A stretch of 64,000 nucleotides of DNA from Chloroflexota bacterium (GTDB taxonomy: Bacteria; Chloroflexota; UBA11872; VXNJ01). Numbering within the stretch: the first letter of the stretch is position 1; every line of letters starts with the position of its first letter. The position numbers and the translations under genes were made by a program. Where the stretch lies: NCBI GenBank assembly GCA_009840625.1, contig VXNJ01000001.1:248001-312000 (forward strand), in the 5' to 3' direction. The notes below the pieces were generated by a model. That model saw nothing but the letters and a program-made list of their open reading frames with translations. It had not been told where the DNA came from and did no database searches. This document shows positions 1 to 64,000 of this stretch, piece by piece.

Positions 1-3000
1 TGCGGCGGGCGCCGAGCGTCCGACCCGATCGGCGCGAGAGTGCTCAAAGTAGCCGAGCAGGCGCTGGCGCCAGTCCGGGAAATCTTCAAAGTCCGGCCAG
101 GTGATCCCGAGCTGTCCGAGGCGCGCGCCGGGGCCCAGTCGGCGCCGCAAATCGGCCCGGTCGACGAATCTCTCGGGGTCCATCCGCATCACCAGGTCGG
201 CGCCGGTGGTGGCGATCGAATCGATCCCCAGTTCGGTGGCGTGGGCTCGCACCTTGGCCACGTATATGAGGTTGGCCACCGGATCGGGGAACTCGCCGAA
301 CCGGTCGCGCAGGCCCGCCGCCACCGCTTCGACCGCGCTCACCGTGTCAGCGCGCACCAGGCGCTGGTATTCGCGCAGCTTGGCCGCGTACGTCCCGGCG
401 TATTCGTCGGGGATGTAGGCGCTCAGCGGCAAATCGACCGGGGTGAGCGGGCGTCGCTGCTGGCCGTCGGCGGGGCCTGATCCCTTGGCCTCGCGGACCG
501 CGTCGCGGACCATCTGCAGATACATGTAAAGGCCAACCGAATTGGCGAATCCGGACTGGTTGGCGCCCAGCATGTCGCCGGCGCCGCGGATCTGCAGATC
601 CCGCATCGCCAGGCGCAGGCCGGCGCCGAGATCGTTGGCCTCCAGCACGGCCTGCAGGCGTTTTTGCGCCGCTTCGGTCAGGCGGTCCTCGCGCGAGTAG
701 AGGAAATACGCGTAGGCCTGGGTTGCCGACCTTCCCACCCGGCCGCGCAGCTGGTAGAGCTGGGCCAGCCCAAACATCCAGCATTCGTCTACGACCAGGG
801 TGTTGACGTTCGGCAGGTCGACCCCGTTTTCGATGATCGCGGTGCAGACCAGGACGTCGTGCTGGCCGCCCGCGAATTCGACCATCACCGACTCCAGCGC
901 GCTCGACGGCATCTGGCCGTGGGCTACCGCCACCTTGGCGCCCGGACAGATCCTGGAGATCTTGGCGGCCGCGCCGTAGATCGAATTGACCCGGTTGTGG
1001 ACGACGAACACCTGGCCGCCGCGGGCCAGTTCGGAATCGATCGCCTCGCGGACGACGCCCTCGTCGTAGGCGGTCACGTACGACTTGACCGGTCGGCGGT
1101 CGTGCGGGGGAGATTCGATCACCGAAATGTCGCGCACCTCGGTCAGCGCCATGTGCAGGGTCCGCGGGATAGGGGTGGCGGTGAGGGTCAGGACGTCCAC
1201 CTCGGCCCGCAGTTTCTTGAGGCGTTCCTTCTGGGCCACGCCGAACCGCTGCTCCTCGTCTACAACCACCAGACCCAGGTCGGCGAAATTGATGTCGCGC
1301 GAGAGCAATCGGTGGGTGCCGATGACGATGTCTACGGCGCCGGTTTCCAGATCCGCGACGATCTTTTTTTGGCGCCCGGGCGACTGGAAGCGCGAGAGCA
1401 GCGCCACCCGCAGCGGAAAGGAACCGAGCCGGCGCCGAAAGGTGTCGTGGTGCTGCTGCGCCAGAATCGTGGTCGGCACCAGGATGGCGACCTGCTTACC
1501 CTCCTGGGCGGCCTTGAACGCGGCCCGCACCGCGACCTCGGTCTTTCCGAATCCGACGTCGCCGCAGATAAGGCGGTCCATCGGCCGGTCGGATTCCATG
1601 TCGGCCTTCACCTGCTCAATGGCGGTGAGCTGGTCGGGGGTTTCAACGAACGGAAATGCCTGCTCCATGGAAAGCTGCCAGTCCGAGTCCGGTCCGAACG
1701 AGTGACCCGGACCGCTCTCGCGGGTGGCGTAGATCTCGAGCAGCTCGGCCGCAATCTCGCGCGCCGCCCCGGACGCCTTTCGCTTGGCGCGGGTCCAGTC
1801 CTTGGTGCCCAACCGGGAAAGCCTGGGAGTGGCTTCGCCGGCGCCGACGAACCGCTGCACCCGACCCAGCTGATCGACCGGGACGTAGAGCTTGCCGTCG
1901 CGGGCGTATTCGATCTGCAGATACTCGCGGTCGCCGGCCGCATTGGCCAGCCGCACCACGCCGCGGTAACGCCCGATTCCGTGCTCGACGTGAACGACGT
2001 AGTCCCCTTCGGACAGATCAAGCAGGAATTCCTCGTCGACGGCCGGTTTGGCGGCCGGCGCGGCGCGGCGGCGCATCCGTCCGAAAATCTCGGCGTCGGT
2101 GAGCAGCTGTAAGCCCAGGTCTCGGTGCCGCCAGCCCCGCATCAGCGAGGCCCGAACGACCACCACGTCACCCGGCCCGAGCCGGCCGCCGGCCTCGGCC
2201 AGCGGCGTGGCCCAGACTCCGTGCTCGGTCAGCAGATCGACCAGCCGGTCCCCCTGGTAGCTGGCCAGGATCGTCGCCAGCCCGCTCTCGGCCAGTTCGT
2301 TGGCCATGTGCAGCAGGCGCCCGCCGTACGATTCGGGCGAGGAAAAAGCCTCGGTGGCGTAAACCTCGTCGGCACCGGGCCCCGAACCGCTCTGCAGCAG
2401 CCTGAGATGGGCGGACTCGAGCGCCCCGATAAGCGGCGCCGGGTCGTTTAGCGGTGTTCCGATTCCGCGCGGCAACTGGCGGTCCTTGAGCAGTTGAGCG
2501 CGCAGGCGCTCCTCGGCGCCGGACTGTTCGCGCAGCGCCCAGGCTATCGCGTCGGGATCTTCGACCACCAGGCGCGCGGCGCCGGCGAAGTCAAGCAGGC
2601 TGGAGGATTCGCCCTGGCCGGAGGCCAAGAGAAAAGGCGCAGCGTCGAAGTACGACCCCTCGGCCAGCAGGGCCAGCTGGCGATACAGTCGGTCCTGGTC
2701 GGCGCGTCTGAGACCATCGATGTCGAGCTTGCCCAGATCCGCCGCCACCTGCGGGCCGCGCCAGACCGGATGCTCGGTCGCGGACGCGACCTCCCAGGTC
2801 TCCAGAGGGGCGCCGGAGCGCTGGTCGGCGACCTCGAAATAACGCAGCGATTCGATCTCGTCATCGAAGAAATCGACCCGGATGGGATGCGCCGAATCGG
2901 CTGGAAAGAAGTCCAGCAGACCGCCCCGCTGGACGAATTCGCCCGGCTCCTCCACCAGCGGCGAACGTCGAAAACCCAGGTCAAGCAGACGCGTGGCCAG

Positions 3001-3474
3001 CCGCGCCGGGGGCAGCACCATGCCGGGTTCCAGGGCCAGCAGACGTTCCGCGAACTCGCGGGCCGGGCAGAGCTTGGGCAAAAGCGCCCGGGCCGAGGCA
3101 ACGATCAGGAATCCCCGATCAACCGGGGCCGACGCGGCCAGCGTCAGGCGCTTTAGCACCCGGCTGCGGGCGGCCAGGATCCCATGGTCGGTGCTCACCT
3201 GAGCATGCATCAGGTGGTCGGGCGCGGGGAACGGCAGTACCTCCAGTCCGCCCGCCCAAAGTTCGAATTCGCGCAGGAGCTCCTCGGCGCGGTTTTCGTC
3301 GGCGACCACCAGAAGGTGCGGGCGGGCGCTGCGTACAACGACCTCGGCCAGCAGAATCGCGTGGGTGGCCGGCATGGCCACGACCGTGGACGGGTCGTCG
3401 GCGGCGGCCCGTTCGACGGCGGCCGCAATTTCGGCGGTCTCGGTCAACCGGGCCGCGATCCGATCGGGTCTCAA
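1..3474 (-). CDS. mfd: Transcription-repair coupling factor Mfd (3' end runs off the window)
   Basis: Mfd is an ATP-driven DNA translocase that removes RNA polymerase stalled at lesions and recruits UvrA. About 1158 codons are present and no stop is reached by position 1, so at most a short C-terminal tail is missing (family length about 1150). A UvrB-like N-terminal module contains VEEPGEFVQRGGLLDFF near residue 190. The Walker A stretch GDVGFGKT is at residues 638-645 and the DEEQ box VDEEQRFG is near 738. I chose the TTG at 3472-3474 because it overlaps the pth stop (ATTGA) and the following frame is family-like throughout. Last gene of an overlapping minus-strand run. The long frames on the opposite strand are shadows. 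Confidence 0.95.
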   Translation of the reverse strand, partial: MRPDRIAARLTETAEIAAAVERAAADDPSTVVAMPATHAILLAEVVVRSARPHLLVVADENRAEELLREFELWAGGLEVLPFPAPDHLMHAQVSTDHGILAARSRVLKRLTLAASAPVDRGFLIVASARALLPKLCPAREFAERLLALEPGMVLPPARLATRLLDLGFRRSPLVEEPGEFVQRGGLLDFFPADSAHPIRVDFFDDEIESLRYFEVADQRSGAPLETWEVASATEHPVWRGPQVAADLGKLDIDGLRRADQDRLYRQLALLAEGSYFDAAPFLLASGQGESSSLLDFAGAARLVVEDPDAIAWALREQSGAEERLRAQLLKDRQLPRGIGTPLNDPAPLIGALESAHLRLLQSGSGPGADEVYATEAFSSPESYGGRLLHMANELAESGLATILASYQGDRLVDLLTEHGVWATPLAEAGGRLGPGDVVVVRASLMRGWRHRDLGLQLLTDAEIFGRMRRRAAPAAKPAVDEEFLLDLSEGDYVVHVEHGIGRYRGVVRLANAAGDREYLQIEYARDGKLYVPVDQLGRVQRFVGAGEATPRLSRLGTKDWTRAKRKASGAAREIAAELLEIYATRESGPGHSFGPDSDWQLSMEQAFPFVETPDQLTAIEQVKADMESDRPMDRLICGDVGFGKTEVAVRAAFKAAQEGKQVAILVPTTILAQQHHDTFRRRLGSFPLRVALLSRFQSPGRQKKIVADLETGAVDIVIGTHRLLSRDINFADLGLVVVDEEQRFGVAQKERLKKLRAEVDVLTLTATPIPRTLHMALTEVRDISVIESPPHDRRPVKSYVTAYDEGVVREAIDSELARGGQVFVVHNRVNSIYGAAAKISRICPGAKVAVAHGQMPSSALESVMVEFAGGQHDVLVCTAIIENGVDLPNVNTLVVDECWMFGLAQLYQLRGRVGRSATQAYAYFLYSREDRLTEAAQKRLQAVLEANDLGAGLRLAMRDLQIRGAGDMLGANQSGFANSVGLYMYLQMVRDAVREAKGSGPADGQQRRPLTPVDLPLSAYIPDEYAGTYAAKLREYQRLVRADTVSAVEAVAAGLRDRFGEFPDPVANLIYVAKVRAHATELGIDSIATTGADLVMRMDPERFVDRADLRRRLGPGARLGQLGITWPDFEDFPDWRQRLLGYFEHSRADRVGRSAPAA

Positions 3475-4088
3475 TGCGGGTCGGCCCAGTTGCGGTTGAA
3501 CCGGTTCATCAACTGCTCGGGCGTTGCAATCCCCGCTTCGGAGAGCCCCGCCTGAGCGGCGGCGACCATCCGCTCGACCGCCGGTTTCTGGGCCCGCGTA
3601 AACCCCTGCAGCACGTACTCGGCCGGATCCAGGCCCGGCGGCGGACGTCCGATCCCGAGCTTGAAGCGCAGGAACTGGTCGGTTCCCAGCGCGGCGATGA
3701 TAGACCTGATCCCGCGGTGACCGCCGGCCGAGCCGCCAAAGCGGACGCGCAGGCTGGCAAAACCCAGATCCATATCGTCATGGATCACGACCAAGCGGTC
3801 CGTCGCCAGGCCCAGGCCTCCGAGCGCCGCGCGCACCGAATTGCCGGACGCGTTCATGAAAGTGTGTGGAAACAGCAGTCCGACGGGATCGCCGCCGATC
3901 TCGCGCACCGCAAGGCGACCGCGATAGCGCCGCCGGGGACCCGGGCCGGGGTTGTCGGCAAGCATTTTGCGGCCCACGCGCCAACCGATGTTGTGCCGCG
4001 CGCCGGCGTGTTCGCGCCCGGGATTGCCCAGAAAAACCAGCAGCCTTTCCGGCTCCGGTCCGGGCCGGAAGAGATCAACCAGACCCAT
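3471..4088 (-). CDS. pth: Peptidyl-tRNA hydrolase
   Basis: Releases peptidyl groups from prematurely dropped-off tRNAs in the cytoplasm. The protein has 205 aa, the normal family length. Visible landmarks are LGNPG at 20-24, catalytic His32 in ARHNIGW, FMNASG at 77-82, and HDDMDL with Asp105. One oddity is that the family's GGHNG segment reads GGHRG near residue 123, so the Asn that contacts tRNA in the E. coli enzyme is Arg here. The ATG at 4088 overlaps the rsmA stop by 14 nt, and the stop overlaps the mfd start, so translation is probably coupled. Confidence 0.95.
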   Translation of the reverse strand: MGLVDLFRPGPEPERLLVFLGNPGREHAGARHNIGWRVGRKMLADNPGPGPRRRYRGRLAVREIGGDPVGLLFPHTFMNASGNSVRAALGGLGLATDRLVVIHDDMDLGFASLRVRFGGSAGGHRGIRSIIAALGTDQFLRFKLGIGRPPPGLDPAEYVLQGFTRAQKPAVERMVAAAQAGLSEAGIATPEQLMNRFNRNWADPH

Positions 4089-4929
4089 CGGCGCCTGCGA
4101 CCTCCTCCCGGAAGGCGTCGGAAAGGGCCAACCAGGCCGGCAGATCGAGGTTGGCGGGCCGATCGTCGGGGTCGATACCGGCCGCCGTCAGGAGATTTAC
4201 GGCCGCGTCGCGCTCCAGGCGCAGTCCGGCCGCGATTGAATTCACGAGTTTCTTGCGACGCTGGGCGAAAGCGTGCCGGGAGAGCCAAATCGCGCTGGCC
4301 ACCTGCGGGTCCTTGCGATCCCGCCCGGTGGTCTCAACGCTGATCACCGCCGAAGTGACCTTGGGCCGGGGCCAGAAAGCCGACGGCGGCACTAGGAATT
4401 CGATCCGGGCGTCCCCGAACGGACGCGTCATCACCGTCAGCGCCGACCAGTCCCCGGGGTCGGCGCAGATGCGCTCGGCCACCTCGCGCTGCAGCATGAC
4501 GGTAAGCCGCTTGGGGCGGTTGCGGCTGTGGAGCAGGTCGACCAGCAGCGGAGTGCCTACCGAATAAGGGAGGTTGGCCACCACCTGGTAAGGCCGGTCG
4601 GGAAAAATCTGTTCGAGATCGAGGGCGCGGGCGTCGCGCCGCAGAACCGCCACGTTCGGGTATCCGCGCAGCCGGCGGCGCAGCGCTATCGCCAGTTCGG
4701 CATCCACTTCCACGGCGACGACCTGCCCGGCCATCCCGGCCAGCGGGCGGGTCAGGACGCCGGTGCCGGCGCCGATCTCCAGGACCGCCGAATCCGGCTC
4801 GATCCGGGCCGCGGCGATGATTTGCTCTGCAACCCCGGCATCGACCAGGAGGTTCTGCCCGCGCGAGCGCCGCGGGCGGAACCCGCGCGGCGCGCCGCTG
4901 CGCCGCCGCCTAGCCGAGCTCAAGTTCAT
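4075..4929 (-). CDS. rsmA: 16S rRNA (adenine1518/1519-N6) dimethyltransferase
   Basis: Dimethylates two adjacent adenines in the helix-45 loop of 16S rRNA, a late step in 30S assembly (KsgA family). The SAM-binding motif EIGAGTG is at 51-57 and the catalytic NLPYS motif at 119-123. I chose the ATG at 4929 (284 aa). The frame is open further upstream, but there it only overlaps rdgB and looks unlike the family. The chosen start overlaps the rdgB stop by 20 nt. The N-terminus is a basic Arg-rich tail of about 24 residues before the RGQNLLVD segment. Confidence 0.95.
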   Translation of the reverse strand: MNLSSARRRRSGAPRGFRPRRSRGQNLLVDAGVAEQIIAAARIEPDSAVLEIGAGTGVLTRPLAGMAGQVVAVEVDAELAIALRRRLRGYPNVAVLRRDARALDLEQIFPDRPYQVVANLPYSVGTPLLVDLLHSRNRPKRLTVMLQREVAERICADPGDWSALTVMTRPFGDARIEFLVPPSAFWPRPKVTSAVISVETTGRDRKDPQVASAIWLSRHAFAQRRKKLVNSIAAGLRLERDAAVNLLTAAGIDPDDRPANLDLPAWLALSDAFREEVAGADGSG

Positions 4930-5509
4930 CCAGCGCGGCAAGAACTGCGGCACGTCGATGCGAAATGGAATTCTTGGCCGCGATGCCGAGCTGGGCCAGC
5001 GTGCATTCCCCGCCCGCGGGCATGAAAACCGGATCGTACCCGAATCCGCTCTCGCCGCGGGGGGCCGCCAGGATCGTGCCCCGCAGGGTGCCTTCCCCGA
5101 CAGCGAGGACGGACCCGCGGCGGGCGATGGTGACCACGCTCCGGAATTGGGCCGACCGCAGCGGCGACGGCATCCCGTGCATGAGTGAGAGCAGCGCCTC
5201 GGTTCGGTCGGCATCGCTGCCCTTGGCCAGCCGCGCCGTGCGCACCCCCGGCGCGCCGTGCAGGGCGTCAACCTCGAGGCCGGAATCATCGGCCAGGACC
5301 GGCAATTCGGTTAGTTCGGAATAAGCCAGCGCCTTGCGCGCCGAGTTTTCGGCGAAAGTCTCGCCTTCCTCGGCTACCTCGATCCGGATGCCAATCTGGT
5401 CAGGGAGCAGGCTGCCCCAACCGCGACCGGCAAGGAGGTCTTCGATTTCGGCGGCCTTGCCGGGATTGGAGGTAGCCAGCAGCATCGTCCTAACCGCCGG
5501 GTCGCTCAT
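4910..5509 (-). CDS. rdgB: XTP/dITP diphosphatase (RdgB/HAM1 family)
   Basis: Hydrolyses non-canonical purine triphosphates (dITP, XTP) to monophosphates and so keeps deaminated purines out of DNA and RNA. The 199 aa match the family length. Motifs seen are SNPGK at 14-18, DDSGLEVDA at 74-82, GFGYDP at 155-160 and SHR at 183-185. The ATG follows directly after the upstream amidohydrolase stop (TGAATG). It sits with pth, rsmA and mfd in one overlapping run of nucleic-acid maintenance genes. Confidence 0.95.
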   Translation of the reverse strand: MSDPAVRTMLLATSNPGKAAEIEDLLAGRGWGSLLPDQIGIRIEVAEEGETFAENSARKALAYSELTELPVLADDSGLEVDALHGAPGVRTARLAKGSDADRTEALLSLMHGMPSPLRSAQFRSVVTIARRGSVLAVGEGTLRGTILAAPRGESGFGYDPVFMPAGGECTLAQLGIAAKNSISHRRAAVLAALDELELG

Positions 5510-6343
5510 TCAGATTCCCCAGCCGTCGGCGCTTCGGCCCAGAAAGTCTGCCTCCAGGCCGGGCTCCAGGCCGACCCGGCGCACCCGGCGCAGCATTCGG
5601 CGCTGGCTGGTCAGGGGATAGTCGGACCCGAAAAGGATCCGACCGGGCGCGATCCGGGCCATTAGGCCGTAAATTGAATCGTCGTATAGCAGGTGCGAGG
5701 CCGCGCAGTCGTAGCGCACCGACCCGGTCCGGGCCCGGATCTCCGGCATCGATTCGAAGATCCCGAACCCGGCTCCCCAGTGTGGCAGCTGCAACCGCAG
5801 CCCCTCCGGCATCCCCGCCAGGAAATCGGCGATCTGGCGCGGCCCGGTTGAGTCTTTGCCGGGGTAGGAGTGGCCGGCCGGTTCGGTCACGTGGATGCAC
5901 AGGATCAGGTCCCGGTCGACGCACGCCTGGGGCAGCGGCGACGAGCGGTGCAGGTTGGCCAGGTCGAATCCCTGACCGTCGGCGTAGAGCTCGCCCACGG
6001 CCGCCACCGGCGCCCCGCGCCAGTATTCGAGCTCGGCAATCGTCGCGTCGGCGTCGGCAACTGGGACCGTTATACCGGCGCGGATCCTGCCGCCGCTGCC
6101 GGCGGCGGTTTCGACCAGGTAATCGTTGCATCGCCGGTGCATCTTCAGGCCCCGCCAACCGAACCCGAAGCAGAGCGAGCGCTCGACCCCGGCGCGGTCC
6201 ATCTCCGAGAGCAGCGCATCGGCGTCGGCCATCCGCGCCCGCCCACCGTAAAGCGCGCCGAACCACGGCTCGCGCTCCGCCAGCGCGGCGCGGTCGGCGA
6301 TCACGGTCGGTGGAAAAATGTGGGTGTGGGCGTCGATGATCAG
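5510..6343 (-). CDS. Amidohydrolase (COG2159-like metal-dependent hydrolase), probable CTG start
   Basis: A TIM-barrel hydrolase of the amidohydrolase-2 superfamily; the substrate is unknown. The metal-binding motif IIDAHTHIFPP lies in frame upstream of the first conventional start, a GTG at 6304. The frame closes at a TAA near 6378 with no ATG, GTG or TTG between. A CTG at 6341-6343 sits exactly where the family's initiator Met is expected (MIIDAHTH) and has a GGACAGG eight bases before it. A late Asp in FGSDYP completes the metal site. Starting at 6304 would remove both His ligands (His6, His8). The product has 277 aa. First gene of the mfd run. Confidence 0.8.
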   Translation of the reverse strand: MIIDAHTHIFPPTVIADRAALAEREPWFGALYGGRARMADADALLSEMDRAGVERSLCFGFGWRGLKMHRRCNDYLVETAAGSGGRIRAGITVPVADADATIAELEYWRGAPVAAVGELYADGQGFDLANLHRSSPLPQACVDRDLILCIHVTEPAGHSYPGKDSTGPRQIADFLAGMPEGLRLQLPHWGAGFGIFESMPEIRARTGSVRYDCAASHLLYDDSIYGLMARIAPGRILFGSDYPLTSQRRMLRRVRRVGLEPGLEADFLGRSADGWGI

Positions 6344-6398
6344 GGGTCGGACCTGTCCGATGGGAGGGCCTGCTGGGCATTAACCACAAATTATGTAA

Positions 6399-7628
6399 GT
6401 GTCTTCGCCGCCGGTCGGGGAGAAGGCCTTCTTGACCTGGGATCCGCACCGGTTTGGCCGGCCCGACGTGTGCGCGTCCGGGTCGATCGGGGCCTACGTC
6501 CATTTCCCCTTCTGTCGCCGGCACTGCTGGTACTGCGACTTCAACGTGCATGTCGGCGGAGAGGGCGCGGTCGCCGATTACCTGGACGCCCTCGGGGTCG
6601 AGGTTTCCGCAGTCGCCGGATTCCTGGATCCAAGTCCCCGGATCGACACCATATACGTCGGTGGCGGCACCCCCAGCCATGCCGGGCCGGAACGTTTGGA
6701 ACGGATGCTTACAACGCTGCGGCGGAGCCTACGGTTGGCCCCGGGCGGCGAATTTACCGTCGAAGCGAACCCGGCCGATGCCAGCGCCGAGATTTATGCC
6801 GCAATGACCGAATCCGGGGTCACGCGCTTGAGCCTGGGAGTGCAGTCATTTGCCGACCGGAGCCTGAGCCTGCTCGACCGCGACCATACCGGCGAATCGG
6901 CCGGGCGGGCGGTCGAGCTGGCGGTCGCGGCCGGGTTCGGCTCGATTTCGATCGATCTGATTTACGGCACACCCGGGCAGTCGCTGGAGGATTGGCGGTC
7001 GGATTTGAAGCGGGCCGCTCGCCTGGGCGTCGGGCACGTCTCCTGTTACGCACTCACGCTCGATTCGCAACGCGCCCGAACCAGGGCTGTCGAACTTGGC
7101 CGGGTCCCTGATGGCGACGGGATGTTCCCTTACTACCAGGCCGCGCTCGGAATCCTGGGGTCGGCCGGTTTCGAACACTACGAGACCTCCAACTGGGGCC
7201 GAACCGGCCACCGTTGCCGTCACAACGGCGCAGTTTGGGCGGGCGGCCGCTACTTGCCCCTGGGTTGCGGCGCGCACGGATTCCTGGGCAATCGGCGCTA
7301 CCACCTTGTGCGCCGCCCGGATCGCTACGCCGACCGGGTCAGGTCCGGCGACTCCCTATTGGCCGGGTCGGAGCAACTTGAGGCCGGCGACCTGCTGCGG
7401 GAGGCGGTCGCGTTGCCCCTGCGAACCGCGGCCGGAATCGATCTTGCCGGGCTGAACGACCGTTTCGGATACGACTTGCTCGAGGAGCACGGACCGTTGA
7501 TCGGGCAATTGGCCCACGAAAACTTGCTGGTCAGGGACGGGGTGCGGCTGCATCCATCAGATCGCGGTATGTTCCTGGCCGACGCGCTCGGCGCGGCGCT
7601 CCTGCCCGGAATCGGCTCCGGAGGGTGA
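6399..7628 (+). CDS. hemW: Radical SAM HemW-like protein (annotated as coproporphyrinogen III oxidase)
   Basis: Radical SAM protein of the HemW/HemN family. HemW members are thought to be heme chaperones rather than true coproporphyrinogen oxidases, so the annotation as oxidase should be treated with care. The [4Fe-4S] motif CRRHCWYC gives Cys39, Cys43 and Cys46, preceded by GAYVHFPF. YVGGGTPS and LSLGVQSF follow in the usual order. The protein has 409 aa and a GTG start at 6399. The stop overlaps the next gene by 4 nt. It diverges from the amidohydrolase across a 55 bp gap. Confidence 0.9.
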   Translation: MSSPPVGEKAFLTWDPHRFGRPDVCASGSIGAYVHFPFCRRHCWYCDFNVHVGGEGAVADYLDALGVEVSAVAGFLDPSPRIDTIYVGGGTPSHAGPERLERMLTTLRRSLRLAPGGEFTVEANPADASAEIYAAMTESGVTRLSLGVQSFADRSLSLLDRDHTGESAGRAVELAVAAGFGSISIDLIYGTPGQSLEDWRSDLKRAARLGVGHVSCYALTLDSQRARTRAVELGRVPDGDGMFPYYQAALGILGSAGFEHYETSNWGRTGHRCRHNGAVWAGGRYLPLGCGAHGFLGNRRYHLVRRPDRYADRVRSGDSLLAGSEQLEAGDLLREAVALPLRTAAGIDLAGLNDRFGYDLLEEHGPLIGQLAHENLLVRDGVRLHPSDRGMFLADALGAALLPGIGSGG

Positions 7629-8185
7629 GAGTATTCGTCGCCGTCACCCCCGACCCGGGAACCCGCCGCCGGTTGGCGGCCGTGCTGGAAGGGCTGGACG
7701 ACCGAGGGTTGCTGCGCCGGGTTCCGGCCCAGAACCTGCATCTGACGCTGGCCTTTCTGGGCGAAATCAGCCCGACCCGGGCCGATTCCGCGGCCTGCGC
7801 GGTCAGCCGCATCGGGCCCGGCATCGCCCCGTTCCGGCTGGATATTTCGGGAGCCCTATCGGTGTTTGGGTCCCGGAGGAGCATCCTCGCCGCCGCGGTC
7901 GGCGGGGACCTTGAACGGTTGGAACGGCTCCGGGATCGGCTGCAAACGGCATTGGCGGAGGAGGGATTGCCCACCGGCGAGCGGAGCTTCCGGCCGCACC
8001 TGACCCTTGCCCGGATCCGTCCGCGGGCATCCGGCCGGGAACGGACCGCGCTCCGGCGGGAGGTCGCCTCGCTCCTGGCGCCGGTGCGGTTCAGTTTTCG
8101 GATTGAAGACCTGGGACTCTACCGGAGCCGGATTGGAACCTCCGGCGCCAGCTACCAGCTGCTGGAGCGCGCCGAACTCGGTTGA
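7625..8185 (+). CDS. thpR: RNA 2',3'-cyclic phosphodiesterase (ThpR/LigT)
   Basis: 2H phosphoesterase that opens 2',3'-cyclic phosphates on RNA ends. The two defining HxTx motifs are present as HLTL at 39-42 and HLTL at 125-128, the second in RPHLTLAR. The 186 aa match the family. The GTG start overlaps the hemW stop (GTGA), so the two are co-transcribed and probably coupled. Confidence 0.93.
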   Translation: MRVFVAVTPDPGTRRRLAAVLEGLDDRGLLRRVPAQNLHLTLAFLGEISPTRADSAACAVSRIGPGIAPFRLDISGALSVFGSRRSILAAAVGGDLERLERLRDRLQTALAEEGLPTGERSFRPHLTLARIRPRASGRERTALRREVASLLAPVRFSFRIEDLGLYRSRIGTSGASYQLLERAELG

Positions 8186-8264
8186 ACCGCGCCCCGATTC
8201 GCACCGGCCTCACCGGCGATCGTCCGCGCCGACCGCGAGGTCGGGTTCCGTGCGGGCGGGCGAC

Positions 8265-9446
8265 TCAGCCCGGGCATTCCTCCCGCTCGGCGCGGAACCT
8301 GGGCATCACTTCCTCGCCGAACCGCCGCAACTGCTCCAAAACGACCGATTCGGGGGTTCCGATCACCGATCCGACGTTGACCTGTTCAAGACCCGGATAG
8401 CGCTCCTGGACTGCCGTCAACCTGGCGGCAATCGAATCCGGCGGTCCACACAACCAGGCGCTGGCCAGGATCTGGTCTACTACTTCGGACAGTCCGGATT
8501 CTTCGGTCCCCGATCCGCTGGCCAGCGCGGCCAGCTGGTATTTCGGCAGGTCGATCAAACCCGCCGGCGCGAAGACCTTCAGGTATTCCTCCACGAACGG
8601 GCGAACCTCTGCCTCCGCTCTTTCTTCGGTGTCGGCCAGATGGGTGTAGAAATTCACGACCAAATCCCCGCCCGGCTCGGTCTTCCTCCCGGCCCGGGCC
8701 AGCGAGAGTCTCCACGTCTGGATCAACTCCTCGGCGGCTCCTTCGGCCACCGCCGCACCCCCGCCGATCATGGCTTTGATTCCATTGCGGGCCATAAAGT
8801 CGATCCCGCGCTGGCTGGCGCTGACGATCGGTTGGTAACACTCGACCGGAAGGTGCCGCGGCCGCGGCACCAGGGTGATTTCCTCCAGCCGGTATCCGCG
8901 GTAGGGCACCCGGGGAGGGACCTGGTAGTTCTTGCCGTGGTGCGAGAACGATGGCTGGTTGAAAGCCTTGAATATGATTTCGACCTGTTCCTCGAACAGT
9001 TCGCGGTTCGCGTCCTGGTCGATTAGCGGCGCGCCGAACGTCTCGACTTCGCGGGTGTGGTATCCCCGGCCGACCCCGAAGATGATCCGTCCGTTGGTGA
9101 GGATGTCGGCGGTCGCGTAGTCCTCGGCCAGGCGCAGCGGGTGCCAGTTGGGCGTGACATTGAAGGCGCATCCGAATTTGATCCGCTCGGTCAGGTGCGA
9201 CAGGTGAACCCCCAGCAGCAGGGGGTTGGGTATGCACTCGTGACCTTCGTGTTGAAAGTGGTGCTCGCCCAGCCAGAGGGCGTCGTAACCCAGACGTTGC
9301 ATCAGCACGGCGATCGATTCGGCCTTGGCAAATACGCCGGCCAGTTGCGCCGAGGAGAGTCGTCGCTGATCGACCGGGGTGCCCGCGAATCCGATGTCGG
9401 CGAGGTCGACGTGCCCTATGTAGAGCGACCCGAATTTGCTGATCAT
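8265..9446 (-). CDS. LLM-class flavin-dependent oxidoreductase
   Basis: Bacterial luciferase-like TIM-barrel monooxygenase or dehydrogenase using FMN or F420; the substrate cannot be read from sequence. Typical segments are YDALWLGEHHF near 55, NPLLLGVHLSHLTERI near 75, and GRIIFGVGRGYH near 115. The protein has 393 aa with an ATG at 9446 that overlaps the preceding GNAT stop by 4 nt. Such enzymes are strongly expanded in some SAR202 Chloroflexota, which fits the host guess. Last gene of the valS-hyuB-GNAT-LLM run. Confidence 0.88.
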   Translation of the reverse strand: MISKFGSLYIGHVDLADIGFAGTPVDQRRLSSAQLAGVFAKAESIAVLMQRLGYDALWLGEHHFQHEGHECIPNPLLLGVHLSHLTERIKFGCAFNVTPNWHPLRLAEDYATADILTNGRIIFGVGRGYHTREVETFGAPLIDQDANRELFEEQVEIIFKAFNQPSFSHHGKNYQVPPRVPYRGYRLEEITLVPRPRHLPVECYQPIVSASQRGIDFMARNGIKAMIGGGAAVAEGAAEELIQTWRLSLARAGRKTEPGGDLVVNFYTHLADTEERAEAEVRPFVEEYLKVFAPAGLIDLPKYQLAALASGSGTEESGLSEVVDQILASAWLCGPPDSIAARLTAVQERYPGLEQVNVGSVIGTPESVVLEQLRRFGEEVMPRFRAEREECPG

Positions 9447-10243
9447 CGCCTTCGCGCTGCGTCAATCAAGTAAACGGCCCTGAACCCCATCGTCCGGGAT
9501 CCCAGGCGTTTGGCCATTGCCAGCGAAGCCGAATTCTGCACCGCGATCTCGGCGGTGAGCGACGATATTCCGTTTCCCCGCATCCAGGAGACTCCCGACG
9601 CCAGCGCCCCGCGCAACCCGAACCGACGGCGCAGCCTCGGCGCCGCCCCCAGAAAACCCAGTTCGCGCTCCGGGCCGTCGCCGGCCAGGAAGAAGAGCCC
9701 AACCGGTTCGGACCCGTTCAATACCACCAGGCCCAGATAGTCGCCACGGCCCTGCACCGGCCTTCCCCGATGCAAGTCGCTGGCGGTGCGCAGAAGCGCG
9801 GTCCGGTCGGCAAGCCCCAGGTCGTCGGGGCCGAACAACTGCCCGAAAAACGCGAGGAACCGCGCAGGCGCCAGGGTGCTGATCGGCGCACACGAGTATC
9901 CCGCCGGCCTGGGTCCGAATTCCGGGAGTTTGTCGATCCGAACGATGCGGCGCAGCGCGTCGGCACCCAGCGCCGCGGGATCGACCGATTCCGATCCGGT
10001 ATCGAGCCGGACGGTCAGGGTGTTTGCGCCCAAGTGGCCGGCAACCGCAAACGCGAGTTCACGGCCCAGATCGGGCAGCAATTTAAAACCGAGGTCGGCC
10101 TCGTCTACCGCCGCGACCCCGCAATTTAGGTCGGCCGCCGCGGCCAGCAGCCTGACCAGGGCCGGACCTGAGCCGTCTCCGTCCGCACCCGATCGCCGGC
10201 TAGGTCTGGGGGTGCTCATCCTCGGCAGTCGCCGATTGCTCAT
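9443..10243 (-). CDS. GNAT-family N-acetyltransferase-like protein
   Basis: The C-terminal half looks like a GNAT fold: a beta strand (YLGLVVLN...GLFFLAG), then the acetyl-CoA pyrophosphate loop RRRFGLRGA, then an alpha-helix and AVQNSASLAMAKRLG, the usual end of the domain. The N-terminal 120 residues resemble nothing I recognise. Substrate unknown. The start is uncertain: the ATG at 10243 overlaps hyuB by 44 nt, while an internal ATG at 10219 gives an overlap of 20 nt. Confidence 0.7.
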   Translation of the reverse strand: MSNRRLPRMSTPRPSRRSGADGDGSGPALVRLLAAAADLNCGVAAVDEADLGFKLLPDLGRELAFAVAGHLGANTLTVRLDTGSESVDPAALGADALRRIVRIDKLPEFGPRPAGYSCAPISTLAPARFLAFFGQLFGPDDLGLADRTALLRTASDLHRGRPVQGRGDYLGLVVLNGSEPVGLFFLAGDGPERELGFLGAAPRLRRRFGLRGALASGVSWMRGNGISSLTAEIAVQNSASLAMAKRLGSRTMGFRAVYLIDAARRR

Positions 10244-11843
10244 CCGGGCTCCGGCCCCAACCGCCCCCGCCGGGCGATCGCAGCGAGATCACCTCGCCGG
10301 GTTCGAGCATCACGGTTGCTTTGGCTCCGACCTTCTCCCAGCCGCCGGCGCGCAAGACCTGGTCGTCGCCGGGAGCGCCGCTGCCCCCGCCGGCCAATCC
10401 CCAGGGGCGGTGGCGGCGACGTTCGCCGAGCAGGGTCACTTCCGTATTGGTGAGCACCTCGATGTCGCGGCGCAGCCCCATTCCGCCGGGATGGGCGCCG
10501 TCCCCGCCCGAGCCGGGGCGCAGCGAATAGCGCCGCACCCGCACCGGCAATGCGTGCTCGAGGGCTTCGATCGGTGAGTTCCAGGTGTTGCTCATCGCAA
10601 CGTGGATGCCGTGCGCACCGGGTCGGTTCGGTCCTCCGCCGCCGCCGCCGCCCATGGTCTCGTAGTACGCGAACGGCGCCGCGCGCTGGTCGTCGTATCC
10701 GCCCAGGGTGATGTTGTTCATAGTTCCCTGTCCGGCCGCCGGCACCAGGTCCGGAAGGGCCGGCGCCAGCGCGCCCCAGACGGCATCGACGACTCGCTGC
10801 GAGGTTTCGACGTTGCCGCCGGCTACCGGGCGCGGGGACTCCGGATCCAGGAGCGATCGCTTGGGGACCCTGATCGTCACCGATCCGTAGAGTCCGTCGT
10901 TGGCCGGCACGTCGTCACCGACTATGCAGCGCAGCACGTAATAGACCGCCGAGCGCGCCACCGAGGCGGGGGCGTTCAGCGAGCCGGTGACCTGCGGGCT
11001 GGTCCCGGCAAAGTCGAACCGCATTCCATCCTGGTCAATGTCCACGCGGACGCGGATCGGCAGCGGTTCGGGGGAAATCCCGTCATTGTCCAGGTAGTCG
11101 ACGAATTCGTACGTCCCTTGCGGCAGGCGGGCGATTCGGGCGCGCGCCAGCCGGGACGAGTAGTCGATGAGTTCCTGCGAGATCGAAATGATTCGTTCGA
11201 GTCCGTACCGGGCCGCGATGTCGCCGGTCCGGCGCTCGGCCACCCGGTGCGCCGCCAGCTGGGCGGTTAGGTCCCCGTGCCGCTCGGTCGGGGTGCGCAC
11301 GTTGGCCACGATCAGGTCCAGCACGCCACGCTCGATCGAACCGGCGCGGACCAGCTTCACCGGCGGGATGATCAGGCCCTCCTGGAATATCTCGCGCGCG
11401 ATCGCCATCGATCCCGGGCTCATTCCGCCGACGTCGGCGTGGTGGGCGCGGGTTGCCGCGTAACCGAACAAGGTCGGACCATCGTCCGCGTTCACGTAAA
11501 CCGGCGAAACGGTGGTGATGTCGGGCAGATGGGTGCCGCCGCGATAGGGATCGTTGAGGATCACCAGGTCGCCGGGCGCCGCCTTGTCTTGATCGAAAAG
11601 TTCGATCGCGGCGGCAACCGACATCGGCATCGCCCCCAGGTGCACCGGGATGTGCTCGGCCTGGGCGATGATCCGGCCGCGGCGGTCGAACACCGCGCAT
11701 GAGAAGTCGCGGCGTTCCTTGATATTGGGAGAAAAGGAGGACCGTTGCAGGGTAACGCCCATTTCCTGGGCGATCGAGGCAAACAGCCGCTCGAACAGCG
11801 AGATCTGAAATGCGCCGACGGTCCCGCCGGTCTGGGCGCTCAC
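10200..11843 (-). CDS. hyuB: Hydantoinase B/oxoprolinase family protein (HyuB)
   Basis: Family of ATP-dependent N-methylhydantoinase, 5-oxoprolinase and acetophenone carboxylase beta subunits. The N-terminus shows the family signature [18 protein letters not shown], followed by [10 protein letters not shown] and [14 protein letters not shown] Gly-rich [10 protein letters not shown] loop and a C-terminal SPGGGGWG are also typical. The 547 aa match the family. The partner HyuA subunit, normally adjacent and needed for activity, is not in this window. The GTG start overlaps the valS stop (GTGA). Confidence 0.9.
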
Positions 11844-14563
11844 GCGTCGAGCTCGGAAATGAACTTGAGCACGTTGTCCAGGTCGGCGCTAATCGTCGCC
11901 AGTTCGGTCCGGCGCTGCTCTACGACCGCCGCCGGTGCCTTGCCCACGAACCCGGGGTTGGCGAGCATCCCCTGCAGACGGCCACGCCGGGCCTGCAGGT
12001 CCTTGGCCCGGTCCGCGGCGCGGGCGCGCTCGGCGTCCAGATCGAGCAATTCTTCCAGCGGCAGATAAACCTGGATCCCCTCGGCTGCGACGAAAGCGCA
12101 GCGGCGGTCGTGGCGGCGCATGATCGCTCCGCTCTCGGCCACGTCGCCGGACTGGGCCCCGGCAATCTCCAGCTCGGATATCCGCGCCATGCGCTTGATC
12201 ACCTCGGCTTCGGATTCAATCTCGGCCGCGGCCGGACCGGGCACGATTTCGGCCGGCACCAGCGCTCCCGGATCGATCCTGAAATCCGACCGCACCCGGC
12301 GGATCGCTCCGATCGCGGCCTGCAGGGCGGAAACGTTCCCGGCTGTCCGCTCGCGGACCGGGTCGGGCTTGCCGGGCTCGGGCCATGAAGCCACTATCAG
12401 GTCGGAGGCGCCCCGGCCGGCCTGCAGATGCCCCCAGAGCGCTTCGGTGACGAACGGCATGTAGGGATGCAGGAGCTTCAACCCGTCCAGGAAGACTTCG
12501 CGCAGGACCGCCGCCGCCTGGGCCGCGGCGGCCTTGTCCGGCCCGGCCAGGCGCAGTTTGGCGGCCTCGATGTACCAGTCGCAGAAATCGCGCCAGAGCA
12601 GATCGTGAACGGCCTGGCCGGCCTCGCCGAACTGGAAGCGCTCCAGTAGCTGGGAGACCGTCACCACGGTCTGGTCGCGCCGTTCCAGGATCCAGCTGTC
12701 GAACGCGGTCGGGGCGGCGCGGGCGGTGCCTGGCGGTTGCTCGGCGGCGATCACGAACCGGGCTGCGTTCCAGAGCTTGTTGGCGAAATTGCGGGCGGCG
12801 GTGAGTCGGTCCCAGGAGAGCTTCATATCGTTGCCCGGGCTTGAGCCGGTGGCGATGAGGTAGCGAACCGCGTCGGCGCCAAACTCGCCGATTACCTCGG
12901 CCGGATCGTCGCCCGGCTGGGGATCGGACTTTGACACTTTGGACCCGTCGGCTCGGCGCAGCAGGCCGTTCAGGTAAACGTGCCGAAACGGGATTTGATC
13001 CAGTAGCTCCAGGCTCAGCATCGCCATCCGGGCCACCCAGAAGAAGATGATGTCGTAGCCGGTTTCCATCACCGTGGTCGGGTGGAAGTAAGCCAGGTCC
13101 TCGGTCTCGTCGGGCCAACCCAGGGTGGAAAACGTCCACAGCCCGGAGGAGAACCAGGTGTCGAGCACGTCGCTGTCCTGGCGCAGGTTTCCGCCGCAAT
13201 CAGGACAGGTCCCGGGATCGTCGGTGGCCACGATTGGTTCCGGGCAGGATTCGCAGTACCAGACCGGGATGCGGTGCCCTACCCAGATCTGGCGCGAAAT
13301 GCACCAATCGCGGATGTTGTCCATCCAGTGCAGGAACACCTGCGCGAACCGCGGTGGGTGGAACTGGATTTCGCCCGAGCGGACCGCGGCGGCAGCCTTG
13401 GCGGCCATCGAGGAGGTGTCCACGAACCATTGCTGCGAGAGCATCGGCTCGATAACCGCTCCCGAGCGCTGGCCGTGGCCGACGGCGTGGCGGTGGGGGC
13501 TGCGGCCGGCCAGCAAGCCGTCGCCCTCGAGCCGATCCAGCAGATTGGCGCGGGCCGCTTCGCGGGTCTGGCCGGCGAACGGGCCGGCGTGGTCGTTGAG
13601 TCGGCCGTCGAGTTCGAGGATGTTGATCATCGGCAGGTCGTGGCGCTGCCCGATCGCGTAGTCGTTGGGGTCGTGTCCCGGCGTGACCTTGACCGCGCCG
13701 GAGCCGAATTCGGGGTCCACGTAGTCATCGGCGACGATTGGTATCGACCGGCCCAGGACCGGCACCAGCGCCTGCTTGCCGACCAGGTCGCGATAGCGTT
13801 CGTCGGCGGGATTCACCGCGATCGCGGTATCGCCCAGGATCGTTTCCGGCCGGGTGGTGGCGACCTCCAGGTGGCCGCCTTCGGCGAGCGGATAGCGGAC
13901 CGTCCAGAGCCAGCCGTCCACCTCCTGGTATTCGACCTCGATGTCCGAGATTGCGGTCTGGTCGACCGGGTCCCAGTTGACCAGGTAGCTGCCGCGGTAG
14001 ATAAGGCCTTTTTCGTACAGCTGGACGAAAGCGGCGTTAACCGCCCGCGACAATCCGGGGTCCATGGTGAACCGCTCGCGCGACCAATCGCACGAGGCGC
14101 CCGCCATGCGCAACTGGGAGCGGATCCGCTGGCCGCTCTGGCGCATCCAGTCCCATAACATTTCCTCGAACGCCGGGCGGCCGATGTCCTCGCGGGACTT
14201 GCCCTCGCCCGCCAGCTGATTGACCAGCACCGCGTTGGTGGCGATCGCGGCATGATCGGTGCCTGGCAGCCAGAGGGCCGGCACGCCGCGCATGCGCTGC
14301 CAGCGGATCATCAGATCCTGGAAAGTAACGAAGGCAACGTGACCGTAATGCAGCGCGCCGGTCAGATTCGGCGGCGGCATGGCGATCGAATAGGGTTCCC
14401 GGTCCGGATCGACCTCGGCCCGGAACGCGCCCGAACCCTCCCAGGCGGCGTAAATCCCCGGCTCGACCGCGGCCGGATCATAGGGGCGCAGCAGCGCTTC
14501 CGGCATTGCGCCTTGCGGCGACGAGTCCGGCGCGGGTGAAGCGGCGCTTCTCGTGGTGGTCAT
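11840..14563 (-). CDS. valS: Valyl-tRNA synthetase
   Basis: Class I synthetase that charges tRNA-Val and edits threonyl errors. The HIGH motif appears as HYGH at 72-75 after PPPNLTGAL, and the KMSKS motif as KVSKS near residue 540. TWDP-like editing and zinc-ribbon segments (CESCPEP...CPDCGG) lie between. A C-terminal coiled coil (RARAADRAKDLQARRGRLQG) is present, as expected for bacterial ValRS. 907 aa, complete. It heads a run in which each downstream gene overlaps the previous one, an unusual operon for a synthetase. Confidence 0.97.
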   Translation of the reverse strand: MTTTRSAASPAPDSSPQGAMPEALLRPYDPAAVEPGIYAAWEGSGAFRAEVDPDREPYSIAMPPPNLTGALHYGHVAFVTFQDLMIRWQRMRGVPALWLPGTDHAAIATNAVLVNQLAGEGKSREDIGRPAFEEMLWDWMRQSGQRIRSQLRMAGASCDWSRERFTMDPGLSRAVNAAFVQLYEKGLIYRGSYLVNWDPVDQTAISDIEVEYQEVDGWLWTVRYPLAEGGHLEVATTRPETILGDTAIAVNPADERYRDLVGKQALVPVLGRSIPIVADDYVDPEFGSGAVKVTPGHDPNDYAIGQRHDLPMINILELDGRLNDHAGPFAGQTREAARANLLDRLEGDGLLAGRSPHRHAVGHGQRSGAVIEPMLSQQWFVDTSSMAAKAAAAVRSGEIQFHPPRFAQVFLHWMDNIRDWCISRQIWVGHRIPVWYCESCPEPIVATDDPGTCPDCGGNLRQDSDVLDTWFSSGLWTFSTLGWPDETEDLAYFHPTTVMETGYDIIFFWVARMAMLSLELLDQIPFRHVYLNGLLRRADGSKVSKSDPQPGDDPAEVIGEFGADAVRYLIATGSSPGNDMKLSWDRLTAARNFANKLWNAARFVIAAEQPPGTARAAPTAFDSWILERRDQTVVTVSQLLERFQFGEAGQAVHDLLWRDFCDWYIEAAKLRLAGPDKAAAAQAAAVLREVFLDGLKLLHPYMPFVTEALWGHLQAGRGASDLIVASWPEPGKPDPVRERTAGNVSALQAAIGAIRRVRSDFRIDPGALVPAEIVPGPAAAEIESEAEVIKRMARISELEIAGAQSGDVAESGAIMRRHDRRCAFVAAEGIQVYLPLEELLDLDAERARAADRAKDLQARRGRLQGMLANPGFVGKAPAAVVEQRRTELATISADLDNVLKFISELDA

Positions 14564-14591
14564 GGTTCCTTACGGCGAATCCGGCGCGATT

Positions 14592-15917
14592 TTATGGGTC
14601 GGCATCGGAAGCGGTGCGCAGCACCTGGCCCAGTATCAGCGGTTTCGGCAACGCCGGCTGGGAAGAAAGTTCGAACGCGGCGGCAACAGAATCGGCGACC
14701 ACGCCCCCGCTGGCATCGGAAACGAACGCCTCCGCGAGAAGGTCGCCGGCGGCAATCCTGTCGCCGCGGCCCGCGCAGATCCTTACTCCGACGCCGTGAT
14801 CGACGCTCGCGTCTTTTGCCAGCCGTCCGCCGCCCAGGGACCGGACCACCTCTCCGATCATCCGAGCGTCGATTCCGGACACGAACCCGTCGGCGGCTGA
14901 CCGGACTTCGATCCGCCGGCGTCGGGAGTGGGGAGGGTGGGCCTGGAATTTGGCCAGGTCCCCGCCCTGGGCCTCGATCATCGCCGCGAATTTTTCCCGC
15001 GCCGCACCCGACTCAAGCGCCCGGCCGGCGGCTTCGCGGGCGGCGCGCGGGGCCGGTCGCGCCCCGGAGTCGCGCAGGAGTCCGGCCACGATGGTGAGGG
15101 CGAGCTCCACTACGTCGGCCGGGCCCCCGCCGGAGAGGACTTCCAGGGCCTCGGCCACTTCCAGCGAATTCCCGACCGCGCGCCCCAGCGGGTGGTCCAT
15201 GGATGAGACGTACGCGCGAACCGCCACGCCGGCGGCCGAACCGATTTCGGCCATCAGCTCGGCCAGGGCGAAGGCGTCGTCGTAATCGGCCATGAAAGCG
15301 CCGCGGCCGCACTTGACGTCGAGCGCCAGGGTCGGTGCCCCGCCAGCCAGCTTTTTGCCCATTACTGACGCCGCGATGAGGGGGATCGAATCTATGGTGG
15401 CGGTCACGTCGCGCAGCGCGTAAAGGATTGCGTCGGCGGGCGCGATCGCTTCGCTCTGGGCCGCGATCACCAGGCCGTGTTCGGCTACCTGCCCGCGCAA
15501 TTGCGCCTCGTCCAGACCTACCCGCAGTCCGGGAATCGACTCAAGTTTGTCGAGCGTTCCCCCGGTTATGCCCAGTCCGCGTCCCGAGAGTTTGGGCACC
15601 GCCAGGCCGCAGGCCGCCGCCAGCGGCACCGCCACCAGCGATATCTTGTCGCCGACCCCGCCGGTTGAGTGCTTGTCCACGACCCGAACGCCCGGCAGCG
15701 GCCAGTCGAGGCGGGCCCCGGAATCGGCTATGGCCTCGGCCAGGATTGCCGTCTCTTGCCCGTCCAGACCCTTGAAGCAGACCGCCATCGCCCAGGCGGC
15801 GGCCTGGTAATCGGCCACCGCGCCGCTGACCAGTCCTTTGACGAAGCTCTCGATCTGGTCGGCCGGATGTCGCGCGCCCGATTTCTTGGCGGCGATGAAG
15901 GTTGCGGGGTCGAACAC
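14592..15917 (-). CDS. deoA: Pyrimidine-nucleoside/thymidine phosphorylase
   Basis: Phosphorolysis of thymidine or uridine to the base and (deoxy)ribose-1-phosphate, a salvage reaction. The phosphate-binding motif KHSTGG is at 82-87 and the family signature KLSGRGLGITGGTLDKLE follows near 110. A C-terminal barrel-sandwich domain is visible from about residue 340. 441 aa. It diverges from the pyrE-like gene. Whether it is DeoA (thymidine-specific) or Pdp (broad) cannot be settled by eye. Confidence 0.92.
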   Translation of the reverse strand: MFDPATFIAAKKSGARHPADQIESFVKGLVSGAVADYQAAAWAMAVCFKGLDGQETAILAEAIADSGARLDWPLPGVRVVDKHSTGGVGDKISLVAVPLAAACGLAVPKLSGRGLGITGGTLDKLESIPGLRVGLDEAQLRGQVAEHGLVIAAQSEAIAPADAILYALRDVTATIDSIPLIAASVMGKKLAGGAPTLALDVKCGRGAFMADYDDAFALAELMAEIGSAAGVAVRAYVSSMDHPLGRAVGNSLEVAEALEVLSGGGPADVVELALTIVAGLLRDSGARPAPRAAREAAGRALESGAAREKFAAMIEAQGGDLAKFQAHPPHSRRRRIEVRSAADGFVSGIDARMIGEVVRSLGGGRLAKDASVDHGVGVRICAGRGDRIAAGDLLAEAFVSDASGGVVADSVAAAFELSSQPALPKPLILGQVLRTASDADP

Positions 15918-16026
15918 GGCTGGTGCCTATTTCGGGACCTGATCGGTACGGCCGCACTCGAGCCGGGAATGGCGGCGAAATTTGGGATTCGGCTGGCGGC
16001 ACTGCAATGATCGCCTGCCTCAAACG

Positions 16027-16055
16027 CCGGCAGCGCGGTGCGATCCGGCTGCCGG
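16027..16055. promoter_or_regulatory. Hairpin 1 in deoA/pyrE spacer
   Basis: Perfect 8-bp stem CCGGCAGC / GCTGCCGG with a 13-nt loop. It has no following T-run, so it is not a standard terminator. Its role is unknown; a leader structure or a protein site is possible. Confidence 0.35.
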
Positions 16056-16070
16056 AGGCCCGACGGGCTT

Positions 16071-16115
16071 GCGGTCCGCGGGCACGGGGCAGACCGTATC
16101 CGCGTGCCGGACCGC
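16071..16115. promoter_or_regulatory. Hairpin 2 in deoA/pyrE spacer
   Basis: The stem GCGGTCCG / CGGACCGC (8 bp) is followed, after a 3-nt CGG bulge, by GCACG / CGTGC (5 bp) around a 16-nt loop. It lies 15 bases from hairpin 1. This is a possible structured leader for either flanking gene. Confidence 0.35.
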
Positions 16116-16307
16116 CTTAGTGGGGACGACCGGCGATGCCGCGCGCCGCCCATATTGACCGGATGCCCGGCGGCGCCGGACCGGGTTGAATTCGCGATTG
16201 CCGCCGTCGGGAAAATGAAGAGGCAATCATGCAGCATTTCGAACCGGGCCACCTAAAGTCGCCTTACGTCGTGTTGCGCAGGCGTTCGAGAGGGCCGAGC
16301 CGAACAG

Positions 16308-16943
16308 GTGAACAGCGAGTCAGACGTCCTGGCGCTCGCCCAGACCATTTACGAATTGGGCGGAATTGAATTCGGCAGCTTCACCCTGGGCCGCTCTACC
16401 GTCGATTCGCCGGTCTACATCAATCCGAAGGTGTTGTGCTCGAATCCGGAAGCACTGCGCGCCGCGGCCCACGTGATGCTTGAGGAAATCCGCTCGCGGC
16501 AGCAGCTCCGCCGACCCCAGTGTGGACCTTTCGACCTGATCGCCGGCGTCCCGCTCGGCGGTCTCAATCTGGCCACCGCGATGTCGCTGGAAAGCGGAAC
16601 GCCGCTCATATACGTGAATCCCGCACCATCCGGCAGTTCGCGAATTGAAGGCCGCTACCTGCCCGGCCAGACGGTCCTGATAGTCGACGACCTGGTCACC
16701 TCAGGGGGTTCCATATCGGCGACCGCGCTGGCGCTGCGGTCGGTAGACCTTCGGGTCACCGACGCAGCGGTGCTGATCGACCGGGAACGCGACCGCGACA
16801 CGCGGCGTGGCGGCGCCGAAGTGAACCTGTTCAGCATCCTGCACCTGCGTCGGATCCTGAACTACTACATGTCGCGCGGCTGGATCTCGGAGGACAACTA
16901 CCAGCGGTCGCAAAACTACCTGCGGGCCGGCGGGGCAGACTGA
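16308..16943 (+). CDS. pyrE: Orotate phosphoribosyltransferase-like protein lacking the RKxxK motif
   Basis: Type I phosphoribosyltransferase related to PyrE, which joins orotate and PRPP in UMP synthesis. The PRPP loop VLIVDDLVTSGGS is at 123-135 and the N-terminal layout (GGIEFGSFTL...SPVYINPK) matches the OPRT branch. However, the catalytic loop that normally reads RKxxK before the IEG segment reads VNPAPSGSSRIEG, so the conserved lysines are gone. The protein may be an inactive or repurposed paralog. Start GTG at 16308, 211 aa. No other pyr gene is nearby. Confidence 0.75.
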   Translation: MNSESDVLALAQTIYELGGIEFGSFTLGRSTVDSPVYINPKVLCSNPEALRAAAHVMLEEIRSRQQLRRPQCGPFDLIAGVPLGGLNLATAMSLESGTPLIYVNPAPSGSSRIEGRYLPGQTVLIVDDLVTSGGSISATALALRSVDLRVTDAAVLIDRERDRDTRRGGAEVNLFSILHLRRILNYYMSRGWISEDNYQRSQNYLRAGGAD

Positions 16944-17045
16944 CGGCAACCGGTTTTTGTCAACAATTTCTAAAATAAATCTGCCCGCCTCCGGCTTCGC
17001 GGCTTCATGCGGTGGGCGGGACCACCTAGCAGTAAGGGTCAACAC

Positions 17046-17285
17046 GTGCCATCGGTAGGGCCGCTCGAGCTCCTCATAATCCTTGCGATCGTCCTGGTCG
17101 TATTCGGGGTCGGCAAGATCTCGGGAATCGGCGGGGCGCTTGGCCGTAGCATCCGCGAATTCCGCGAAGAGGCCCGGCCCGAGGAAAACGAGGCAGAGGG
17201 CGAGGAATCGGGCGACATGGCCGCCAGCGCCGACGCCTCGGACGCGGCGTCAGCCGAATCCAGCGAGAGTAAGTCCGCAAACTAG
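17046..17285 (+). CDS. tatA: Sec-independent translocase subunit TatA
   Basis: Forms the twin-arginine protein translocation pore in the cytoplasmic membrane. A single N-terminal membrane helix LELLIILAIVLVVFGVGKI is followed by the amphipathic stretch GGALGRSIREFREEA and an acidic Ser/Ala-rich tail. I chose the GTG at 17046 (79 aa), with AAGG upstream. An open frame starting at 17007 would add 13 hydrophilic residues before the helix, which does not fit the family. No tatC is nearby. Confidence 0.9.
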   Translation: MPSVGPLELLIILAIVLVVFGVGKISGIGGALGRSIREFREEARPEENEAEGEESGDMAASADASDAASAESSESKSAN

Positions 17286-17298
17286 CCGTCTCCGGCCC

Positions 17299-17325
17299 GA
17301 CCGGGGCCGGTCCCCGGCCCCGGTC
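17299..17325. terminator. Strong hairpin between convergent tatA and HNH gene
   Basis: Perfect 12-bp stem GACCGGGGCCGG / CCGGCCCCGGTC with a 3-nt TCC loop, immediately after tatA. Its last bases overlap the HNH gene stop codon (17324-17326). There is no T-run on either side. It could stop transcription in both directions. Confidence 0.65.
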
Positions 17326-17860
17326 AGACTGCGCTCTGCTCCAGTTTGGGAGCAAAACTTCCCGGATAGAGGAATTGGCGCCAGCCCGGCTCTTCGCGGC
17401 CGGCGGCCTTGAGCTGGACCATCCGGTGCATCGATATCAGCGGTCGCTGCGGCCTACGCCGCAGCCGCATTCCGGCTTGACTGAGAGTCTTGCCCCCCTT
17501 GCGCAGATTGCAGCGCCGGCAACTGGTCACCAGGTTTTCCCAGGTGCCCGGACCGCCCAACCGCTTGGGCAATACGTGGTCGACGGTGAATTCGGCCTCA
17601 CGCGCGCCGCAGTACTGGCAGGTATGGTCATCGCGGGCGAAGAGTTCACGCCGGCCCAGCTTGGCGCCCGGCGGAGGGCGACGAACGTAATAGCGCATCC
17701 GGATTACCGAGGGGCGCGCCAGGGAGCTTTCAAACAGCCGGAATCGCTGCCGGTGTTCGGACACGAGGTCGGCCTTGCCGCGGCCCACAAGCACGAACGC
17801 GCGCCGGTCGGAACAAATGTTCAGCGGCTGGTAGTCCTGATTGAGAACCAGGGTTTGCAT
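17324..17860 (-). CDS. HNH endonuclease family protein
   Basis: Stand-alone HNH nuclease of the type common in Chloroflexota, Cyanobacteria and Actinobacteria; biological role unclear. The N-terminal segment LNQDYQPLNI is the usual start of this family. The zinc/HNH core is CQYCGA...TVDHVLPKRLGG...WENLVTSCRRCN, with both CxxC pairs, the DH and the Asn intact. 178 aa. Convergent with tatA, separated by the strong hairpin. Confidence 0.9.
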   Translation of the reverse strand: MQTLVLNQDYQPLNICSDRRAFVLVGRGKADLVSEHRQRFRLFESSLARPSVIRMRYYVRRPPPGAKLGRRELFARDDHTCQYCGAREAEFTVDHVLPKRLGGPGTWENLVTSCRRCNLRKGGKTLSQAGMRLRRRPQRPLISMHRMVQLKAAGREEPGWRQFLYPGSFAPKLEQSAV

Positions 17861-17910
17861 GCGGCAAGCCTCCCGGCGGGATTATCCGCTAATGCCCGGA
17901 GGGTTCACGG

Positions 17911-18579
17911 TTGACCGGGCAATCCGCCTCCGGACCGCCGGGCGAGGTTTCCGCCCCGCGTATTACCCGGCGTTTGCGGTTCGACAAGGCCGGCCCGGCC
18001 CGCTACCTGCCGCACAACGATCTGATTACCGCGTTGGTGCGCGCCTTGCGCCGGATCAACGCCCCGCTGGCCTACAGCCAGGGCTTTTCCCCCAAGCCGC
18101 GCCTGCGGTTCGGACCGCCGCTCCCGGTGGGTCACTGCGGCCGCGGCGAGTTGGTCGACATCGAGTTTTCCGAACCGGGTCCGGCAGACCTGGTCGCCCT
18201 GCTGGACCGGGCCTGCCCCGACGGGATAAGCATCGTGGCCGAGGATCGGTCGGTCGCGGGACGGCGATCTCCCATGGCGGCCGCCCGGAGTTACCGGTAC
18301 CAGGTCCTGCTTGCCGATCCGGCGCCCGATTTGGCACCGTCCGTCCGGGGGTTCATGGAGCTCGAATCAGCTCCTGCCACGGTCCGGCGCGGCCCCGGCA
18401 GGGTGCGCGAGATCGACGTGCGCAAAGCGGTGCGAGATCTTTCCGCCAAGGGCCCGGATGAATTCGAGGTCGAAATCGCAATCGGGGAGGGAACCCTCTG
18501 CCGGCCCGAGGACGTGGCCGATGCGCTGGGGGTCGGCGGCAACTCGTTCACCCGCGTTAACGTCAAGTACGAGTTCTAG
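17911..18579 (+). CDS. DUF2344 protein (TIGR03936, radical SAM-linked)
   Basis: Family usually found next to or fused with a B12-binding radical SAM protein of unknown reaction. Landmarks are the N-terminal RLRFDKAGPARYLPHNDL (family usually RVRFSKxGxxRFLSHxDL), then YSQGFSPKPRLRFGPPLPVG. 222 aa. The TTG start at 17911 has GGAGG eight bases upstream. No radical SAM partner is adjacent; the closest radical SAM gene in the window is hemW. Confidence 0.85.
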   Translation: MTGQSASGPPGEVSAPRITRRLRFDKAGPARYLPHNDLITALVRALRRINAPLAYSQGFSPKPRLRFGPPLPVGHCGRGELVDIEFSEPGPADLVALLDRACPDGISIVAEDRSVAGRRSPMAAARSYRYQVLLADPAPDLAPSVRGFMELESAPATVRRGPGRVREIDVRKAVRDLSAKGPDEFEVEIAIGEGTLCRPEDVADALGVGGNSFTRVNVKYEF

Positions 18580-18590
18580 GAGGCCGCGCC

Positions 18591-19547
18591 GTGAACCCCT
18601 CGCAGCTGGCTACGGCCCTGGCCGACCGCCCGCTCACCGCGCGGCCGATCACCGAGCGCGCCGCAGGCGCCGGTACCTATCTGGCCGAGGACGAAAAAGG
18701 CCAGCGCTGGGCCCTCAAGCTTTACGGCCCGGACCACACCGCCTACCGCACCGAACGCGAGACGCTGCAGCAACTGGAGCGCTTCGACGCGCCGACCCCG
18801 CGGGTGGTGGGCGCCGACGAGGATGCGCCGGCGCTGCTGCTGAGCTGGCACGGAGACCGGACGCTGGATCAGGTCATCAGCGCGCGCGGCGACGACCCCC
18901 TGATCGAACTCGGCCTGCGGGCTTTGATCGCGGTGGAGCTGGTGTTTGCCCAGATCTCGGGACCGCGCGAGGAATCGGATCAGATCATGGTCGATCACCT
19001 GCGCCGCCGCGACGAGGAGGACCTGCTCCGCAACGCCCGCGCCTGCCGCCTGGTCAATCCCGACCTGGACGATGCCGAAGACCTTCTGCGTCCCATCTAC
19101 GAAATCGCCTGGCAGGGTTCCTGGAACTACGGCTCATTGGACTGCTCGGCCAGCAACCTGGTGACCGACGGCGAATCGGTGACCGTGATCGACTTTTCAG
19201 TCCTGGGCGCCGAGTGGGTGGAGCGAAGGCTTGCTTCCTATCTGATCGCCAGCGGGGCCCGCGGGGCCGGTCAGGAGTACGTCTGCGCGATAACCGGCGA
19301 ATTGGTGTTGACCCTCATCGACCTGTTCGATTTCTTGGGCGGTGGCGGCTACCGGCCCGAACTGATCGGGATCCACCGGTTCCTGGCGCTGTTGGCGCTG
19401 CTCGAACGGCTCGATCGCGCCCGGGCCGACGGAGCCGAAATCAGCCAGCGGCGCTGGCAATCGGTCGTGACAGCGCTCGCCGAACCGGTGGCCCGGCCCG
19501 AGGAGTTGAGCGAGCTGGCCCACGAGATGGAGCTGGACCGGCGCTGA
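18591..19547 (+). CDS. APH-fold phosphotransferase-like protein
   Basis: Looks like an aminoglycoside/choline kinase fold. An ATP-site Lys lies in RWALKLYG near residue 46. The catalytic loop reads SLDCSASN near 185, against HxDxxxxN in the family, so Asp and Asn are kept but the His is Ser. A metal-binding Asp follows in VTVIDF. Substrate unknown. Start GTG at 18591, 11 bp after the DUF2344 stop, so the two are probably one operon. 318 aa. Confidence 0.65.
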   Translation: MNPSQLATALADRPLTARPITERAAGAGTYLAEDEKGQRWALKLYGPDHTAYRTERETLQQLERFDAPTPRVVGADEDAPALLLSWHGDRTLDQVISARGDDPLIELGLRALIAVELVFAQISGPREESDQIMVDHLRRRDEEDLLRNARACRLVNPDLDDAEDLLRPIYEIAWQGSWNYGSLDCSASNLVTDGESVTVIDFSVLGAEWVERRLASYLIASGARGAGQEYVCAITGELVLTLIDLFDFLGGGGYRPELIGIHRFLALLALLERLDRARADGAEISQRRWQSVVTALAEPVARPEELSELAHEMELDRR

Positions 19548-19585
19548 GCCTTCCACCTCCGGCGAATGCGGCATGTGCGGCGTCG

Positions 19586-19945
19586 CTAAACCAGCGGCAC
19601 CAGTTTCGATTCGAGCATCTTGCGGTCACGGGTTAACAACGGCACGCCGTGAACCAGGCTTGTCGCGGCGATGATTTCATCCGCCGGGTCGCTGCGGAAA
19701 TCAAGCCTCGTGGATGCGCACGCGACTTCCCAATCGATTGGCCATACGTGCAAACGGGCCATCGCCCGCAAAAACTCGGGGCGATTCAAGTCCAGATGGA
19801 CTCGTCCGAGTTGGTGCAATTTGGCCAACTCCCAATTCACGATTGCCGAAATCGACCACGGGTTTCGTGCAAGAACGCGCCGCTCCGACGCGGTTAACTT
19901 GCCTTCGAAAGCGTGTACCAACATGTGCGTGTCAAGGTTTACCAT
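19586..19945 (-). CDS. PIN-domain toxin (VapC-like)
   Basis: Predicted ribonuclease toxin. The acidic PIN residues are visible: Asp in MVNLDTHMLV near residue 5, Glu in NWELAK near 40, and Asp/Glu in DPADEIIAA near 88. I chose the ATG at 19945 (119 aa), because the longer frame to 19981 adds residues unlike the family. It overlaps the antitoxin stop by 14 nt. Neutralised by the upstream Phd-type protein. Confidence 0.88.
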   Translation of the reverse strand: MVNLDTHMLVHAFEGKLTASERRVLARNPWSISAIVNWELAKLHQLGRVHLDLNRPEFLRAMARLHVWPIDWEVACASTRLDFRSDPADEIIAATSLVHGVPLLTRDRKMLESKLVPLV

Positions 19946-20168
19946 CTGCGTCCCAGGCGATTCCGGTCGTGTAAATGTCACCCTTGACCTCTATCCGGCC
20001 GCTAAGGCAGCCAATCAGATCCGCATCACGGTTGCCGATGGGAATCACCTTGGCCACCGGTTTTCCGTGCTTGGTCACGATAAGGCCGTCAGCGTCAATC
20101 TGGTCTAGCAATGCCAGGCATTGGGCCTTGAATTTCGCCGCGCCGATCGTCTTCATCTCTACTCTCAT
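19932..20168 (-). CDS. Phd/YefM-family antitoxin
   Basis: DNA-binding antitoxin. The N-terminus MKTIGAAKFKAQCLALLDQI and then LIVTKHGKPVAKVIP are the family hallmarks. 78 aa if started at 20168; a second ATG at 20156 is equally good. The C-terminus should wrap the PIN toxin. Phd-type proteins usually repress their own promoter, which fits the repeats around the TATAAT box just upstream. Confidence 0.88.
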   Translation of the reverse strand: MRVEMKTIGAAKFKAQCLALLDQIDADGLIVTKHGKPVAKVIPIGNRDADLIGCLSGRIEVKGDIYTTGIAWDADGKP

Positions 20169-20696
20169 CCAAAAGATTAAGTGACCAGATTATATGACTA
20201 GTCCTTTTTATTGACTAATGCGTTGAGAGTTTGGACCCGGTCCTCAGCGTCCAATCAAACGAATCGGCGCCTTGGTAATCCACCGAAAAGCGCAGGCCAT
20301 ACGGGATCGGTCGGGCCACCCGATTTCGACGTCGGGACCGGCAACCGCATAGGCATCCGGGGTCAACTGCCAGTTCAGGGCCCAGACCGGTTGAATCGGC
20401 CCGACTGCCAATTGATCTTTCCGATTCGGGGGCTGATCGGTCACTGCTCAGTCGCCTTCAGTGCCGCATGCTCAAGGCCGGCAGTTTGATGTCGAACCGG
20501 CTGTGGGGGTCGGTTTCTGACGTCATTGCGGCATTGGTCGCGGGGGTCAGGTGGGGTTTGCTGAGGTATGGCATTCGCCCGGGAGATCAATGCGAGACCC
20601 GAGTTATTGGAGGCGCGTTTACACCGCTTGCAAAAGGTACGAGAATGAAACAATTACGCGTCCGAATAATTGATTTCCGCCAGACGGGAGCCGCCA
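20169..20696. other. Gap between TA pair and DUF5069 gene
   Basis: About 530 bases with no gene I trust. A 66-codon minus-strand frame (20244-20444) and an overlapping 70-codon frame (20441-20653) are open but look unlike known proteins. They could be decayed coding sequence. The left end holds the TA promoter. The right end is AT-richer than the window average and should contain the DUF5069 promoter, although I find no clear pair of boxes. Confidence 0.45.
20189..20219 (-). promoter_or_regulatory. Promoter and likely operator of the Phd/PIN pair
   Basis: On the minus strand a perfect TATAAT (20189-20194) lies 20 bases before the antitoxin start. The 8-bp palindrome GACTAGTC (20196-20203) and two TGACTA copies (20195-20200 and 20212-20217) flank the -10/-35 region, a likely autoregulatory site. 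A weak -35 (TTAGTC) is 18 bp upstream. The area is AT-rich compared with its surroundings. Confidence 0.6.
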
Positions 20697-20981
20697 ATGT
20701 CCCAGCCGCCGATCGAGCGCCCGTTCCGTCCCCGGGCCCGCGACGTCACCGTCGACGGCGTGCCGTGGATCGCCCGCATGTCCGACAAGGCGAAGGCATT
20801 CGCCGGTGGGTACATCGACGAGTACATCTACCCCTGCCCCATCGACCGACGGGTGTTGGCCCAGCTGCAGCTGTCTTCCGAGGACTTCATCCAGCTGGCG
20901 GTCGAGGCCGAGAGCGACGAGCAGCTGGCCGAGGATGTCCGCTCGCACGTTGCCGAACTGCGCAAGGCGCAGGTAGCCTAA
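20697..20981 (+). CDS. DUF5069-like small protein
   Basis: 94 aa, function unknown. The stretch SDKAKAFAGGYIDEYIYPCP followed by IDRRVL and a C-terminal SDEQLAEDVRSHV matches the DUF5069 pattern (DKARA...EYIY.CPLDQR...SDEE...VR). I chose the ATG at 20697, which has GGGAG six bases upstream. A frame to 20670 adds nine unlikely residues. It stands alone, followed by a hairpin and tRNA-Lys. Confidence 0.7.
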   Translation: MSQPPIERPFRPRARDVTVDGVPWIARMSDKAKAFAGGYIDEYIYPCPIDRRVLAQLQLSSEDFIQLAVEAESDEQLAEDVRSHVAELRKAQVA

Positions 20982-20990
20982 GTCCAATTG

Positions 20991-21008
20991 GCCGCGCTCC
21001 AGCGCGGC
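20991..21008. terminator. Hairpin after DUF5069 gene
   Basis: Perfect 8-bp inverted repeat GCCGCGCT / AGCGCGGC around two bases, ten bases past the stop. No T-run follows, so terminator strength is uncertain. Confidence 0.4.
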
Positions 21009-21032
21009 GAACCACTCCCCGGCGGGCCCACC

Positions 21033-21038
21033 TATACT
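21033..21038 (+). promoter_or_regulatory. -10 box of tRNA-Lys
   Basis: TATACT six bases before the mature tRNA 5' end. I see no good -35 at the right distance. Confidence 0.45.
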
Positions 21039-21043
21039 GGCTT

Positions 21044-21116
<73 letters not shown>

Positions 21117-21138
21117 CCGCCGCGCGATGTTGCGGCGG
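21117..21138. terminator. Hairpin after tRNA-Lys
   Basis: CCGCCGC (21117-21123) pairs with GCGGCGG (21132-21138) around an 8-nt loop, directly after the tRNA and before the convergent lactonase gene. No T-run. Confidence 0.4.
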
Positions 21139-21149
21139 GGGATCCCAAG

Positions 21150-22019
21150 CTAGCGGCAGTAGCGATCGTGTCCGCGGTACCCGCAGTTGCGCACGCGAAA
21201 TACCCCCGCCTCCCCCATGGTCACGTACAGATCGCCAAGATCTGCGCCGCCGAAGCACAGATTGGTCGGAAATCCGGGCGGGGTCGGCTGGGTTTCGAGC
21301 ACGCGGCCGCTGGAGTCGAATACGTAGATCATCGGGCCCGGCCCGTTGACCGACCAACCGGCCGCGGCCATGACGTGACCTTCTGAGGTCAGCGTGAGAC
21401 CATCGGCCCCGCGCGAGGGAAAGAAATTGTGCAGCACCCTGAACGGGCCCAATGAACCGTCCTCGCCGACCGGGTATGCGCGCAGTTCGCGGGCCGCGCC
21501 TTCGCCGTAGTCGCTCTGCACGACGTAAAGCGTTTTCTCGTCCGCGGAAAACAACAGCCCGTTGGGCCGGGTGGTGTCGAAAGTTGCCCTCGTAAGCGTG
21601 CCCGATTCCGGGTCCAGGCGGTACACCGATTCATGATCGAGTTCCATGTCGGCGCGGTGTTCGCCGTAACGCGGGTCGGTGAACCAGATGCGGCCCTTGG
21701 AGTCCTCGGTCACGTCGTTGGGTGAATTAAGGCGGTCGCCGCCAAAACTCTCGGCCAGTACTTCTCGCCGCCCGTCGCGCAGCCGCGACAGACGCCGAGC
21801 CGCCACCTCGCAACAGTAGAGGTCGCCGCCAGTCGAATAAAGCAATCCATTGGTCAGATTCGTGCCCTGGAAGAAACGCGCCACCTGACCGGTCGCGGGG
21901 TCGAAGGAGATGATCCGGTGGTTGTACATGTCGGTGAACAGCACCAGATCGCCGGTCCATTGCGGGCCCTCGGTAAACGAATACTCCCCGCCAATTCGTT
22001 CAAAATGCCAATCCGCCAC
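21150..22019 (-). CDS. SMP-30/gluconolactonase family protein
   Basis: Six-bladed beta-propeller, probably a sugar lactone hydrolase using a divalent metal. Family segments are FTEGPQW near 15, LNSPNDV near 98, RPNGLLF near 150 and GADGLTL near 205, which supply the usual Glu, Asn and Asp metal ligands. 289 aa, GTG start at 22019. A second, diverged SMP-30 gene lies at 56056. Its neighbours give no pathway, but the SDR and GH4 genes 2-3 kb away would fit oxidative sugar breakdown. Confidence 0.85.
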   Translation of the reverse strand: MADWHFERIGGEYSFTEGPQWTGDLVLFTDMYNHRIISFDPATGQVARFFQGTNLTNGLLYSTGGDLYCCEVAARRLSRLRDGRREVLAESFGGDRLNSPNDVTEDSKGRIWFTDPRYGEHRADMELDHESVYRLDPESGTLTRATFDTTRPNGLLFSADEKTLYVVQSDYGEGAARELRAYPVGEDGSLGPFRVLHNFFPSRGADGLTLTSEGHVMAAAGWSVNGPGPMIYVFDSSGRVLETQPTPPGFPTNLCFGGADLGDLYVTMGEAGVFRVRNCGYRGHDRYCR

Positions 22020-22160
22020 GCGTAGTTGCTCCCGTGGGTCGTTGTTGCCGCGGCGCCATTCCCGCAGTCCAAGCCAAATCCACGATAGTTTGAAGGCGCG
22101 TCGCCGGAAGTCGCGCGTCTACCCGGATAATGTGGGTCCTCAGATCACCAACGGTTTGCC

Positions 22161-22862
22161 ATGGCCGCCCGTCGCAAGAATTCTCCGGCTTCCAAGTTCA
22201 GGATCCGCCGCTGGCGCGAAAGCCGCGCCAAGCGCTCGGCACGATCCGCGGAGATCGTTAGCCGGCTGCACACCGACTACCCTGACGCCAATTGCGCACT
22301 TACCTATTCCAGTCCCTGGGAGCTGTTGGTCGCCACTATCCTCTCGGCCCAGTGCACCGACGAAAGGGTCAACGCCGAAACGCCGGCCCTTTTTGCCCGG
22401 TTCCCCAGCCCGCAGAGCTTCGCCGAGGCTGATATTGCCGAAATCGAGGAGCTCGTGCGCCGCACCGGCTTTTTCCGCAACAAAGCCCGCGCAATCAAGG
22501 AATCCGCGGTAGCGCTCGTCGAGGAATTCGACGGTCAGCTGCCCCGGTCCATGGAAGAACTGCTCACCCTGCGCGGCGTGGCGCGCAAAACCGCCAACGT
22601 GGTGCTGGGGACCGCGTTCGGGATCGCGGCGGGGGTGGTCGTGGACACGCACGTGAGCCGGCTGTCGCAGCGCTTGGGATTAACCGCCAAATCCGATGCG
22701 CCGGGAATCGAAAAAGACCTCATGGCGCTGGTCGATCAATCCGAATGGGTGTTTTTCGGGCACTCGCTGATCCTGCACGGGCGCTCGGTCTGCAAGGCGC
22801 GCCGGGCGCTGTGCGGCGAATGCTCGCTCGCCGATATCTGCCCCTCGGCGCTACCCGACTAG
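22161..22862 (+). CDS. nth: Endonuclease III
   Basis: DNA glycosylase/AP lyase that removes oxidised pyrimidines. The helix-hairpin-helix LRGVARKTANVVLG carries the catalytic Lys, the catalytic Asp is in VVDTHVSR, and the [4Fe-4S] loop CKARRALCGECSLADIC has all four Cys in C-x6-C-x2-C-x5-C spacing. The 233 aa include a basic N-terminal tail. The stop overlaps the convergent DUF454 stop by 4 nt. Confidence 0.96.
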   Translation: MAARRKNSPASKFRIRRWRESRAKRSARSAEIVSRLHTDYPDANCALTYSSPWELLVATILSAQCTDERVNAETPALFARFPSPQSFAEADIAEIEELVRRTGFFRNKARAIKESAVALVEEFDGQLPRSMEELLTLRGVARKTANVVLGTAFGIAAGVVVDTHVSRLSQRLGLTAKSDAPGIEKDLMALVDQSEWVFFGHSLILHGRSVCKARRALCGECSLADICPSALPD

Positions 22863-23272
22863 AAATCGCCGCCGGAGGAAGTTCCGGCCCGGGTCGGGAT
22901 CCTGAACCAGACCCACCAGGCGCCGAATCCGGCCACTGCCAGGCCGGCCAGTGCCAGCGGGGCCGGCGGGCGGGCGAGGGTGATAGAAATCGTGATTGAA
23001 ATTGCGATGGCGGCAATGATCGCCAGCTTCCCGGCCCGCGGCAGGGTCGGATCGTCGTACCAGGCCTGCAGCCTGGGTCCGAACAGGCGGTTTTCAAGCA
23101 GCCAACGGTGCAGGACCGGGCAGCTGCGCACGAACGCCCAGGCCGCCAATATCACGAAGATCGTGGTCGGCAGGCCAGGCACGACCAGCCCGATCGCCCC
23201 CAGCGACAAGCACAGCACGCCGAAGGCCATCAGCAGGTAGCGCCGCGCGCGTTCACCCAGTTGCTGGCGCAT
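22859..23272 (-). CDS. DUF454 (YbaN-like) inner membrane protein
   Basis: Small membrane protein of unknown function. The family core LGAIGLVVPGLPTTIF is followed by CPVLHRWLLENRLFG. Three to four hydrophobic segments are visible. I chose the ATG at 23272 (137 aa), whose A is the last base of the upstream stop (TGATG). A longer frame exists but only duplicates the neighbour's region. The coupling suggests co-translation with the DUF6958-like gene. Confidence 0.85.
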   Translation of the reverse strand: MRQQLGERARRYLLMAFGVLCLSLGAIGLVVPGLPTTIFVILAAWAFVRSCPVLHRWLLENRLFGPRLQAWYDDPTLPRAGKLAIIAAIAISITISITLARPPAPLALAGLAVAGFGAWWVWFRIPTRAGTSSGGDF

Positions 23273-23589
23273 CAGCCCGCCCCGGGCCCCAGGTGCACCT
23301 GTTGCCGGCCCCGCCGGGAGGTGCGGTATACGAGGCCGCGGGCTTCCAGGTCGAGCTTTATCGAGGTCACGTACCAGTTGAGCGAAGCTCCGTCCCACAG
23401 TCTGGTCTGGAGCGATTCGGCGCAGGCGTCGGCCAGATCGGCGAACGCGATCCCTTGCCCGCAATCGCCCAGCCTGCGCAGCATCGCGCCCTTCAGGTCG
23501 TAGTAGCGCGGGGCGCTAATCCTAACCGGTTTGGTGCCCGGTTTCGGATTCAGAATCGGGACCCGCTGCTCGGTATTGCGGCCTGGCAG
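23272..23589 (-). CDS. DUF6958-like small protein, probable CTG start
   Basis: The C-terminal half (WYVTSIKLDLEARGLVYR) resembles the end of DUF6958-type proteins. The first ATG (23484) gives only 70 aa and cuts into conserved-looking sequence (VRISAPRYYDLKGAMLRRL). The frame extends upstream without a stop to a CTG at 23587-23589 that has AGGAG (23598-23602) exactly eight bases before it and no ATG, GTG or TTG nearby. With CTG the protein has 105 aa, about the family length. Function unknown. Its stop overlaps the DUF454 start. Confidence 0.6.
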   Translation of the reverse strand: MPGRNTEQRVPILNPKPGTKPVRISAPRYYDLKGAMLRRLGDCGQGIAFADLADACAESLQTRLWDGASLNWYVTSIKLDLEARGLVYRTSRRGRQQVHLGPGAG

Positions 23590-23684
23590 AACCGCCGCTC
23601 CTACATAAGATCGATTGCCGCGAGTTGATTTTAGGTGCCTGATGCCGGCGGCGGCCGGCGGGCCACCTCCTGGAAGGAAAAACG

Positions 23685-24458
23685 ATGGGAATTCTGGAGC
23701 GGTTTTCGCTGGCCGGCAAGAAATCGCTGGTTACCGGAGGAGGTACCGGCATCGGGCGGGCCATCGCCACCGGGCTGGCCGAAGCGGGTGCCGACGTGGC
23801 CCTGGTCGGGCGCCGGCCGGAACCGCTCGAGGAGACGGCGGCGAAGGTCCGTGCCATCGGGCGCAGAACCCTGGTGCTGCCGGCCGACGTGCGCAACCAG
23901 GAAGAGGTCGACCGTTTCATCGATGCGATCGTGGCCGCCTGGGGCAGGCTTGACGTTGCGGTCAACAATGCCGGGATCGGGGCCCACATGGACACTTTGG
24001 ACGCATCGGAGTCGGCCTGGGACGAGATGATCGACACCAACCTCAAAGGCCCGTTCCTGTGCATGCAGGCCGAAGCGCGGGTAATGATCGCGGCCGGCGG
24101 CGGGAAGATCATCAACAACGCCTCGATGTCGGGCAGCATCGTCAACCGTCCGCAGTGGCAGGCGCCCTACAACACCTCCAAGGCAGGCTTGATCCACCTG
24201 ACGCGTTCGGTGGCCGCGGAATGGATTCCGCATGGCGTTTATGTCAACGCGCTCAGTCCGGGTTACATCGTCACCGAGATGGCCGACAACCCCCACATTC
24301 GTGAAAACCTGCAGCCGACCTGGTTGCGCGACACTCCGATCGGCCGAATGGGGACGGTCGAGGACCTGCAGGGGGCGGTTATCTACCTGGCCTCGGACGC
24401 ATCGAACTTCACGGTTGGGCTGGACATGATCGTCGACGGCGGGTTCACCATCTTCTAG
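23685..24458 (+). CDS. SDR-family oxidoreductase (gluconate 5-dehydrogenase-like)
   Basis: Classical short-chain dehydrogenase with an NAD(P) Rossmann motif TGGGTGIG at 18-25, NNAG near 92, catalytic Ser in NASMSGS, and YNTSK near 164. The C-terminal LDMIVDGGFTIF is typical. 257 aa. GGAAGG lies seven bases before the ATG. Closest in look to gluconate/sugar-alcohol dehydrogenases. The GH4 gene 72 bp downstream points to carbohydrate use. Confidence 0.88.
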   Translation: MGILERFSLAGKKSLVTGGGTGIGRAIATGLAEAGADVALVGRRPEPLEETAAKVRAIGRRTLVLPADVRNQEEVDRFIDAIVAAWGRLDVAVNNAGIGAHMDTLDASESAWDEMIDTNLKGPFLCMQAEARVMIAAGGGKIINNASMSGSIVNRPQWQAPYNTSKAGLIHLTRSVAAEWIPHGVYVNALSPGYIVTEMADNPHIRENLQPTWLRDTPIGRMGTVEDLQGAVIYLASDASNFTVGLDMIVDGGFTIF

Positions 24459-24488
24459 ACCAGGCCTACCTAGTCCGGAAAGAATTGA

Positions 24489-24506
24489 GGCGGGCGTCAG
24501 CCCGCC
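24489..24506. terminator. Hairpin between SDR and GH4 genes
   Basis: GGCGGGC / GCCCGCC, 7 bp around GTCA, 30 bases past the SDR stop. It is followed by CCCA, not T's. Could be an attenuator or an mRNA-stabilising stem between two co-oriented genes. Confidence 0.4.
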
Positions 24507-24530
24507 CCCACCAGCGAAGCGAGCGAACTG

Positions 24531-25961
24531 ATGGCGACCGAAACCCGTTCTACGGAACCTCCGGCCGAACTTGACCGGATGCTGAGCGAGAACCAGGCAG
24601 GTCTGCCCGGCCGCATGCAGTCCCCAATCAACGTGGTCATCGTCGGCGCCGGATCGCACTTTACGCCCAAGCTCGCCGCCGACATCCTCGCCATTCCCGG
24701 CTCGGCCGGCGGGCAACTGCGACTGTGCGATATCGACGAAAACCGCCTTGGAACCATGGCCGCTGTCGTCGAGACCCTGGTCGCCATAACCAGCAACACT
24801 GAACGCTGGTCGGTATCGGCCAGCACCGATCGCAACGATCTGCTGCCCGGCGCCGACTGGGTGGTGATCACCATCGAGGTCTCGGGGCTGGAGACGATCG
24901 GGTTCGACAACGACATCCCCGAGCGCTACGGGGTCGACCAGTGCATCGGCGACACGATCGGCCCGGGCGGACTATTCAAGTGCTTTCGGACCCTGCCCGC
25001 GTTCATTCAGATCCTCGCGGACTGCGAGCGCAGCTGCCCGGAGGCGATCGTCCTCAACTACACCAACCCGATGGGAATGCTCTGTCTGGCCGCCGCGCTG
25101 AATTCGAGCATGCGGGTCGTCGGTCTGTGCCATTCAGTCCAGAGCACCTCCCGGCTCCTGGCCGCACGCGCCGGCGTCGACTACGACGAGATGGACTGGG
25201 AGTGCGCCGGGATCAACCACCTGGCCTGGTTCACACGGCTCGAGCATCGGGGACGCGACCTGTACCCGCAGCTGCGGGAACAGGCCCGCGTTGACCTGGC
25301 CACCGCCGAACCCGGCGACGGCTCACAGGACCTGGTCCGCAAGGACATGATGCTGCATTTCGGAGCTTTCATTACCGAAAGCTCCGGCCATCTCTCCGAG
25401 TACTTGCCCTGGTACCGCAAGCGGGCTGAGACCCGCGCCCGATTCATGCGCTCCGGTTACCACGGACAGAGCGGTTTCCTGCTCAGTATGTGGCCGGAAC
25501 GCCGGCGGGCCGACGAGGCCGAACGCCGCGCGATGGCCCGCGGCGAGGCCGATCTGAGCACCAGCCGGACCTACGAATACGCCTCCTGGATCATCGAGGC
25601 GGTCGGCAAAAACGCCCCGTTCGTGTTCCACGGCAACATCCCCAACAACTGGGGAGGGGCCGGCCCCCTGATTACGAACCTGCCCGCCGACGGGATAGTC
25701 GAACTGGCCTGCGTGGCCGACGGGCGCGGCGTCACTCCCACCGCTGTCGGAGCCCTGCCACCGCAGATGGCGGCCGTCTGCCGCAGCAACATGAGCGTGA
25801 TCGAACTGGGCGCCCTGGCCGGTCTGGGGCGCGACCGCCAGCTCGCCCGTCAGGCCCTTATGCTCGACCCGCTGACCGCCGCAGTCTGCACGCTGGATGA
25901 GATCGAATCAATGACCGACGAGCTGTTTTCGGCCGAGGCCGACTACCTACCGGGTTGGTGA
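24531..25961 (+). CDS. Glycoside hydrolase family 4 (alpha-galactosidase/glucuronidase type)
   Basis: NAD+- and Mn2+-dependent glycosidase that works by redox elimination at C3, acting on cytoplasmic (often phosphorylated) sugars. The Rossmann motif VVIVGAGSHFTPKL is near 35. NYTNPMG near 181, the metal Cys in LCHSVQ and the metal His in GINHLAWF follow in family order. The chosen ATG gives 476 aa with about 30 extra N-terminal residues; an ATG at 24615 would start right before the Rossmann strand and may be the true start. Exact substrate unknown. Confidence 0.88.
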   Translation: MATETRSTEPPAELDRMLSENQAGLPGRMQSPINVVIVGAGSHFTPKLAADILAIPGSAGGQLRLCDIDENRLGTMAAVVETLVAITSNTERWSVSASTDRNDLLPGADWVVITIEVSGLETIGFDNDIPERYGVDQCIGDTIGPGGLFKCFRTLPAFIQILADCERSCPEAIVLNYTNPMGMLCLAAALNSSMRVVGLCHSVQSTSRLLAARAGVDYDEMDWECAGINHLAWFTRLEHRGRDLYPQLREQARVDLATAEPGDGSQDLVRKDMMLHFGAFITESSGHLSEYLPWYRKRAETRARFMRSGYHGQSGFLLSMWPERRRADEAERRAMARGEADLSTSRTYEYASWIIEAVGKNAPFVFHGNIPNNWGGAGPLITNLPADGIVELACVADGRGVTPTAVGALPPQMAAVCRSNMSVIELGALAGLGRDRQLARQALMLDPLTAAVCTLDEIESMTDELFSAEADYLPGW

Positions 25962-25977
25962 CGGGTCGGCGGGTCGC

Positions 25978-26361
25978 TCAGCCGATCGCGTACGCCAAGG
26001 TGGTCAGCAGCGCGGCCCCGGCGCCAGTGCCGGCAAGCAGTTTCAGGGACCGCAGCCGCAAAGCGCGCCTGAACGCCGGCGAATCGTGCCCGACGACGTC
26101 CCCGGCAACCGCCGGGTCAACCTTGCCGATGAAGTCGAACCCCACGCAGATCTGGTAATGGGCCTGGCCGATCCCCATCAACCCGAGCCAAAGGGGTACC
26201 TGCAGCGACAGGCGCCAGAGTTGGTCCAACCCGAATGCCAACATCAGCGCCCAGGCGACGATCGACAACTGAATCAGCACCACGCCGAAGATCAATCGTT
26301 GGCGGCGTTCACCGGGGCCAATATTGCAAACCAGCCCGCGGTAACGGTATTGAGACTCCAT
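25978..26361 (-). CDS. Small membrane protein, unknown function
   Basis: 127 aa with three hydrophobic segments (about residues 24-44, 50-66 and 108-126). A CNIGPGERRQR motif precedes the first segment and resembles the N-terminal motif of DUF2892-like membrane proteins, but the match is weak. It ends 3 bases from gltX on the same strand, so it probably follows gltX in the transcript. Confidence 0.6.
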   Translation of the reverse strand: MESQYRYRGLVCNIGPGERRQRLIFGVVLIQLSIVAWALMLAFGLDQLWRLSLQVPLWLGLMGIGQAHYQICVGFDFIGKVDPAVAGDVVGHDSPAFRRALRLRSLKLLAGTGAGAALLTTLAYAIG

Positions 26362-26364
26362 CCC

Positions 26365-27876
26365 CTAGCCCTTCAACAGCTTCACGGCGGCGCGCAAGCG
26401 TGAACTGACGCGCCCCGACCCCAGTACCGCCATTGTTGCAAAGAGCGGCGGAGTCGCGCGCGAACCGGTAATGGCCATCCGGATCGGCATGAATAAAATG
26501 CCGGCCTTCCAGCCCAGCTCTTCGGCCAATCCGCGCAAGAACTCCTCGGTCAGCGTTTGATCAGCAACATCGTTTTGTTCGGTCCAGTCGGCAACCTTCG
26601 CCAGGGCATCCGCGCTCGCCTGCGGCGACTGGCGCCGGGCCACGAGGAACTTCGGGTCGGGATCGACTTGGTCGCGGAAGAAGAACGAAATGACACCGGG
26701 CAAATCGGATAGGCGCCGGATTCGCTCCTGCTCCAGGGCCAGCGCGGACTCGAAATACTCGCGGGCGGGACGCTTCACCGGCTCAGATCCAAACTCGCCA
26801 CCGGGAGTCCCATTCGGCGGTTCGAAATAACCGCAACCTTCGAGATACTCCCACGCCCGCCGGCTCAACTCGGAAATCGGCAGGCCGCGCACGTAATTGC
26901 CATTGAACCAGTCGAGGCGCTCCTGGTCGAAGATGGCGTTGGCGCGATTTATTCGCCCGGCGGAAAACTCGGAGACCAATTCAGAAAGCGAGAAGAACTC
27001 GCGCTCGTCCCCGGGGTTCCAGCCCAGCAGGGCTATGAAGTTGTTTACCGCCTCAGGCAGGTAGCCCTGATCACGGTACTCCTGGATCGAGACGGACCCG
27101 TCGCGCTTGGAGAGTTTCTGGCGCTTTGCGTTCAACGTCAGCGGGATGTGGCCGAATCGCGGACAATCCCAGCCCAGCGCTTCGTACATCACGACCTGCT
27201 TGAAGGTATTCGAGATGTGGTCGGCGCCGCGCAGAACGTGCGTGATCGCCATGTCGTGGTCGTCGGCCACAACCGCGAAGTTGTACACGGGGGAGCCGTC
27301 CGAGCGGGCCACGATGAAATCGCCCCACAGGCCGGCATCCTCGCGCAACCCGCCCAGGACCAGGTCATCAAACTCCACGTTTCGGGCCGCAACCTTGAAG
27401 CGGTAACTGGCCGGTTCGCCGGCGCTGAGTCTGGATTCGACCTCGGATTCGGGAAGGTTCCGGCAGCGTCCGGAATAGCGCGGCGGGAGTTTTGCGCGCT
27501 GGGCCGCCTTGCGCTCCTCGGCCAGCTGATCGCGACTGCAGAAGCAGCGGTAGACGTGACCGCGGTCGATCAGGCGTTGCAGGTGGTGCCGGTGCAGCTC
27601 GAGCCGTTCGCTCTGCCGGTATGGGCCGAATTGGCCGCCGACGTCAGGGCCCTCGTCCCAGTCCAAGCCCAGCCAGGCCAGGCCCGAATAAATCGCCCGC
27701 TCGTACTCGGGACGATTGCGGTCGCGGGCCGTGTCTTCGACCCGCAGCACGAACGATCCGCCGCTCTGCCGCGCCAACAGCCAGTTGTAAAGCGCGGTGC
27801 GGGCCGTTCCCACATGGATCGATCCGGTCGGGCTGGGCGCGATTCGAAAGCGCCGCGCCCCGGGTTCAGCGGCCAT
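26365..27876 (-). CDS. gltX: Glutamyl-tRNA synthetase
   Basis: Class I synthetase that charges tRNA-Glu, and in many bacteria also tRNA-Gln for GatCAB. The HIGH region reads APSPTGSIHVG at the N-terminus and the KMSKS motif reads KLSKRDGS near 250. I chose the ATG at 27876 (503 aa). The frame is open further upstream but those residues overlap the NUDIX gene and are not family-like. A tRNA-Gln gene lies 3 kb away. Whether this enzyme is discriminating cannot be judged here. Confidence 0.95.
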   Translation of the reverse strand: MAAEPGARRFRIAPSPTGSIHVGTARTALYNWLLARQSGGSFVLRVEDTARDRNRPEYERAIYSGLAWLGLDWDEGPDVGGQFGPYRQSERLELHRHHLQRLIDRGHVYRCFCSRDQLAEERKAAQRAKLPPRYSGRCRNLPESEVESRLSAGEPASYRFKVAARNVEFDDLVLGGLREDAGLWGDFIVARSDGSPVYNFAVVADDHDMAITHVLRGADHISNTFKQVVMYEALGWDCPRFGHIPLTLNAKRQKLSKRDGSVSIQEYRDQGYLPEAVNNFIALLGWNPGDEREFFSLSELVSEFSAGRINRANAIFDQERLDWFNGNYVRGLPISELSRRAWEYLEGCGYFEPPNGTPGGEFGSEPVKRPAREYFESALALEQERIRRLSDLPGVISFFFRDQVDPDPKFLVARRQSPQASADALAKVADWTEQNDVADQTLTEEFLRGLAEELGWKAGILFMPIRMAITGSRATPPLFATMAVLGSGRVSSRLRAAVKLLKG

Positions 27877-28459
27877 CCCGGTCCCTGTCGAGTTGGCCCC
27901 GGGCGTCGGCCAGGAGCACCCCCAGCGGCAAAGCACCCACCTGGAACCGGCCGTCGTTTATCCCGCTCAGGACCGCCTCCAACGGGATCCATTCGGTCTG
28001 CAGGATCTCGGATCGGTCGCGGTCGTGCCCGACGTATTCCAAACCGCGGGCGCGGAAGAACTCGAGCCGCAGCCGAGTCAAAGCCGGAATGGGATGAATC
28101 GCCCCGTAGGAATCGGCCGACAGCGCGGCATACCCGGTCTCTTCACGCAACTCGCGCAACGCGGCGGCCCGCGGTTCTTCGTCCGGTCCGATCGATCCCA
28201 TCGGAAGGTCGCAGACCACCTCTTTGAGCGGGTGGCGGTATTCGCGCACCGTCAGGATTCGGCCGTCATCGTCCTGGGCAAGCACCGCGACCGCGCGGGC
28301 GCGGCTGGCGAGGTACGTGTAGGTGTGCCGGCGACCATCCAGATCGGCAGCGATCTCGTCCTCGAAAACCGGAAACCTGCCCTGCCAAGCAACGCGCGAG
28401 GAGAGCGTCATCCAGCCCAGCTTTTGGGCGTTCTCGGGCTGCCGGCGTTTGCGCGACAC
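27866..28459 (-). CDS. NUDIX hydrolase (ADP-ribose pyrophosphatase type)
   Basis: Probably cleaves ADP-ribose or a related nucleoside diphosphate sugar. The Nudix box is complete: Gly in PMGSIG, then EEP, then RELREETGY, near residues 87-110. The upstream REYRHPL segment is typical of ADP-ribose pyrophosphatases. 197 aa, GTG start at 28459. The stop overlaps the gltX start by 11 nt. Confidence 0.88.
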   Translation of the reverse strand: MSRKRRQPENAQKLGWMTLSSRVAWQGRFPVFEDEIAADLDGRRHTYTYLASRARAVAVLAQDDDGRILTVREYRHPLKEVVCDLPMGSIGPDEEPRAAALRELREETGYAALSADSYGAIHPIPALTRLRLEFFRARGLEYVGHDRDRSEILQTEWIPLEAVLSGINDGRFQVGALPLGVLLADARGQLDRDRDGR

Positions 28460-28510
28460 TGAGGCCCGCCCTAAGGCGCCATCAATGTCGGGTCGCCCGA
28501 ATTGGCGTCG

Positions 28511-30991
28511 TCAGGCGATTTGCTCCGGAGTGATCAACTGTCCCCTGACCACCGGGGCCGCGGGCCCGAAGGCGGCGAAGTCGCGGAAGTTGGGTACCAG
28601 TTGATTGCGGAGCGAGTCCCCCAGCAAGGTCAGCTCCACGATTCCTTGGGCGGACAGCTGGAATATCGCGGCCTGGAAGTATTGCCGCACAAAACCGGGA
28701 GTTTTCCCTTCAAAAAGGGTTCCAGGGGCACCGGTGTCAGTCCGCCCAGCGGTCTTGGGGTATCCGAAACTTTCGACGCCGCCCAGTTCGATGAAGAAGT
28801 CCAGGAATCCGGTCCGGGTGCCATCCGGGGCGAAATTCGAAACGTAGTGATTGAAACCGCCGAAATTGACCGCGCCTGCCGAAGGCGGCGTGGTTGGCGC
28901 CGGTTCGACTTTTTGATCGATGCTTCCTCCGAGCCCGCCGCCGAAGTAGTCCCAGGCGAGGCGACGCTCGACCAGCCAGATCCCGCCCAGGTCGGGGCGG
29001 CGGTGGAAGTCGATCACGCCGCGCTGGAAGAACTGCGTCAGCGTGCCCTGCTCGATCTCCAGCACCTCCGATGTGGCGTAGCCCCAGCGCTTGAGCTGCC
29101 CGGTCCGGTTGTAGTAACCGAGGAATTCGGCATCCAGCGCCTGACCGCCAACGCTGACCTGCAGATCGGAGATGTTGTGGTCGAGGTCCGGGTTGTCGGA
29201 AGTGGTGCTGCGCGCGGTTTCGGTGACGCGGACGATTTCAAAGATCGAACGGGCGGGCGCCGGTGGGGTTACGACGCTGCCATCCTCGGTAACTGTGAGG
29301 CGGGCAATTCCGTGAATGGAGGTCAGGTCGAGCGCGGTGTTGCTTTCACCAAAAAGAATGGTGAAGGTGTCGTTGCGATCATTCGCGTCCTTCGGAACGG
29401 CGAACCCGAGCAGGTAATCACCGTCTTCTTCAATCTGCGAGGCCTCCGGCGCATAGCAGGGGGCCGGGCAATCGGCATCAAGGTCCTCGTAAACGCCCGT
29501 ATCCCCGCCCAGCGACCGGAAAAGGACCGCGCTGTCCTGGAAACCGGTGACCCCGACCACCAGGGTGCCGCCTTCGGTGGCGTTGTACCGAGATTCCTCG
29601 AAGCCGTATGCGGGGTCGTCGTTCGGATCATCATGGGCGTCCAGGCGGATCGCTTGGCGCGGTCCAACGCTGGCGCGGAAAGCATTCGAGATGTTGCGTA
29701 ATTCAAATCCGCCGCCGCGTGGCCCAGGGTTATCGGTCACGTCGATAAGCGCCACGTCGGGCGCGTCGCGATCCGAACCGGCCCCTTCAAATACTCCGGC
29801 CGGTAGCGAACGCAGTTCGTTGCCGGTAAGGTCCAGTTCCTCAAGCATGGTGAGCCCCGAGAAATCTCCGCGCTGCAGTTCCTCGATCTCCGAATCCGAG
29901 AGGTCAATCGAGGTGACTTCTTCCAGGTCGTGGGCGCTGATTTCGTCGCAGGCCTTGGAAAGGTCTTCCACCAGCAGGTCGCGGACCGGCCGCGATCTGT
30001 CGCAGACCTCTATGGCCGGGGCGTCGTCGTCGTTGATCTGCAGACGTGCATCGTCGTTGCCGCGCGAGATGGCACGCTCGATTTCGTCGAAGTAGTCGCC
30101 GGCGTCGCCGCTGTGACTGAGGCCAAGGTCCAAATCGCCGTCTGCGGGGAGGTCGTCGTAAACGGCTACTGCCGACAGGTCAACGCTTACCCGTTCCGGC
30201 CTTTCGATGACAAAGTCGTCCGGGATCAGGAACGGTACGGCGTAGAGAGTTCGTACGGAGTCTTCGGAATTGACCAGAAAGAAGACTTGCTTGTCATCTC
30301 CCTCCAACTCGATCGCGAGCTTAAGCACTAGGTAGTAACCGTCTTCGCCGGCGTCGGCTGTGCCGGTGATCGTGTCGTCCCAGTCCGTGAACTGCTCCGG
30401 AATCGTGTTCCACTGGAATCCGAACCAGGCGACCTGGCCCTCGACACCGGCAAACGGTTCACCCACGAATCCGTTGGTCGCGACGTCCGAGCCGTCCAAC
30501 AGGAACGTCAGGCCGACGAATCCGCCGCTGTGGTTGCCGCTGAGGCGGGTGCCGGCTGCGTCCACGCCGAAGCGGTTGTATGTCGGGGTTCCGTGCGAAT
30601 CCAGCGCCGCGCTTACGTCAAGGTCTGAAACCCCCAGCCCGCTGCCGCGCAGGTCTACGCGCGATCCGCGCACGTAGCCGTCAAGCTCACCTTTTCCCGG
30701 CGCGAACTCCGCGCCGACGAATGGCTCAACGTCGAGATCCCCCGACCATGGGTCAGCAGAACCGCTGGCGAGAACGCCTTCGTCGCACTGGAAGAATTCG
30801 AATTCAAGATGGGCCAGCAGCGCCTTGCGCATCGTGTTTGAGTAGTCGCATATCCCTTCATCGTTTGCGCCGAGCGCGTGCACGGTTAAGCGGTCGGTGG
30901 CGACGAAAAGCGCGGCCGCGGCCAGCGCCGCCAGCAGCAATAGCGCCGGAAAAATGAAAACGGCGCGTGGTCTAAAGGGCGTTGCGGGCAA
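28511..30991 (-). CDS. Large secreted LRR protein with two Chloroflexota-type FGYP repeats
   Basis: 826 aa, function unknown, extracellular. Order: a hydrophobic signal anchor at 10-32; a long beta-rich acidic region; a short leucine-rich-repeat unit at about 358-422 (LEELDLTGNELRSLPAGVF); a Calx-beta-like stretch at about 465-568; then two copies of a repeat common in Chloroflexota surface proteins (about 605-660, with RWGYATSE and TQFFQRGVIDF; and about 713-795, with SFGYPKT and RQYFQAAIFQL). The TTG start at 30991 is the only usable one before the signal. Low similarity expected outside the repeats. Confidence 0.75.
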   Translation of the reverse strand: MPATPFRPRAVFIFPALLLLAALAAAALFVATDRLTVHALGANDEGICDYSNTMRKALLAHLEFEFFQCDEGVLASGSADPWSGDLDVEPFVGAEFAPGKGELDGYVRGSRVDLRGSGLGVSDLDVSAALDSHGTPTYNRFGVDAAGTRLSGNHSGGFVGLTFLLDGSDVATNGFVGEPFAGVEGQVAWFGFQWNTIPEQFTDWDDTITGTADAGEDGYYLVLKLAIELEGDDKQVFFLVNSEDSVRTLYAVPFLIPDDFVIERPERVSVDLSAVAVYDDLPADGDLDLGLSHSGDAGDYFDEIERAISRGNDDARLQINDDDAPAIEVCDRSRPVRDLLVEDLSKACDEISAHDLEEVTSIDLSDSEIEELQRGDFSGLTMLEELDLTGNELRSLPAGVFEGAGSDRDAPDVALIDVTDNPGPRGGGFELRNISNAFRASVGPRQAIRLDAHDDPNDDPAYGFEESRYNATEGGTLVVGVTGFQDSAVLFRSLGGDTGVYEDLDADCPAPCYAPEASQIEEDGDYLLGFAVPKDANDRNDTFTILFGESNTALDLTSIHGIARLTVTEDGSVVTPPAPARSIFEIVRVTETARSTTSDNPDLDHNISDLQVSVGGQALDAEFLGYYNRTGQLKRWGYATSEVLEIEQGTLTQFFQRGVIDFHRRPDLGGIWLVERRLAWDYFGGGLGGSIDQKVEPAPTTPPSAGAVNFGGFNHYVSNFAPDGTRTGFLDFFIELGGVESFGYPKTAGRTDTGAPGTLFEGKTPGFVRQYFQAAIFQLSAQGIVELTLLGDSLRNQLVPNFRDFAAFGPAAPVVRGQLITPEQIA

Positions 30992-31048
30992 TGGCAGGAG
31001 GGCCTGGATCTGAGTTTTTACTTGCTAACATTTTCTCGCCGCGAACAA

Positions 31049-31119
31049 TGGGGTATCGTCTAGCGGTAGGACGCGTGGTTCTGGCCCACGTAGCGGAGGT
31101 TCGAATCCTTCTACCCCAG
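31049..31119 (+). tRNA. tRNA-Gln(CTG)
   Basis: 71-nt cloverleaf. The acceptor TGGGGTA (31049-31055) pairs with TACCCCA (31112-31118), with discriminator G. The D stem is GTC/GAC. The anticodon stem CGTGG/CCACG has the loop TTCTGGC, giving anticodon CTG. The T arm is GGAGG-TTCGAAT-CCTTC. A short hairpin (GCCCG/CGGGC, 31130-31142) follows. Confidence 0.95.
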
Positions 31120-31237
31120 CCGAATCGACGCCCGTTGCGGGCCGTGGCTGGAATCCCGCCTCGATCGCCGGCTTTGCGCCGGCCCCGCCAGATCGAATAA
31201 CAAGGGCAGCCGACCAGGCCGCGCCGCGCGCACGATG

Positions 31238-32272
31238 TCAGGCGCCGTTTTCCGGGTAGAACTGCTCGCAATACGCGCGGAATGCCCGCACCTCGCCGTC
31301 GGATCGGCAAAGGCGCGGGTGAGAAACGAACTTCTTGCGGCCCCAGATTTCAACGTCCTGGAGGACATCCTCGGCCTGCTGGGCGGACATGAATCGATTC
31401 AACAGCGGGGCGCGCGCCTTCGTCGGCAGGAATTTCAAACCCATGAACCAGCGCTTGGGGCTGCGCAGTTCGCGCACCTGGCAAGCCAGCGACATATCGA
31501 TGAATTCACCGTCGACTGGGGTCGCCAGGATCCAGATTCGCAAGTCCATTCCGATGGAGCGCTCGTGTACCTCCACCAGCGAATATCCAAATCCGTAAAT
31601 GTGGGTGTCGGCGGAAGGCGCGAACGTCAATTTCAGAATTCCGGCAATCTCGCGCGTGCGGGTGAAGTCGAACCGGCTGCGCAGATAGGGCCCGTCTATT
31701 GCGAGCGGGTCCACCCGGTCGACGCTGCCGTAGCCGTGGACGTAGCGCAGGTGGGCCAGATCGACCGAATTCTCCGTCGTTTCCTGCGGGTGGCCGCGGA
31801 ACCGCAGGGTTCTGATCCGCAGGTCGCACCAGCCGGACTGGTCCGGTTCTTCGGACGGCAGATCCCACTGCGGGTCCCGCCCGTCAATCCCCCACCAACC
31901 GAAGATCAATCCGCAAATGACCCGGGTTGCAAACACCCGCAGTCGCGCCGATCGCGGCGGGGCCGCGTACGGCGTATGGACGCAGCGGCCGGAAGTGTCG
32001 AATTCGAACCCGTGGAACGGACAGACGATCCGCCCGTCGCTGACCCGGCCACCGGCACTCGGGCCCAGAAACGAACCCAGGTGGGGGCAAATGGCCTCGG
32101 CCACGCAAACCTGGCCGGCGTCATCGATCCAGGCGACTATGCTCTCGCCCATCCACGTCTTCTGGATGAGGCTGGCTTTTCGAACTTCGCGAACGCTGGC
32201 GACGTAAAACCAGCCCTCGGGGTAGGGTGACGGCAGTGGCGCAATCGCGGGTTCGCCGTGTTTTCTCGGCAT
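31238..32272 (-). CDS. Rieske non-heme iron oxygenase (KshA/DAF-36-like)
   Basis: Terminal oxygenase of a Rieske monooxygenase. The 2Fe-2S ligands are in CPHLGS and CPFHGF, and the mononuclear iron site is in ENSVDLAHLRYVHGY. The overall look is closest to steroid/sterol-type Rieske enzymes (3-ketosteroid 9-hydroxylase, cholesterol 7-desaturase). I chose the ATG at 32272 (344 aa), which has AAGGAGGG eight bases upstream. The frame runs on to 32410 but those residues have no family match. No ferredoxin or reductase gene is adjacent. The P450 lies 1.2 kb away. Confidence 0.88.
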   Translation of the reverse strand: MPRKHGEPAIAPLPSPYPEGWFYVASVREVRKASLIQKTWMGESIVAWIDDAGQVCVAEAICPHLGSFLGPSAGGRVSDGRIVCPFHGFEFDTSGRCVHTPYAAPPRSARLRVFATRVICGLIFGWWGIDGRDPQWDLPSEEPDQSGWCDLRIRTLRFRGHPQETTENSVDLAHLRYVHGYGSVDRVDPLAIDGPYLRSRFDFTRTREIAGILKLTFAPSADTHIYGFGYSLVEVHERSIGMDLRIWILATPVDGEFIDMSLACQVRELRSPKRWFMGLKFLPTKARAPLLNRFMSAQQAEDVLQDVEIWGRKKFVSHPRLCRSDGEVRAFRAYCEQFYPENGA

Positions 32273-32532
32273 CGCGGGTCCCTCCTTCGCCGCCATGGCG
32301 GGCGCCAAGCCCTGTTCCCGAACAAATGTTCGTTTACCCGGATTGGATTTTCCGCCGGAGGTGCCGCGCCGGGCCAACCGCGTCGATAGCTTCGTACGCG
32401 GCGGGATCACCTGGTACCGTTACCGTTCGGCTGATCCGGGCACTGCGTTAAATCCGTATGATCTGGCAGATGGGTGAGCCGGCCCCCGGCGGTCCATACC
32501 AACCCGGCCCGGCCAGCAATGGAGACGAACGC

Positions 32533-33189
32533 ATGCCCTGGTTCTTTGGCAAGCAACCAGAACTTCCCAAACCCCATGAGGCGCTGCCCGGCCGCGACGC
32601 GGCGATGCCAATTCCTTCCGGGCATTTCGTGCACGGCCGACCGATATCTGGACCTGAACTGGACGGACTTGAGAAGGCGCTCTTTGGAATGGGCTGCTTT
32701 TGGGGGGCGGAACGGATGTTTTGGACGCTGCCCGGCGTGTACACGACCGCCGTGGGGTATGCCGCCGGAACCACTCCAAATCCCAATTACCGCGAAGTGT
32801 GCAGCTCACTTACCGGACACAACGAAGTCGTCCTGGTCGTATTCGATCCCGCGCAAATCAGCTTCGCGGACCTCCTGCAGGTGTTCTGGGAGGGTCACGA
32901 CCCGACCCAGGGAATGCGGCAGGGAAACGATGTCGGTACCCAGTACCGCTCGGGCATCTACGTGTTTGACGAGGTGCAGCGATCGGCCGCCGAAGCGAGT
33001 CGCGATCGCTACCAGGAGGCGCTGACCGCCGCCGGTTACGGAGCAATTACGACCGAAATCCTGGATGCGCCCGAGTTTTATTACGCCGAGGAATACCACC
33101 AGCAATACCTGGCCAAGAATCCGGCCGGCTACTGCGGTATCGGCGGCACGGGGGTAAGTTGCCCGACCGGCGTTGCCCAGTTAACTTAA
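32533..33189 (+). CDS. msrA: Peptide methionine-S-sulfoxide reductase
   Basis: Repairs S-methionine sulfoxide in proteins. The catalytic Cys is in GMGCFWGAE, preceded by ALF, and [14 protein letters not shown] near the end is typical; recycling Cys residues follow in [14 protein letters not shown] chose the ATG at 32533 (218 aa), which has GGAG eight bases upstream. The frame is open to 32458 but has no ribosome site there. Diverges from the Rieske gene. Confidence 0.95.
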
Positions 33190-33507
33190 AGCGTCGCCGG
33201 CAGCCGGCTGCAAATCAATTCCGGATCCCGCCCCGGAAACCACGTTTCGGGCCACAGGCCCAGCGGCGGCGATCCCGGAACCGGCGTCACGCCCGCGACG
33301 TCCGGTCCACCCGATCCGATTCCTCCGGCGTCGCGGCCGGGCGGGTCGGCGATCGGACCAGCCGCTCCAGTCGCCGCCGGCCGATCGCGTGATGTGGATT
33401 TCGTTCGCCGATGGTGCAATGAGGCGCAGAAATCTGCGTCCCCCTAGGTTGCGAGGTAGCAGCACACGCCCTAGACTGCGTGGAACGATGTCCGGGGATT
33501 CAGGCGG
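33190..33507. other. Spacer between msrA and the GPP34-P450 gene
   Basis: About 318 bases. The right end carries a plausible promoter (33449-33477) and an 8-codon frame (33488-33511) that overlaps the P450 start. A minus-strand frame of 77 codons (33186-33419) ends in a Pro/Trp-rich tail (PPLGLWPETWFPGRDPE). It is not similar to anything I know and may be a chance frame. Confidence 0.5.
33449..33477 (+). promoter_or_regulatory. Likely promoter of the GPP34-P450 gene
   Basis: TTGCGA (33449-33454), a 17-base spacer, and TAGACT (33472-33477). Each box matches four of six consensus bases. Transcription would start near 33484, 24 bases before the ATG. Confidence 0.45.
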
Positions 33508-35535
33508 ATGACTGCCACAAGCGAGGGCGTGAGGACTCACGCGCTGACGCTGACCGAAGAGCTGGTCTTGATGCTCCTCAACGAGGAAAGCGGCTACTTT
33601 CGGCAGGTGCCCGGCTGGAACCTGGACTGCGCGATAGTCGGTTCGGTGCTGGCCGAACTGTCCATGACGGGTCGTATAGACACCGACATGAATTCGCTCA
33701 TCCTGCTGGATGACACCCCGACCGGCGATCCCCTGCTGGACCCGCTGCTTGCCGAAATCGCGGCCGACTCGGGCCAGCGCAATGCACAGTACTGGATCGA
33801 GCGGTACGCCCGCCGGGCCGAGCCGATAGTCGACGGGGCGCTTGACCGACTCGTCAAGCTGGGAATTCTGCGGCATCATACCGGGGATTTCTGGACGCTG
33901 ACCGAGAACGCCCTGCGCGAAGATTCGGCGCCCGACGGCGACCCGGGCTCGGCGACCGGATTCGTCAAGACCCGCATCAGCAAGGCGATCTTCGATGGGG
34001 AGATTCCCGAGCCGCGCGACATCGTCATCATTTGCCTGATCAACACCTGCGACCTGTTCCGCTTCATCTTCGAATTGGACGAGGAAAACGAAGAGCGGAT
34101 CGAGTTGATCTGCAGGATGGACTTGATCGGCCGGTCCATAGCCGCGGCGGTGGAGCAGAACCTGACCGGCGGCTTGTTCCAGCGCCCTCCGATTTCCAAG
34201 GCGATTCCTACCGCCCCGCTGCGCAAATTGCTTTTCAACCGGAATCTGCGCAAAGGCAACATTCCGGCGGTGTTTGCCGACCTCACCCGGCAGCTGGGCC
34301 CGGTGTATCAGATCAAGCCACCCTTCGCCAAGCCTCTGGTTTTTTTGGGCGGACCGTCCATCAATCGGTGGGCGAACCGGAACGCGCGAGGTTTTCTGCG
34401 CTCCCAGGACTATCTATCCACCTTTGAAAAGGTGTACGGGGCCCACGGAATCATGCCGGCGCTTGATGGGGCCGACCACTTCCGGCTGCGCAAATCGCTG
34501 GCTCCGGCGTACTCCCGCAAGCGCCTCGCGGGGCAACTCGACGACATCTACCAGCACGCCCGCAGCGAGATGACGAAGTGGGAGCAAGGCGACGTGCTTT
34601 CGTCAACGCCCATGATGCGCCAACTGGTCAACGCTCAAATATCGGCGTACTTTCTGAGCGTGCATTCGCAAGACATATTCGACGACCTTGTCAGTTTCAA
34701 GGAGCAGGCGCTCAAGGCGCACGTAACGAAGACGTTGCCCAAATTCATGCTCAAGACCCCGGGCATGAAGCGCAAACTCGCTTCACTCGCGGATTTGCTT
34801 GAACGGGTCACGAGCGGCCATACGCCCGCCCAGCGGGCCGGGTGCCCGCGCGACCTTGCTGACGATTTGTTCAGCCTGCACGCCAGCGATCCGCAGTTCC
34901 TACCGGCGACGAACCTGAGCTTTGCTCTTTCGGCGTCGCTGATTGCCAGCATGTATCTGGGCGACCAGTTGAATTTCGCCGTGTACGCCATGGTGACTCA
35001 ACCTGAATTGCGCGACCGGATCGAGGCCGAAGCCGACGCTTTGTTCGGCGGCGGCGATCCGGGCAGCGAAGACTTCTCCCTGCAAGCGATTGATGTCACG
35101 CACCGCTTCATCATGGAAGTCCTGCGGATGTACCCGGTGGTCCCGATGTCGGTCAGAACGGTTATGAATCCGTGCGTGGTGGAAGGGTTCGCGCTGCCGA
35201 CCGGGACTCGACTGCACATCGCCCAAACCGCCTGTCACTACATGGAAGAGTTGTTCCCCGAACCGTTCAAATTCGACATCGACCGCTACCAAGCGCCGCG
35301 CAACGAGCATCGCGGCCCCGGCTATGCGCCCTACGGGTTGGGGTCACACTCGTGCATGGGATCGCACATGATGGAGATGCTGTTGGCGGTCAACCTGCTG
35401 ATGCTCGCGCACTACTTCAAGATCGAAGTTTGGCCCCCCGATTTCAAGTTTCGAATCAACCCGTTTCCGTCGCAGTCGGTAAGCAAAAAACTCAAGTACC
35501 GGATCACTGCGCGCCGGCGGGAGATTCCCGCTTAG
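33508..35535 (+). CDS. Cytochrome P450 with N-terminal GPP34 (GOLPH3-like) domain
   Basis: 675 aa in two parts. Residues about 12-215 look like a GPP34 domain (LTLTEELVLMLLNEESGYF, then SVLAELSMTGRID and LDRLVKLGILR), a family that in eukaryotes binds phosphatidylinositol-4-phosphate on Golgi membranes. Residues about 235-675 are a P450 with ExxR at Glu537/Arg540 and the heme loop YGLGSHSCMG with Cys616. The I-helix reads YLGDQLNFAVY, so the usual (A/G)GxDT oxygen-activation motif lacks its Thr. The ATG overlaps the stop of a small upstream frame. I infer a membrane-tethered oxygenase for a lipid-like substrate. Confidence 0.88.
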   Translation: MTATSEGVRTHALTLTEELVLMLLNEESGYFRQVPGWNLDCAIVGSVLAELSMTGRIDTDMNSLILLDDTPTGDPLLDPLLAEIAADSGQRNAQYWIERYARRAEPIVDGALDRLVKLGILRHHTGDFWTLTENALREDSAPDGDPGSATGFVKTRISKAIFDGEIPEPRDIVIICLINTCDLFRFIFELDEENEERIELICRMDLIGRSIAAAVEQNLTGGLFQRPPISKAIPTAPLRKLLFNRNLRKGNIPAVFADLTRQLGPVYQIKPPFAKPLVFLGGPSINRWANRNARGFLRSQDYLSTFEKVYGAHGIMPALDGADHFRLRKSLAPAYSRKRLAGQLDDIYQHARSEMTKWEQGDVLSSTPMMRQLVNAQISAYFLSVHSQDIFDDLVSFKEQALKAHVTKTLPKFMLKTPGMKRKLASLADLLERVTSGHTPAQRAGCPRDLADDLFSLHASDPQFLPATNLSFALSASLIASMYLGDQLNFAVYAMVTQPELRDRIEAEADALFGGGDPGSEDFSLQAIDVTHRFIMEVLRMYPVVPMSVRTVMNPCVVEGFALPTGTRLHIAQTACHYMEELFPEPFKFDIDRYQAPRNEHRGPGYAPYGLGSHSCMGSHMMEMLLAVNLLMLAHYFKIEVWPPDFKFRINPFPSQSVSKKLKYRITARRREIPA

Positions 35536-35641
35536 GGCGCCCGCAACACCGAACCCTTCCGACGATTCCACTCGGATTCGGAAGAGCAAACCAACCGGAC
35601 GCTTACACCAACGAGGTCCGGGCTGCGCCGCCCGGCCCGGC

Positions 35642-38113
35642 TCAGTTCTGCCCCTGTCCCTCCAGGCGGCGGTGCGTTTCCTCGATGGCGACGTCGAGAT
35701 CGTCCCACATCCGCTCAACCATCGATCGGAGCCGCATGTTCTGGTAGGCGCCCCAGACCGTCATCGCCGGCGGCACCACCAGGATCGAAAACAGGAGCGA
35801 GTAAAAGATCGTGATTGCCGCGGTGAAGCCGAACTGCTGCGATGCCGCCAGCGGCGCGAGGACCAGCATGCCCAGGCCCAGCGCGGTGGTCAGACCGGAG
35901 CCGAGCAGCGCGGATCCGGTTATCGAAAGCGTCCGGACCGCGGCGGTTTCGGGGTTGCGGTGCTTGGCGAACTCCTCGCGATAGCGGTGGATCACGTGAA
36001 TCGTGTAATCGACTCCGATCCCGATCGAGAGGGCCGTGATTATCGAGGTGATCAGCGTGTAGGGGATCCCGATGAGGGCCATGGTTCCCAGCACGCAGAT
36101 AAGAACCAGCACGATAGGGCCGACGGCCACGATCGAGAGCATAGGCTGCCGGATCGTTATCCAGAAAAAGACCGCCAGCACGGTAAGCGCGACCGCAACC
36201 GTGGCGCTAATTGCCTCGGTCTGGCGCCGGGTTATTGAATCGGTGACCGTGATCGAGACGATGCTGTCCGAAGTCGCCGTGACGTTTTCGTCGTCTCCGA
36301 ACCACAGGGCCTCGATTTCATCCTGCAGTGTGGCGGTCTGTGAGGGCTCGTTGTTGTAGGCGGGGAATTGCACCAGGATCGAATCGATCCCGTTGGGGTC
36401 GTTGACCAGGAGCCTGTCGAGCGCCGGGTCGTTTCGCCCGATCCGGTCAAGGACTTCCTGCATCAGCGCCCGATCCACTTCAACGCCGGCGGTTGCCTGG
36501 TCGTACAGGGCGGCCAGGTCGGGGTCGAATTTGTCGCCCGGCTCACCGCTCGCGGTGACCCAGTCGCGGACAACCTTTTCATAGGTGCCAAGGACGGGTC
36601 CGGCGGCGGCGGCCGGTCGTACCGATGCGTTTGAAAACGCGGCGTCCAGGTCGCGCAGGTTGATGAGGGTGCGCGTCTCGGTCGCCTCGGCCTTGATCAG
36701 GATCGACGTCAATTCGGTCGCGCCGCCGACCGCCTCGTCGAGCGTGTCCATGTCTTCGAGCACCTGGCCGCCGCGTGGAAGGATGTCCCGGATGCTGAAT
36801 TCGGACTCGATGTCGGTTGCGGCGAATCCGAGCGCGACGGTGACCGCCAGCACGCCCACGATGTACGGTGCCGGGCGGCTGGTCACGCTTCGCCCCAGCA
36901 ACCCGGCCGCCCCTTCGATTCCGGGCAGGGCTTGCGAGACCGGTCTAGGCTCCCGCAGGGTCTGGCGCGCTTCGCGGCGTCGGTCGATGATAAATCGACC
37001 GCAGGGCAGCAGGGTCAGCATCACGACCAGGCTCAGTCCCACGCCGAGTCCGGCAACTACTCCAAAGTCCCCCACGATTCCGATCGGGGAAAAGAGACTA
37101 GCGAACAAGCTGACCATCGTCGTAACCGCCGCCAGGATGAGCGGGACCGTCACGATCCGCAATCCGGTCCGAATCGATTCGGTAACCGGCAACCCTTCGA
37201 CGCGCTGTTCGCGGTAGTGCGTGACGATCTGGATGGCATAGTCGACCGTGAGGCCGATGATGATGATCGGAACCATGGTCGTCAGCGAGTTCGGCGGCCC
37301 GATCAAGCCCAATCCCCTGGGCCCGAGCAATCCTTCCACGCCGGTAATCCAAAGGATCGCCATCACCAGGCCCGCCAGGGTCAGCAATACGTCAGCCGGG
37401 GTGCGTAGGAAAACCGCGAGCAGGATGACAATCACCAGCAGCGCCAGGCCGGTGACCGGCAGCATTCCGACCTCGGTCGCCTCCTGGTACTCGTCCTCGA
37501 TGATGATGGGCGAGATCGAACTTGCCTTAAGTGGGCCTTCGCTGGCGGCTGCGGACTCGTTGATCCAGCGTTCGGCTTCGGCGACCAGGTCGAAATCCGA
37601 GCTTGCGAGCCTGAGGGTGGCAATCGTTATCGGGTCTCCGTCCGCATCATTCCCCGTCAGGGCGTCGAGTGCGGCCGCGATTTGCGGAATACCGCCGGTC
37701 GAATCGATTTCGGCCTGGGTGATACCGCTCAGATCGGTCAATTGAAGCGCACCCTGCACCAGCAGGTGCGGTGCCACGACCGGGTTGTCGGGCACCAGCA
37801 GGTCCGCGACCTGGGGGTTGCCGGTGACCGCGTCGATCAAGTCGGCCATCTGGGACAGGCCGGCCGGCGTCAACGCTTCGCCGCGGAAAAGAAACGTCAC
37901 CACGTTCGATTCGCCGGAGGCGCCAAAGATCTCGTCAATCTCGGCAAGGGTTTCCCTTACCGCGCCATCGGGAAGGGTCTCTTCGGTGGTAGGCGGAGGC
38001 TCTCGCAGATCCGCGCCGACCAACAAGGCGAAGGTGATCAGAACCAACGCGGCGACAGTCAGCCAGGGTCGGGCTGTCACCAGTCGGCTAAATATGACCA
38101 GCGGTTGGTTCAT
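35642..38113 (-). CDS. MMPL/RND-family lipid transporter
   Basis: Large inner-membrane exporter with the two-fold RND layout: one N-terminal helix, a long extracytoplasmic domain, then five clustered helices, and the same again. Segments such as TVDYAIQIVTHYRE and IGVDYTIHVIHRYREEF are the helix-4 motifs of the MMPL branch (hopanoid, sterol or complex lipid transport). I chose the ATG at 38113 (823 aa) because MNQPLVIFSRLV leads straight into the first helix; an earlier start at 38167 adds 18 unlikely residues. Convergent with the P450 gene, with a 106 bp gap. Confidence 0.85.
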   Translation of the reverse strand: MNQPLVIFSRLVTARPWLTVAALVLITFALLVGADLREPPPTTEETLPDGAVRETLAEIDEIFGASGESNVVTFLFRGEALTPAGLSQMADLIDAVTGNPQVADLLVPDNPVVAPHLLVQGALQLTDLSGITQAEIDSTGGIPQIAAALDALTGNDADGDPITIATLRLASSDFDLVAEAERWINESAAASEGPLKASSISPIIIEDEYQEATEVGMLPVTGLALLVIVILLAVFLRTPADVLLTLAGLVMAILWITGVEGLLGPRGLGLIGPPNSLTTMVPIIIIGLTVDYAIQIVTHYREQRVEGLPVTESIRTGLRIVTVPLILAAVTTMVSLFASLFSPIGIVGDFGVVAGLGVGLSLVVMLTLLPCGRFIIDRRREARQTLREPRPVSQALPGIEGAAGLLGRSVTSRPAPYIVGVLAVTVALGFAATDIESEFSIRDILPRGGQVLEDMDTLDEAVGGATELTSILIKAEATETRTLINLRDLDAAFSNASVRPAAAAGPVLGTYEKVVRDWVTASGEPGDKFDPDLAALYDQATAGVEVDRALMQEVLDRIGRNDPALDRLLVNDPNGIDSILVQFPAYNNEPSQTATLQDEIEALWFGDDENVTATSDSIVSITVTDSITRRQTEAISATVAVALTVLAVFFWITIRQPMLSIVAVGPIVLVLICVLGTMALIGIPYTLITSIITALSIGIGVDYTIHVIHRYREEFAKHRNPETAAVRTLSITGSALLGSGLTTALGLGMLVLAPLAASQQFGFTAAITIFYSLLFSILVVPPAMTVWGAYQNMRLRSMVERMWDDLDVAIEETHRRLEGQGQN

Positions 38114-38198
38114 GGCGGGTGATTTTAAGTTGGTACCCGTCGTTCTACTGCCGGCCGGCGGTCGCAATCGACGGCGTCTTTAGGGCGCGCTTTCGGGG

Positions 38199-39587
38199 CT
38201 AGGCCCTGCGGAATCCCCGCCCGTACAACAGGCTCCCGTAGTGATTGAACCATGCCCGGGCATCCGAATCCGCGAACGGGTAATCGGCGCCGAGTTGCCT
38301 GGCCGCCGCCAGGCCGGTGACCAGGCAGGTTTCCTGGCTGTTTACCAGGGTGTGGGCGCCGCAGTGCCAGGTGCGCCGCCGCCCCTGAATGAAGCGGAAC
38401 AGGGGGACCAGCAACGCCACGTGGCGAACGTCGTGGACGACGTGCTGGAACCAGCGCCTGGCGATCACCTTTTCTTCGTCAATCGGACTGATCGGGTTGT
38501 AGGTCACCAGGCAGGGCCGATCGGAGGCGCTTGCCCAAGGCTGCTGGTTATGCATGATGTAGGTGATCTCGTAGTTGTCCGGTCGCGCGCCGTATTGCTC
38601 AATGTGATTGCTGCGCGTGGCCAGGGCCTTAACCGGGCTCTCCGGCAGGACCGAGGGGTCCGAATGGACGATCGCGTGGTTGTGGAGTTCGCTCTCGTAG
38701 CGGATTGACGAGAGGATGAAGCGCTCCAGCAAAGTGGGCCTATCCAGGGCCATGAGCGCCTGGTTGGCGTTGCAGGCTAGAACGACGTCGTCAAACTTCT
38801 CGCGGACCCCGGCGTCGTCCTCGACAACCACGCCGGAGCGGTAGCGGTAGACCTTGCGTACGCCCCGATTCAGATAAATCTTGTCGGGAAACCCGGCCGC
38901 AATGTTCTCGTAGATCCGCCGAGTCCCGCCGTCCCACGTCTGCATGGGCGTGGCCGACTCGATGTCGAAGAATTCAAGGTATCGCGAGAAGAGTGCCGCC
39001 GGCATGTCGAACACGTTTGTTGCCATCAGGAAGTTGACGAACATCGGCTTGAGGATCTTGTACCTGAAGTCGCCGGAAAACCCGCCTAGGTTGAGCACCG
39101 TTCCCATGCTCAGGTAATTGAATGGATTCAGCGCGTTCAGGAGCTTTGACCGCGCCCGCGTGAGGGCCCCGAATTGGTGCAGGCGGCCGAGCAGCCGCTG
39201 GAATTTTGAAATCTCGGGTTGCAGCTGCCGACGGATTTCCGAATCGAAATCGTGGGCGTAGACATCGCCCTGATACCTGACGCTGTAGTTGAACCTGGTG
39301 TCGACCAGTTCGATGCCGAACTTTTCCAGCAGCAGCAGGACGTGGTGGTAGACCGAAGGAATGCAGGCGGTCACCGAGATGTCGAAGGGGATCGTGCTGC
39401 CGTCGGCCTGCGGCATGTCCACCGTCACCGCGTTTCCGCCCAGTTGGTCGCGGGCCTCAAAGAGCCGAAAGTCGAATCGCTCCGGATGATGGCTAAGGGC
39501 CCAGGCCACCCCCAGTCCGGAGACCCCTCCTCCGACGATGGCGATGCGCCTGGGGCCGGCGTGCCTCGGCGAATTGGCGGCAGTCAT
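38199..39587 (-). CDS. FAD-dependent oxidoreductase (COG2907-like, amine-oxidase fold)
   Basis: NAD/FAD-binding flavoprotein. The dinucleotide motif IAIVGGGVSGLGVAW is at 15-29 and FEARDQLGGNAVTVD follows. The C-terminus GAHTLVNSQETCLVTGLAAA is typical of COG2907 proteins. These are usually encoded beside DUF1365 and cyclopropane-fatty-acyl synthases, and in plants a similar domain is fused to cyclopropane synthase. The substrate is probably a lipid. 462 aa, ATG at 39587. Same strand as the MMPL gene, 85 bp away. Confidence 0.85.
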   Translation of the reverse strand: MTAANSPRHAGPRRIAIVGGGVSGLGVAWALSHHPERFDFRLFEARDQLGGNAVTVDMPQADGSTIPFDISVTACIPSVYHHVLLLLEKFGIELVDTRFNYSVRYQGDVYAHDFDSEIRRQLQPEISKFQRLLGRLHQFGALTRARSKLLNALNPFNYLSMGTVLNLGGFSGDFRYKILKPMFVNFLMATNVFDMPAALFSRYLEFFDIESATPMQTWDGGTRRIYENIAAGFPDKIYLNRGVRKVYRYRSGVVVEDDAGVREKFDDVVLACNANQALMALDRPTLLERFILSSIRYESELHNHAIVHSDPSVLPESPVKALATRSNHIEQYGARPDNYEITYIMHNQQPWASASDRPCLVTYNPISPIDEEKVIARRWFQHVVHDVRHVALLVPLFRFIQGRRRTWHCGAHTLVNSQETCLVTGLAAARQLGADYPFADSDARAWFNHYGSLLYGRGFRRA

Positions 39588-39636
39588 TTCCGGTCCGGGA
39601 ATTACGGCCTACCGTTGGTGCCGGCCGGCCGGTGAA

Positions 39637-40677
39637 TCAATCGACTATCACCGAGAGGGCGTGGACGGCGTTGTTGACGTAGCCGCGGTAATTCCAGCCG
39701 GCCGAATTTGGCTGGAGGTTGCCGGCCTCGTCGCGGGCCCTAACACACAGAACGTAGTGCCCGCTGCCGGACGGCTGCCAGGGAAGCTCCCAGCGCCGCC
39801 ATGCGCGGGGGTTTCCCGAATCGGCCAAATTCGCCTTCTCCCAGGTGGCGCCGTCGTCGGTGCTGACCTGGACCTCGGCAATGGCTCCGTGCCCCGACCA
39901 GGCGAACCCGGAAATCGTGACCGTTCCGCTCAGCCGTTCGTCCTGCAGCGGCGAGGTAATGACCGATTTGACCGCCATGCGGGTCACCGGCCGGTTGGGC
40001 CCGTCCCGGGATCCGGGATCGATGAAGGTATATGCGTCGGTCTGGAAGTGACCGCCGAAGGGTTCGGTCAACACTTCGATCTCGGTCAGCCACTTCACCG
40101 AGGCCATTCCGTACCAGCCGGGAACTATGAGGCGGGCCGGATAACCGTGTGCGCGGGTCAGCGGCTGGCCATCCATCGAAGTAGCGACGATGGTGTGCGG
40201 ATCCAGCGCCTGGGCCAGCGGCAGGGAGCGCTCGAAATACATGTGCTCGCCGGCCTCGATCCCTGAATCGGCGCCCCGGAACAGCACTTCTACGGCGTCG
40301 GGGGCGATCCCGGCCGGCTCGAGCAACCGCGCCAGCGGAATGCCTGCCCAGACGGCATTGCCGACCGCTCCGTGCTGGAACTGCAGCCCGATCCCGGGCG
40401 GAATCAGGTAAGAACGGCTGTTGCCGGCACACTCCAGGGTCACCGTCTGCTCCACCTTCTCCATTGCCGCCAATTCAGTGATGGAGACCGAACCGGGCCG
40501 CTCGACGGCCCCGCCTATGGCGATGCGGTGGTCTTTCGCCAGCTCGGGCTCGCCGAAGTGACTGCGGATGAAGAACCGCTCGTTCGGGGTCGTCCAGTCA
40601 CCCTGGCCGGCCGGATCGGTCTCGGCGCAAAAGGGGCTCTCGGATACCGCGATCTGGAATTCGTTCTCGGGTTTCAA
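39637..40677 (-). CDS. Sulfite oxidase-like molybdenum enzyme
   Basis: Binds molybdopterin through Cys83 in TLECAGNSR and ends in a Mo-cofactor dimerisation domain (about residues 230-346). The N-terminal NERFFIRSHFG is the family start. I chose the TTG at 40677 (346 aa), because GGAGGAG lies five bases upstream; the frame upstream to 40950 is unlike the family. No signal peptide or heme domain, so a cytoplasmic enzyme with unknown acceptor. The substrate could be sulfite or an organic sulfoxide. Confidence 0.87.
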   Translation of the reverse strand: MKPENEFQIAVSESPFCAETDPAGQGDWTTPNERFFIRSHFGEPELAKDHRIAIGGAVERPGSVSITELAAMEKVEQTVTLECAGNSRSYLIPPGIGLQFQHGAVGNAVWAGIPLARLLEPAGIAPDAVEVLFRGADSGIEAGEHMYFERSLPLAQALDPHTIVATSMDGQPLTRAHGYPARLIVPGWYGMASVKWLTEIEVLTEPFGGHFQTDAYTFIDPGSRDGPNRPVTRMAVKSVITSPLQDERLSGTVTISGFAWSGHGAIAEVQVSTDDGATWEKANLADSGNPRAWRRWELPWQPSGSGHYVLCVRARDEAGNLQPNSAGWNYRGYVNNAVHALSVIVD

Positions 40678-40988
40678 TTCCGCTCCTCCGTCGATTCCTG
40701 GGCGTGCACGCCAAACGGTCAATTGGTACTTAATTGAGCACGCAGCATTATGTAACCAACAACCTAACCCGGTCGCCATCGGAGCCGGCGCGCCATGGCC
40801 CGGCCGAAACCCACCGAATCGTTTGAATTCCGTCCTGCCGAAACCGGTCGCCGACGCCTTAACCCATCCGTTGCCGCAACTGGAGATTCTTCGGGGCTCA
40901 ACGCATGGAGCGGCATGTCCAGCCATCGATAATGGATGCATTGCTAGCACTATAATGACAGCAATGACATCGCTTTCAATGCGGGTTC
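40678..40988. other. Divergent spacer upstream of sulfite-oxidase and fitA genes
   Basis: About 311 bases without a gene. It is AT-richer near both ends. A TATAAT (40951-40956) on the plus strand should serve fitA. On the minus strand CATAAT (40747-40752) is a possible -10 for the sulfite-oxidase-like gene, about 70 bases before its start. Confidence 0.5.
40951..40956 (+). promoter_or_regulatory. -10 box of fitAB
   Basis: Perfect TATAAT 32 bases before the fitA ATG. No convincing -35 box. FitA-type antitoxins normally repress this region. Confidence 0.5.
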
Positions 40989-41237
40989 ATGGCCACAATC
41001 ACAGTACGCGGCCTCGACGAGGCGCTCAAACGGAAACTCCGCATCCGTGCGGCCAATAACGGCCGGTCGATGGAGCAGGAAGTCCGGGTAATCCTGTTCG
41101 ATACGCTCGAGGGCAACGCCAAGCATGGCACGGGCAGCCTCTTTGATGAGATCAGGGCCGACGTTGCAGAGTTGGGCGGCGCCGACCTTGAACTACCGGT
41201 TCGGGAGCTGATCGGCGAACCCCTAAAGTTCGATTGA
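40989..41237 (+). CDS. fitA: FitA-like ribbon-helix-helix antitoxin
   Basis: 82 aa. The N-terminal MATITVRGLDEALKRKLRIR and NNGRSMEQEVRVIL are the DNA-binding ribbon-helix-helix of FitA. The C-terminal tail (ELPVRELIGEPLKFD) should bind the toxin. Eleven bases from fitB. Represses its own operon in the studied homologs. Confidence 0.88.
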   Translation: MATITVRGLDEALKRKLRIRAANNGRSMEQEVRVILFDTLEGNAKHGTGSLFDEIRADVAELGGADLELPVRELIGEPLKFD

Positions 41238-41247
41238 AGGACGCTCC

Positions 41248-41670
41248 GTGATCATCCTTGACACGAATGTGGTTTCGGAGGTCATCAAGCCCGGTTGCGA
41301 CCCATTTGTTGGTTCATGGTTCAGGGCACAAGATCCTTCGACGCTGTATGTCACAACGATTACCGAGGCGGAGTTGCTGTTTGGCATTGAATGCCTCCCG
41401 GCTGGCCGGCGCCGCGCCAATCTGTTCACCCTCATTGAAAGATTGCTGGGGGAGCATTTCGCCGGAAGAATCCTGGGCTTTGACAGCATTGCGGCTCGCA
41501 ATCACGCGCGCATCGCAGCCGCCCGGAGGGCGTCCGGGCATCCCATTGCCTTTGCCGATTGTCAGATTGCCGGGATCGCACGAAGCCGGGCGGCTTCAGT
41601 CGCCAGCCGGGATGCGGCCGGATTCGAAGGGTGCGGAATCGAAATCGTCAACCCTTGGGAGGGTCGTTAA
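41248..41670 (+). CDS. fitB: FitB-like PIN-domain toxin
   Basis: Predicted ribonuclease. PIN acidic residues are visible: Asp in MIILDTNVVSEV, Glu in TITEAELLFGIE and Asp in AFADCQIAG. 140 aa, GTG start with AAGGA upstream. FitB toxins cleave RNA when not bound by FitA. Appears complete and intact. Confidence 0.88.
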   Translation: MIILDTNVVSEVIKPGCDPFVGSWFRAQDPSTLYVTTITEAELLFGIECLPAGRRRANLFTLIERLLGEHFAGRILGFDSIAARNHARIAAARRASGHPIAFADCQIAGIARSRAASVASRDAAGFEGCGIEIVNPWEGR

Positions 41671-41720
41671 GGCAATCCCGCAGCAGTCGTGAATGGAGAT
41701 TTGCCGGTCAAGTCGGCAAT

Positions 41721-42242
41721 CTATGGCTCGTTCGAGATCGCAGTCCGCACATGCCGTATGCGCGCCTTCACAGCGGCAGTCTCACGCCCGGCAGCCTGGT
41801 CAAGCAGAGTGAGAACTTCGTTCCGCAATGAGGGCTCTCGTGCAGCCAGAATGCCGAGGCCGTTGTAGGCCCATGCGCGGATGAATGCCCGTCGGGACTT
41901 GATCAGCGCCATCAGCGCGTTGTGCAGCGCTCCTTGTTGGGCCGGTTCGACCTCCATATGCGGCAGGGTCTGCAGAACGTGAAGGAGCGCGTCCGGCGCG
42001 ATGGGTTGACTTAGGAGGCGAAGGAGCTTCTCCGCCTGCCGACCGTCAAGCACTGCGCCGCGCTCAACAAGGTTCCTTAGGACCCAAGTGGCGCCAACCT
42101 GGAGTGCCAGCTCGTCGGAGGCGGCGAGGTCAAGCAACTCGCCAACCGCACTCTCCGGGGAGTCCCTTACGGCATTCATCACCTGGCGGAACGGTGCTAT
42201 GCGCTTCCCGTCGTAGTGGCGAAATGTGCTGGCAATATCCAT
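41721..42242 (-). CDS. HEAT-like helical repeat protein, unknown function
   Basis: 173 aa, almost entirely alpha-helical with repeating units (VGELLDLAASDELALQVGA, LHNALMALIKSRRAFIRAWA) that look like HEAT or armadillo repeats. No signal or membrane segment. Similar proteins are often mobile scaffold-like genes near toxin-antitoxin loci. Diverges from imuB. Function unknown. Confidence 0.65.
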   Translation of the reverse strand: MDIASTFRHYDGKRIAPFRQVMNAVRDSPESAVGELLDLAASDELALQVGATWVLRNLVERGAVLDGRQAEKLLRLLSQPIAPDALLHVLQTLPHMEVEPAQQGALHNALMALIKSRRAFIRAWAYNGLGILAAREPSLRNEVLTLLDQAAGRETAAVKARIRHVRTAISNEP

Positions 42243-42356
42243 GACGGGATGCTAATGCGCCATCTCCGCCGATGGTCCGTTGCCGCCGTTCAGCCTGGCA
42301 GGAATCATATGCCTTGATCGTGTCTGACAGGGTTCTATCGATCGGCAAAGTGTTTC

Positions 42357-42362
42357 TATAAT
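42357..42362 (+). promoter_or_regulatory. -10 box of imuB, suggesting a leaderless mRNA
   Basis: Perfect TATAAT. The imuB ATG begins at 42368, five bases further, so transcription would start at or within a base of the start codon. GTTTC occurs twice around it, which could be a regulator half-site. I could not identify a LexA box by eye. Confidence 0.55.
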
Positions 42363-42367
42363 GTTTT

Positions 42368-43567
42368 ATGTTTCGTATTGCTTGTGTGGTATTTGCTCAC
42401 CTGCCGCTGCAGGCCGAGCGGATCCGCCGCCGGCTCGGCCCGGAGCCGCTGGCGATCTACGAGGGAAGCGCCTGGCGCCCGCAGCTGCTTGATGCCGATC
42501 CATCGCTGGGGTCACGGCCCGGGACCGCCCTGAGCCGGGTCCTGGCCGAGCAGCCAGAAGTGCGTCTCCTGCCGGCCGATCCGGTCTACTACCAGCGCTG
42601 CTGGGACCGGATCCTGGATCGGCTGCAGCAGATGTTTCCAGGCGTCGAGGACGGCGGGCCGGGCTGCGCCTACCTGGATATTGCCGGGCTGGAGTCGCTC
42701 TACGGCGGCCCGGCCGGTCTAAAACGGCACCTGCGCGAGGCCATCGCGGATGACTGGCGCGGGCGGTGGGGCCTGGGTACGGGCAAGTTCAACGCCCGCT
42801 GCGCGGCGGTGCGTTCCCCGGCGGGGGAGATCCTGAGAGCCCCGTCCGAGCCGGCTGCGCTGCGCACCTTCCTGGCCAAGATGCCGGCTACGCTGCTGCC
42901 GCTCGATGACGAGGCGCAGCATTTGCTGGCCGACTTCGGCCTCAACACTCTCGGGGATCTGGCCGCCCAGCCGCGCAGGGCGCTGCGGGCGCGCCTAGGG
43001 GCGCCCGGGGCCCGGGCCTGGGACCTGTCCCGCGGCGACGACTCCGAACCTCTGCGACCGCTCCCGCCGGCCGAAACCGTATCCGCCCAGCTGGAATTCC
43101 CGTTTCCGGCGGTCAGCGTCGGGGCCTTCAGCGTCGGTCTGCTGACCTTGCTGCAGCGCCTCTACCGCCATCCCCGGCTCGCGGGCCGGGCCGCCGGGCA
43201 TATTGCCCTGACCGGCCAGATCAGCGACCAGCCGACCTGGTCGTTCGCCTACCGGTTCCGCACCCCGGTGGCCGGCGCCGAAGCCGCTTGCGAAACCCTG
43301 CTGGCGGTCCTCTCCGGCCGCGAACCCGGGCCGCTGGGCCTGCCCGGGCCGGTCAAGGACCTGCAGGTCGAACTCGGCCAGCTGGGGCCCGCGCCCACGA
43401 TCCAGGGCGAACTCTGGTCCAAATCCCGCAAGGCCAGCCTCCACTCAGCAGTCGCCGGTCTGCGCCGGCGCCTGCCGGGCGAGGCGCTGCTGCGGGTAGT
43501 TGAGGTGGAACCATGGTCACGCATCCCGGAACGGCGCCAGGCGCTGGTCCGCTTTACCGCCCCCTAA
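42368..43567 (+). CDS. imuB: ImuB-like inactive Y-family polymerase (mutasome hub)
   Basis: Catalytically dead DinB relative that links the error-prone polymerase to the beta clamp. The Y-family fold shows in AYLDIAGLESLYGG near 98 and in the finger-domain LLADFGLNTLGDLAAQP, but the catalytic acidic residues of active polymerases are not visible at the N-terminus (MFRIACVVFAHLP). 399 aa. It overlaps the next gene by 55 nt. No imuA or lexA is in the window. Confidence 0.85.
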   Translation: MFRIACVVFAHLPLQAERIRRRLGPEPLAIYEGSAWRPQLLDADPSLGSRPGTALSRVLAEQPEVRLLPADPVYYQRCWDRILDRLQQMFPGVEDGGPGCAYLDIAGLESLYGGPAGLKRHLREAIADDWRGRWGLGTGKFNARCAAVRSPAGEILRAPSEPAALRTFLAKMPATLLPLDDEAQHLLADFGLNTLGDLAAQPRRALRARLGAPGARAWDLSRGDDSEPLRPLPPAETVSAQLEFPFPAVSVGAFSVGLLTLLQRLYRHPRLAGRAAGHIALTGQISDQPTWSFAYRFRTPVAGAEAACETLLAVLSGREPGPLGLPGPVKDLQVELGQLGPAPTIQGELWSKSRKASLHSAVAGLRRRLPGEALLRVVEVEPWSRIPERRQALVRFTAP

Positions 43568-43809
43568 ACCTGCCGCGCCCGGCCACGGTGCGCACCAACG
43601 CGCGCGGTCTGCCGCGGGCGATCGCCGACACCCGGACCGGCGGATCCGCCGCAGTCCGGGCCCTGCTCGACGCATGGGAGCTTGACGACGAGTGGTGGCG
43701 CGAGGACCCGATCCGGCGCCGCTATTTCCGGCTCCTGCTGGCCGACGGCCGCGTACTGACCGTGTTCTGCGACCTGGCCAGCGGGAGCTGGTTCCGCCAG
43801 GACGGCTAG
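43513..43809 (+). CDS. DUF6504-like small protein of the mutasome cassette
   Basis: 98 aa. The C-terminal half DDEWWREDPIRRRYFRLLL then DLASGSWFRQDG is the recognisable DUF6504 core, a small protein often encoded between imuB and dnaE2. Role unknown, presumably in the mutasome. The start at 43513 overlaps imuB by 55 nt in another frame and is not certain. Confidence 0.75.
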   Translation: MVTHPGTAPGAGPLYRPLNLPRPATVRTNARGLPRAIADTRTGGSAAVRALLDAWELDDEWWREDPIRRRYFRLLLADGRVLTVFCDLASGSWFRQDG

Positions 43810-43813
43810 AGGG

Positions 43814-46800
43814 ATGGACGATTCCGCCTACGGCGAACTGCACTGCCGCAGCTGGTACTCGTTCGGGCGCGGCGCCTCGTCGGTCGACGAACTGGTCGTG
43901 CGCGCGGCCAAGCTGGGCTACCAGGCGCTGGCCCTGACCGACCGCGACAACCTGACCGGCGTCCTGGAGCTGGCGGAGGCGGCCCGCGCCGCCGGGATAA
44001 AGCCCATCGTCGGCGCCGAGGTCACCGTGGCGCACCCGGAGCTGGAGCCTGCCCCGATAACCCTGCTGGCCGAAAACGCAGCCGGCTATTCCAACCTCTG
44101 CCGGCTCATCAGCAGCGCCCACCGGGCCGGCGAGCGCCGTCATCCGCAGCTTGATCCGGGCGAACTGAGCACCCACGGCGAGGGACTGATCGCCCTGCTC
44201 GGATCCCCCGGCGGGCACCTGGCCCGGCACCTGGATTCCGGCCACCTGGCCACCGCCCGCGGCCTCGTCGCCGGATACTGCCAGCAGCTGGGCAGCGAGT
44301 CCGTCTTCATCGAACTGCAGCGCCACCTGGCTCCCGGCGAGCTTGCCCGCAACCGGGCCCTGGCCGAGCTGGCCGGCCAGCTCGGGGTCGGGATGGTGGC
44401 CACCGGCGGGGTCTGCTATCACGACCGCAGCCGCCACCGGCTCGGCGACGTACTCACCGCCATTCGCCTAAACACCACCCTCGACGGCTGTCACCGCCAG
44501 CGGCACCCCAACGCCAACTACCATCTGCGCCCAACCGAAGAAATGACACGGCTGTTTCGACGCTGGCCGCAGGCCCTGGAGAACAGCGCCCGGATCGCCC
44601 GGCGCTGCATGGCGTTTTCGGTCGGGCAGATACGCTACCGGCTCCCGCAGCCGCCGGTCCCGGAGGGGTTCGCCGGCCAGCAGGCCTATTTCGAGCATGT
44701 CTGCCGGATCGCGGCCCGGGAGCGCTACGGACGCATCACGCCGACGCTGCAGGCGCGGCTGCAGAAAGAATTCGACCTGATCGCCAAGCACGATCTGGCC
44801 GGGTTCTTCCTGCTCTACCGCCAGGTCATCGAGATGGCCCGCCAGGTCGCCGTCGAACTCGGCCACCTGCCGCCCGGGGCGCCGCTGTCGCAGCGTGCGC
44901 CCGGCCGCGGGCGCGGGTCCTCGGTGGCCATGCTCACCGGGACTCTGATCGGCCTCTCGCACGTCGATCCGCTCGAGTACGACCTGCCGCTGGAGCGCTT
45001 CCTGCCCGCCGACCGCCTGGCCAGCCCACCCGACATCGACCTGGATTTCCCGCGCGACATCCGCGAGCGGCTGATCCTGAAGGTGTTCGACGAATTGGGC
45101 TGGGAGCGGGCCGCGCTCACCGCCATGATTCCCACCTACCGCCTTCCCGGGGTGGTCCGCGACGTCGGGCGCGCGCTGGGACTGCCGGCCGCCGAGCTTG
45201 CGATCCTGGCCCAGCGGGCCGAATCGCACTCCGGCGCCGATCTGGAGCAGGAGATGGACAAGATCCCGCAGCTGGCCGGTCGACAGCGTCAGCGCGGCTG
45301 GCGCGACCTGATCGCGCTGGGGGCGCAGCTGCAGGGCTTCCCCAAGGGCCTGTCCCAGCACCCGGGCGGGATGATCATCAGCTCCGAGCCGCTGGTCGAC
45401 ATGGTGCCGGTGCAGCCGTCGGCGATCTCGGGGCGCTACATCTGCCAGTGGGACAAGTACGCTACCGAGGACGCCGGGTTCGTCAAGATCGACTTCCTGG
45501 CCCTGGGCACGCTCTCGCAGATGCAGGAGTGCCTGCAGCTGATCGAGGACCGCACCGGCCGGCGGATCGACCTGAGCCGGATCGACCATTCCGACCCGGC
45601 GGTGTATGCCGACCTGGGGCGCGGTGACACGGTGGGGGTGTTCCAGGTGGAGAGCGCCGCCCAGATGCAGACGATCAAGCGCATGCGGCCGCGACACCTC
45701 TACGACATGGCCCTGCAGGTGGCCGCGGTCCGCCCCGGAGTGGGGGCCAACGACGGGGTGACCGAGTTCCTGCGCCGCCGCCACGGCCAGTCCTGGGACT
45801 ACGACCATCCCCTGGAGCGGCGCGCCCTGGCCAAGTCGCTGGGGATCATCCTCTTCCAGGACCAGGTGGTGCAGCTGGGGATGGACGTGGGCGGGCTCTC
45901 GGCCGCCGAGGCCGACCTCATGCGCCGAGCCTTCCAGCGGCGCAACAACCAGGACCTGATCGGCCGGTACTGGCACCGCTTCCGCGAGGGCGCCCGCGAC
46001 CGCGGGGTCCCGGCGGGCATCGCCGACCGGATCTTTAAAAAGTTCAATCCGCACTACATGTTCCCCGAGGCCCATGCGCTCGCCTTCGGCGCCACCGCCT
46101 ATCACATGGCCTGGCTGCGGCACTACTTCCCGGCGGAGTTCTACTGCGCCATCTTCAACGCCCAGCCGATGGGGTTCTGGTCGATCGAAACCTTAAAGGA
46201 GGATGCCCTGCGGCGCGGAATCCGGACCCTGGGACCGGATGTGAACCGCAGCCACCGGGAGTGCCGGCCGGAGGGGCCGGACACGTTCCGGATGGGCCTG
46301 GGCTTTGTGGCCGGGATCGCCGCCCAGAGCGCCGAAAAACTGCTGGCGGCGCGAGAGCGCGGCGGCGAATTTAAGTCCCTGCGCGACCTGATCGCCCGCG
46401 CCGGGCTCCAGCAGGCCGCCCTGGAGGCGCTGGTAAAGTCCGGCGCCTGCGCTGATCTTTCCGGCGCCGGCGATCGGCGCAGCGATCTCTGGGAGGTGGG
46501 GCTGCACTACCGTCCTCCGTCGCCACAGGCGCCGCTGGCCCTGGAGCACCACGAGGTCATGCCGTCGCTGGCGCCGCTGTCGCCGGAGAACCAGATGGCC
46601 TACGAGTACCAGACTCTGCGGCTGTTCACCGGTGGCCATGTGATGGAAACGCTGCGCCCCCGTCTGGCCGACTGTGTGTTGAGCAGCCGCCAGCTGGACC
46701 AGGTCCCTGACGGGGCCCGGATAAGCGCGGCCGGCAAGGTGCTGCGCCGCCAGCGCCCCCTGGGCAAGATGGTGTTCATGACTCTGCAGGACGAGTTCGG

Positions 46801-46996
46801 GATGATCCCGCTGGCGATCTGGCCATCGACCTGGCAGCGGCATCGCAACGACCTTTCGGCCCCGCTGGTGCTGATCGAAGGAGTGATGTCGCGCCGCGAC
46901 GGATCCGCCAACATCATGGTCGATAAGGCGCGGCGCTTATCTGCGCCTTGGTCGCCCGACCTGGTGGTCAGCGAGAAAACCCACGATTGGGGTTAG
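43814..46996 (+). CDS. dnaE2: Error-prone DNA polymerase III alpha subunit DnaE2
   Basis: C-family polymerase for translesion synthesis with ImuB. Polymerase Asp residues are in PDIDLDFPRD (Asp407, Asp409) and KIDFLALG. The 1060 aa match DnaE2. The N-terminal PHP domain looks degraded: the HxH motif reads HCRS at 10-13 and TDHD reads TDRD at 42-45, so metal binding there is probably lost. The C-terminal OB fold (KMVFMTLQDEFG) is present. Starts 5 bases after the DUF6504 stop. Confidence 0.93.
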   Translation: MDDSAYGELHCRSWYSFGRGASSVDELVVRAAKLGYQALALTDRDNLTGVLELAEAARAAGIKPIVGAEVTVAHPELEPAPITLLAENAAGYSNLCRLISSAHRAGERRHPQLDPGELSTHGEGLIALLGSPGGHLARHLDSGHLATARGLVAGYCQQLGSESVFIELQRHLAPGELARNRALAELAGQLGVGMVATGGVCYHDRSRHRLGDVLTAIRLNTTLDGCHRQRHPNANYHLRPTEEMTRLFRRWPQALENSARIARRCMAFSVGQIRYRLPQPPVPEGFAGQQAYFEHVCRIAARERYGRITPTLQARLQKEFDLIAKHDLAGFFLLYRQVIEMARQVAVELGHLPPGAPLSQRAPGRGRGSSVAMLTGTLIGLSHVDPLEYDLPLERFLPADRLASPPDIDLDFPRDIRERLILKVFDELGWERAALTAMIPTYRLPGVVRDVGRALGLPAAELAILAQRAESHSGADLEQEMDKIPQLAGRQRQRGWRDLIALGAQLQGFPKGLSQHPGGMIISSEPLVDMVPVQPSAISGRYICQWDKYATEDAGFVKIDFLALGTLSQMQECLQLIEDRTGRRIDLSRIDHSDPAVYADLGRGDTVGVFQVESAAQMQTIKRMRPRHLYDMALQVAAVRPGVGANDGVTEFLRRRHGQSWDYDHPLERRALAKSLGIILFQDQVVQLGMDVGGLSAAEADLMRRAFQRRNNQDLIGRYWHRFREGARDRGVPAGIADRIFKKFNPHYMFPEAHALAFGATAYHMAWLRHYFPAEFYCAIFNAQPMGFWSIETLKEDALRRGIRTLGPDVNRSHRECRPEGPDTFRMGLGFVAGIAAQSAEKLLAARERGGEFKSLRDLIARAGLQQAALEALVKSGACADLSGAGDRRSDLWEVGLHYRPPSPQAPLALEHHEVMPSLAPLSPENQMAYEYQTLRLFTGGHVMETLRPRLADCVLSSRQLDQVPDGARISAAGKVLRRQRPLGKMVFMTLQDEFGMIPLAIWPSTWQRHRNDLSAPLVLIEGVMSRRDGSANIMVDKARRLSAPWSPDLVVSEKTHDWG

Positions 46997-47215
46997 CGCA
47001 ATCGAGCCGCGAGAAACTGCCGAGAGGTCAAAGTTCGAGGCGGAGCGATCGCAGGGACCAAAACGAAAGGACGGGGCCGTCAGCCGCGGGCCAGCGGCAA
47101 GCATTCACCCGAAGGGGTTAAACACCCAAGCGCCAGCCGGCGAATCTTCAATAGACCTCCCCAAACCCCCGGCGAAACTGCTTCGCACGATTTGCAACGC
47201 AAGCGGGATCTGCGC
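46997..47215. other. Spacer between convergent dnaE2 and yedK
   Basis: 219 bases with no gene or clear hairpin. AT-richer than its flanks. Confidence 0.4.
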
Positions 47216-47905
47216 TCAGAGCAAACCTTCATCCGAAGGCTTCGTCACAGGAACTATCAGCGTCGGGTCGTTGTTGGCGACCCTGCCAACCCTGGCCGAA
47301 ACCGGGACGGCCTGCATATGCGGCCAGGGGTCGGGCCGGCAGGCCTCCAACAACCGTTCGGCAGGTGCCTCCGGATCCAGCCAGGTATCGGAATCGTGCT
47401 CGCCCAGGATGACCGGCATGCGGGAATGGATCGGGGCCATCAGCTCATTGGGGCCGGTGGTCAGGACCGCGCAGGAATAGAGTCCCGCGCCCTGTTGCAG
47501 CGACCAGATGGCGGCGAAGGCGAACGGGTGTCCGTCCCGGCGACAGATCCAGTAGGGCTGTTTGACGCCACCGCGGCGCCGCCACTCGTAGAAGCCGTCC
47601 GCGAGCACCAGTCCGCGGCTGCGCGCAAACGCACGCCGGAACATCGGTTTCTCGGCAACGGTTTCGCTGCGGGCGTTGAATATCGGCTTGCCGAGCGGAT
47701 CGCCGCGGCGCTGCCAGGGGGCGATGAGTCCCCAGCGCATCAACTGCGGCTCCAGCGCTAGTCCCGGCGCAGTCAGCGTTAGGACGCTGTTGGTCGGGGC
47801 GACGTTGTACGACGGCGAGAACAGATCGCGCACCGTAAGCGGGTCGAACCCGAACTGCTCGGCCAGGCGATCAAGGTCGGAGAAAAGGCCGAATCGACCG
47901 CACAT
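47216..47905 (-). CDS. yedK: SOS response-associated peptidase (SRAP/HMCES/YedK)
   Basis: Forms a covalent thiazolidine link with abasic sites in single-stranded DNA. Cys2 (exposed once Met is removed) in MCGRFG, an Asn in YNVAPT, a Glu in FYEWRR and a His in APIHSRMP form the active site. 229 aa, complete. Its place beside imuB-dnaE2 fits a DNA damage role. Transcribed towards dnaE2. Confidence 0.94.
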   Translation of the reverse strand: MCGRFGLFSDLDRLAEQFGFDPLTVRDLFSPSYNVAPTNSVLTLTAPGLALEPQLMRWGLIAPWQRRGDPLGKPIFNARSETVAEKPMFRRAFARSRGLVLADGFYEWRRRGGVKQPYWICRRDGHPFAFAAIWSLQQGAGLYSCAVLTTGPNELMAPIHSRMPVILGEHDSDTWLDPEAPAERLLEACRPDPWPHMQAVPVSARVGRVANNDPTLIVPVTKPSDEGLL

Positions 47906-48050
47906 GCAGATTCCATTTCATCCCTTTTGAAGCCGGACCGCATTCTCGGCGACGGTCTCCGCGCGCGGCCCGACTAGGGTCGACCCGGCCGCGGACGGTC
48001 TGGCGCAATGCAAAATTCTGGCGCCCACCAGAAGCCGGAGCGCCAGCGCG

Positions 48051-49538
48051 ATGTCCACCGAGCCCATGAACCTGCTGATCCTGATGTCGGACGAGCACAC
48101 CCGGCGCATGACCGGATGCTACGGGCACGACATCGTTCAGACTCCCAACCTGGACGCGCTGGCGGCGCGGGGAGTGCGATTTGACCGCGCTTATGTCAAC
48201 TGCCCGATCTGCGTCCCGTCGCGGGCCAATTTCATGACCGGCCAGTACGTTCATAGCAGCGGGCACTGGGACAACGCCCATGCCTGGAAAGGCGAACCCG
48301 AGGGCTGGAGCCACCGCCTCACCGACCAGGGGCACGTTGCCACCACCATCGGTAAGCTGCACTTCCACGACGTATCCGACCCCAACGGCCTGACCGAATC
48401 GCGGGTGGCGATGAACATCTTCAAGGGGCGCGGCGATTACTTTTCCAGCATGCGTTGGCGCCGACTCAAGGGCAAGGTCTCGCACTCCGCGGATTCGACG
48501 ATGGAAGCCGGGCCGGGCGAGAGCCACTACACCCGATTCGATCGGGCCGCCACCGCCGAAGCGTGCTCCTGGCTGGCTAACGAATCGCAGGGGCACGACA
48601 AGCCCTGGTGCCTGATGGTCTCGCTGCTTTGCCCGCACCCGCCGCTGATCGCGCCGCAGGAGTTTTACGACATGTACCCCTTGGACGGGGTGGACATGCC
48701 GATCGCCTGGTCGCCGGAGCAGTGGCCCGACCACCCCTACTGGAACGAAGCCCGGCCCTGGCGGCTCCCCTTCGACGGCGACGAGTACTACACCGAGGCC
48801 CAGGTCCGCCGGGCGATCGCCGCCTACTACGGGATCACCACCTTCATGGACTACAACTTCGGCCTGGTCCTGGCCGCGCTGGAGGAATCCGGTCAGGCGG
48901 AGAACACCCGCATCATCTACACCTCCGATCACGGCGAGATGCTGGGCGGGTTCGGACTCTGGGGCAAGATGTGCATGTACGAGGACTCGGTCGGAACCCC
49001 GCTGATAATCGCCGGCCCCGACATACCCCAGGGCGAGACCCAACAGACCATCGTGAGCTGGGCCGATGTCTTCCCAACCGTCCTGGAAGGCGTCGGCGCC
49101 TCGCCGGAGGCCGGAGATGACGCGCTCCCCGGTGATTCGCTATGGCCGCTGACCAAGGGCGAAACCGACCTGGAACGGGTCGCGTTTTCCGAGTATCACG
49201 CCGCCCGCAGCCCTACCGGGAACTTCATGATCTGCGACCAGCGCTACAAGTACGTGTACTACGCCGCCGGGTATCCGCCGCAGCTGTTCGACCTCCAGGA
49301 GGACCCGCAGGAGCTGAACGACCTGCACGCCAGCCCGGCGCACGCCGCGATCCGCGATCGGCTCCACGCCCAACTGCTCCAAATCTGCGACCCCGAAGCG
49401 GTCAACAAGCAGGCGTTCGCAGACCAACGTGCGCTTATCGACGGCTACGGCGGCGAGGAGCACGTGGCCGCCGAAGGTCCGCTGATCGGGGCGACCCCTA
49501 CCCCGGTCGAGTTCTACGAGGACGGGATCCAGCGCTAG
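48051..49538 (+). CDS. Sulfatase, type I formylglycine family (copy 1)
   Basis: Hydrolyses a sulfate ester, probably on a sugar or choline-like compound. The formylglycine motif is CVPSRANFMTG near 56 and the metal-binding MSDEHTRRM is at the N-terminus. IIYTSDHGEM near 285 supplies Asp/His. 495 aa, ATG at 48051, no clear signal peptide. A close paralog follows 133 bp downstream. The Cys needs maturation by FGE or anSME, not present here. Confidence 0.92.
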   Translation: MSTEPMNLLILMSDEHTRRMTGCYGHDIVQTPNLDALAARGVRFDRAYVNCPICVPSRANFMTGQYVHSSGHWDNAHAWKGEPEGWSHRLTDQGHVATTIGKLHFHDVSDPNGLTESRVAMNIFKGRGDYFSSMRWRRLKGKVSHSADSTMEAGPGESHYTRFDRAATAEACSWLANESQGHDKPWCLMVSLLCPHPPLIAPQEFYDMYPLDGVDMPIAWSPEQWPDHPYWNEARPWRLPFDGDEYYTEAQVRRAIAAYYGITTFMDYNFGLVLAALEESGQAENTRIIYTSDHGEMLGGFGLWGKMCMYEDSVGTPLIIAGPDIPQGETQQTIVSWADVFPTVLEGVGASPEAGDDALPGDSLWPLTKGETDLERVAFSEYHAARSPTGNFMICDQRYKYVYYAAGYPPQLFDLQEDPQELNDLHASPAHAAIRDRLHAQLLQICDPEAVNKQAFADQRALIDGYGGEEHVAAEGPLIGATPTPVEFYEDGIQR

Positions 49539-49671
49539 ACCTCCGCAGCGGCCTCCGATTGCCGGCGGCCCCCTGCGGCGACGTCAAACTGTTGGCGGGA
49601 TTATTTCCGCGCGCCGCACAATTGCCGCGGCCGCGCGGGTCGCCAGACGATCGCACCCGAAAGGCGTTGCC

Positions 49672-51153
49672 GTGGAGCCAATGAACCTGTTGATCATCAT
49701 GTCGGACGAACACACGCGCCGCATGACCGGCTGCTACGGGCACCCGCAGGTCAAGACCCCCAACCTGGACCGGCTGGCCGCCGACGGGGTGCGCTTCGAT
49801 AACGCCTACTGCAATTTCCCGATCTGCGTGCCCTCGCGCGCCAACTTTCTCACCGGGCGCTATTGCCATGAGACAGGGCACTGGGACAACGCCCATCCCT
49901 ACGTGGGCCACGAAGCTCCCAGCTGGGGGCACCGCCTGGCCGCCAACGGAAACCAGGTCACATCGATCGGAAAACTCCACTACCGCGCAGATGAGGACGA
50001 CAACGGCATCGCCGAAAAACGGGTCTCGATGAACGTCCGGGACGGCATCGGCGATGTGCGTGGTTCGATCCGCTGGAACATGCCCCCCAGCCAAGCCCCC
50101 GCGTTCGACGTGCTGCAGGCCCACGCTGGCGATTCCGAATACATCCGCTTCGATACCGCGGTCGCCGACGAGACCGTGCGCTGGCTGGGCGACGATGCCA
50201 CGTCGTACGATCGGCCCTGGGTGCTGTTCGCCTCGGTCGTCACCCCGCATTTCCCGTTCATTTGCCCGCAGCGGCACTGGGACCTCTACGACGTCGACGA
50301 AGTCGAAATGCCGCTCTCCCACGAGAGCTATCCCGACCATCCCTACTGGAACAGGGTCCGCCCGCTGCGGATGAGTCCGCCCGACGGTTCGGACCGGCTG
50401 CCCGACGAGGCGGTCCGCCGCGGGATTACCGCCTATTGGGGCTTGATCTCATTCATGGACGAACAGGTCGGCCGCATATTGGACGCGGTCGATGCCAACG
50501 GCTGGCGCGAGAACACCCGCATCATCTACACGTCGGACCACGGCGAGATGGCGGGCAGTTTCGGGCTGTGGGGCAAGAGCTCGCACTACGAGGATGCCGT
50601 CGGAGTCCCGTTCATCATGTCGGGCCCCGACCTGCCGGCCGGCGAAACGCGCAGCGCCAACGTCTCGTTCATCGACTTTTTCCCGACAGTGCTGGATGCG
50701 GTGGGAGCCCCGGCCGCGGCCGAAGATTCCGACCTGCCGGGCACCTCGCTGTGGCCGGTAGCGCGCGGCGAGAGCGATCCGCAGCGGACCGTCTTCGCCG
50801 AGTACCACGCCAGCGGGGCCATCTGCGGCTCCTACATGGTCCGCGACCAGCGCTACAAATACGTGCACTATGCCGACCCGCAGTTTCCGGCACAGCTCTT
50901 CGACCTGGACAACGACCCGCGCGAACTCTGCGACTTGGGTTCCGATCCGAGCCACGCCGGCGTCCGTGCGCGCCTGCATCTCGAACTACTGGACATCTGC
51001 GATCCGGCGGAGGTGAACTCGCGCGCGTTTGCCGACCAGCGTGCGCTCGTTGAGCGAAACGGGGGCGAGGAGCACATCGTCGCCAACTACGTCAAGATTC
51101 CCTACACCCCGGCGCCCGCAGCGTTCGGTCCGGAAAAAGAACCCTTCCAATAG
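49672..51153 (+). CDS. Sulfatase, type I formylglycine family (copy 2)
   Basis: Tandem paralog of the gene before it, over half identical by eye across the first 130 residues. Motifs are MSDEHTRRMTGCYGH, CVPSRANFLTG and IIYTSDHGEMAGS. 493 aa, GTG at 49672 with AAAGG seven bases upstream; ATG at 49681 is the alternative. Together with copy 1 it suggests local duplication and division of substrate use. Confidence 0.92.
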   Translation: MEPMNLLIIMSDEHTRRMTGCYGHPQVKTPNLDRLAADGVRFDNAYCNFPICVPSRANFLTGRYCHETGHWDNAHPYVGHEAPSWGHRLAANGNQVTSIGKLHYRADEDDNGIAEKRVSMNVRDGIGDVRGSIRWNMPPSQAPAFDVLQAHAGDSEYIRFDTAVADETVRWLGDDATSYDRPWVLFASVVTPHFPFICPQRHWDLYDVDEVEMPLSHESYPDHPYWNRVRPLRMSPPDGSDRLPDEAVRRGITAYWGLISFMDEQVGRILDAVDANGWRENTRIIYTSDHGEMAGSFGLWGKSSHYEDAVGVPFIMSGPDLPAGETRSANVSFIDFFPTVLDAVGAPAAAEDSDLPGTSLWPVARGESDPQRTVFAEYHASGAICGSYMVRDQRYKYVHYADPQFPAQLFDLDNDPRELCDLGSDPSHAGVRARLHLELLDICDPAEVNSRAFADQRALVERNGGEEHIVANYVKIPYTPAPAAFGPEKEPFQ

Positions 51154-51247
51154 CCCGGGGCGGCGGCCGGAATCCCGCACCGCCGAAGCCTGCCTAAATA
51201 TCGGACAGTGGCCGCTTGGGTCGACGGCCGCGCGCCGCCCGAGCGGT

Positions 51248-52369
51248 TCAGCGTACCGGGACGTAGCCCCCGAGCGCGCCCCGCTTGGAAAGAACCAGCT
51301 GCCAGAGGTGAATGTTGCGGGCCCGGAATCCGCCGGCGCAGGAGAGCAGGTAGTACCGCCACATCCGGTAGAAGCGTTCCCCGTACTTGTCCTTCAGGGC
51401 GTCCCAATTGGAATCGAACTTGGCCATCCAGGCGTTCAATGTCTTGTCGTAATCGGGCCCGAAGTTGTGCCAGTCCTCGACAACGAATCGGCTCTCCAGG
51501 GCCTCGCCCAGGTTCTTGATCGAAGGCAGCGCTCCGTTGGGAAAGATGTACTTGTCTATCCAGGGGTCCACGACCGGCGAGGTCCGATTGGCGCCGATGC
51601 TGTGGAGCAGGAAGAAACCTTCGTCTTTTAGGCAGCGGCGGGCTACGTCGAAGTAGATCGGGTAGTTCTTCACCCCGACGTGTTCGAACATCCCCATCGA
51701 AACCACGTGGTCGAAGCTTCCACGGAGATCGCGATAGTCCTGCAGCCGAAACTCTACCGGCAGCCCCTCGCAGCGCTGGCGGCCCAGCTCGACCTGGTTC
51801 TCGGACACCGTCACGCCGGTGCACCGGGCGCCGTACTCTGCGGCGGCGAACTGCATGAACGCCCCCCAGCCGCAGCCGATGTCGAGCACGTGCTGGCCGC
51901 TCTGGAGCCCGATCTTGCGGCAGATCAGGTCCAGCTTGGCCGTCTGCGAGTCGTCGAGATTGTCGGCCCGGGCCCAGTACCCGCAGCTGCCGGTTATGCG
52001 GGTGTCGAAGGTGGCCTCGAAGACATCGTTGCCCAGGTCGTAGTGCTCGCGGCCCACGATCCAGGCGCGGGCCTTGGACTGGCGGTTCAGCAGCACCCCG
52101 GAGAGCCGGTAGGCGATCGTCTTCAGGTTCTTGGGGACCGACTGGTCGATCCGGTGCCGCAGGATGCGGGCGATGAACTCATCGAGTTGCTCGCAGTCCC
52201 ACCAGCCGTCCATGTACGATTCGCCCAGCGCCAGCGAACCGTGCCGGAAGATGCGCCGGTACAGCCGCGGATCGTTTACCTGGATGTCCCAGGGGTTGGG
52301 TCCGTTGATCTCGATTCCGCCCACCGCCAGCATGCGGGCGGTCTCGGCCTGCATCGGGGCGGTCGCCAC
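51248..52369 (-). CDS. Cyclopropane-fatty-acyl-phospholipid synthase-like methyltransferase
   Basis: SAM-dependent enzyme acting on unsaturated phospholipid chains. The SAM motif is VLDIGCGWGAFM near 170, the upstream HYDLGNDVFE is family-typical, and the C-terminal LLSCAGGFRARNIHLWQLV is the CFA end motif. I chose the GTG at 52369 (373 aa), which overlaps the previous stop by one base (TAGTG). Its usual partner, a COG2907 oxidoreductase, is at 38199. An operon with the dehydratase is unexpected. Confidence 0.88.
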   Translation of the reverse strand: MATAPMQAETARMLAVGGIEINGPNPWDIQVNDPRLYRRIFRHGSLALGESYMDGWWDCEQLDEFIARILRHRIDQSVPKNLKTIAYRLSGVLLNRQSKARAWIVGREHYDLGNDVFEATFDTRITGSCGYWARADNLDDSQTAKLDLICRKIGLQSGQHVLDIGCGWGAFMQFAAAEYGARCTGVTVSENQVELGRQRCEGLPVEFRLQDYRDLRGSFDHVVSMGMFEHVGVKNYPIYFDVARRCLKDEGFFLLHSIGANRTSPVVDPWIDKYIFPNGALPSIKNLGEALESRFVVEDWHNFGPDYDKTLNAWMAKFDSNWDALKDKYGERFYRMWRYYLLSCAGGFRARNIHLWQLVLSKRGALGGYVPVR

Positions 52370-53571
52370 TAGTAGTCCAGGCGCTGGCGGCTGATCACCT
52401 TTTCCTCGTCGATCTCGAGTCCCAGCCCGGGATCGTCGGTGGGCGAAATGTAACCGTTGACCGGCTTGGTCGGGTTTTTCCAGAAGAACTGGGTGAACTC
52501 GTTCCACTGCACCAGGTATTCGATGTACGGGGCGTCGGTGGGCGACACCGCGGCCGTCAGATGAGCGTTGATGGGAACCGAGCCGCCGTGCGGAATCAGC
52601 GGTACGCCGTAGGCCGAACAGAGTGCGAATATCTTCATCATCTCCGAGACCCCGCCGGCCCAGATCGTATCGGCCTGGTAGAGGTCGACCGCCTTGGCCT
52701 CCAGGTATTCGCGCGCGCCCCAGCGGGTGTATTCGTGCTCGCCGCCCGAGACTGGGGTCGCCGAGCGGCGGCGCACCTCGGCCTGGCCCGGAATGTCGTC
52801 GGCCTTGACCACCTCCTCGATCCAGCGCACGCGGTGCTCGGCCAGGCGGTTGCCCATGTCGATCGCGTAGCGCACGTCCCAGGAACTCCAGGCGTCGATC
52901 ATGATCTCGACGTCGTCGCCGACCGCCGACCGCAGCGCGCCGGCCAGCTCCACGTTCTTGCGCGCGCCCGGTTCGCCTTCCATCGGTCCGTTGCGGACGA
53001 ACCATTTGGTGGCGGTGAATCCCTGGTCGACGAATCCCTTGGCGACCCGCGCGGCATCCTCGAGTTCGATCGAAAACCCCAGCGCCGAAGCATAGGCCGG
53101 GAAGGATTTTCGGACGGGCCCGCCCAGCAGCCGATAGAGCGGCAGACCGGCTGCTTTTCCGCGGATGTCCCAGAGGGCCGAATCGACCGCGGCGACGGCG
53201 AACATCGCCTCGCCTTTGCGACCGTGAATCAGGTACCGGTACATCTTGTCCCAAGCGCGCTCGGTCGCCAGCGGATCCTCTCCGCGGAGCAGGTCCAATA
53301 GCTGCTTGCGCACGAAGAAAGCCTCGTTGACCGAGCAGGGACCGGCCAGTCCGCTGATGCCGACGTCGGTTTCGACGTGGCAGATGACCGTCGTCACGTC
53401 GACCGTGCCGTCGTCATTTGCCTCGAATCGGTCCTGCGACATCGCCGCCGCGCTTTCGGCACGGTGCTCGGGGTAAACGTCAATCGGGCGAATCAGCCGC
53501 TCTTCAAACATTGGGTACTCGGGCGCCAGCCGGCCGTAGAGTTTTTCGAACCAGATGTCGGTTATTTGCAT
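52369..53571 (-). CDS. Enolase-superfamily dehydratase (L-rhamnonate dehydratase-like)
   Basis: Removes water from an aldonate sugar acid. Metal ligands are spaced as in the superfamily: Asp226 (MIDAW), Glu252 (IEEVV), Glu278 (GGEHEY). His328 in IPHGGS is the probable general acid/base. GGEHEYTRWG is very like rhamnonate dehydratases. I chose the ATG at 53571 (400 aa), which matches family length; the longer frame adds unlike residues. Likely acts in non-phosphorylative sugar breakdown. Confidence 0.88.
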   Translation of the reverse strand: MQITDIWFEKLYGRLAPEYPMFEERLIRPIDVYPEHRAESAAAMSQDRFEANDDGTVDVTTVICHVETDVGISGLAGPCSVNEAFFVRKQLLDLLRGEDPLATERAWDKMYRYLIHGRKGEAMFAVAAVDSALWDIRGKAAGLPLYRLLGGPVRKSFPAYASALGFSIELEDAARVAKGFVDQGFTATKWFVRNGPMEGEPGARKNVELAGALRSAVGDDVEIMIDAWSSWDVRYAIDMGNRLAEHRVRWIEEVVKADDIPGQAEVRRRSATPVSGGEHEYTRWGAREYLEAKAVDLYQADTIWAGGVSEMMKIFALCSAYGVPLIPHGGSVPINAHLTAAVSPTDAPYIEYLVQWNEFTQFFWKNPTKPVNGYISPTDDPGLGLEIDEEKVISRQRLDY

Positions 53572-53709
53572 CAGTGAAATTGCCTCGGGAATCCGAACGC
53601 GGGGCGGATCGCTCAACGTTGCCGCGCCCATTATCGGTGCCAGCTGGGCATGCTTCGGACTTCTGCCGCAACCCGCGCATACCGAAAAAAGGTGGTTGAA
53701 ACTCTTTGC

Positions 53710-53955
53710 ATGACCAAAAGATTGCACGTCATCTTGGATGAAGTGGAGTTTCGCGAGACTCAGCGCATTGCGCGCCGCCATCGCGTGACCGTGTCCGAAT
53801 GGGTCCGCCGTGCCCTGCGGCAAGCGCGCCGCGATTCACTCGCATCCGTCGACGCCAAGCTCGCGGCAATCGCCGCTGCGACGCGGCATCAGTACCCGAC
53901 ATCCGACATTGACCAAATGCTGGACGAAATCGACGCGGGACGCGATTCGAACTGA
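53710..53955 (+). CDS. Ribbon-helix-helix antitoxin-like protein
   Basis: 81 aa. The N-terminal strand and helices (MTKRLHVILDEVEFRETQRI, then VTVSEWVRRALRQARR) form a ribbon-helix-helix DNA-binding domain. The C-terminal DIDQMLDEIDAGR should bind a toxin. I chose the ATG at 53710 as the earlier frame (53650) is not family-like. The partner toxin directly downstream is decayed, so this is an orphan or recently orphaned antitoxin. Confidence 0.78.
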   Translation: MTKRLHVILDEVEFRETQRIARRHRVTVSEWVRRALRQARRDSLASVDAKLAAIAAATRHQYPTSDIDQMLDEIDAGRDSN

Positions 53956-54347
53956 TATTCATCGGTTCCAACGTTCCGACGATTCTGGTCGGAGCTTCCC
54001 ACCCAATCAAGGAACGGGCCGCGATGCTGCCGGGTCGATTGGCCGCGGAAGGAGAAATATTCGCGCCCGATGTCGAGGTTTATCAGGAAATCCTGCATCG
54101 ATACGCAGCATTGAATCGCGCCGACGCCAATGAACCCGCGTCACCCTTCTGGACGCAATCGCCGACGAAGTATTCGCACTCGAACTGGCCCAGCTCCCCG
54201 GCGCCCAAAAGTTGATCGGGTCGATTCGCGGCGTTTCAGCGCGCGACGCGGTCTTTGCCGCGATCACGCGGTCGGGTTGGTTTTTTGGAGATCTTCCGCT
54301 TCGACCGGAGATTTGACCGGTATCCCGGGATTTCCCGAATCAGCTGA
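53952..54347 (+). pseudogene. PIN-domain toxin pseudogene with two frameshifts
   Basis: The N-terminus IFIGSNVPTILVG starts at a CTG that overlaps the antitoxin stop (CTGA). Frame one runs to about 54140 (VYQEILHRYAALNRADANEPA). The sequence then continues in a second frame (VTLLDAIADEVFALELAQL, IRGVSARDAVF) to about 54275, then in the third frame after a T6 run (54281-54286) as EIFRFDRRFDRYPGISRIS and a stop at 54345-54347. The three pieces together make one PIN toxin of normal length. A sequencing error at T6 could explain only one of the shifts. Confidence 0.85.
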
Positions 54348-54490
54348 CTAGCGACGGCCCGAAGCCGGATTATTCGTCCGGCAACCGGAACTTATCGGAT
54401 TTGCTGCTCGCGGACCGGTCGAGGTGAAGATTAGTGAGGAGATCGATCCATTCGTCTCCCGGCCACCGTTCGCACCTGCAAAGGCAAACC

Positions 54491-55975
54491 ATGCGCGCCA
54501 TCATGGTCATGTTTGACTCGCTCAACCGGCATTTCCTGCCCAACTACGGCTGCGACTGGACGCACGCACCCAATTTCCGGCGGCTTGGCGAACGCACGGT
54601 CACATTCGACCAGGCCTGGGTCGGGAGCATGCCCTGCATGCCGGCTCGCCGCGAGCTCCACACCGGCCGTTACAACTTCCTGCACCGCGCCTGGGGTCCG
54701 CTCGAGCCGTTCGACGATTCGGCCCCGGAAATCATGAAGGAATCGGGCACCTACTGCCACTTCACAACCGACCACCAGCACTACTTCGAAGATGGCGGCT
54801 CAACCTTTCACGCCCGCTACAACACCTGGTCTTTTCACCGCGGTCACGAGGGTGACGCCTGGAAAGGCGAGGTCGCCGACCCCGAATTGCCCAAGGGCCT
54901 CACGCTTGACCAACGAGCCGGCTACACCTGGCGCCAGGACTGGGTCAACCGCAAATACCTGAAAGAGCAGGACCAGCTGCCCCAGGCCAAAACGTTTGCC
55001 GACGGCATCGAATTCTTGCGAACCAATCGTGATGCGGACAACTGGTTCTTGCAGATTGAAACCTTCGATCCGCACGAGCCCTTTTACACCCTCGATGAAT
55101 ACAAGGACCTGTACCCGCACGAGTACGACGGGCCGCATTTTGACTGGCCGAGTTACGGCCGCGTCACCGAGCCCGACCACATGGTTCAGCACATGCGCTA
55201 CGAATACGCCGCCACTCTTTCGATGTGCGACCACTACTTGGGGCAAATACTCGACGAGATGGACCGGCAGCAGATGTGGGAGGACACGATGCTGATCGTG
55301 ACCACCGACCACGGCTTCCTGCTTGGCGAACATGGCTGGTGGGCCAAGATGGTGCAGCCGTTCTACAACGAGGTTGCCCGCATTCCGTTCTTTGTCTGGG
55401 ACCCGCGGTCGGGACGGCGCGGCGTACGCAACCAGAACCTGGTTCAGAACATCGACGTACCGGCCACCCTGCTGGAGTACTTCGGGATCGAACGCCCGCC
55501 CGATATGCAGGGAATCCCGTTGCGCGAAACGGTGGCCGACGGCTCGCCGACGCGGGAGGGGATCCTCTTTGGAATGTTCGGGGCGCACGTTAACTACACC
55601 GACGGGCGATACGTCTACATGCGCGGTCCGGTTGACCGCGAAATCGGCTACGAGCTCAACCACTACACCCTGATGGCCACCCACATGCGCAACCGCATGC
55701 CGGTATCCGAACTGCAGGATGTAAGACTGGCCGAGCCGTTCTCCTTCACCAAGGGAGTGCGGACCGCCAAGATCTCGGCCCTCTCGCCCGAAGCCAGATA
55801 CCTTTCCTGGCCGATCGATATGAGCACCCATCTATTCGACCTGCACAACGACCCGGGCCAGGAAAACGAGATCAGCAACGCGCAACTGGAGGCCGACCTC
55901 GGCCGCAAAGTAGCCGCGCTGATGAAGGCCAACGACGCCCCGCCGGAGCAATTCGACCGCGTGGGATTGAGTTAG
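54491..55975 (+). CDS. Sulfatase, type I formylglycine family (distant copy 3)
   Basis: The formylglycine motif is CMPARRELHTG, which fits CxPxR. MFDSLNRHFLPNYG at the start and VTTDHGFLLGEHGWW near 280 supply metal ligands. Diverged from the other two sulfatases here. I chose the ATG at 54491 (494 aa), just before the first beta strand, with AAAGG upstream. Followed after 80 bp by an SMP-30 gene on the same strand. Confidence 0.9.
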   Translation: MRAIMVMFDSLNRHFLPNYGCDWTHAPNFRRLGERTVTFDQAWVGSMPCMPARRELHTGRYNFLHRAWGPLEPFDDSAPEIMKESGTYCHFTTDHQHYFEDGGSTFHARYNTWSFHRGHEGDAWKGEVADPELPKGLTLDQRAGYTWRQDWVNRKYLKEQDQLPQAKTFADGIEFLRTNRDADNWFLQIETFDPHEPFYTLDEYKDLYPHEYDGPHFDWPSYGRVTEPDHMVQHMRYEYAATLSMCDHYLGQILDEMDRQQMWEDTMLIVTTDHGFLLGEHGWWAKMVQPFYNEVARIPFFVWDPRSGRRGVRNQNLVQNIDVPATLLEYFGIERPPDMQGIPLRETVADGSPTREGILFGMFGAHVNYTDGRYVYMRGPVDREIGYELNHYTLMATHMRNRMPVSELQDVRLAEPFSFTKGVRTAKISALSPEARYLSWPIDMSTHLFDLHNDPGQENEISNAQLEADLGRKVAALMKANDAPPEQFDRVGLS

Positions 55976-56055
55976 ACGGCCGGCGTTGGCCCGAGGCTCC
56001 CACGACGTCTGACTGACCGCAGGAGCAAGATGATCAATCCAATTGGAGGGAACCC

Positions 56056-56928
56056 ATGACCCAGGTAGAACTGATAGTCGACGCACGCGCCGGCACCGGG
56101 GAGGGTCCGGTCTGGGACGAACGCACCCGCAAGCTGGTCTGGGTTGACATCCCCGGCTGCGCCGTGCACCACTACGACCCCGACACCGGCGCCGACCTGG
56201 CGATCGACCTTGGCGACCGGATGCCGGGTTGCATTCTGATCCGCGACTCGGGCGGGTACGCGGTCGGGACCCAGCACGGGTTCTTCGGAATGTCCGACTC
56301 GAACATCCTGACCGAGATCTGCGCGATCGAGGCCGACGATCCGGTAACGCGCATGAACGATGGGAAGTGCGACCGGGCCGGTCGGATCTGGGCCGGCACG
56401 ATGGCCCACGCCGAGAACGCCCCCGGGGCGGGCAAGTTCTACCGAATCGACCCCGACCACTCGGTCACCACCATCCTGGACAGCGTGACCATTTCCAACG
56501 GCACCGACTGGAGTCTTGACAACTCGCTGATGTACTACATCGACACGCCGACCCAGAACATCGACGTGTTCGACTTCGATTTCGAGAGCGGGGTCGCCAC
56601 CAACCGGCGGCCGCTGGTCCAGGTCGAAGAGGGAATGTGGCCGGACGGGATGACGGTGGACGTCGAGGGCAACCTCTGGCTGGCCCTCTACGGGGGCAGC
56701 GCGGTCCGCTGCTACTCGCCCGCGGGCAGCCTTATGGAGGTGATCGAGATGCCAGCCAGCCAGATCACGTCGGTCGCGTTCGGCGGCGACGATTACATGG
56801 ATCTCTACATCACCAGTTCAGCCAAGAACCTCTCGCCGGCCGAACTCGATGCCGAGACCGGCCCCGGCGGACTATTCGTCTGTCGACCCGGCGTCAAAGG
56901 CCGACCGGCGGCAACTTTCGCCGGTTAG
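56056..56928 (+). CDS. SMP-30/gluconolactonase family protein (second copy)
   Basis: Beta-propeller lactonase. GTGEGPVWD near 14, RMNDGKCDRAGRIWAGTM near 100, SNGTDWSLD near 150 and WPDGMTVD near 200 contain the classic metal ligands (Glu, Asn, Asn, Asp). 290 aa, GGAGGG seven bases before the ATG. A better family match than the copy at 21150. Likely opens sugar lactones produced by a dehydrogenase, feeding the rhamnonate-type dehydratase. Confidence 0.9.
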   Translation: MTQVELIVDARAGTGEGPVWDERTRKLVWVDIPGCAVHHYDPDTGADLAIDLGDRMPGCILIRDSGGYAVGTQHGFFGMSDSNILTEICAIEADDPVTRMNDGKCDRAGRIWAGTMAHAENAPGAGKFYRIDPDHSVTTILDSVTISNGTDWSLDNSLMYYIDTPTQNIDVFDFDFESGVATNRRPLVQVEEGMWPDGMTVDVEGNLWLALYGGSAVRCYSPAGSLMEVIEMPASQITSVAFGGDDYMDLYITSSAKNLSPAELDAETGPGGLFVCRPGVKGRPAATFAG

Positions 56929-56984
56929 GGCAATCGGCGATTGCCCGTGCGGAATAGCCGCCCGGCGTCCCCGGCCGGTTAAGT

Positions 56985-57263
56985 TCAGCCGGCCAGGTCG
57001 GCCCAATCGGCGGCGGAAAACGCCGGCATGGTCTGCGTCGTCAGCAACCCCTTCTGGGCGTACTCGAGCATCGCCGCGGCGCACTCGCCGTTGCCCGGGA
57101 AGTCGAGCACCAGAACGATGTCCAGGGCGCCCATGGTCAGGTATGCGTCGACGACGCTGCCACCGTGGCTCTCGCACACAGCCGTGATCTGCGGGGTGCC
57201 CTCGGCGATAGTCTTCTGGTCGATGGCGTCGGTGAATTTTGCAAGGACAACGTATCGTTGCAT
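56985..57263 (-). CDS. GYD-domain protein
   Basis: 92 aa. MQRYVVLAKFTD, HGGSVVDAYLTMGALDIVLVLDFP and LLTTQTMPAF follow the GYD pattern. Function not known. I chose the ATG at 57263; a longer frame to 57311 has no support. Confidence 0.82.
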   Translation of the reverse strand: MQRYVVLAKFTDAIDQKTIAEGTPQITAVCESHGGSVVDAYLTMGALDIVLVLDFPGNGECAAAMLEYAQKGLLTTQTMPAFSAADWADLAG

Positions 57264-57343
57264 GGATAAGAACCTTTTTTGCAAGCCGGGCTGGACGCTG
57301 ATGTCGAACAAGCATACGGCGATCTCGCAGGAAGGGCCCTGAA

Positions 57344-57790
57344 TTGGACGCCTGGTTCGCCGGACTGTTGGCAGGTTTTTTGGCTACCGTGATGATGACG
57401 GTTGTCTCCACCTACGATCCCCACCAGACAACCCGCCTGTCAGCGATGATCCTGGGCAAGACCCTGGGGGCCGACTACAACACGCTGGCCATGACGATCC
57501 TGGGGATCGTCCTCCACTTTGGCTATGGATCAACCGTCGGGGCGCTGGCCGCGTTCGTCGCCGTCGACGTGGCCGGCATCACCAGCTGGCTGTGGGTGTG
57601 GGGCGTTGGCCTGGCGGTCGTTCTGGTGTTTCTGAAGATGGCGATCTGGCACCCGGTTTCGGGACTGCGCGAGGAGCTCTCGAAATTGAGCGAGAAGACC
57701 CGCGAACGGGTCCTAAAGCTCGGCATTCCCGCCCACGCCCTCTACGGGGCTTGTCTAGGAGCCCTGGTGGAGATTTGGGTGACCCCCTAG
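57344..57790 (+). CDS. Small membrane protein, unknown function
   Basis: 148 aa with four hydrophobic segments (about 5-22, 48-72, 80-100 and 125-143) and an amphipathic stretch between the third and fourth (LREELSKLSEKTRERVLK). It resembles uncharacterised YagU-like membrane proteins in look only. TTG start at 57344. Followed by the metallopeptidase gene after 28 bases, so possibly one transcript. Confidence 0.6.
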   Translation: MDAWFAGLLAGFLATVMMTVVSTYDPHQTTRLSAMILGKTLGADYNTLAMTILGIVLHFGYGSTVGALAAFVAVDVAGITSWLWVWGVGLAVVLVFLKMAIWHPVSGLREELSKLSEKTRERVLKLGIPAHALYGACLGALVEIWVTP

Positions 57791-57818
57791 CGCGGACCGT
57801 CTCCTTAAACTCGCGGCG

Positions 57819-58187
57819 ATGGAACGCGACAAATTCCGCAGACTGGTGGACGAAGCCCTCGATTCGCTGCCTGACAGGCTCCGCGCCCGCATCGCAAACC
57901 TCGAGATCGTGGTTGAAAGCCGCCCGACCGCGGAAGACCTGGAACAGGCCGGGCTCGAGCGGGACGACGTCCTGCTCGGCCTGTACCACGGGATCCCGCT
58001 GCCCGACCGCAGCGACGGCTACAGCTTCGCGCTGCCGGACAAGATCAGCATCTACCAGGATCCGATCGAGTCCATTTGCGCCGACGACGACGAGGTGCGC
58101 GAGGAAGTACGGATCACGGTTCTGCACGAGATCGGCCACTATTTCGGGATAGGCGAAGAACGGCTAGGCGAACTGGGAGTGGGCTGA
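57819..58187 (+). CDS. Zincin-like metallopeptidase family protein
   Basis: 122 aa. The zinc motif HEIGHYFGIGEERL near residue 104 is typical of the short 'metallopeptidase family' (PF06262) found across Actinobacteria and Chloroflexota. The YHGIPL and ISIYQDPIE stretches also match. Cytoplasmic; target unknown. Confidence 0.88.
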   Translation: MERDKFRRLVDEALDSLPDRLRARIANLEIVVESRPTAEDLEQAGLERDDVLLGLYHGIPLPDRSDGYSFALPDKISIYQDPIESICADDDEVREEVRITVLHEIGHYFGIGEERLGELGVG

Positions 58188-58291
58188 CCGGTTAGGGCGG
58201 CGGCCGATTGTTCGCCGCCGCGGGCACCAATTTCCGGCCCATCCGCCGCGTTGGCATTCGCCGGTCGATCAGTTCCGGGCCGAGTTCGCTT

Positions 58292-59089
58292 TCAGGACGG
58301 CGCCACGCTCAGTTCGGCGACGATCAGGGCGGCGGCCCCGTGTCCGCCGCCGGAGCTTGATTCGGGCACTTCGGCGCTGGCCTCAGCAGCGACCGGCTGG
58401 CCTTCCCGCACGTATTCGCCGTGGGCATTGCCGTTAAGCGTGACCCTGACGTGGCGCGTCCCCGGCTCCAGCGCGGAGAGATGCAGCCAGGGCCCGTAGG
58501 CGCGGGCGCGCTTGACCCCGTCGACGTACACGTGCGCGTGACCCTCGCCGGCAACGTGCTCCCGGCCCGCGCCTTCGGGGGACCACTTGAATCCGATGGT
58601 GGAAATCTGCAGGTTCAGGCCGTCCACCGAATCGGGAGTAAGCGTGATCGCAACGCTCATTTCCGACGGCGCCGGCACCGCCCCGCCGTGGCTCATCGCG
58701 CCCGCCTCCATCGCGGCCCCGGAATCTCGATCACCGGCCATCGCGGCCGGGCCGGCGGAAATCAGGTGCAATTCCACATCGAACTGGCCCACATAGGTCG
58801 TATCCAGTTCGATCCGGGCCGGTTCGCCGGCCCGCACCGCGACCACGTCGGGGAGGCCGTGGGCATGCAGCGTGGCGTCGGCGTCGGAATCGATCAGCAA
58901 GGTGACGGCGTCGCCCTGCCGGGCGGAGATCGACCCCGCCCCGCCCACGATCGCCCCATTCTGGACGACTATTTCGACTACCTGCTCCACCGGTTCGTTG
59001 GCGCAAGCGGCCAGCAGCGCCGCCACGATCAATACGGCGGCGGCTGCGCGGCCAAGCCGGCATCCGGCAGCTAGGTATTTCCGTCCCAA
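58292..59089 (-). CDS. Lipoprotein with cupredoxin-like and His-rich metal-binding regions
   Basis: 265 aa. A signal peptide ends in the lipobox LLAAC with Cys29. Residues about 38-112 look like a cupredoxin-like beta fold (ISARQGDAVTLLIDSDA, LHAHGLP, TYVGQFDVELH). A Met/His linker (AMEAGAMSHGG) follows. The C-terminal half has GEGHAHVYVDGVKRARAYGP and LHLSALEPGTRHVRVTLNG. I infer copper or other metal handling on the outer face of the membrane. The TTG start at 59089 is the only one before the signal. Confidence 0.65.
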   Translation of the reverse strand: MGRKYLAAGCRLGRAAAAVLIVAALLAACANEPVEQVVEIVVQNGAIVGGAGSISARQGDAVTLLIDSDADATLHAHGLPDVVAVRAGEPARIELDTTYVGQFDVELHLISAGPAAMAGDRDSGAAMEAGAMSHGGAVPAPSEMSVAITLTPDSVDGLNLQISTIGFKWSPEGAGREHVAGEGHAHVYVDGVKRARAYGPWLHLSALEPGTRHVRVTLNGNAHGEYVREGQPVAAEASAEVPESSSGGGHGAAALIVAELSVAPS

Positions 59090-59121
59090 ATTCCCAAGGA
59101 TCGTAGCGACGCCGCCGACGG

Positions 59122-60129
59122 TCAGATCAATCCGATCCGCTCGTAAATTCGATCCCGGGTCGCATCAGCGACCGGTCCGGCCCGTTCGGCGCCGGCGGCC
59201 AGGAGCGCATCGAGCCGGCCAGGTTCGCGGGTCAACTCGAGGTACCTGCTGCGCAACGGCCGCAGGGTCTCGATCAGAGCGTCGGCGACGCGGTCTTTGA
59301 GCTGGCCGTATCCGAGCCCGTCGAATTCTGCTTCGATCTCGTCCTCGGCCCGCCCGTCCAGCGCCTGATAAATCGAAAGCAGGTTGTAGACCCCCGGACG
59401 CTGCGGGTCGAATCGGATCGAATTCTCCGAATCGGTGACCGCCCGGCGGACCTTGCGCCGGATCTGGTCGGGGTCGTCCAGGACCATGACCTCGCCGGAG
59501 TGGTCCCGGTTGGACTTGCTCATCTTGGCGGCCGGGTTTGTGAGCGACATGACTCGGGCGGCCTTCGGCGGGATCGCCGCCTGCGGGACCACCACGGTGC
59601 CTTTGCCGAGTTGCTTGTTCAATCGCTCGGCCGCATCGCGCGTCAACTCAAGGTGCTGACGCTGGTCGTCACCGACCGGGACGTGGGTGGCGTCGTAGAG
59701 CAGGATGTCGGAGGCCATCAGGGCCGGATAGGTAAACAGCCCGGTCGAGGCGCGTTCGCGGTTCTGGCCGGCTTTGTCCTTGAACTGGGTCATGCGCTCG
59801 AGCCAGCCCAGCGGGATGTAGCAGTTCAGGACCCAGGCAATCTCGGCATGGGCGGACAGGTGCGACTGCTGGAAGAGGACCGAACGCTTGGGGTCGATTC
59901 CAGCCGCGATCAGGATCCCGGCAACTTCACGGATGTTGGCGCGCAGCAGCTGGGGGTCCTGCGGGACGGTGAGCGCGTGCAGATCGACGATTACGAAGTA
60001 GTTTTCGGCCCGGTCCTGGTTGGCCGCCCAGTGGCGGATCGCGCCCAGGTAGTTGCCGATGTGGATGTTTCCGGTCGGCTGTATCCCGGACAGGACGCGG
60101 GCGCGGGGTTCGGCGGGCTGGTCAGTCAA
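59122..60129 (-). CDS. trpS: Tryptophanyl-tRNA synthetase
   Basis: Class I synthetase. The HIGH motif reads HIGN at 23-26 and KMSKS is in AAKMSKSN. I chose the TTG at 60129 (335 aa), which overlaps the stop of the preceding gene (AATTGA) and starts just before VLSGIQPTG. An earlier frame to 60189 is not family-like. Confidence 0.95.
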   Translation of the reverse strand: MTDQPAEPRARVLSGIQPTGNIHIGNYLGAIRHWAANQDRAENYFVIVDLHALTVPQDPQLLRANIREVAGILIAAGIDPKRSVLFQQSHLSAHAEIAWVLNCYIPLGWLERMTQFKDKAGQNRERASTGLFTYPALMASDILLYDATHVPVGDDQRQHLELTRDAAERLNKQLGKGTVVVPQAAIPPKAARVMSLTNPAAKMSKSNRDHSGEVMVLDDPDQIRRKVRRAVTDSENSIRFDPQRPGVYNLLSIYQALDGRAEDEIEAEFDGLGYGQLKDRVADALIETLRPLRSRYLELTREPGRLDALLAAGAERAGPVADATRDRIYERIGLI

Positions 60130-60842
60130 TTGGGAATGAAGTGGTTGGCGAGGAGGTGCTCGAAGATCGCGTCCGAGCAATCGTCGCAATAGCTGGGATC
60201 GTATTCGTCTTCGGCGTGGGCAAAGTCTAGGAGGGTTTCCACGGTCGGGGCGTGCCGCATTACGCAGGCATCGTTGAGACAGTGCCAGTCGCCCCAGGAA
60301 AGCTCGGCGTTTTCGCGACCGGCGGGAACCGCTTCCATGATGTGGCCAAGCGAGTGCATGGCCAGCCGGGCCAGCGCCAGCTTGCGCTCGGCCGAGCGCC
60401 GGATCTGGCGCACCCGGTTGACGGATATGACCGCCGCAAGGTTCGGTTCGGTGGCCGAAAGCGCAAATGACGGGTCCTCGCCGGCCATGCGCTCCGGTAC
60501 GTCGTGCAGGTCGTGGTGGATGATGGCCAGATCGTAGTGGGCCCCCATCTGTTGCCAGGGTTCCTGGCGGATCGTCTCAATGAAACGGCGTCCGTCGATC
60601 ACCCCCGAGGCCTCATCGAGGCTCTGCTCGACGTAGTAAAGGGTCGACCAGTAGGGCGAGCCCTTGTCGACCGAGGGTATGTGCCAGGTCCCCAGCGGCC
60701 GCAGGTGCGGGCGCGTCAGGCCGATGCCGGTATCGGCGGCCAGCAAGAAGGCGTGCTCGAGCGCGCCGGCGGCGCCGTCGATTACCGCCCGGGCCTCAGT
60801 CATCGTGACCTCGGGCGTCCATTGGACCGAGATCGATTTCAC
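60126..60842 (-). CDS. Archaemetzincin-like protein with altered active site
   Basis: The zinc module of archaemetzincins is HExxH, then C-x4-C-x-M, then C-x2-C. Here HSLGH is at 163-167, HCLNDACVM at 187-195 and CDDC at 219-222, so both Cys pairs and the Met turn are in place but the catalytic Glu is Ser. I chose the GTG at 60842 (238 aa), overlapping the pepA stop (GTGA). It lies between pepA and trpS. Probably a non-peptidase or altered relative. Confidence 0.65.
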   Translation of the reverse strand: MKSISVQWTPEVTMTEARAVIDGAAGALEHAFLLAADTGIGLTRPHLRPLGTWHIPSVDKGSPYWSTLYYVEQSLDEASGVIDGRRFIETIRQEPWQQMGAHYDLAIIHHDLHDVPERMAGEDPSFALSATEPNLAAVISVNRVRQIRRSAERKLALARLAMHSLGHIMEAVPAGRENAELSWGDWHCLNDACVMRHAPTVETLLDFAHAEDEYDPSYCDDCSDAIFEHLLANHFIPN

Positions 60843-62377
60843 TGCGCGGTAGTCGCGTCCCCGGCCAGCGGGCCCGGCCAATCACGGACCAGTTGCGTGA
60901 TCAGGCGCACCCCGACCCCCTTGCCGCCGCCCTGCCAGAGCGGGGTCTTCTTGCCCTCGTAGGCAGTACCGGCGATGTCCAGGTGGGCGAACGGGTATTG
61001 GCCGGCGAAGTGCTTGAGAAACATTCCGCCGTTGATCGAGCCCGCGGCGCGCCCGCCGGTGTTGTCCAGATCGCCGGTCTTGGCCTTAATGTTCTCTTCG
61101 TATTCGTCCCAGAGCGGCAGTTCCCAGACGCGTTCGTTGACCTTGTCGCCGGCCCGCGAAAGCCGGTCGGCCAACTCCGGGCTGGTGACCATCATCCCGG
61201 TCGCGAAGTGTCCGAGGGCGATCACAACCGCGCCGGTGAGGGTGGCCATGTCGACGATGGCGTCGGGTTCGAAGGTCTGGGCGTGGCAGAGCGCGTCGGC
61301 CAGAATCATCCGCCCCTCCGCGTCGGTGGAGACGATCTCGACCGTCTTGCCGTTGGAAGCGGTGACCACGTCCGACGGCCGCAGGGCGCGGCCGGACGGC
61401 ATGTTCTCGACCGTCGGGACGATGCCGACCACCTTGAGGGCGGGTTTGAGGCGGGCGACCGCGAGCATTGTGCCGATCGTGGCCGCGGCCCCCGACATGT
61501 CGAACTTCATGTCCTCCATACGGGCGCTGGGCTTGATCGAAATACCGCCGGTATCGAACGACACGCCCTTGCCGACCACCGCCAGGGTGCCGGCCGCAGC
61601 CTGATCGGGCTCGTAGATCATGGTGATCAGGTGCGGCGGCTGTTCGGATCCCTGGGCCACCGCCAGCAGCGAACCCATCCCGGCCGCGCGCATCTGATCC
61701 TGGTCCATGGTCGAACAGTCGAGACCCTCGCTTTCGGACATTTGGCGGGCGGCCTCGGCGATCGCCCCGGGCGTCATGTCGTTGGGCGGGGAGTTCTGCA
61801 GGTTGCGGGCCAGGATCACCCCGTCGGCGATCGCGTTGCCGGCAGCCATGCCCTTGGCAAGTTCATCGAGACTGGCGGCGTCGAATTCGACCAGCTCGAC
61901 GGTCGCGAGCTCGGGGTCGGAATCGTCGTCGGCGCGGATGGTCTTGTACTTGTCGAAGCGGTAGACCGCCAGCCGCGCCCCCAGGATCGTGGCCTCGGCC
62001 GCGGCGGCCGGAGACAACCCGCCGACGCCGGCCCCGAAGGCGACGATCGCGGCCCGCTTGGACCCGGCTTTGGCGGCTGCAGCGACCCCGGCCGCAGCGG
62101 CTTCGGCGGCGGCCTCGGCGCTGAACTTGGCGGCGTCCCCGAGCCCGACGACCACGACCCGGTCGGCGGTCAATTCCGGGCCGGGGTAGAGCGTGAGGAC
62201 CTGGTTGGCCCGTCCGCTCAGGTCGCCCAGCCGCGCGACCTTGGAAATCTGGCCGCCGAGCCTGGCATCAACCGCGCCGGTCGCACCCGCGGGGGCGGTC
62301 ACGCCCGCGAACAGGTTCACGATGATCGTGTCGGCGTCGGTGGCGCAAATGTCGCCGGACGTAAGCAACGTCTGCAA
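60839..62377 (-). CDS. pepA: Leucyl aminopeptidase (M17)
   Basis: Dinuclear metal aminopeptidase, hexameric. Metal and catalytic segments are VGKGVSFDTGGIS, the Lys in SIKPS, STDAEGRMIL and LTGAVVIALG. I chose the TTG at 62377 (512 aa), with AAGGA seven bases upstream; an ATG at 62437 adds 20 basic residues. Overlaps the archaemetzincin-like gene by 4 nt, which joins two predicted metallopeptidase folds in one transcript. Confidence 0.92.
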   Translation of the reverse strand: MQTLLTSGDICATDADTIIVNLFAGVTAPAGATGAVDARLGGQISKVARLGDLSGRANQVLTLYPGPELTADRVVVVGLGDAAKFSAEAAAEAAAAGVAAAAKAGSKRAAIVAFGAGVGGLSPAAAAEATILGARLAVYRFDKYKTIRADDDSDPELATVELVEFDAASLDELAKGMAAGNAIADGVILARNLQNSPPNDMTPGAIAEAARQMSESEGLDCSTMDQDQMRAAGMGSLLAVAQGSEQPPHLITMIYEPDQAAAGTLAVVGKGVSFDTGGISIKPSARMEDMKFDMSGAAATIGTMLAVARLKPALKVVGIVPTVENMPSGRALRPSDVVTASNGKTVEIVSTDAEGRMILADALCHAQTFEPDAIVDMATLTGAVVIALGHFATGMMVTSPELADRLSRAGDKVNERVWELPLWDEYEENIKAKTGDLDNTGGRAAGSINGGMFLKHFAGQYPFAHLDIAGTAYEGKKTPLWQGGGKGVGVRLITQLVRDWPGPLAGDATTAQ

Positions 62378-62643
62378 GGCCGGGTCCTTCTTAGCAAGAT
62401 GGGGCGTGGATCGCGCGCAGCCACGGCGGGCGGGCAAGGATAAAGATTCTAGGGGTGCCCGCGGCTACGACCGGTCGTCGGTCGGGCGGATCGGGTGCGC
62501 CCGCGGAAGATCCGAAACGCTCAATTCAAGGCTTCCGTTCCTGCCGCCCGGCGCCCTTCCCACAATCGGTCCGCCGCGCCGCCGCCGTGCGCAAAAATGC
62601 AGGCGGACAGTTTCGTTCCCAACCCGCTAGGCATCGCCCCATC

Positions 62644-63660
62644 ATGCCCCGAAAACTGCGTTTCGGAATCATCTCGACCTCCTATCACTATTCGCTGCGG
62701 GTGCATGATCAACTGGTCGGTTCGCAAAAAGTCGAACCGGTCGCGATCGCCAGCCGCAGCCTCGATACGGCCTGCGCCTACGCCGCTGATCACGGAATTC
62801 CGCGCGCCTATGGCTCCTATGAGGAGCTGCTCGCCGACCCGGAAATCGATGCGGTCTTTAATCCGCTGCCCAACTTCCTGCACGCCGAGTGGGTGATCAA
62901 GGCGGCCGAGGCCGGCAAACACTCGCTCTGCGAAAAACCTATGGGCGATGACGCCGCCCAGGTGCGGGAGATGGCGGCGGCCTGCGAAAAAAACGGGGTG
63001 CTGCTCAGCGAGGCGTTCATGTTCCGGTTCGCGGCCCGCAACCGCCGCGCCCGGGAGATCATCGCCTCCGGCGAGCTCGGGCGGATCTGGACGGTGAAGG
63101 CCGGTTTCTCGTTCAACGTCCCAAGGTCGCCGCGCAACATCCGCCACTACCCCGAGATGGCCGGCGGCGCGCTGGCCGACGCCGGCTGCTACACCGTAGC
63201 GGCTGCCCGCTTCCTGCTCGGCGCGGAGCCGGTCGCGGTGCTTTCTTCGATGCACATCGACGAAGAATTCGGCGTGGACATGTCGGGCTCGGGAATCCTC
63301 GAGTTCCCCGGCGGCCCGACCGCCCTGATCTCATATTCAATGGAGGACGCCGGAAGCCAGCAAATCGAGGTGATCGGGTTCGACGGGCGGATGGTGCTGG
63401 ACCAGTTCGTGATCTCGGCCGGCGAACCGGGCACGATCAGCGTTCGCGCCAACCGGAGCGACGTCGAGCGGGTCGAGCACTTCCAGGCCGACCTGATCTA
63501 CCGGGCCGAGTTCGAGACGTTCGCCGACGCGGTGCGCGGGGAAGCCGAACTGCCGTTCGACCAGCGGGACGCGATCGCCCAGGCGCGGGTGCTGGACGCC
63601 CTGCGCGAATCGGCCCGCCTGGAACGCAAGGTGGGCCTCCCGCCGCAGCCGGGCCGCTAG
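62644..63660 (+). CDS. Gfo/Idh/MocA-family oxidoreductase
   Basis: NAD(P)-dependent sugar or inositol dehydrogenase. The N-terminal Rossmann strand begins KLRFGIIST. CEKPMGDDAAQV near 98 carries the active-site EKP Lys, and GGALADAGCYTV near 176 is the usual GG...DxGxY/H block. I chose the ATG at 62644 (338 aa), since the longer frame to 62455 has no family match. Followed by a cupin gene. Confidence 0.9.
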   Translation: MPRKLRFGIISTSYHYSLRVHDQLVGSQKVEPVAIASRSLDTACAYAADHGIPRAYGSYEELLADPEIDAVFNPLPNFLHAEWVIKAAEAGKHSLCEKPMGDDAAQVREMAAACEKNGVLLSEAFMFRFAARNRRAREIIASGELGRIWTVKAGFSFNVPRSPRNIRHYPEMAGGALADAGCYTVAAARFLLGAEPVAVLSSMHIDEEFGVDMSGSGILEFPGGPTALISYSMEDAGSQQIEVIGFDGRMVLDQFVISAGEPGTISVRANRSDVERVEHFQADLIYRAEFETFADAVRGEAELPFDQRDAIAQARVLDALRESARLERKVGLPPQPGR

Positions 63661-63746
63661 GTCACATTTCGGCAATACTTCGGTGCCGAGATCATCGCGC
63701 CAACCCGAACCCGAACGTCCAATCCGATCCAGATAGGAGCTGCCCC

Positions 63747-64000
63747 ATGCGCGGCCAGATAACCCATGCTGACGAGGTCGACGGCGTCACCCGCGGCAGC
63801 GGGATCAGCACCCTGCCGTTCTTCGGCGAGTGGTCCGGCGCCAGGCAGATGTCGACCGGCATGACCGTATTCCCGCCCGGCGGCGGGGTGGTTATGCACT
63901 CGCACAACGTCGAGGAGTGCGTGACCGTGATCGAGGGCGAGGGCACCGCGGTAATCGACGGAGAGGAATTCGCCGTCCGCACCTGGTCGACCACCTGGAT
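63747..64000 (+). CDS. Cupin-domain protein (cut by window end)
   Basis: 84 codons present, no stop. The cupin metal motif starts at VMHSHNVEECVTVIEGEG, giving two His and Glu ligands. AGGAG lies seven bases before the ATG. Often paired with sugar oxidoreductases. Confidence 0.85.
   Translation, partial: MRGQITHADEVDGVTRGSGISTLPFFGEWSGARQMSTGMTVFPPGGGVVMHSHNVEECVTVIEGEGTAVIDGEEFAVRTWSTTW

Follow-up and report, generated by a model that had tools for sequence, protein, structure and literature searches.

A GOLPH3-like domain fused to a cytochrome P450 in bacteria mostly from marine sponges, with a probable role in modifying host sterols

The window analysed here, a 64,000-nucleotide stretch of a Chloroflexota genome (GenBank assembly GCA_009840625.1, contig VXNJ01000001.1), carries a gene in which a GPP34 (GOLPH3-like) domain is joined to a cytochrome P450 (Table 1). 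As the original prediction had proposed from the letters of the sequence, both halves share a single frame of 675 residues, and each matches its Pfam profile above the curated cut-off and over nearly its whole length, the GPP34 half with 104.8 bits against a cut-off of 29.1 (profile positions 1–199 of 201) and the P450 half with 112.6 bits against 22.8 (positions 15–459 of 462); the GPP34 match, on which that prediction had staked itself, is thus present. The ExxR pair and the heme cysteine also lie at the residues it had given and are the same in all 56 orthologues examined. Three genes on the opposite strand flank the fusion, and the product of one of them, the MMPL/RND transporter, additionally resembles HpnN (2e-30, below the cut-off).

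Table 1. Coordinates of the fusion gene, its domains and motifs, and the neighbouring genes within the window
Feature	Position	Strand	Evidence or remark
GPP34-P450 fusion gene	33508..35535	+	ATG start, 675 aa, uninterrupted frame
GPP34 (GOLPH3-like) domain, residues 15-216	33550..34155	+	Pfam PF05719 8.1e-30
Hairpin-tip counterpart F128-W129-T130-L131 (GOLPH3 F194-L-L-F197)	33889..33900	+	Profile alignment
Linker, residues 217-243, without invariant residue	34156..34236	+	
Cytochrome P450 domain, residues 244-665	34237..35502	+	Pfam PF00067 2.6e-32
Altered I-helix motif A480-S-x-Y483-x-G485-D486, without AGxDT	34945..34965	+	Invariant 56/56
K-helix E537-x-x-R540	35116..35127	+	Invariant 56/56 orthologues
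Heme loop Y609-G-L-G-S-H-S-C616-M-G618	35332..35361	+	G612, H614, C616, G618 invariant 56/56
Rieske oxygenase with KshA_C	31238..32410	-	Pfam Rieske 1e-19, KshA_C 1.5e-25; homologue in 48/59 loci
MMPL/RND transporter	35642..38167	-	Pfam MMPL 5e-42, Sterol-sensing 6e-11, Patched 1e-10; 25/59 loci
FAD-dependent amine-oxidase-like oxidoreductase	38199..39587	-	Pfam Amino_oxidase 1e-16; 39/59 loci, median identity 78%

A misassembly joining two separate genes, the other finding that could have undone the original prediction, is excluded because a scan of GTDB genomes recovered relatives of the fusion at 58 independent loci in other assemblies (56–64% identical, nearly all full length). The fusion is whole or nearly whole in one frame in 55 of these; two (L047 and L050) are cut by contig ends, and in L051, from Gemmatimonadetes, it is split over two frames, the sole clear damaged copy among the relatives of this first type. 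The same fusion thus occurs in other Chloroflexota, where the original prediction had suggested looking for it, and also in further phyla, the taxon labels being Chloroflexota, Gemmatimonadota, Acidimicrobiia, Alpha- and Gammaproteobacteria and Latescibacterota. The sponge origin of most of the relatives rests on their isolate codes (RHO, COS, IRC, OM1/bin, jk18x and others), which we take to denote marine-sponge metagenome projects. The jk18x isolates are Ircinia symbionts according to the sections of PMC9531527 drawn on here. Values of dN/dS between 0.04 and 0.15 for the GPP34 half and between 0.04 and 0.25 for the P450 half (NG86, 16 pairs) indicate that both are maintained under purifying selection, and the former range dismisses the notion that the GPP34 half is a decaying appendage. 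The fusion is a real conserved protein of several bacterial phyla, mostly from marine sponges.

The profile of the GPP34 domain matches human GOLPH3 (3kn1, 1.2e-9) and yeast Vps74, and structure prediction, a check that had been proposed at the outset, led to the same fold: the AlphaFold model of the domain (pLDDT 81) finds GOLPH3 with Foldseek (9qpq_B, E 4.3e-9, TM 0.71). With GOLPH3 residues numbered after PMC13408441, the tip of its hydrophobic hairpin is kept in the fusion (Table 1), with F128 and W129 each found in 54 of 56 orthologues. The fusion differs from GOLPH3 and Vps74 in being bacterial, in being joined to an enzyme and at the PI4P pocket, none of whose three arginines is kept: R90, R171 and R174 of GOLPH3 correspond to V44, E105 and V/I108 in the profile alignment. 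Because these arginines are absent, recognition of PI4P by the GPP34 half is unlikely, and we rejected it on the identity of the pocket residues. GOLPH3 also has a longer loop with W161 that is missing from the fused domain; the invariant W37 lies close to GOLPH3 W81 and is a possible counterpart of it, two alignments differing here by two residues. Membrane docking through the hairpin is plausible, being predicted from the fold and the residues at the tip, and the tethering role put forward in the original prediction is the best available one for this domain given its GOLPH3-like model and kept hairpin, but the link to PI4P falls with the missing arginines. To our knowledge no role has been assigned to any bacterial GPP34 protein, and its connection here with an enzyme that is a candidate for lipid modification provides a function open to testing. 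The window's genome also encodes a stand-alone GPP34 protein (L095:7961-8605, minus strand), 40% identical to the fused domain, next to a branched-chain aminotransferase-like gene.

In the P450 half, the position of the canonical AGxDT in the I-helix is occupied by A480-S-M-Y483-L-G485-D486, of which A480, S481, Y483, G485 and D486 do not vary among the 56 orthologues examined. The absence of the I-helix threonine, already pointed out in the original prediction, is therefore a trait of the family and not a sequencing error, and the usual acid is gone as well. AGxDT is intact in a second type of GPP34-P450 fusion (31–32% identical) and in unfused relatives (31–34%), the window's type being one residue shorter at this point, which argues that the acid/threonine pair was lost in the lineage of the window's type and that the loss became fixed there. 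The second-type fusions (L090:7284-9287 and L091:1272-3311), which belong to the same class, have the same domain order as the window's protein, but they carry the canonical AGxDTS, lack W37 and are followed by an acyltransferase-like gene in place of a sterol cluster; in L089 the frame of such a fusion is broken. The unfused P450s at L088:8297-9715 and L093:3032-4450 begin with 17 residues (MSRVSSIGQSIIRAVRK) similar to the final helix of the fused GPP34 domain, and this N-terminus is possibly the remnant of a lost GPP34 domain.

Given its invariant loss of the acid/threonine pair, the chemistry of this P450 lineage is probably unusual and could be other than that of a classical monooxygenase. 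The unusual oxygen activation suggested originally is supported as an anomaly of the sequence, from which the chemistry itself is an extrapolation. P450s without the pair exist (P450eryF, CYP152) and make use of substrate groups or peroxide, so its loss alone is no proof of new chemistry. The sterol C22-desaturases CYP61 and CYP710 also seem to lack the I-helix threonine (ASQDAS), a likeness that would fit a side-chain desaturase and to which we gave no weight.

The full-length AlphaFold model is of moderate quality (pLDDT 74, without heme) and matches many P450s, with the fatty-acid P450 CYP184A1 ranked first by Foldseek. By profile, the nearest chain of solved structure is that of Methylococcus CYP51, a bacterial sterol 14-demethylase (3e-27). 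At an identity of ∼20% this match does not fix the substrate, and P450s acting on fatty acids or terpenes reach almost the same scores. The CYP51-ferredoxin of Methylococcus capsulatus is likewise a bacterial P450 fusion with a sterol context, but its partner is a C-terminal ferredoxin rather than an N-terminal GPP34 domain and its I-helix keeps AGHHTS. Membership in CYP51 was rejected, as the Thr/Ser of AGxxTS is missing and neither an epoxidase nor a cyclase is co-encoded in the window's genome.

The interpretation in the original prediction held only in part, and it missed the main point, a conserved neighbourhood of sterol genes and the spread of the fusion among sponge-symbiont phyla. We followed the recurrence of the partners by tblastn across 59 fusion loci, with the methyltransferase that the window's genome carries on contig C9 serving as the query for that partner. 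Besides the partners in Table 1, a sterol methyltransferase lies near the fusion at 34 of the 59 loci, though at the window locus it is not adjacent. At least two partners are present at 47 loci and none at four, while 18 control loci yielded just two weak methyltransferase matches; homologues of the window's MsrA, Mo-oxidoreductase and LRR genes were found by tblastn at 0 of the 59 fusion loci. Six Chloroflexota clusters contain tandem ERG4/ERG24 reductases, and the acidimicrobial loci have a second P450 nearby. Elsewhere in the window are two tandem sulfatase-like genes (48051-49538 and 49672-51153, plus strand) and, at a distance of 12 kb from the cluster's FAD oxidoreductase, a gene for a cyclopropane-fatty-acid-synthase-type protein (51248-53254, minus strand; CMAS 4e-85).

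At the level of whole genomes, the fusion is the sole P450 of the window's genome, which is 96.6% complete and encodes two sterol methyltransferases, two KshA_C Rieske proteins and an ERG4/ERG24 reductase. A second sterol locus in this genome (L074:6556-10185, minus strand) has the reductase (6e-126), a sterol methyltransferase and a KshA_C Rieske in a row. Neither a squalene epoxidase nor a squalene, oxidosqualene or hopene cyclase was found in this 96.6% complete genome, which thus pairs sterol methyltransferases with the absence of both enzymes, the combination that we took to mark the remodelling of host sterols. The sterol methyltransferase profile PF08498 matches in 25 of 27 fusion genomes and in none of 14 control genomes; a cyclase is absent from 12 of the 27, and in most of the remainder the matches are of hopene-cyclase strength. 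Among 400 Chloroflexota genomes, 22 have both the fusion and the methyltransferase, four the fusion alone, two the methyltransferase alone and 372 neither (Fisher 5e-30, a value inflated by relatedness). Together, the methyltransferases without cyclase or epoxidase and their co-occurrence with the fusion suggest that the cell acts on sterols which it does not itself synthesise.

We consider it likely, with a probability of about 0.68, that the fusion is a peripheral-membrane P450 that modifies host sterols and is tethered by the GPP34 hairpin independently of phosphoinositide recognition. The symbionts would probably remodel host sterols with it, where the sterol substrate, its host origin, the docking and the reaction are each what we infer. 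A host-derived sterol would enter the bacterial membrane, on the inner face of which the hydrophobic hairpin would dock the P450, and the tether would give the enzyme access to membrane-dissolved sterols. Fed by a ferredoxin, the P450 would then oxidise or desaturate the sterol; the Rieske protein, the FAD oxidoreductase, the ERG4/ERG24-type reductases and the sterol methyltransferases would continue the pathway, and the adjacent MMPL pump may move the substrate or the product. For the P450 step itself our preferred, if doubtful, guess is side-chain desaturation, as a sterol methyltransferase needs an alkene on a saturated host sterol and such a reaction would supply it.

KshA-type Rieske proteins serve steroid catabolism too, and the Rieske partner here falls within the KshA_C family. 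The P450 might accordingly begin the degradation of the side chain, like the actinobacterial CYP125, with the Rieske protein opening the rings as KshA does, and the second P450 of the acidimicrobial loci would suit such a pathway. The sections of PMC5790920 drawn on here describe steroid degraders as enriched in sponges and one KshA clade as coming solely from sponge MAGs, but the degraders they report are Actinobacteria and Proteobacteria only. The partners of the fusion are moreover of biosynthetic type (sterol methyltransferase, ERG4/ERG24 reductase), an MlaD/Mce-type importer is absent from the window's genome, and its only extradiol dioxygenase match, at 48.9 bits, stays below the cut-off of 366, all of which makes catabolism improbable. 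That the substrate is another isoprenoid or an acyl lipid, such as a hopanoid, a carotenoid or a fatty acid, we hold to be quite improbable: the HpnN-like transporter, the SHC-strength cyclases of several fusion genomes, the first rank of CYP184A1 and the kinship of the FAD partner with carotenoid/protoporphyrinogen-type oxidases would all agree with it, but the cluster or the genome repeatedly contains Sterol_MT_C methyltransferases and ERG4/ERG24 reductases, and the window's genome is devoid of a hopene cyclase. De novo sterol synthesis with the fusion replacing CYP51 as the 14-demethylase is very improbable, since the closeness of the Methylococcus CYP51 chain and the co-encoded ERG4/ERG24 reductases and sterol methyltransferases are outweighed by the lack of epoxidase and cyclase in the window's genome, by the 12 of 27 fusion genomes without any cyclase (most others having a strong, hopene-cyclase-like one) and by the missing CYP51 I-helix threonine.

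Sterol genes of sponge symbionts have been described before, namely ERG24-CYP51-LSS clusters in Ircinia symbionts (PMC9531527) and functional, clustered sterol methyltransferases (PMC10070321). From the sections of these papers drawn on here, the likeness is one of sterol genes that are horizontally spread in sponge symbionts of many phyla; those clusters are described as de novo, with a cyclase and CYP51, whereas the present one combines a Rieske protein, an FAD oxidoreductase, an MMPL transporter and the GPP34-P450 in a genome without a cyclase, and the same sections mention neither GPP34 nor Rieske proteins; the fusion is likewise absent from those of PMC5790920. In the open-access literature searched, papers matching 'GPP34' with P450 or bacteria mainly concern insecticidal proteins of the same name, and we found no publication on the fusion or its cluster there, though it may have been reported elsewhere. 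A wider reading, which we advance tentatively and at somewhat less than even odds, is that sponge symbionts of several phyla exchange an island for remodelling host sterols, in which a P450 with a GOLPH3-like anchor and a non-canonical active site would carry out an undescribed sterol reaction, and that some 'sponge' sterols, fossil markers included, are finished by bacteria unable to make sterols. The diversity of sponge sterols serves as the earliest chemical record of animals. If the remodelling of host sterols is true, this diversity would in part be the work of symbionts that cannot synthesise sterols.

A tree of 59 fusion sequences rooted on the second-type fusions (a quick tree with a long branch for the window's row and possibly some mislabelled MAGs) places the Chloroflexota branches at the base, not as one clade, with the Acidimicrobiia as one clade among them, and the Gemmatimonadota require at least three changes on the starred branches. 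This topology suggests that the fusion arose in Chloroflexota and then moved between phyla. No plasmid record covered 80% of the query in a search for plasmid-borne spread. The gene distances of the cluster partners correlate overall (rho 0.4–0.5), but across phyla this holds for the methyltransferase alone (0.45 versus –0.15 to 0.15 for the others), so co-transfer of the entire cluster as one block is unsupported. Finally, the fusion of L019, a MAG labelled 'Gemmatimonadetes', is near-identical to those of the gammaproteobacterial MAGs L031, L036 and L058 and the gene order is similar, a likeness that reflects misbinning, mislabelling or very recent transfer.

Follow-up and report, generated by a model that had tools for sequence, protein, structure and literature searches.

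Gene, motifs and neighbourhood

The window, a stretch of 64,000 nucleotides from a Chloroflexota contig, carries a gene at 60126..60842 on the minus strand, where an open frame of 238 aa runs from a GTG start at 60842 to a TGA stop at 60126. The first-pass annotation had placed a gene here without its strand, and the frame is borne out. An earlier start, TTG at 60881, lies 13 codons upstream of the GTG; the GTG was taken because the homologues begin at the residue that it encodes. Further minus-strand features of the frame include H163-S164-L165-G166-H167 (60342..60356), which is the motif of the M54 active-site helix except that Ser replaces Glu, and, after W186, H187 (60282..60284), a third zinc-ligand-like His directly before C188 that had previously gone unmentioned. 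The Cys-rich zinc module, reported earlier as intact, is present in both halves: C188-x4-C193-x-M195 (60258..60281), which includes a Met-turn-like Met, and C219-x2-C222 (60177..60188). Towards the N-terminus lies E94-P95-W96-Q97 (60552..60563), invariant in all 34 members of the family described below.

Upstream is pepA, a minus-strand M17 leucyl aminopeptidase gene (60839..62437, counted from the first possible start of the ORF; Pfam PF00883, Peptidase_M17, E 9.3e-118), and downstream, also on the minus strand, is trpS for tryptophanyl-tRNA synthetase (59122..60129; Pfam PF00579, E 3.1e-68). The pepA stop and the GTG share 4 nt (GTGA), and the likely TTG start of trpS overlaps the stop of the studied gene by 4 nt. 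Translational coupling to pepA, as first proposed, agrees with the overlap in the window, but the overlap is not conserved: gaps of 7 nt and 47 nt separate the two genes in the relatives L028 and L029. pepA is adjacent and on the same strand in the three carriers of the window's family (3/3). None was found at the f2, f4 and L046 loci in a search of 40 loci, where the only matches were L028, L029, L064 and L065, which between them represent two genomes, those of L028 and L029; at the f42, f43 and f51 loci, which lay outside that search, the neighbours scanned included none named as pepA. The adjacency, found in the window's family and at no locus of another family in the set of 40, therefore has the look of a local arrangement and says little about function.

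The neighbours differ by family, including pepA and trpS; RsmI, MetG, GCS2 or D12 methylase; DUF4432 with ADP-ribosylglycohydrolase; cyclophilin with phosphoglycerate mutase; PilN; GH38; and formyl transferase. For this reason no partner was derived from the neighbourhood, and the synthetase genes near two of the families were regarded as a coincidence rather than a functional link. In f2 genomes a protein of ~580-600 aa is encoded divergently from the family gene (L034:3145-4920, with similar ones in L030, L031, L035, L040, L043 and L044); the L034 copy, which was scanned, has no Pfam match. In the window itself, a mini-zincin gene with an intact HEIGH (PF06262, Zincin_1) lies at 57819-58187 on the plus strand, ~2 kb from the archaemetzincin-like gene.

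Relation to the M54 archaemetzincins

The protein had been described as archaemetzincin-like, with a profile search against M54 proposed as the check. Single-sequence comparisons give little: Pfam returns no match for the window protein even at E 10, PF07998 included, a Pfam scan of the first 27 members yields no M54 match, and phmmer with the window protein against the PDB returns one chance row only (NfrA1, E 0.064). The NCBIfam model archmetzin NF033823 does respond, with E 1.1e-6 and 28.7 bits for the window protein, far below its cut-off of 145, and E 1.3e-10 for L098. With a profile of the family, the archaemetzincins 4axq and 3zvs come top in the PDB (E 0.0025 and 0.0026; next row 0.79). 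In hhalign, the 34 family rows align with 18 rows of canonical Chloroflexota M54 proteins from column 68 to column 227 (probability 98.3%, E 2e-14); 128 columns are in register, HSLGH is paired with HELGH, and the cysteines coincide. The first 67 residues fall outside this alignment.

The predicted structure agrees. An AlphaFold2 model built from a 27-row alignment (pLDDT 84.6, pTM 0.87) has 3lmc as its best Foldseek match (E 3.4e-6), and VIA-align places 2x7m, 4axq, 3zvs and 3lmc at Z 18.8, 18.1, 18.1 and 16.8, with the next at 13.1. These four best solved matches of the predicted fold are all archaemetzincins, the match is nearly whole-length, and the metzincin fold of the model is closest to AmzA. 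The proposed relation to M54, and with it the reading of the Ser as a replacement of the catalytic Glu, is upheld: kinship is real but remote.

Known archaemetzincins of MEROPS family M54 (AfAmzA, MkAmzA, MlAmzA, AMZ-tk) have in common with the window's family the fold, the Cys4 module, a Met after the second Cys, an H-x-x-x-H motif and a third His next to the first Cys. The window protein differs in lacking the catalytic Glu of HExxHxxGxxH (it reads HSLGH) and in having 19 rather than five residues between the second and third His, that is, 14 extra residues. The insertion of 20 residues reported earlier therefore needs adjusting: 20 residues do separate H167 from C188, but six are already there in canonical M54 (HxxGxxHC), which leaves a net insertion of 14. 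The spacing after the Met of the Cys4 module is 23, not 17. Across the family, the N-terminal half is rebuilt and without a Pfam match, and the third His and the HxxxH are lost in most relatives.

Distribution, residue survey and selection

A first contig scan with the single window protein gave no loci, and an alignment-based scan of genome contigs gave 24. The family, sought in Chloroflexota, was found in 33 of the 400 genomes searched, with one copy in each; the window's class accounts for carriers in 27 of its 41 genomes, or in 21 of the 24 of good quality. These 33 sequences and L046, from one named MAG, make up the 34 members, all of which were aligned and none dropped; they span six families of Chloroflexota, plus L046. 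Outside the phylum the search was a pattern-based contig scan, and a scan of viral contigs gave no members. No family match was found in G002, G004 and G018, close relatives from the same family or order as the window's genome, so the gene may be dispensable in some lines.

HExxH occurs in none of the 34 members. At the Glu position the window's family has Ser in all three carriers, encoded by TCG in the window and by TCA and TCG in the two nearest relatives; f2 has Ser, Ala, Arg or Gly, f4 and f43 have Asn, f42 has Gln, Glu or Tyr, f51 has Ala and L046 has His. The one Glu among these (L100) stands within QEFGQ, without either His of the motif. All three zinc-binding His are kept in seven members spread over several branches, and at least one is lost in the other 27; the Cys4 set is kept in 34/34. 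In the control set HExxH is invariant in 18/18 aligned canonical Chloroflexota M54 proteins, and two further canonical matches beyond these, L052 and L086, also read HELGH. A read error at the Ser, already thought unlikely with TCG two base changes away from GAA or GAG, was rejected as very unlikely on account of the relatives that share it. Loss of the Glu is family-wide and old, beyond what a reading of a single sequence could show.

Of the 19 invariant residues, 12 lie within the first 112 (W8, R48, G51, W53, Y64, Y70, E94, P95, W96, Q97, H102 and L112); judged from the alignment, these are the family signature of the rebuilt N-terminal half. Residues 52-56 and 61-63 have pLDDT below 50 in the model, yet they include the invariant W53; a segment that becomes ordered on binding might look like this.

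In the IQ-TREE phylogeny a branch with 100/100 support splits the 34 members from the 18 canonical M54 proteins. One change suffices for loss of HExxH and three for loss of the His triad, so the most parsimonious history would be a single loss of HExxH at the base of the family, with the triad lost later in several lines. Deep branching within the family is weakly supported (23/38 and 69/10), and for this reason the order of the His losses was left undecided. Omega is 0.02-0.17 in the 25 closest pairs; over 291 usable pairs (dS 0.05 to 1.5, of 561) its median is 0.42, but the distant pairs are near saturation and unreliable. Purifying selection among the close pairs is strong, and a decaying pseudogene is ruled out by their omega together with the open frames. 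Mutual exclusion with canonical M54 was considered, as the 33 carriers and the 20 canonical carriers among the 400 genomes do not overlap, and is not claimed because an overlap of 0 has a chance probability of 0.17.

A probable binding protein on an archaemetzincin fold

In the metzincin clan the Glu polarises the zinc-bound water (PMC3427221), and in AMZ-tk the exchange E183Q nearly abolishes catalysis, with minimal activity reported (PMC4681839). Peptidase activity of the Chloroflexota family is very unlikely, to judge from its residues, because no member has HExxH and most are without the full His triad. We regard it as likely, with good though incomplete confidence, that the window protein is a catalytically dead archaemetzincin (pseudopeptidase) of an old Chloroflexota family. 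The Cys4 site would bind a structural Zn2+, by analogy with AfAmzA. It is required for stability in MkAmzA, in which a Cys163Ala variant was inactive and precipitated, and in CarG of Myxococcus xanthus (PMC3427221), which would explain its retention throughout the family. In the window's family the three His may hold a second metal that could not activate water without a general base; in other families the His-bound metal site itself would be gone. The protein probably works as a binding protein rather than a protease, and a binding or scaffold role could be exerted on a partner through the conserved aromatic, Arg and EPWQ-H residues of the rebuilt N-terminal subdomain. A comparable course is described for inactive metallopeptidase homologues such as ADAM and M16 MPP-alpha, which retain the fold to bind or to serve as scaffolds once catalytic residues are lost (PMC11266112); neither M54 nor CarG turned up in a word search of this review.

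CarG (NCBIfam NF033824, Myxo_non_zincin) is the best analogue of how the family might work. It is likewise archaemetzincin-like, with the Glu replaced, the Cys4 kept and presumably no proteolytic function; its HQxxH form coordinates two zinc atoms without protease activity (PMC8156234). It has Gln at the Glu position and keeps five residues from its second His to its third, whereas the window protein has Ser and 19 residues. CarG also comes from another phylum, and its model lies close to canonical M54 and far from the Chloroflexota family. Because this model scores nearer to active M54 than to the family, the comparison suggests that the Glu was lost in Chloroflexota separately from its loss in CarG.

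Could the protein nevertheless serve in transcription as CarG does, as a zinc-bound archaemetzincin adaptor without proteolytic activity that joins a CarD-type partner of RNA polymerase? Translational coupling links carG to carD (PMC8156234), and NF033824 matches two of the 34 members with E values of 0.01 or below. Its scores there, 15.3 bits to L003 and 12.6 to L002, are small beside 108.6 to the canonical M54 protein L068 and a cut-off of 250; the window protein gives no row at E 10 and falls short of that equivalog cut-off. The gene upstream is pepA, not carD, and the family loci showed no neighbouring CarD gene. In the window's genome the sole PF02559 (CarD/TRCF) match lies within a 1261-aa, Mfd-sized frame, and across the 46 genomes searched short frames with this domain are few (G008, 436 aa; G045, 192 aa). 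Such an adaptor is improbable here. We give about as little credence to a role on PepA, in which the dead peptidase would modulate the M17 aminopeptidase next door as its regulator or partner: the same-strand adjacency in the window's family and the 4-nt overlap in the window speak for it, against which pepA was matched in just two genomes besides among the 40 loci, both with the overlap lost.

Still less probable is a hydrolase in which the three His hold zinc and water is activated by the Ser, by a carboxylate from elsewhere or by the substrate. The triad does persist over several branches, but most members have lost part of it in an otherwise conserved protein, and the E183Q result in an M54 enzyme bears against it too. 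The first-pass annotation had allowed for a Glu elsewhere filling the catalytic role. The sole invariant Glu, E94, is kept also where the three His are gone, so it is unlikely, from the alignment, to be a displaced base for the His site. Least credible of all, to the point of being negligible, is a spurious resemblance, in which a generic zinc-ribbon protein carries a chance HxxxH. The absence of Pfam matches, the NCBIfam score under its cut-off and other weak matches to the same model elsewhere in the phylum would fit such a protein; the archaemetzincins heading a nearly whole-length fold match, well above the next rows, and the in-register profile-profile alignment do not.

The dead archaemetzincin acting as a binding protein thus stays the preferred reading. 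A more specific version of it is speculative and rather doubtful: the aromatic, Arg and EPWQ-H signature would be a site for a specific ligand or partner, the unarmed zinc site of the tri-His members a metal or thiol sensor, and the series from tri-His to His-less members a record of the passage from enzyme to binding protein.

In a literature search of open-licence papers, none of those listed, judged by title or the start of the abstract, describes the Glu-less Chloroflexota family, and CarG was the one well-studied Glu-less archaemetzincin met there. That a second such family exists, apparently independent of CarG, suggests repeated non-catalytic reuse of the M54 fold and its Cys4 zinc core. 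HExxH is always lost, the His triad often and Cys4 never, a staged pattern that sets structural apart from catalytic zinc; the residues newly found to be invariant are a concrete place to look for a partner. Caution is advisable in annotating such genes as proteases.

Two minor observations may be added. The sole CarD/TRCF-domain match of the window's genome is itself located in the window, at ~1846-2016 on the minus strand. Elsewhere in the phylum, six frames of 258-500 aa (L087, L088, L089, L092, L093 and L095) give weak matches to the archaemetzincin model at positions from 1501 onward; the stretches shown are without HExxH (e.g., SKYMG, HLVGD, HLLGD), and a further group of dead metzincin-like domains may be represented here.
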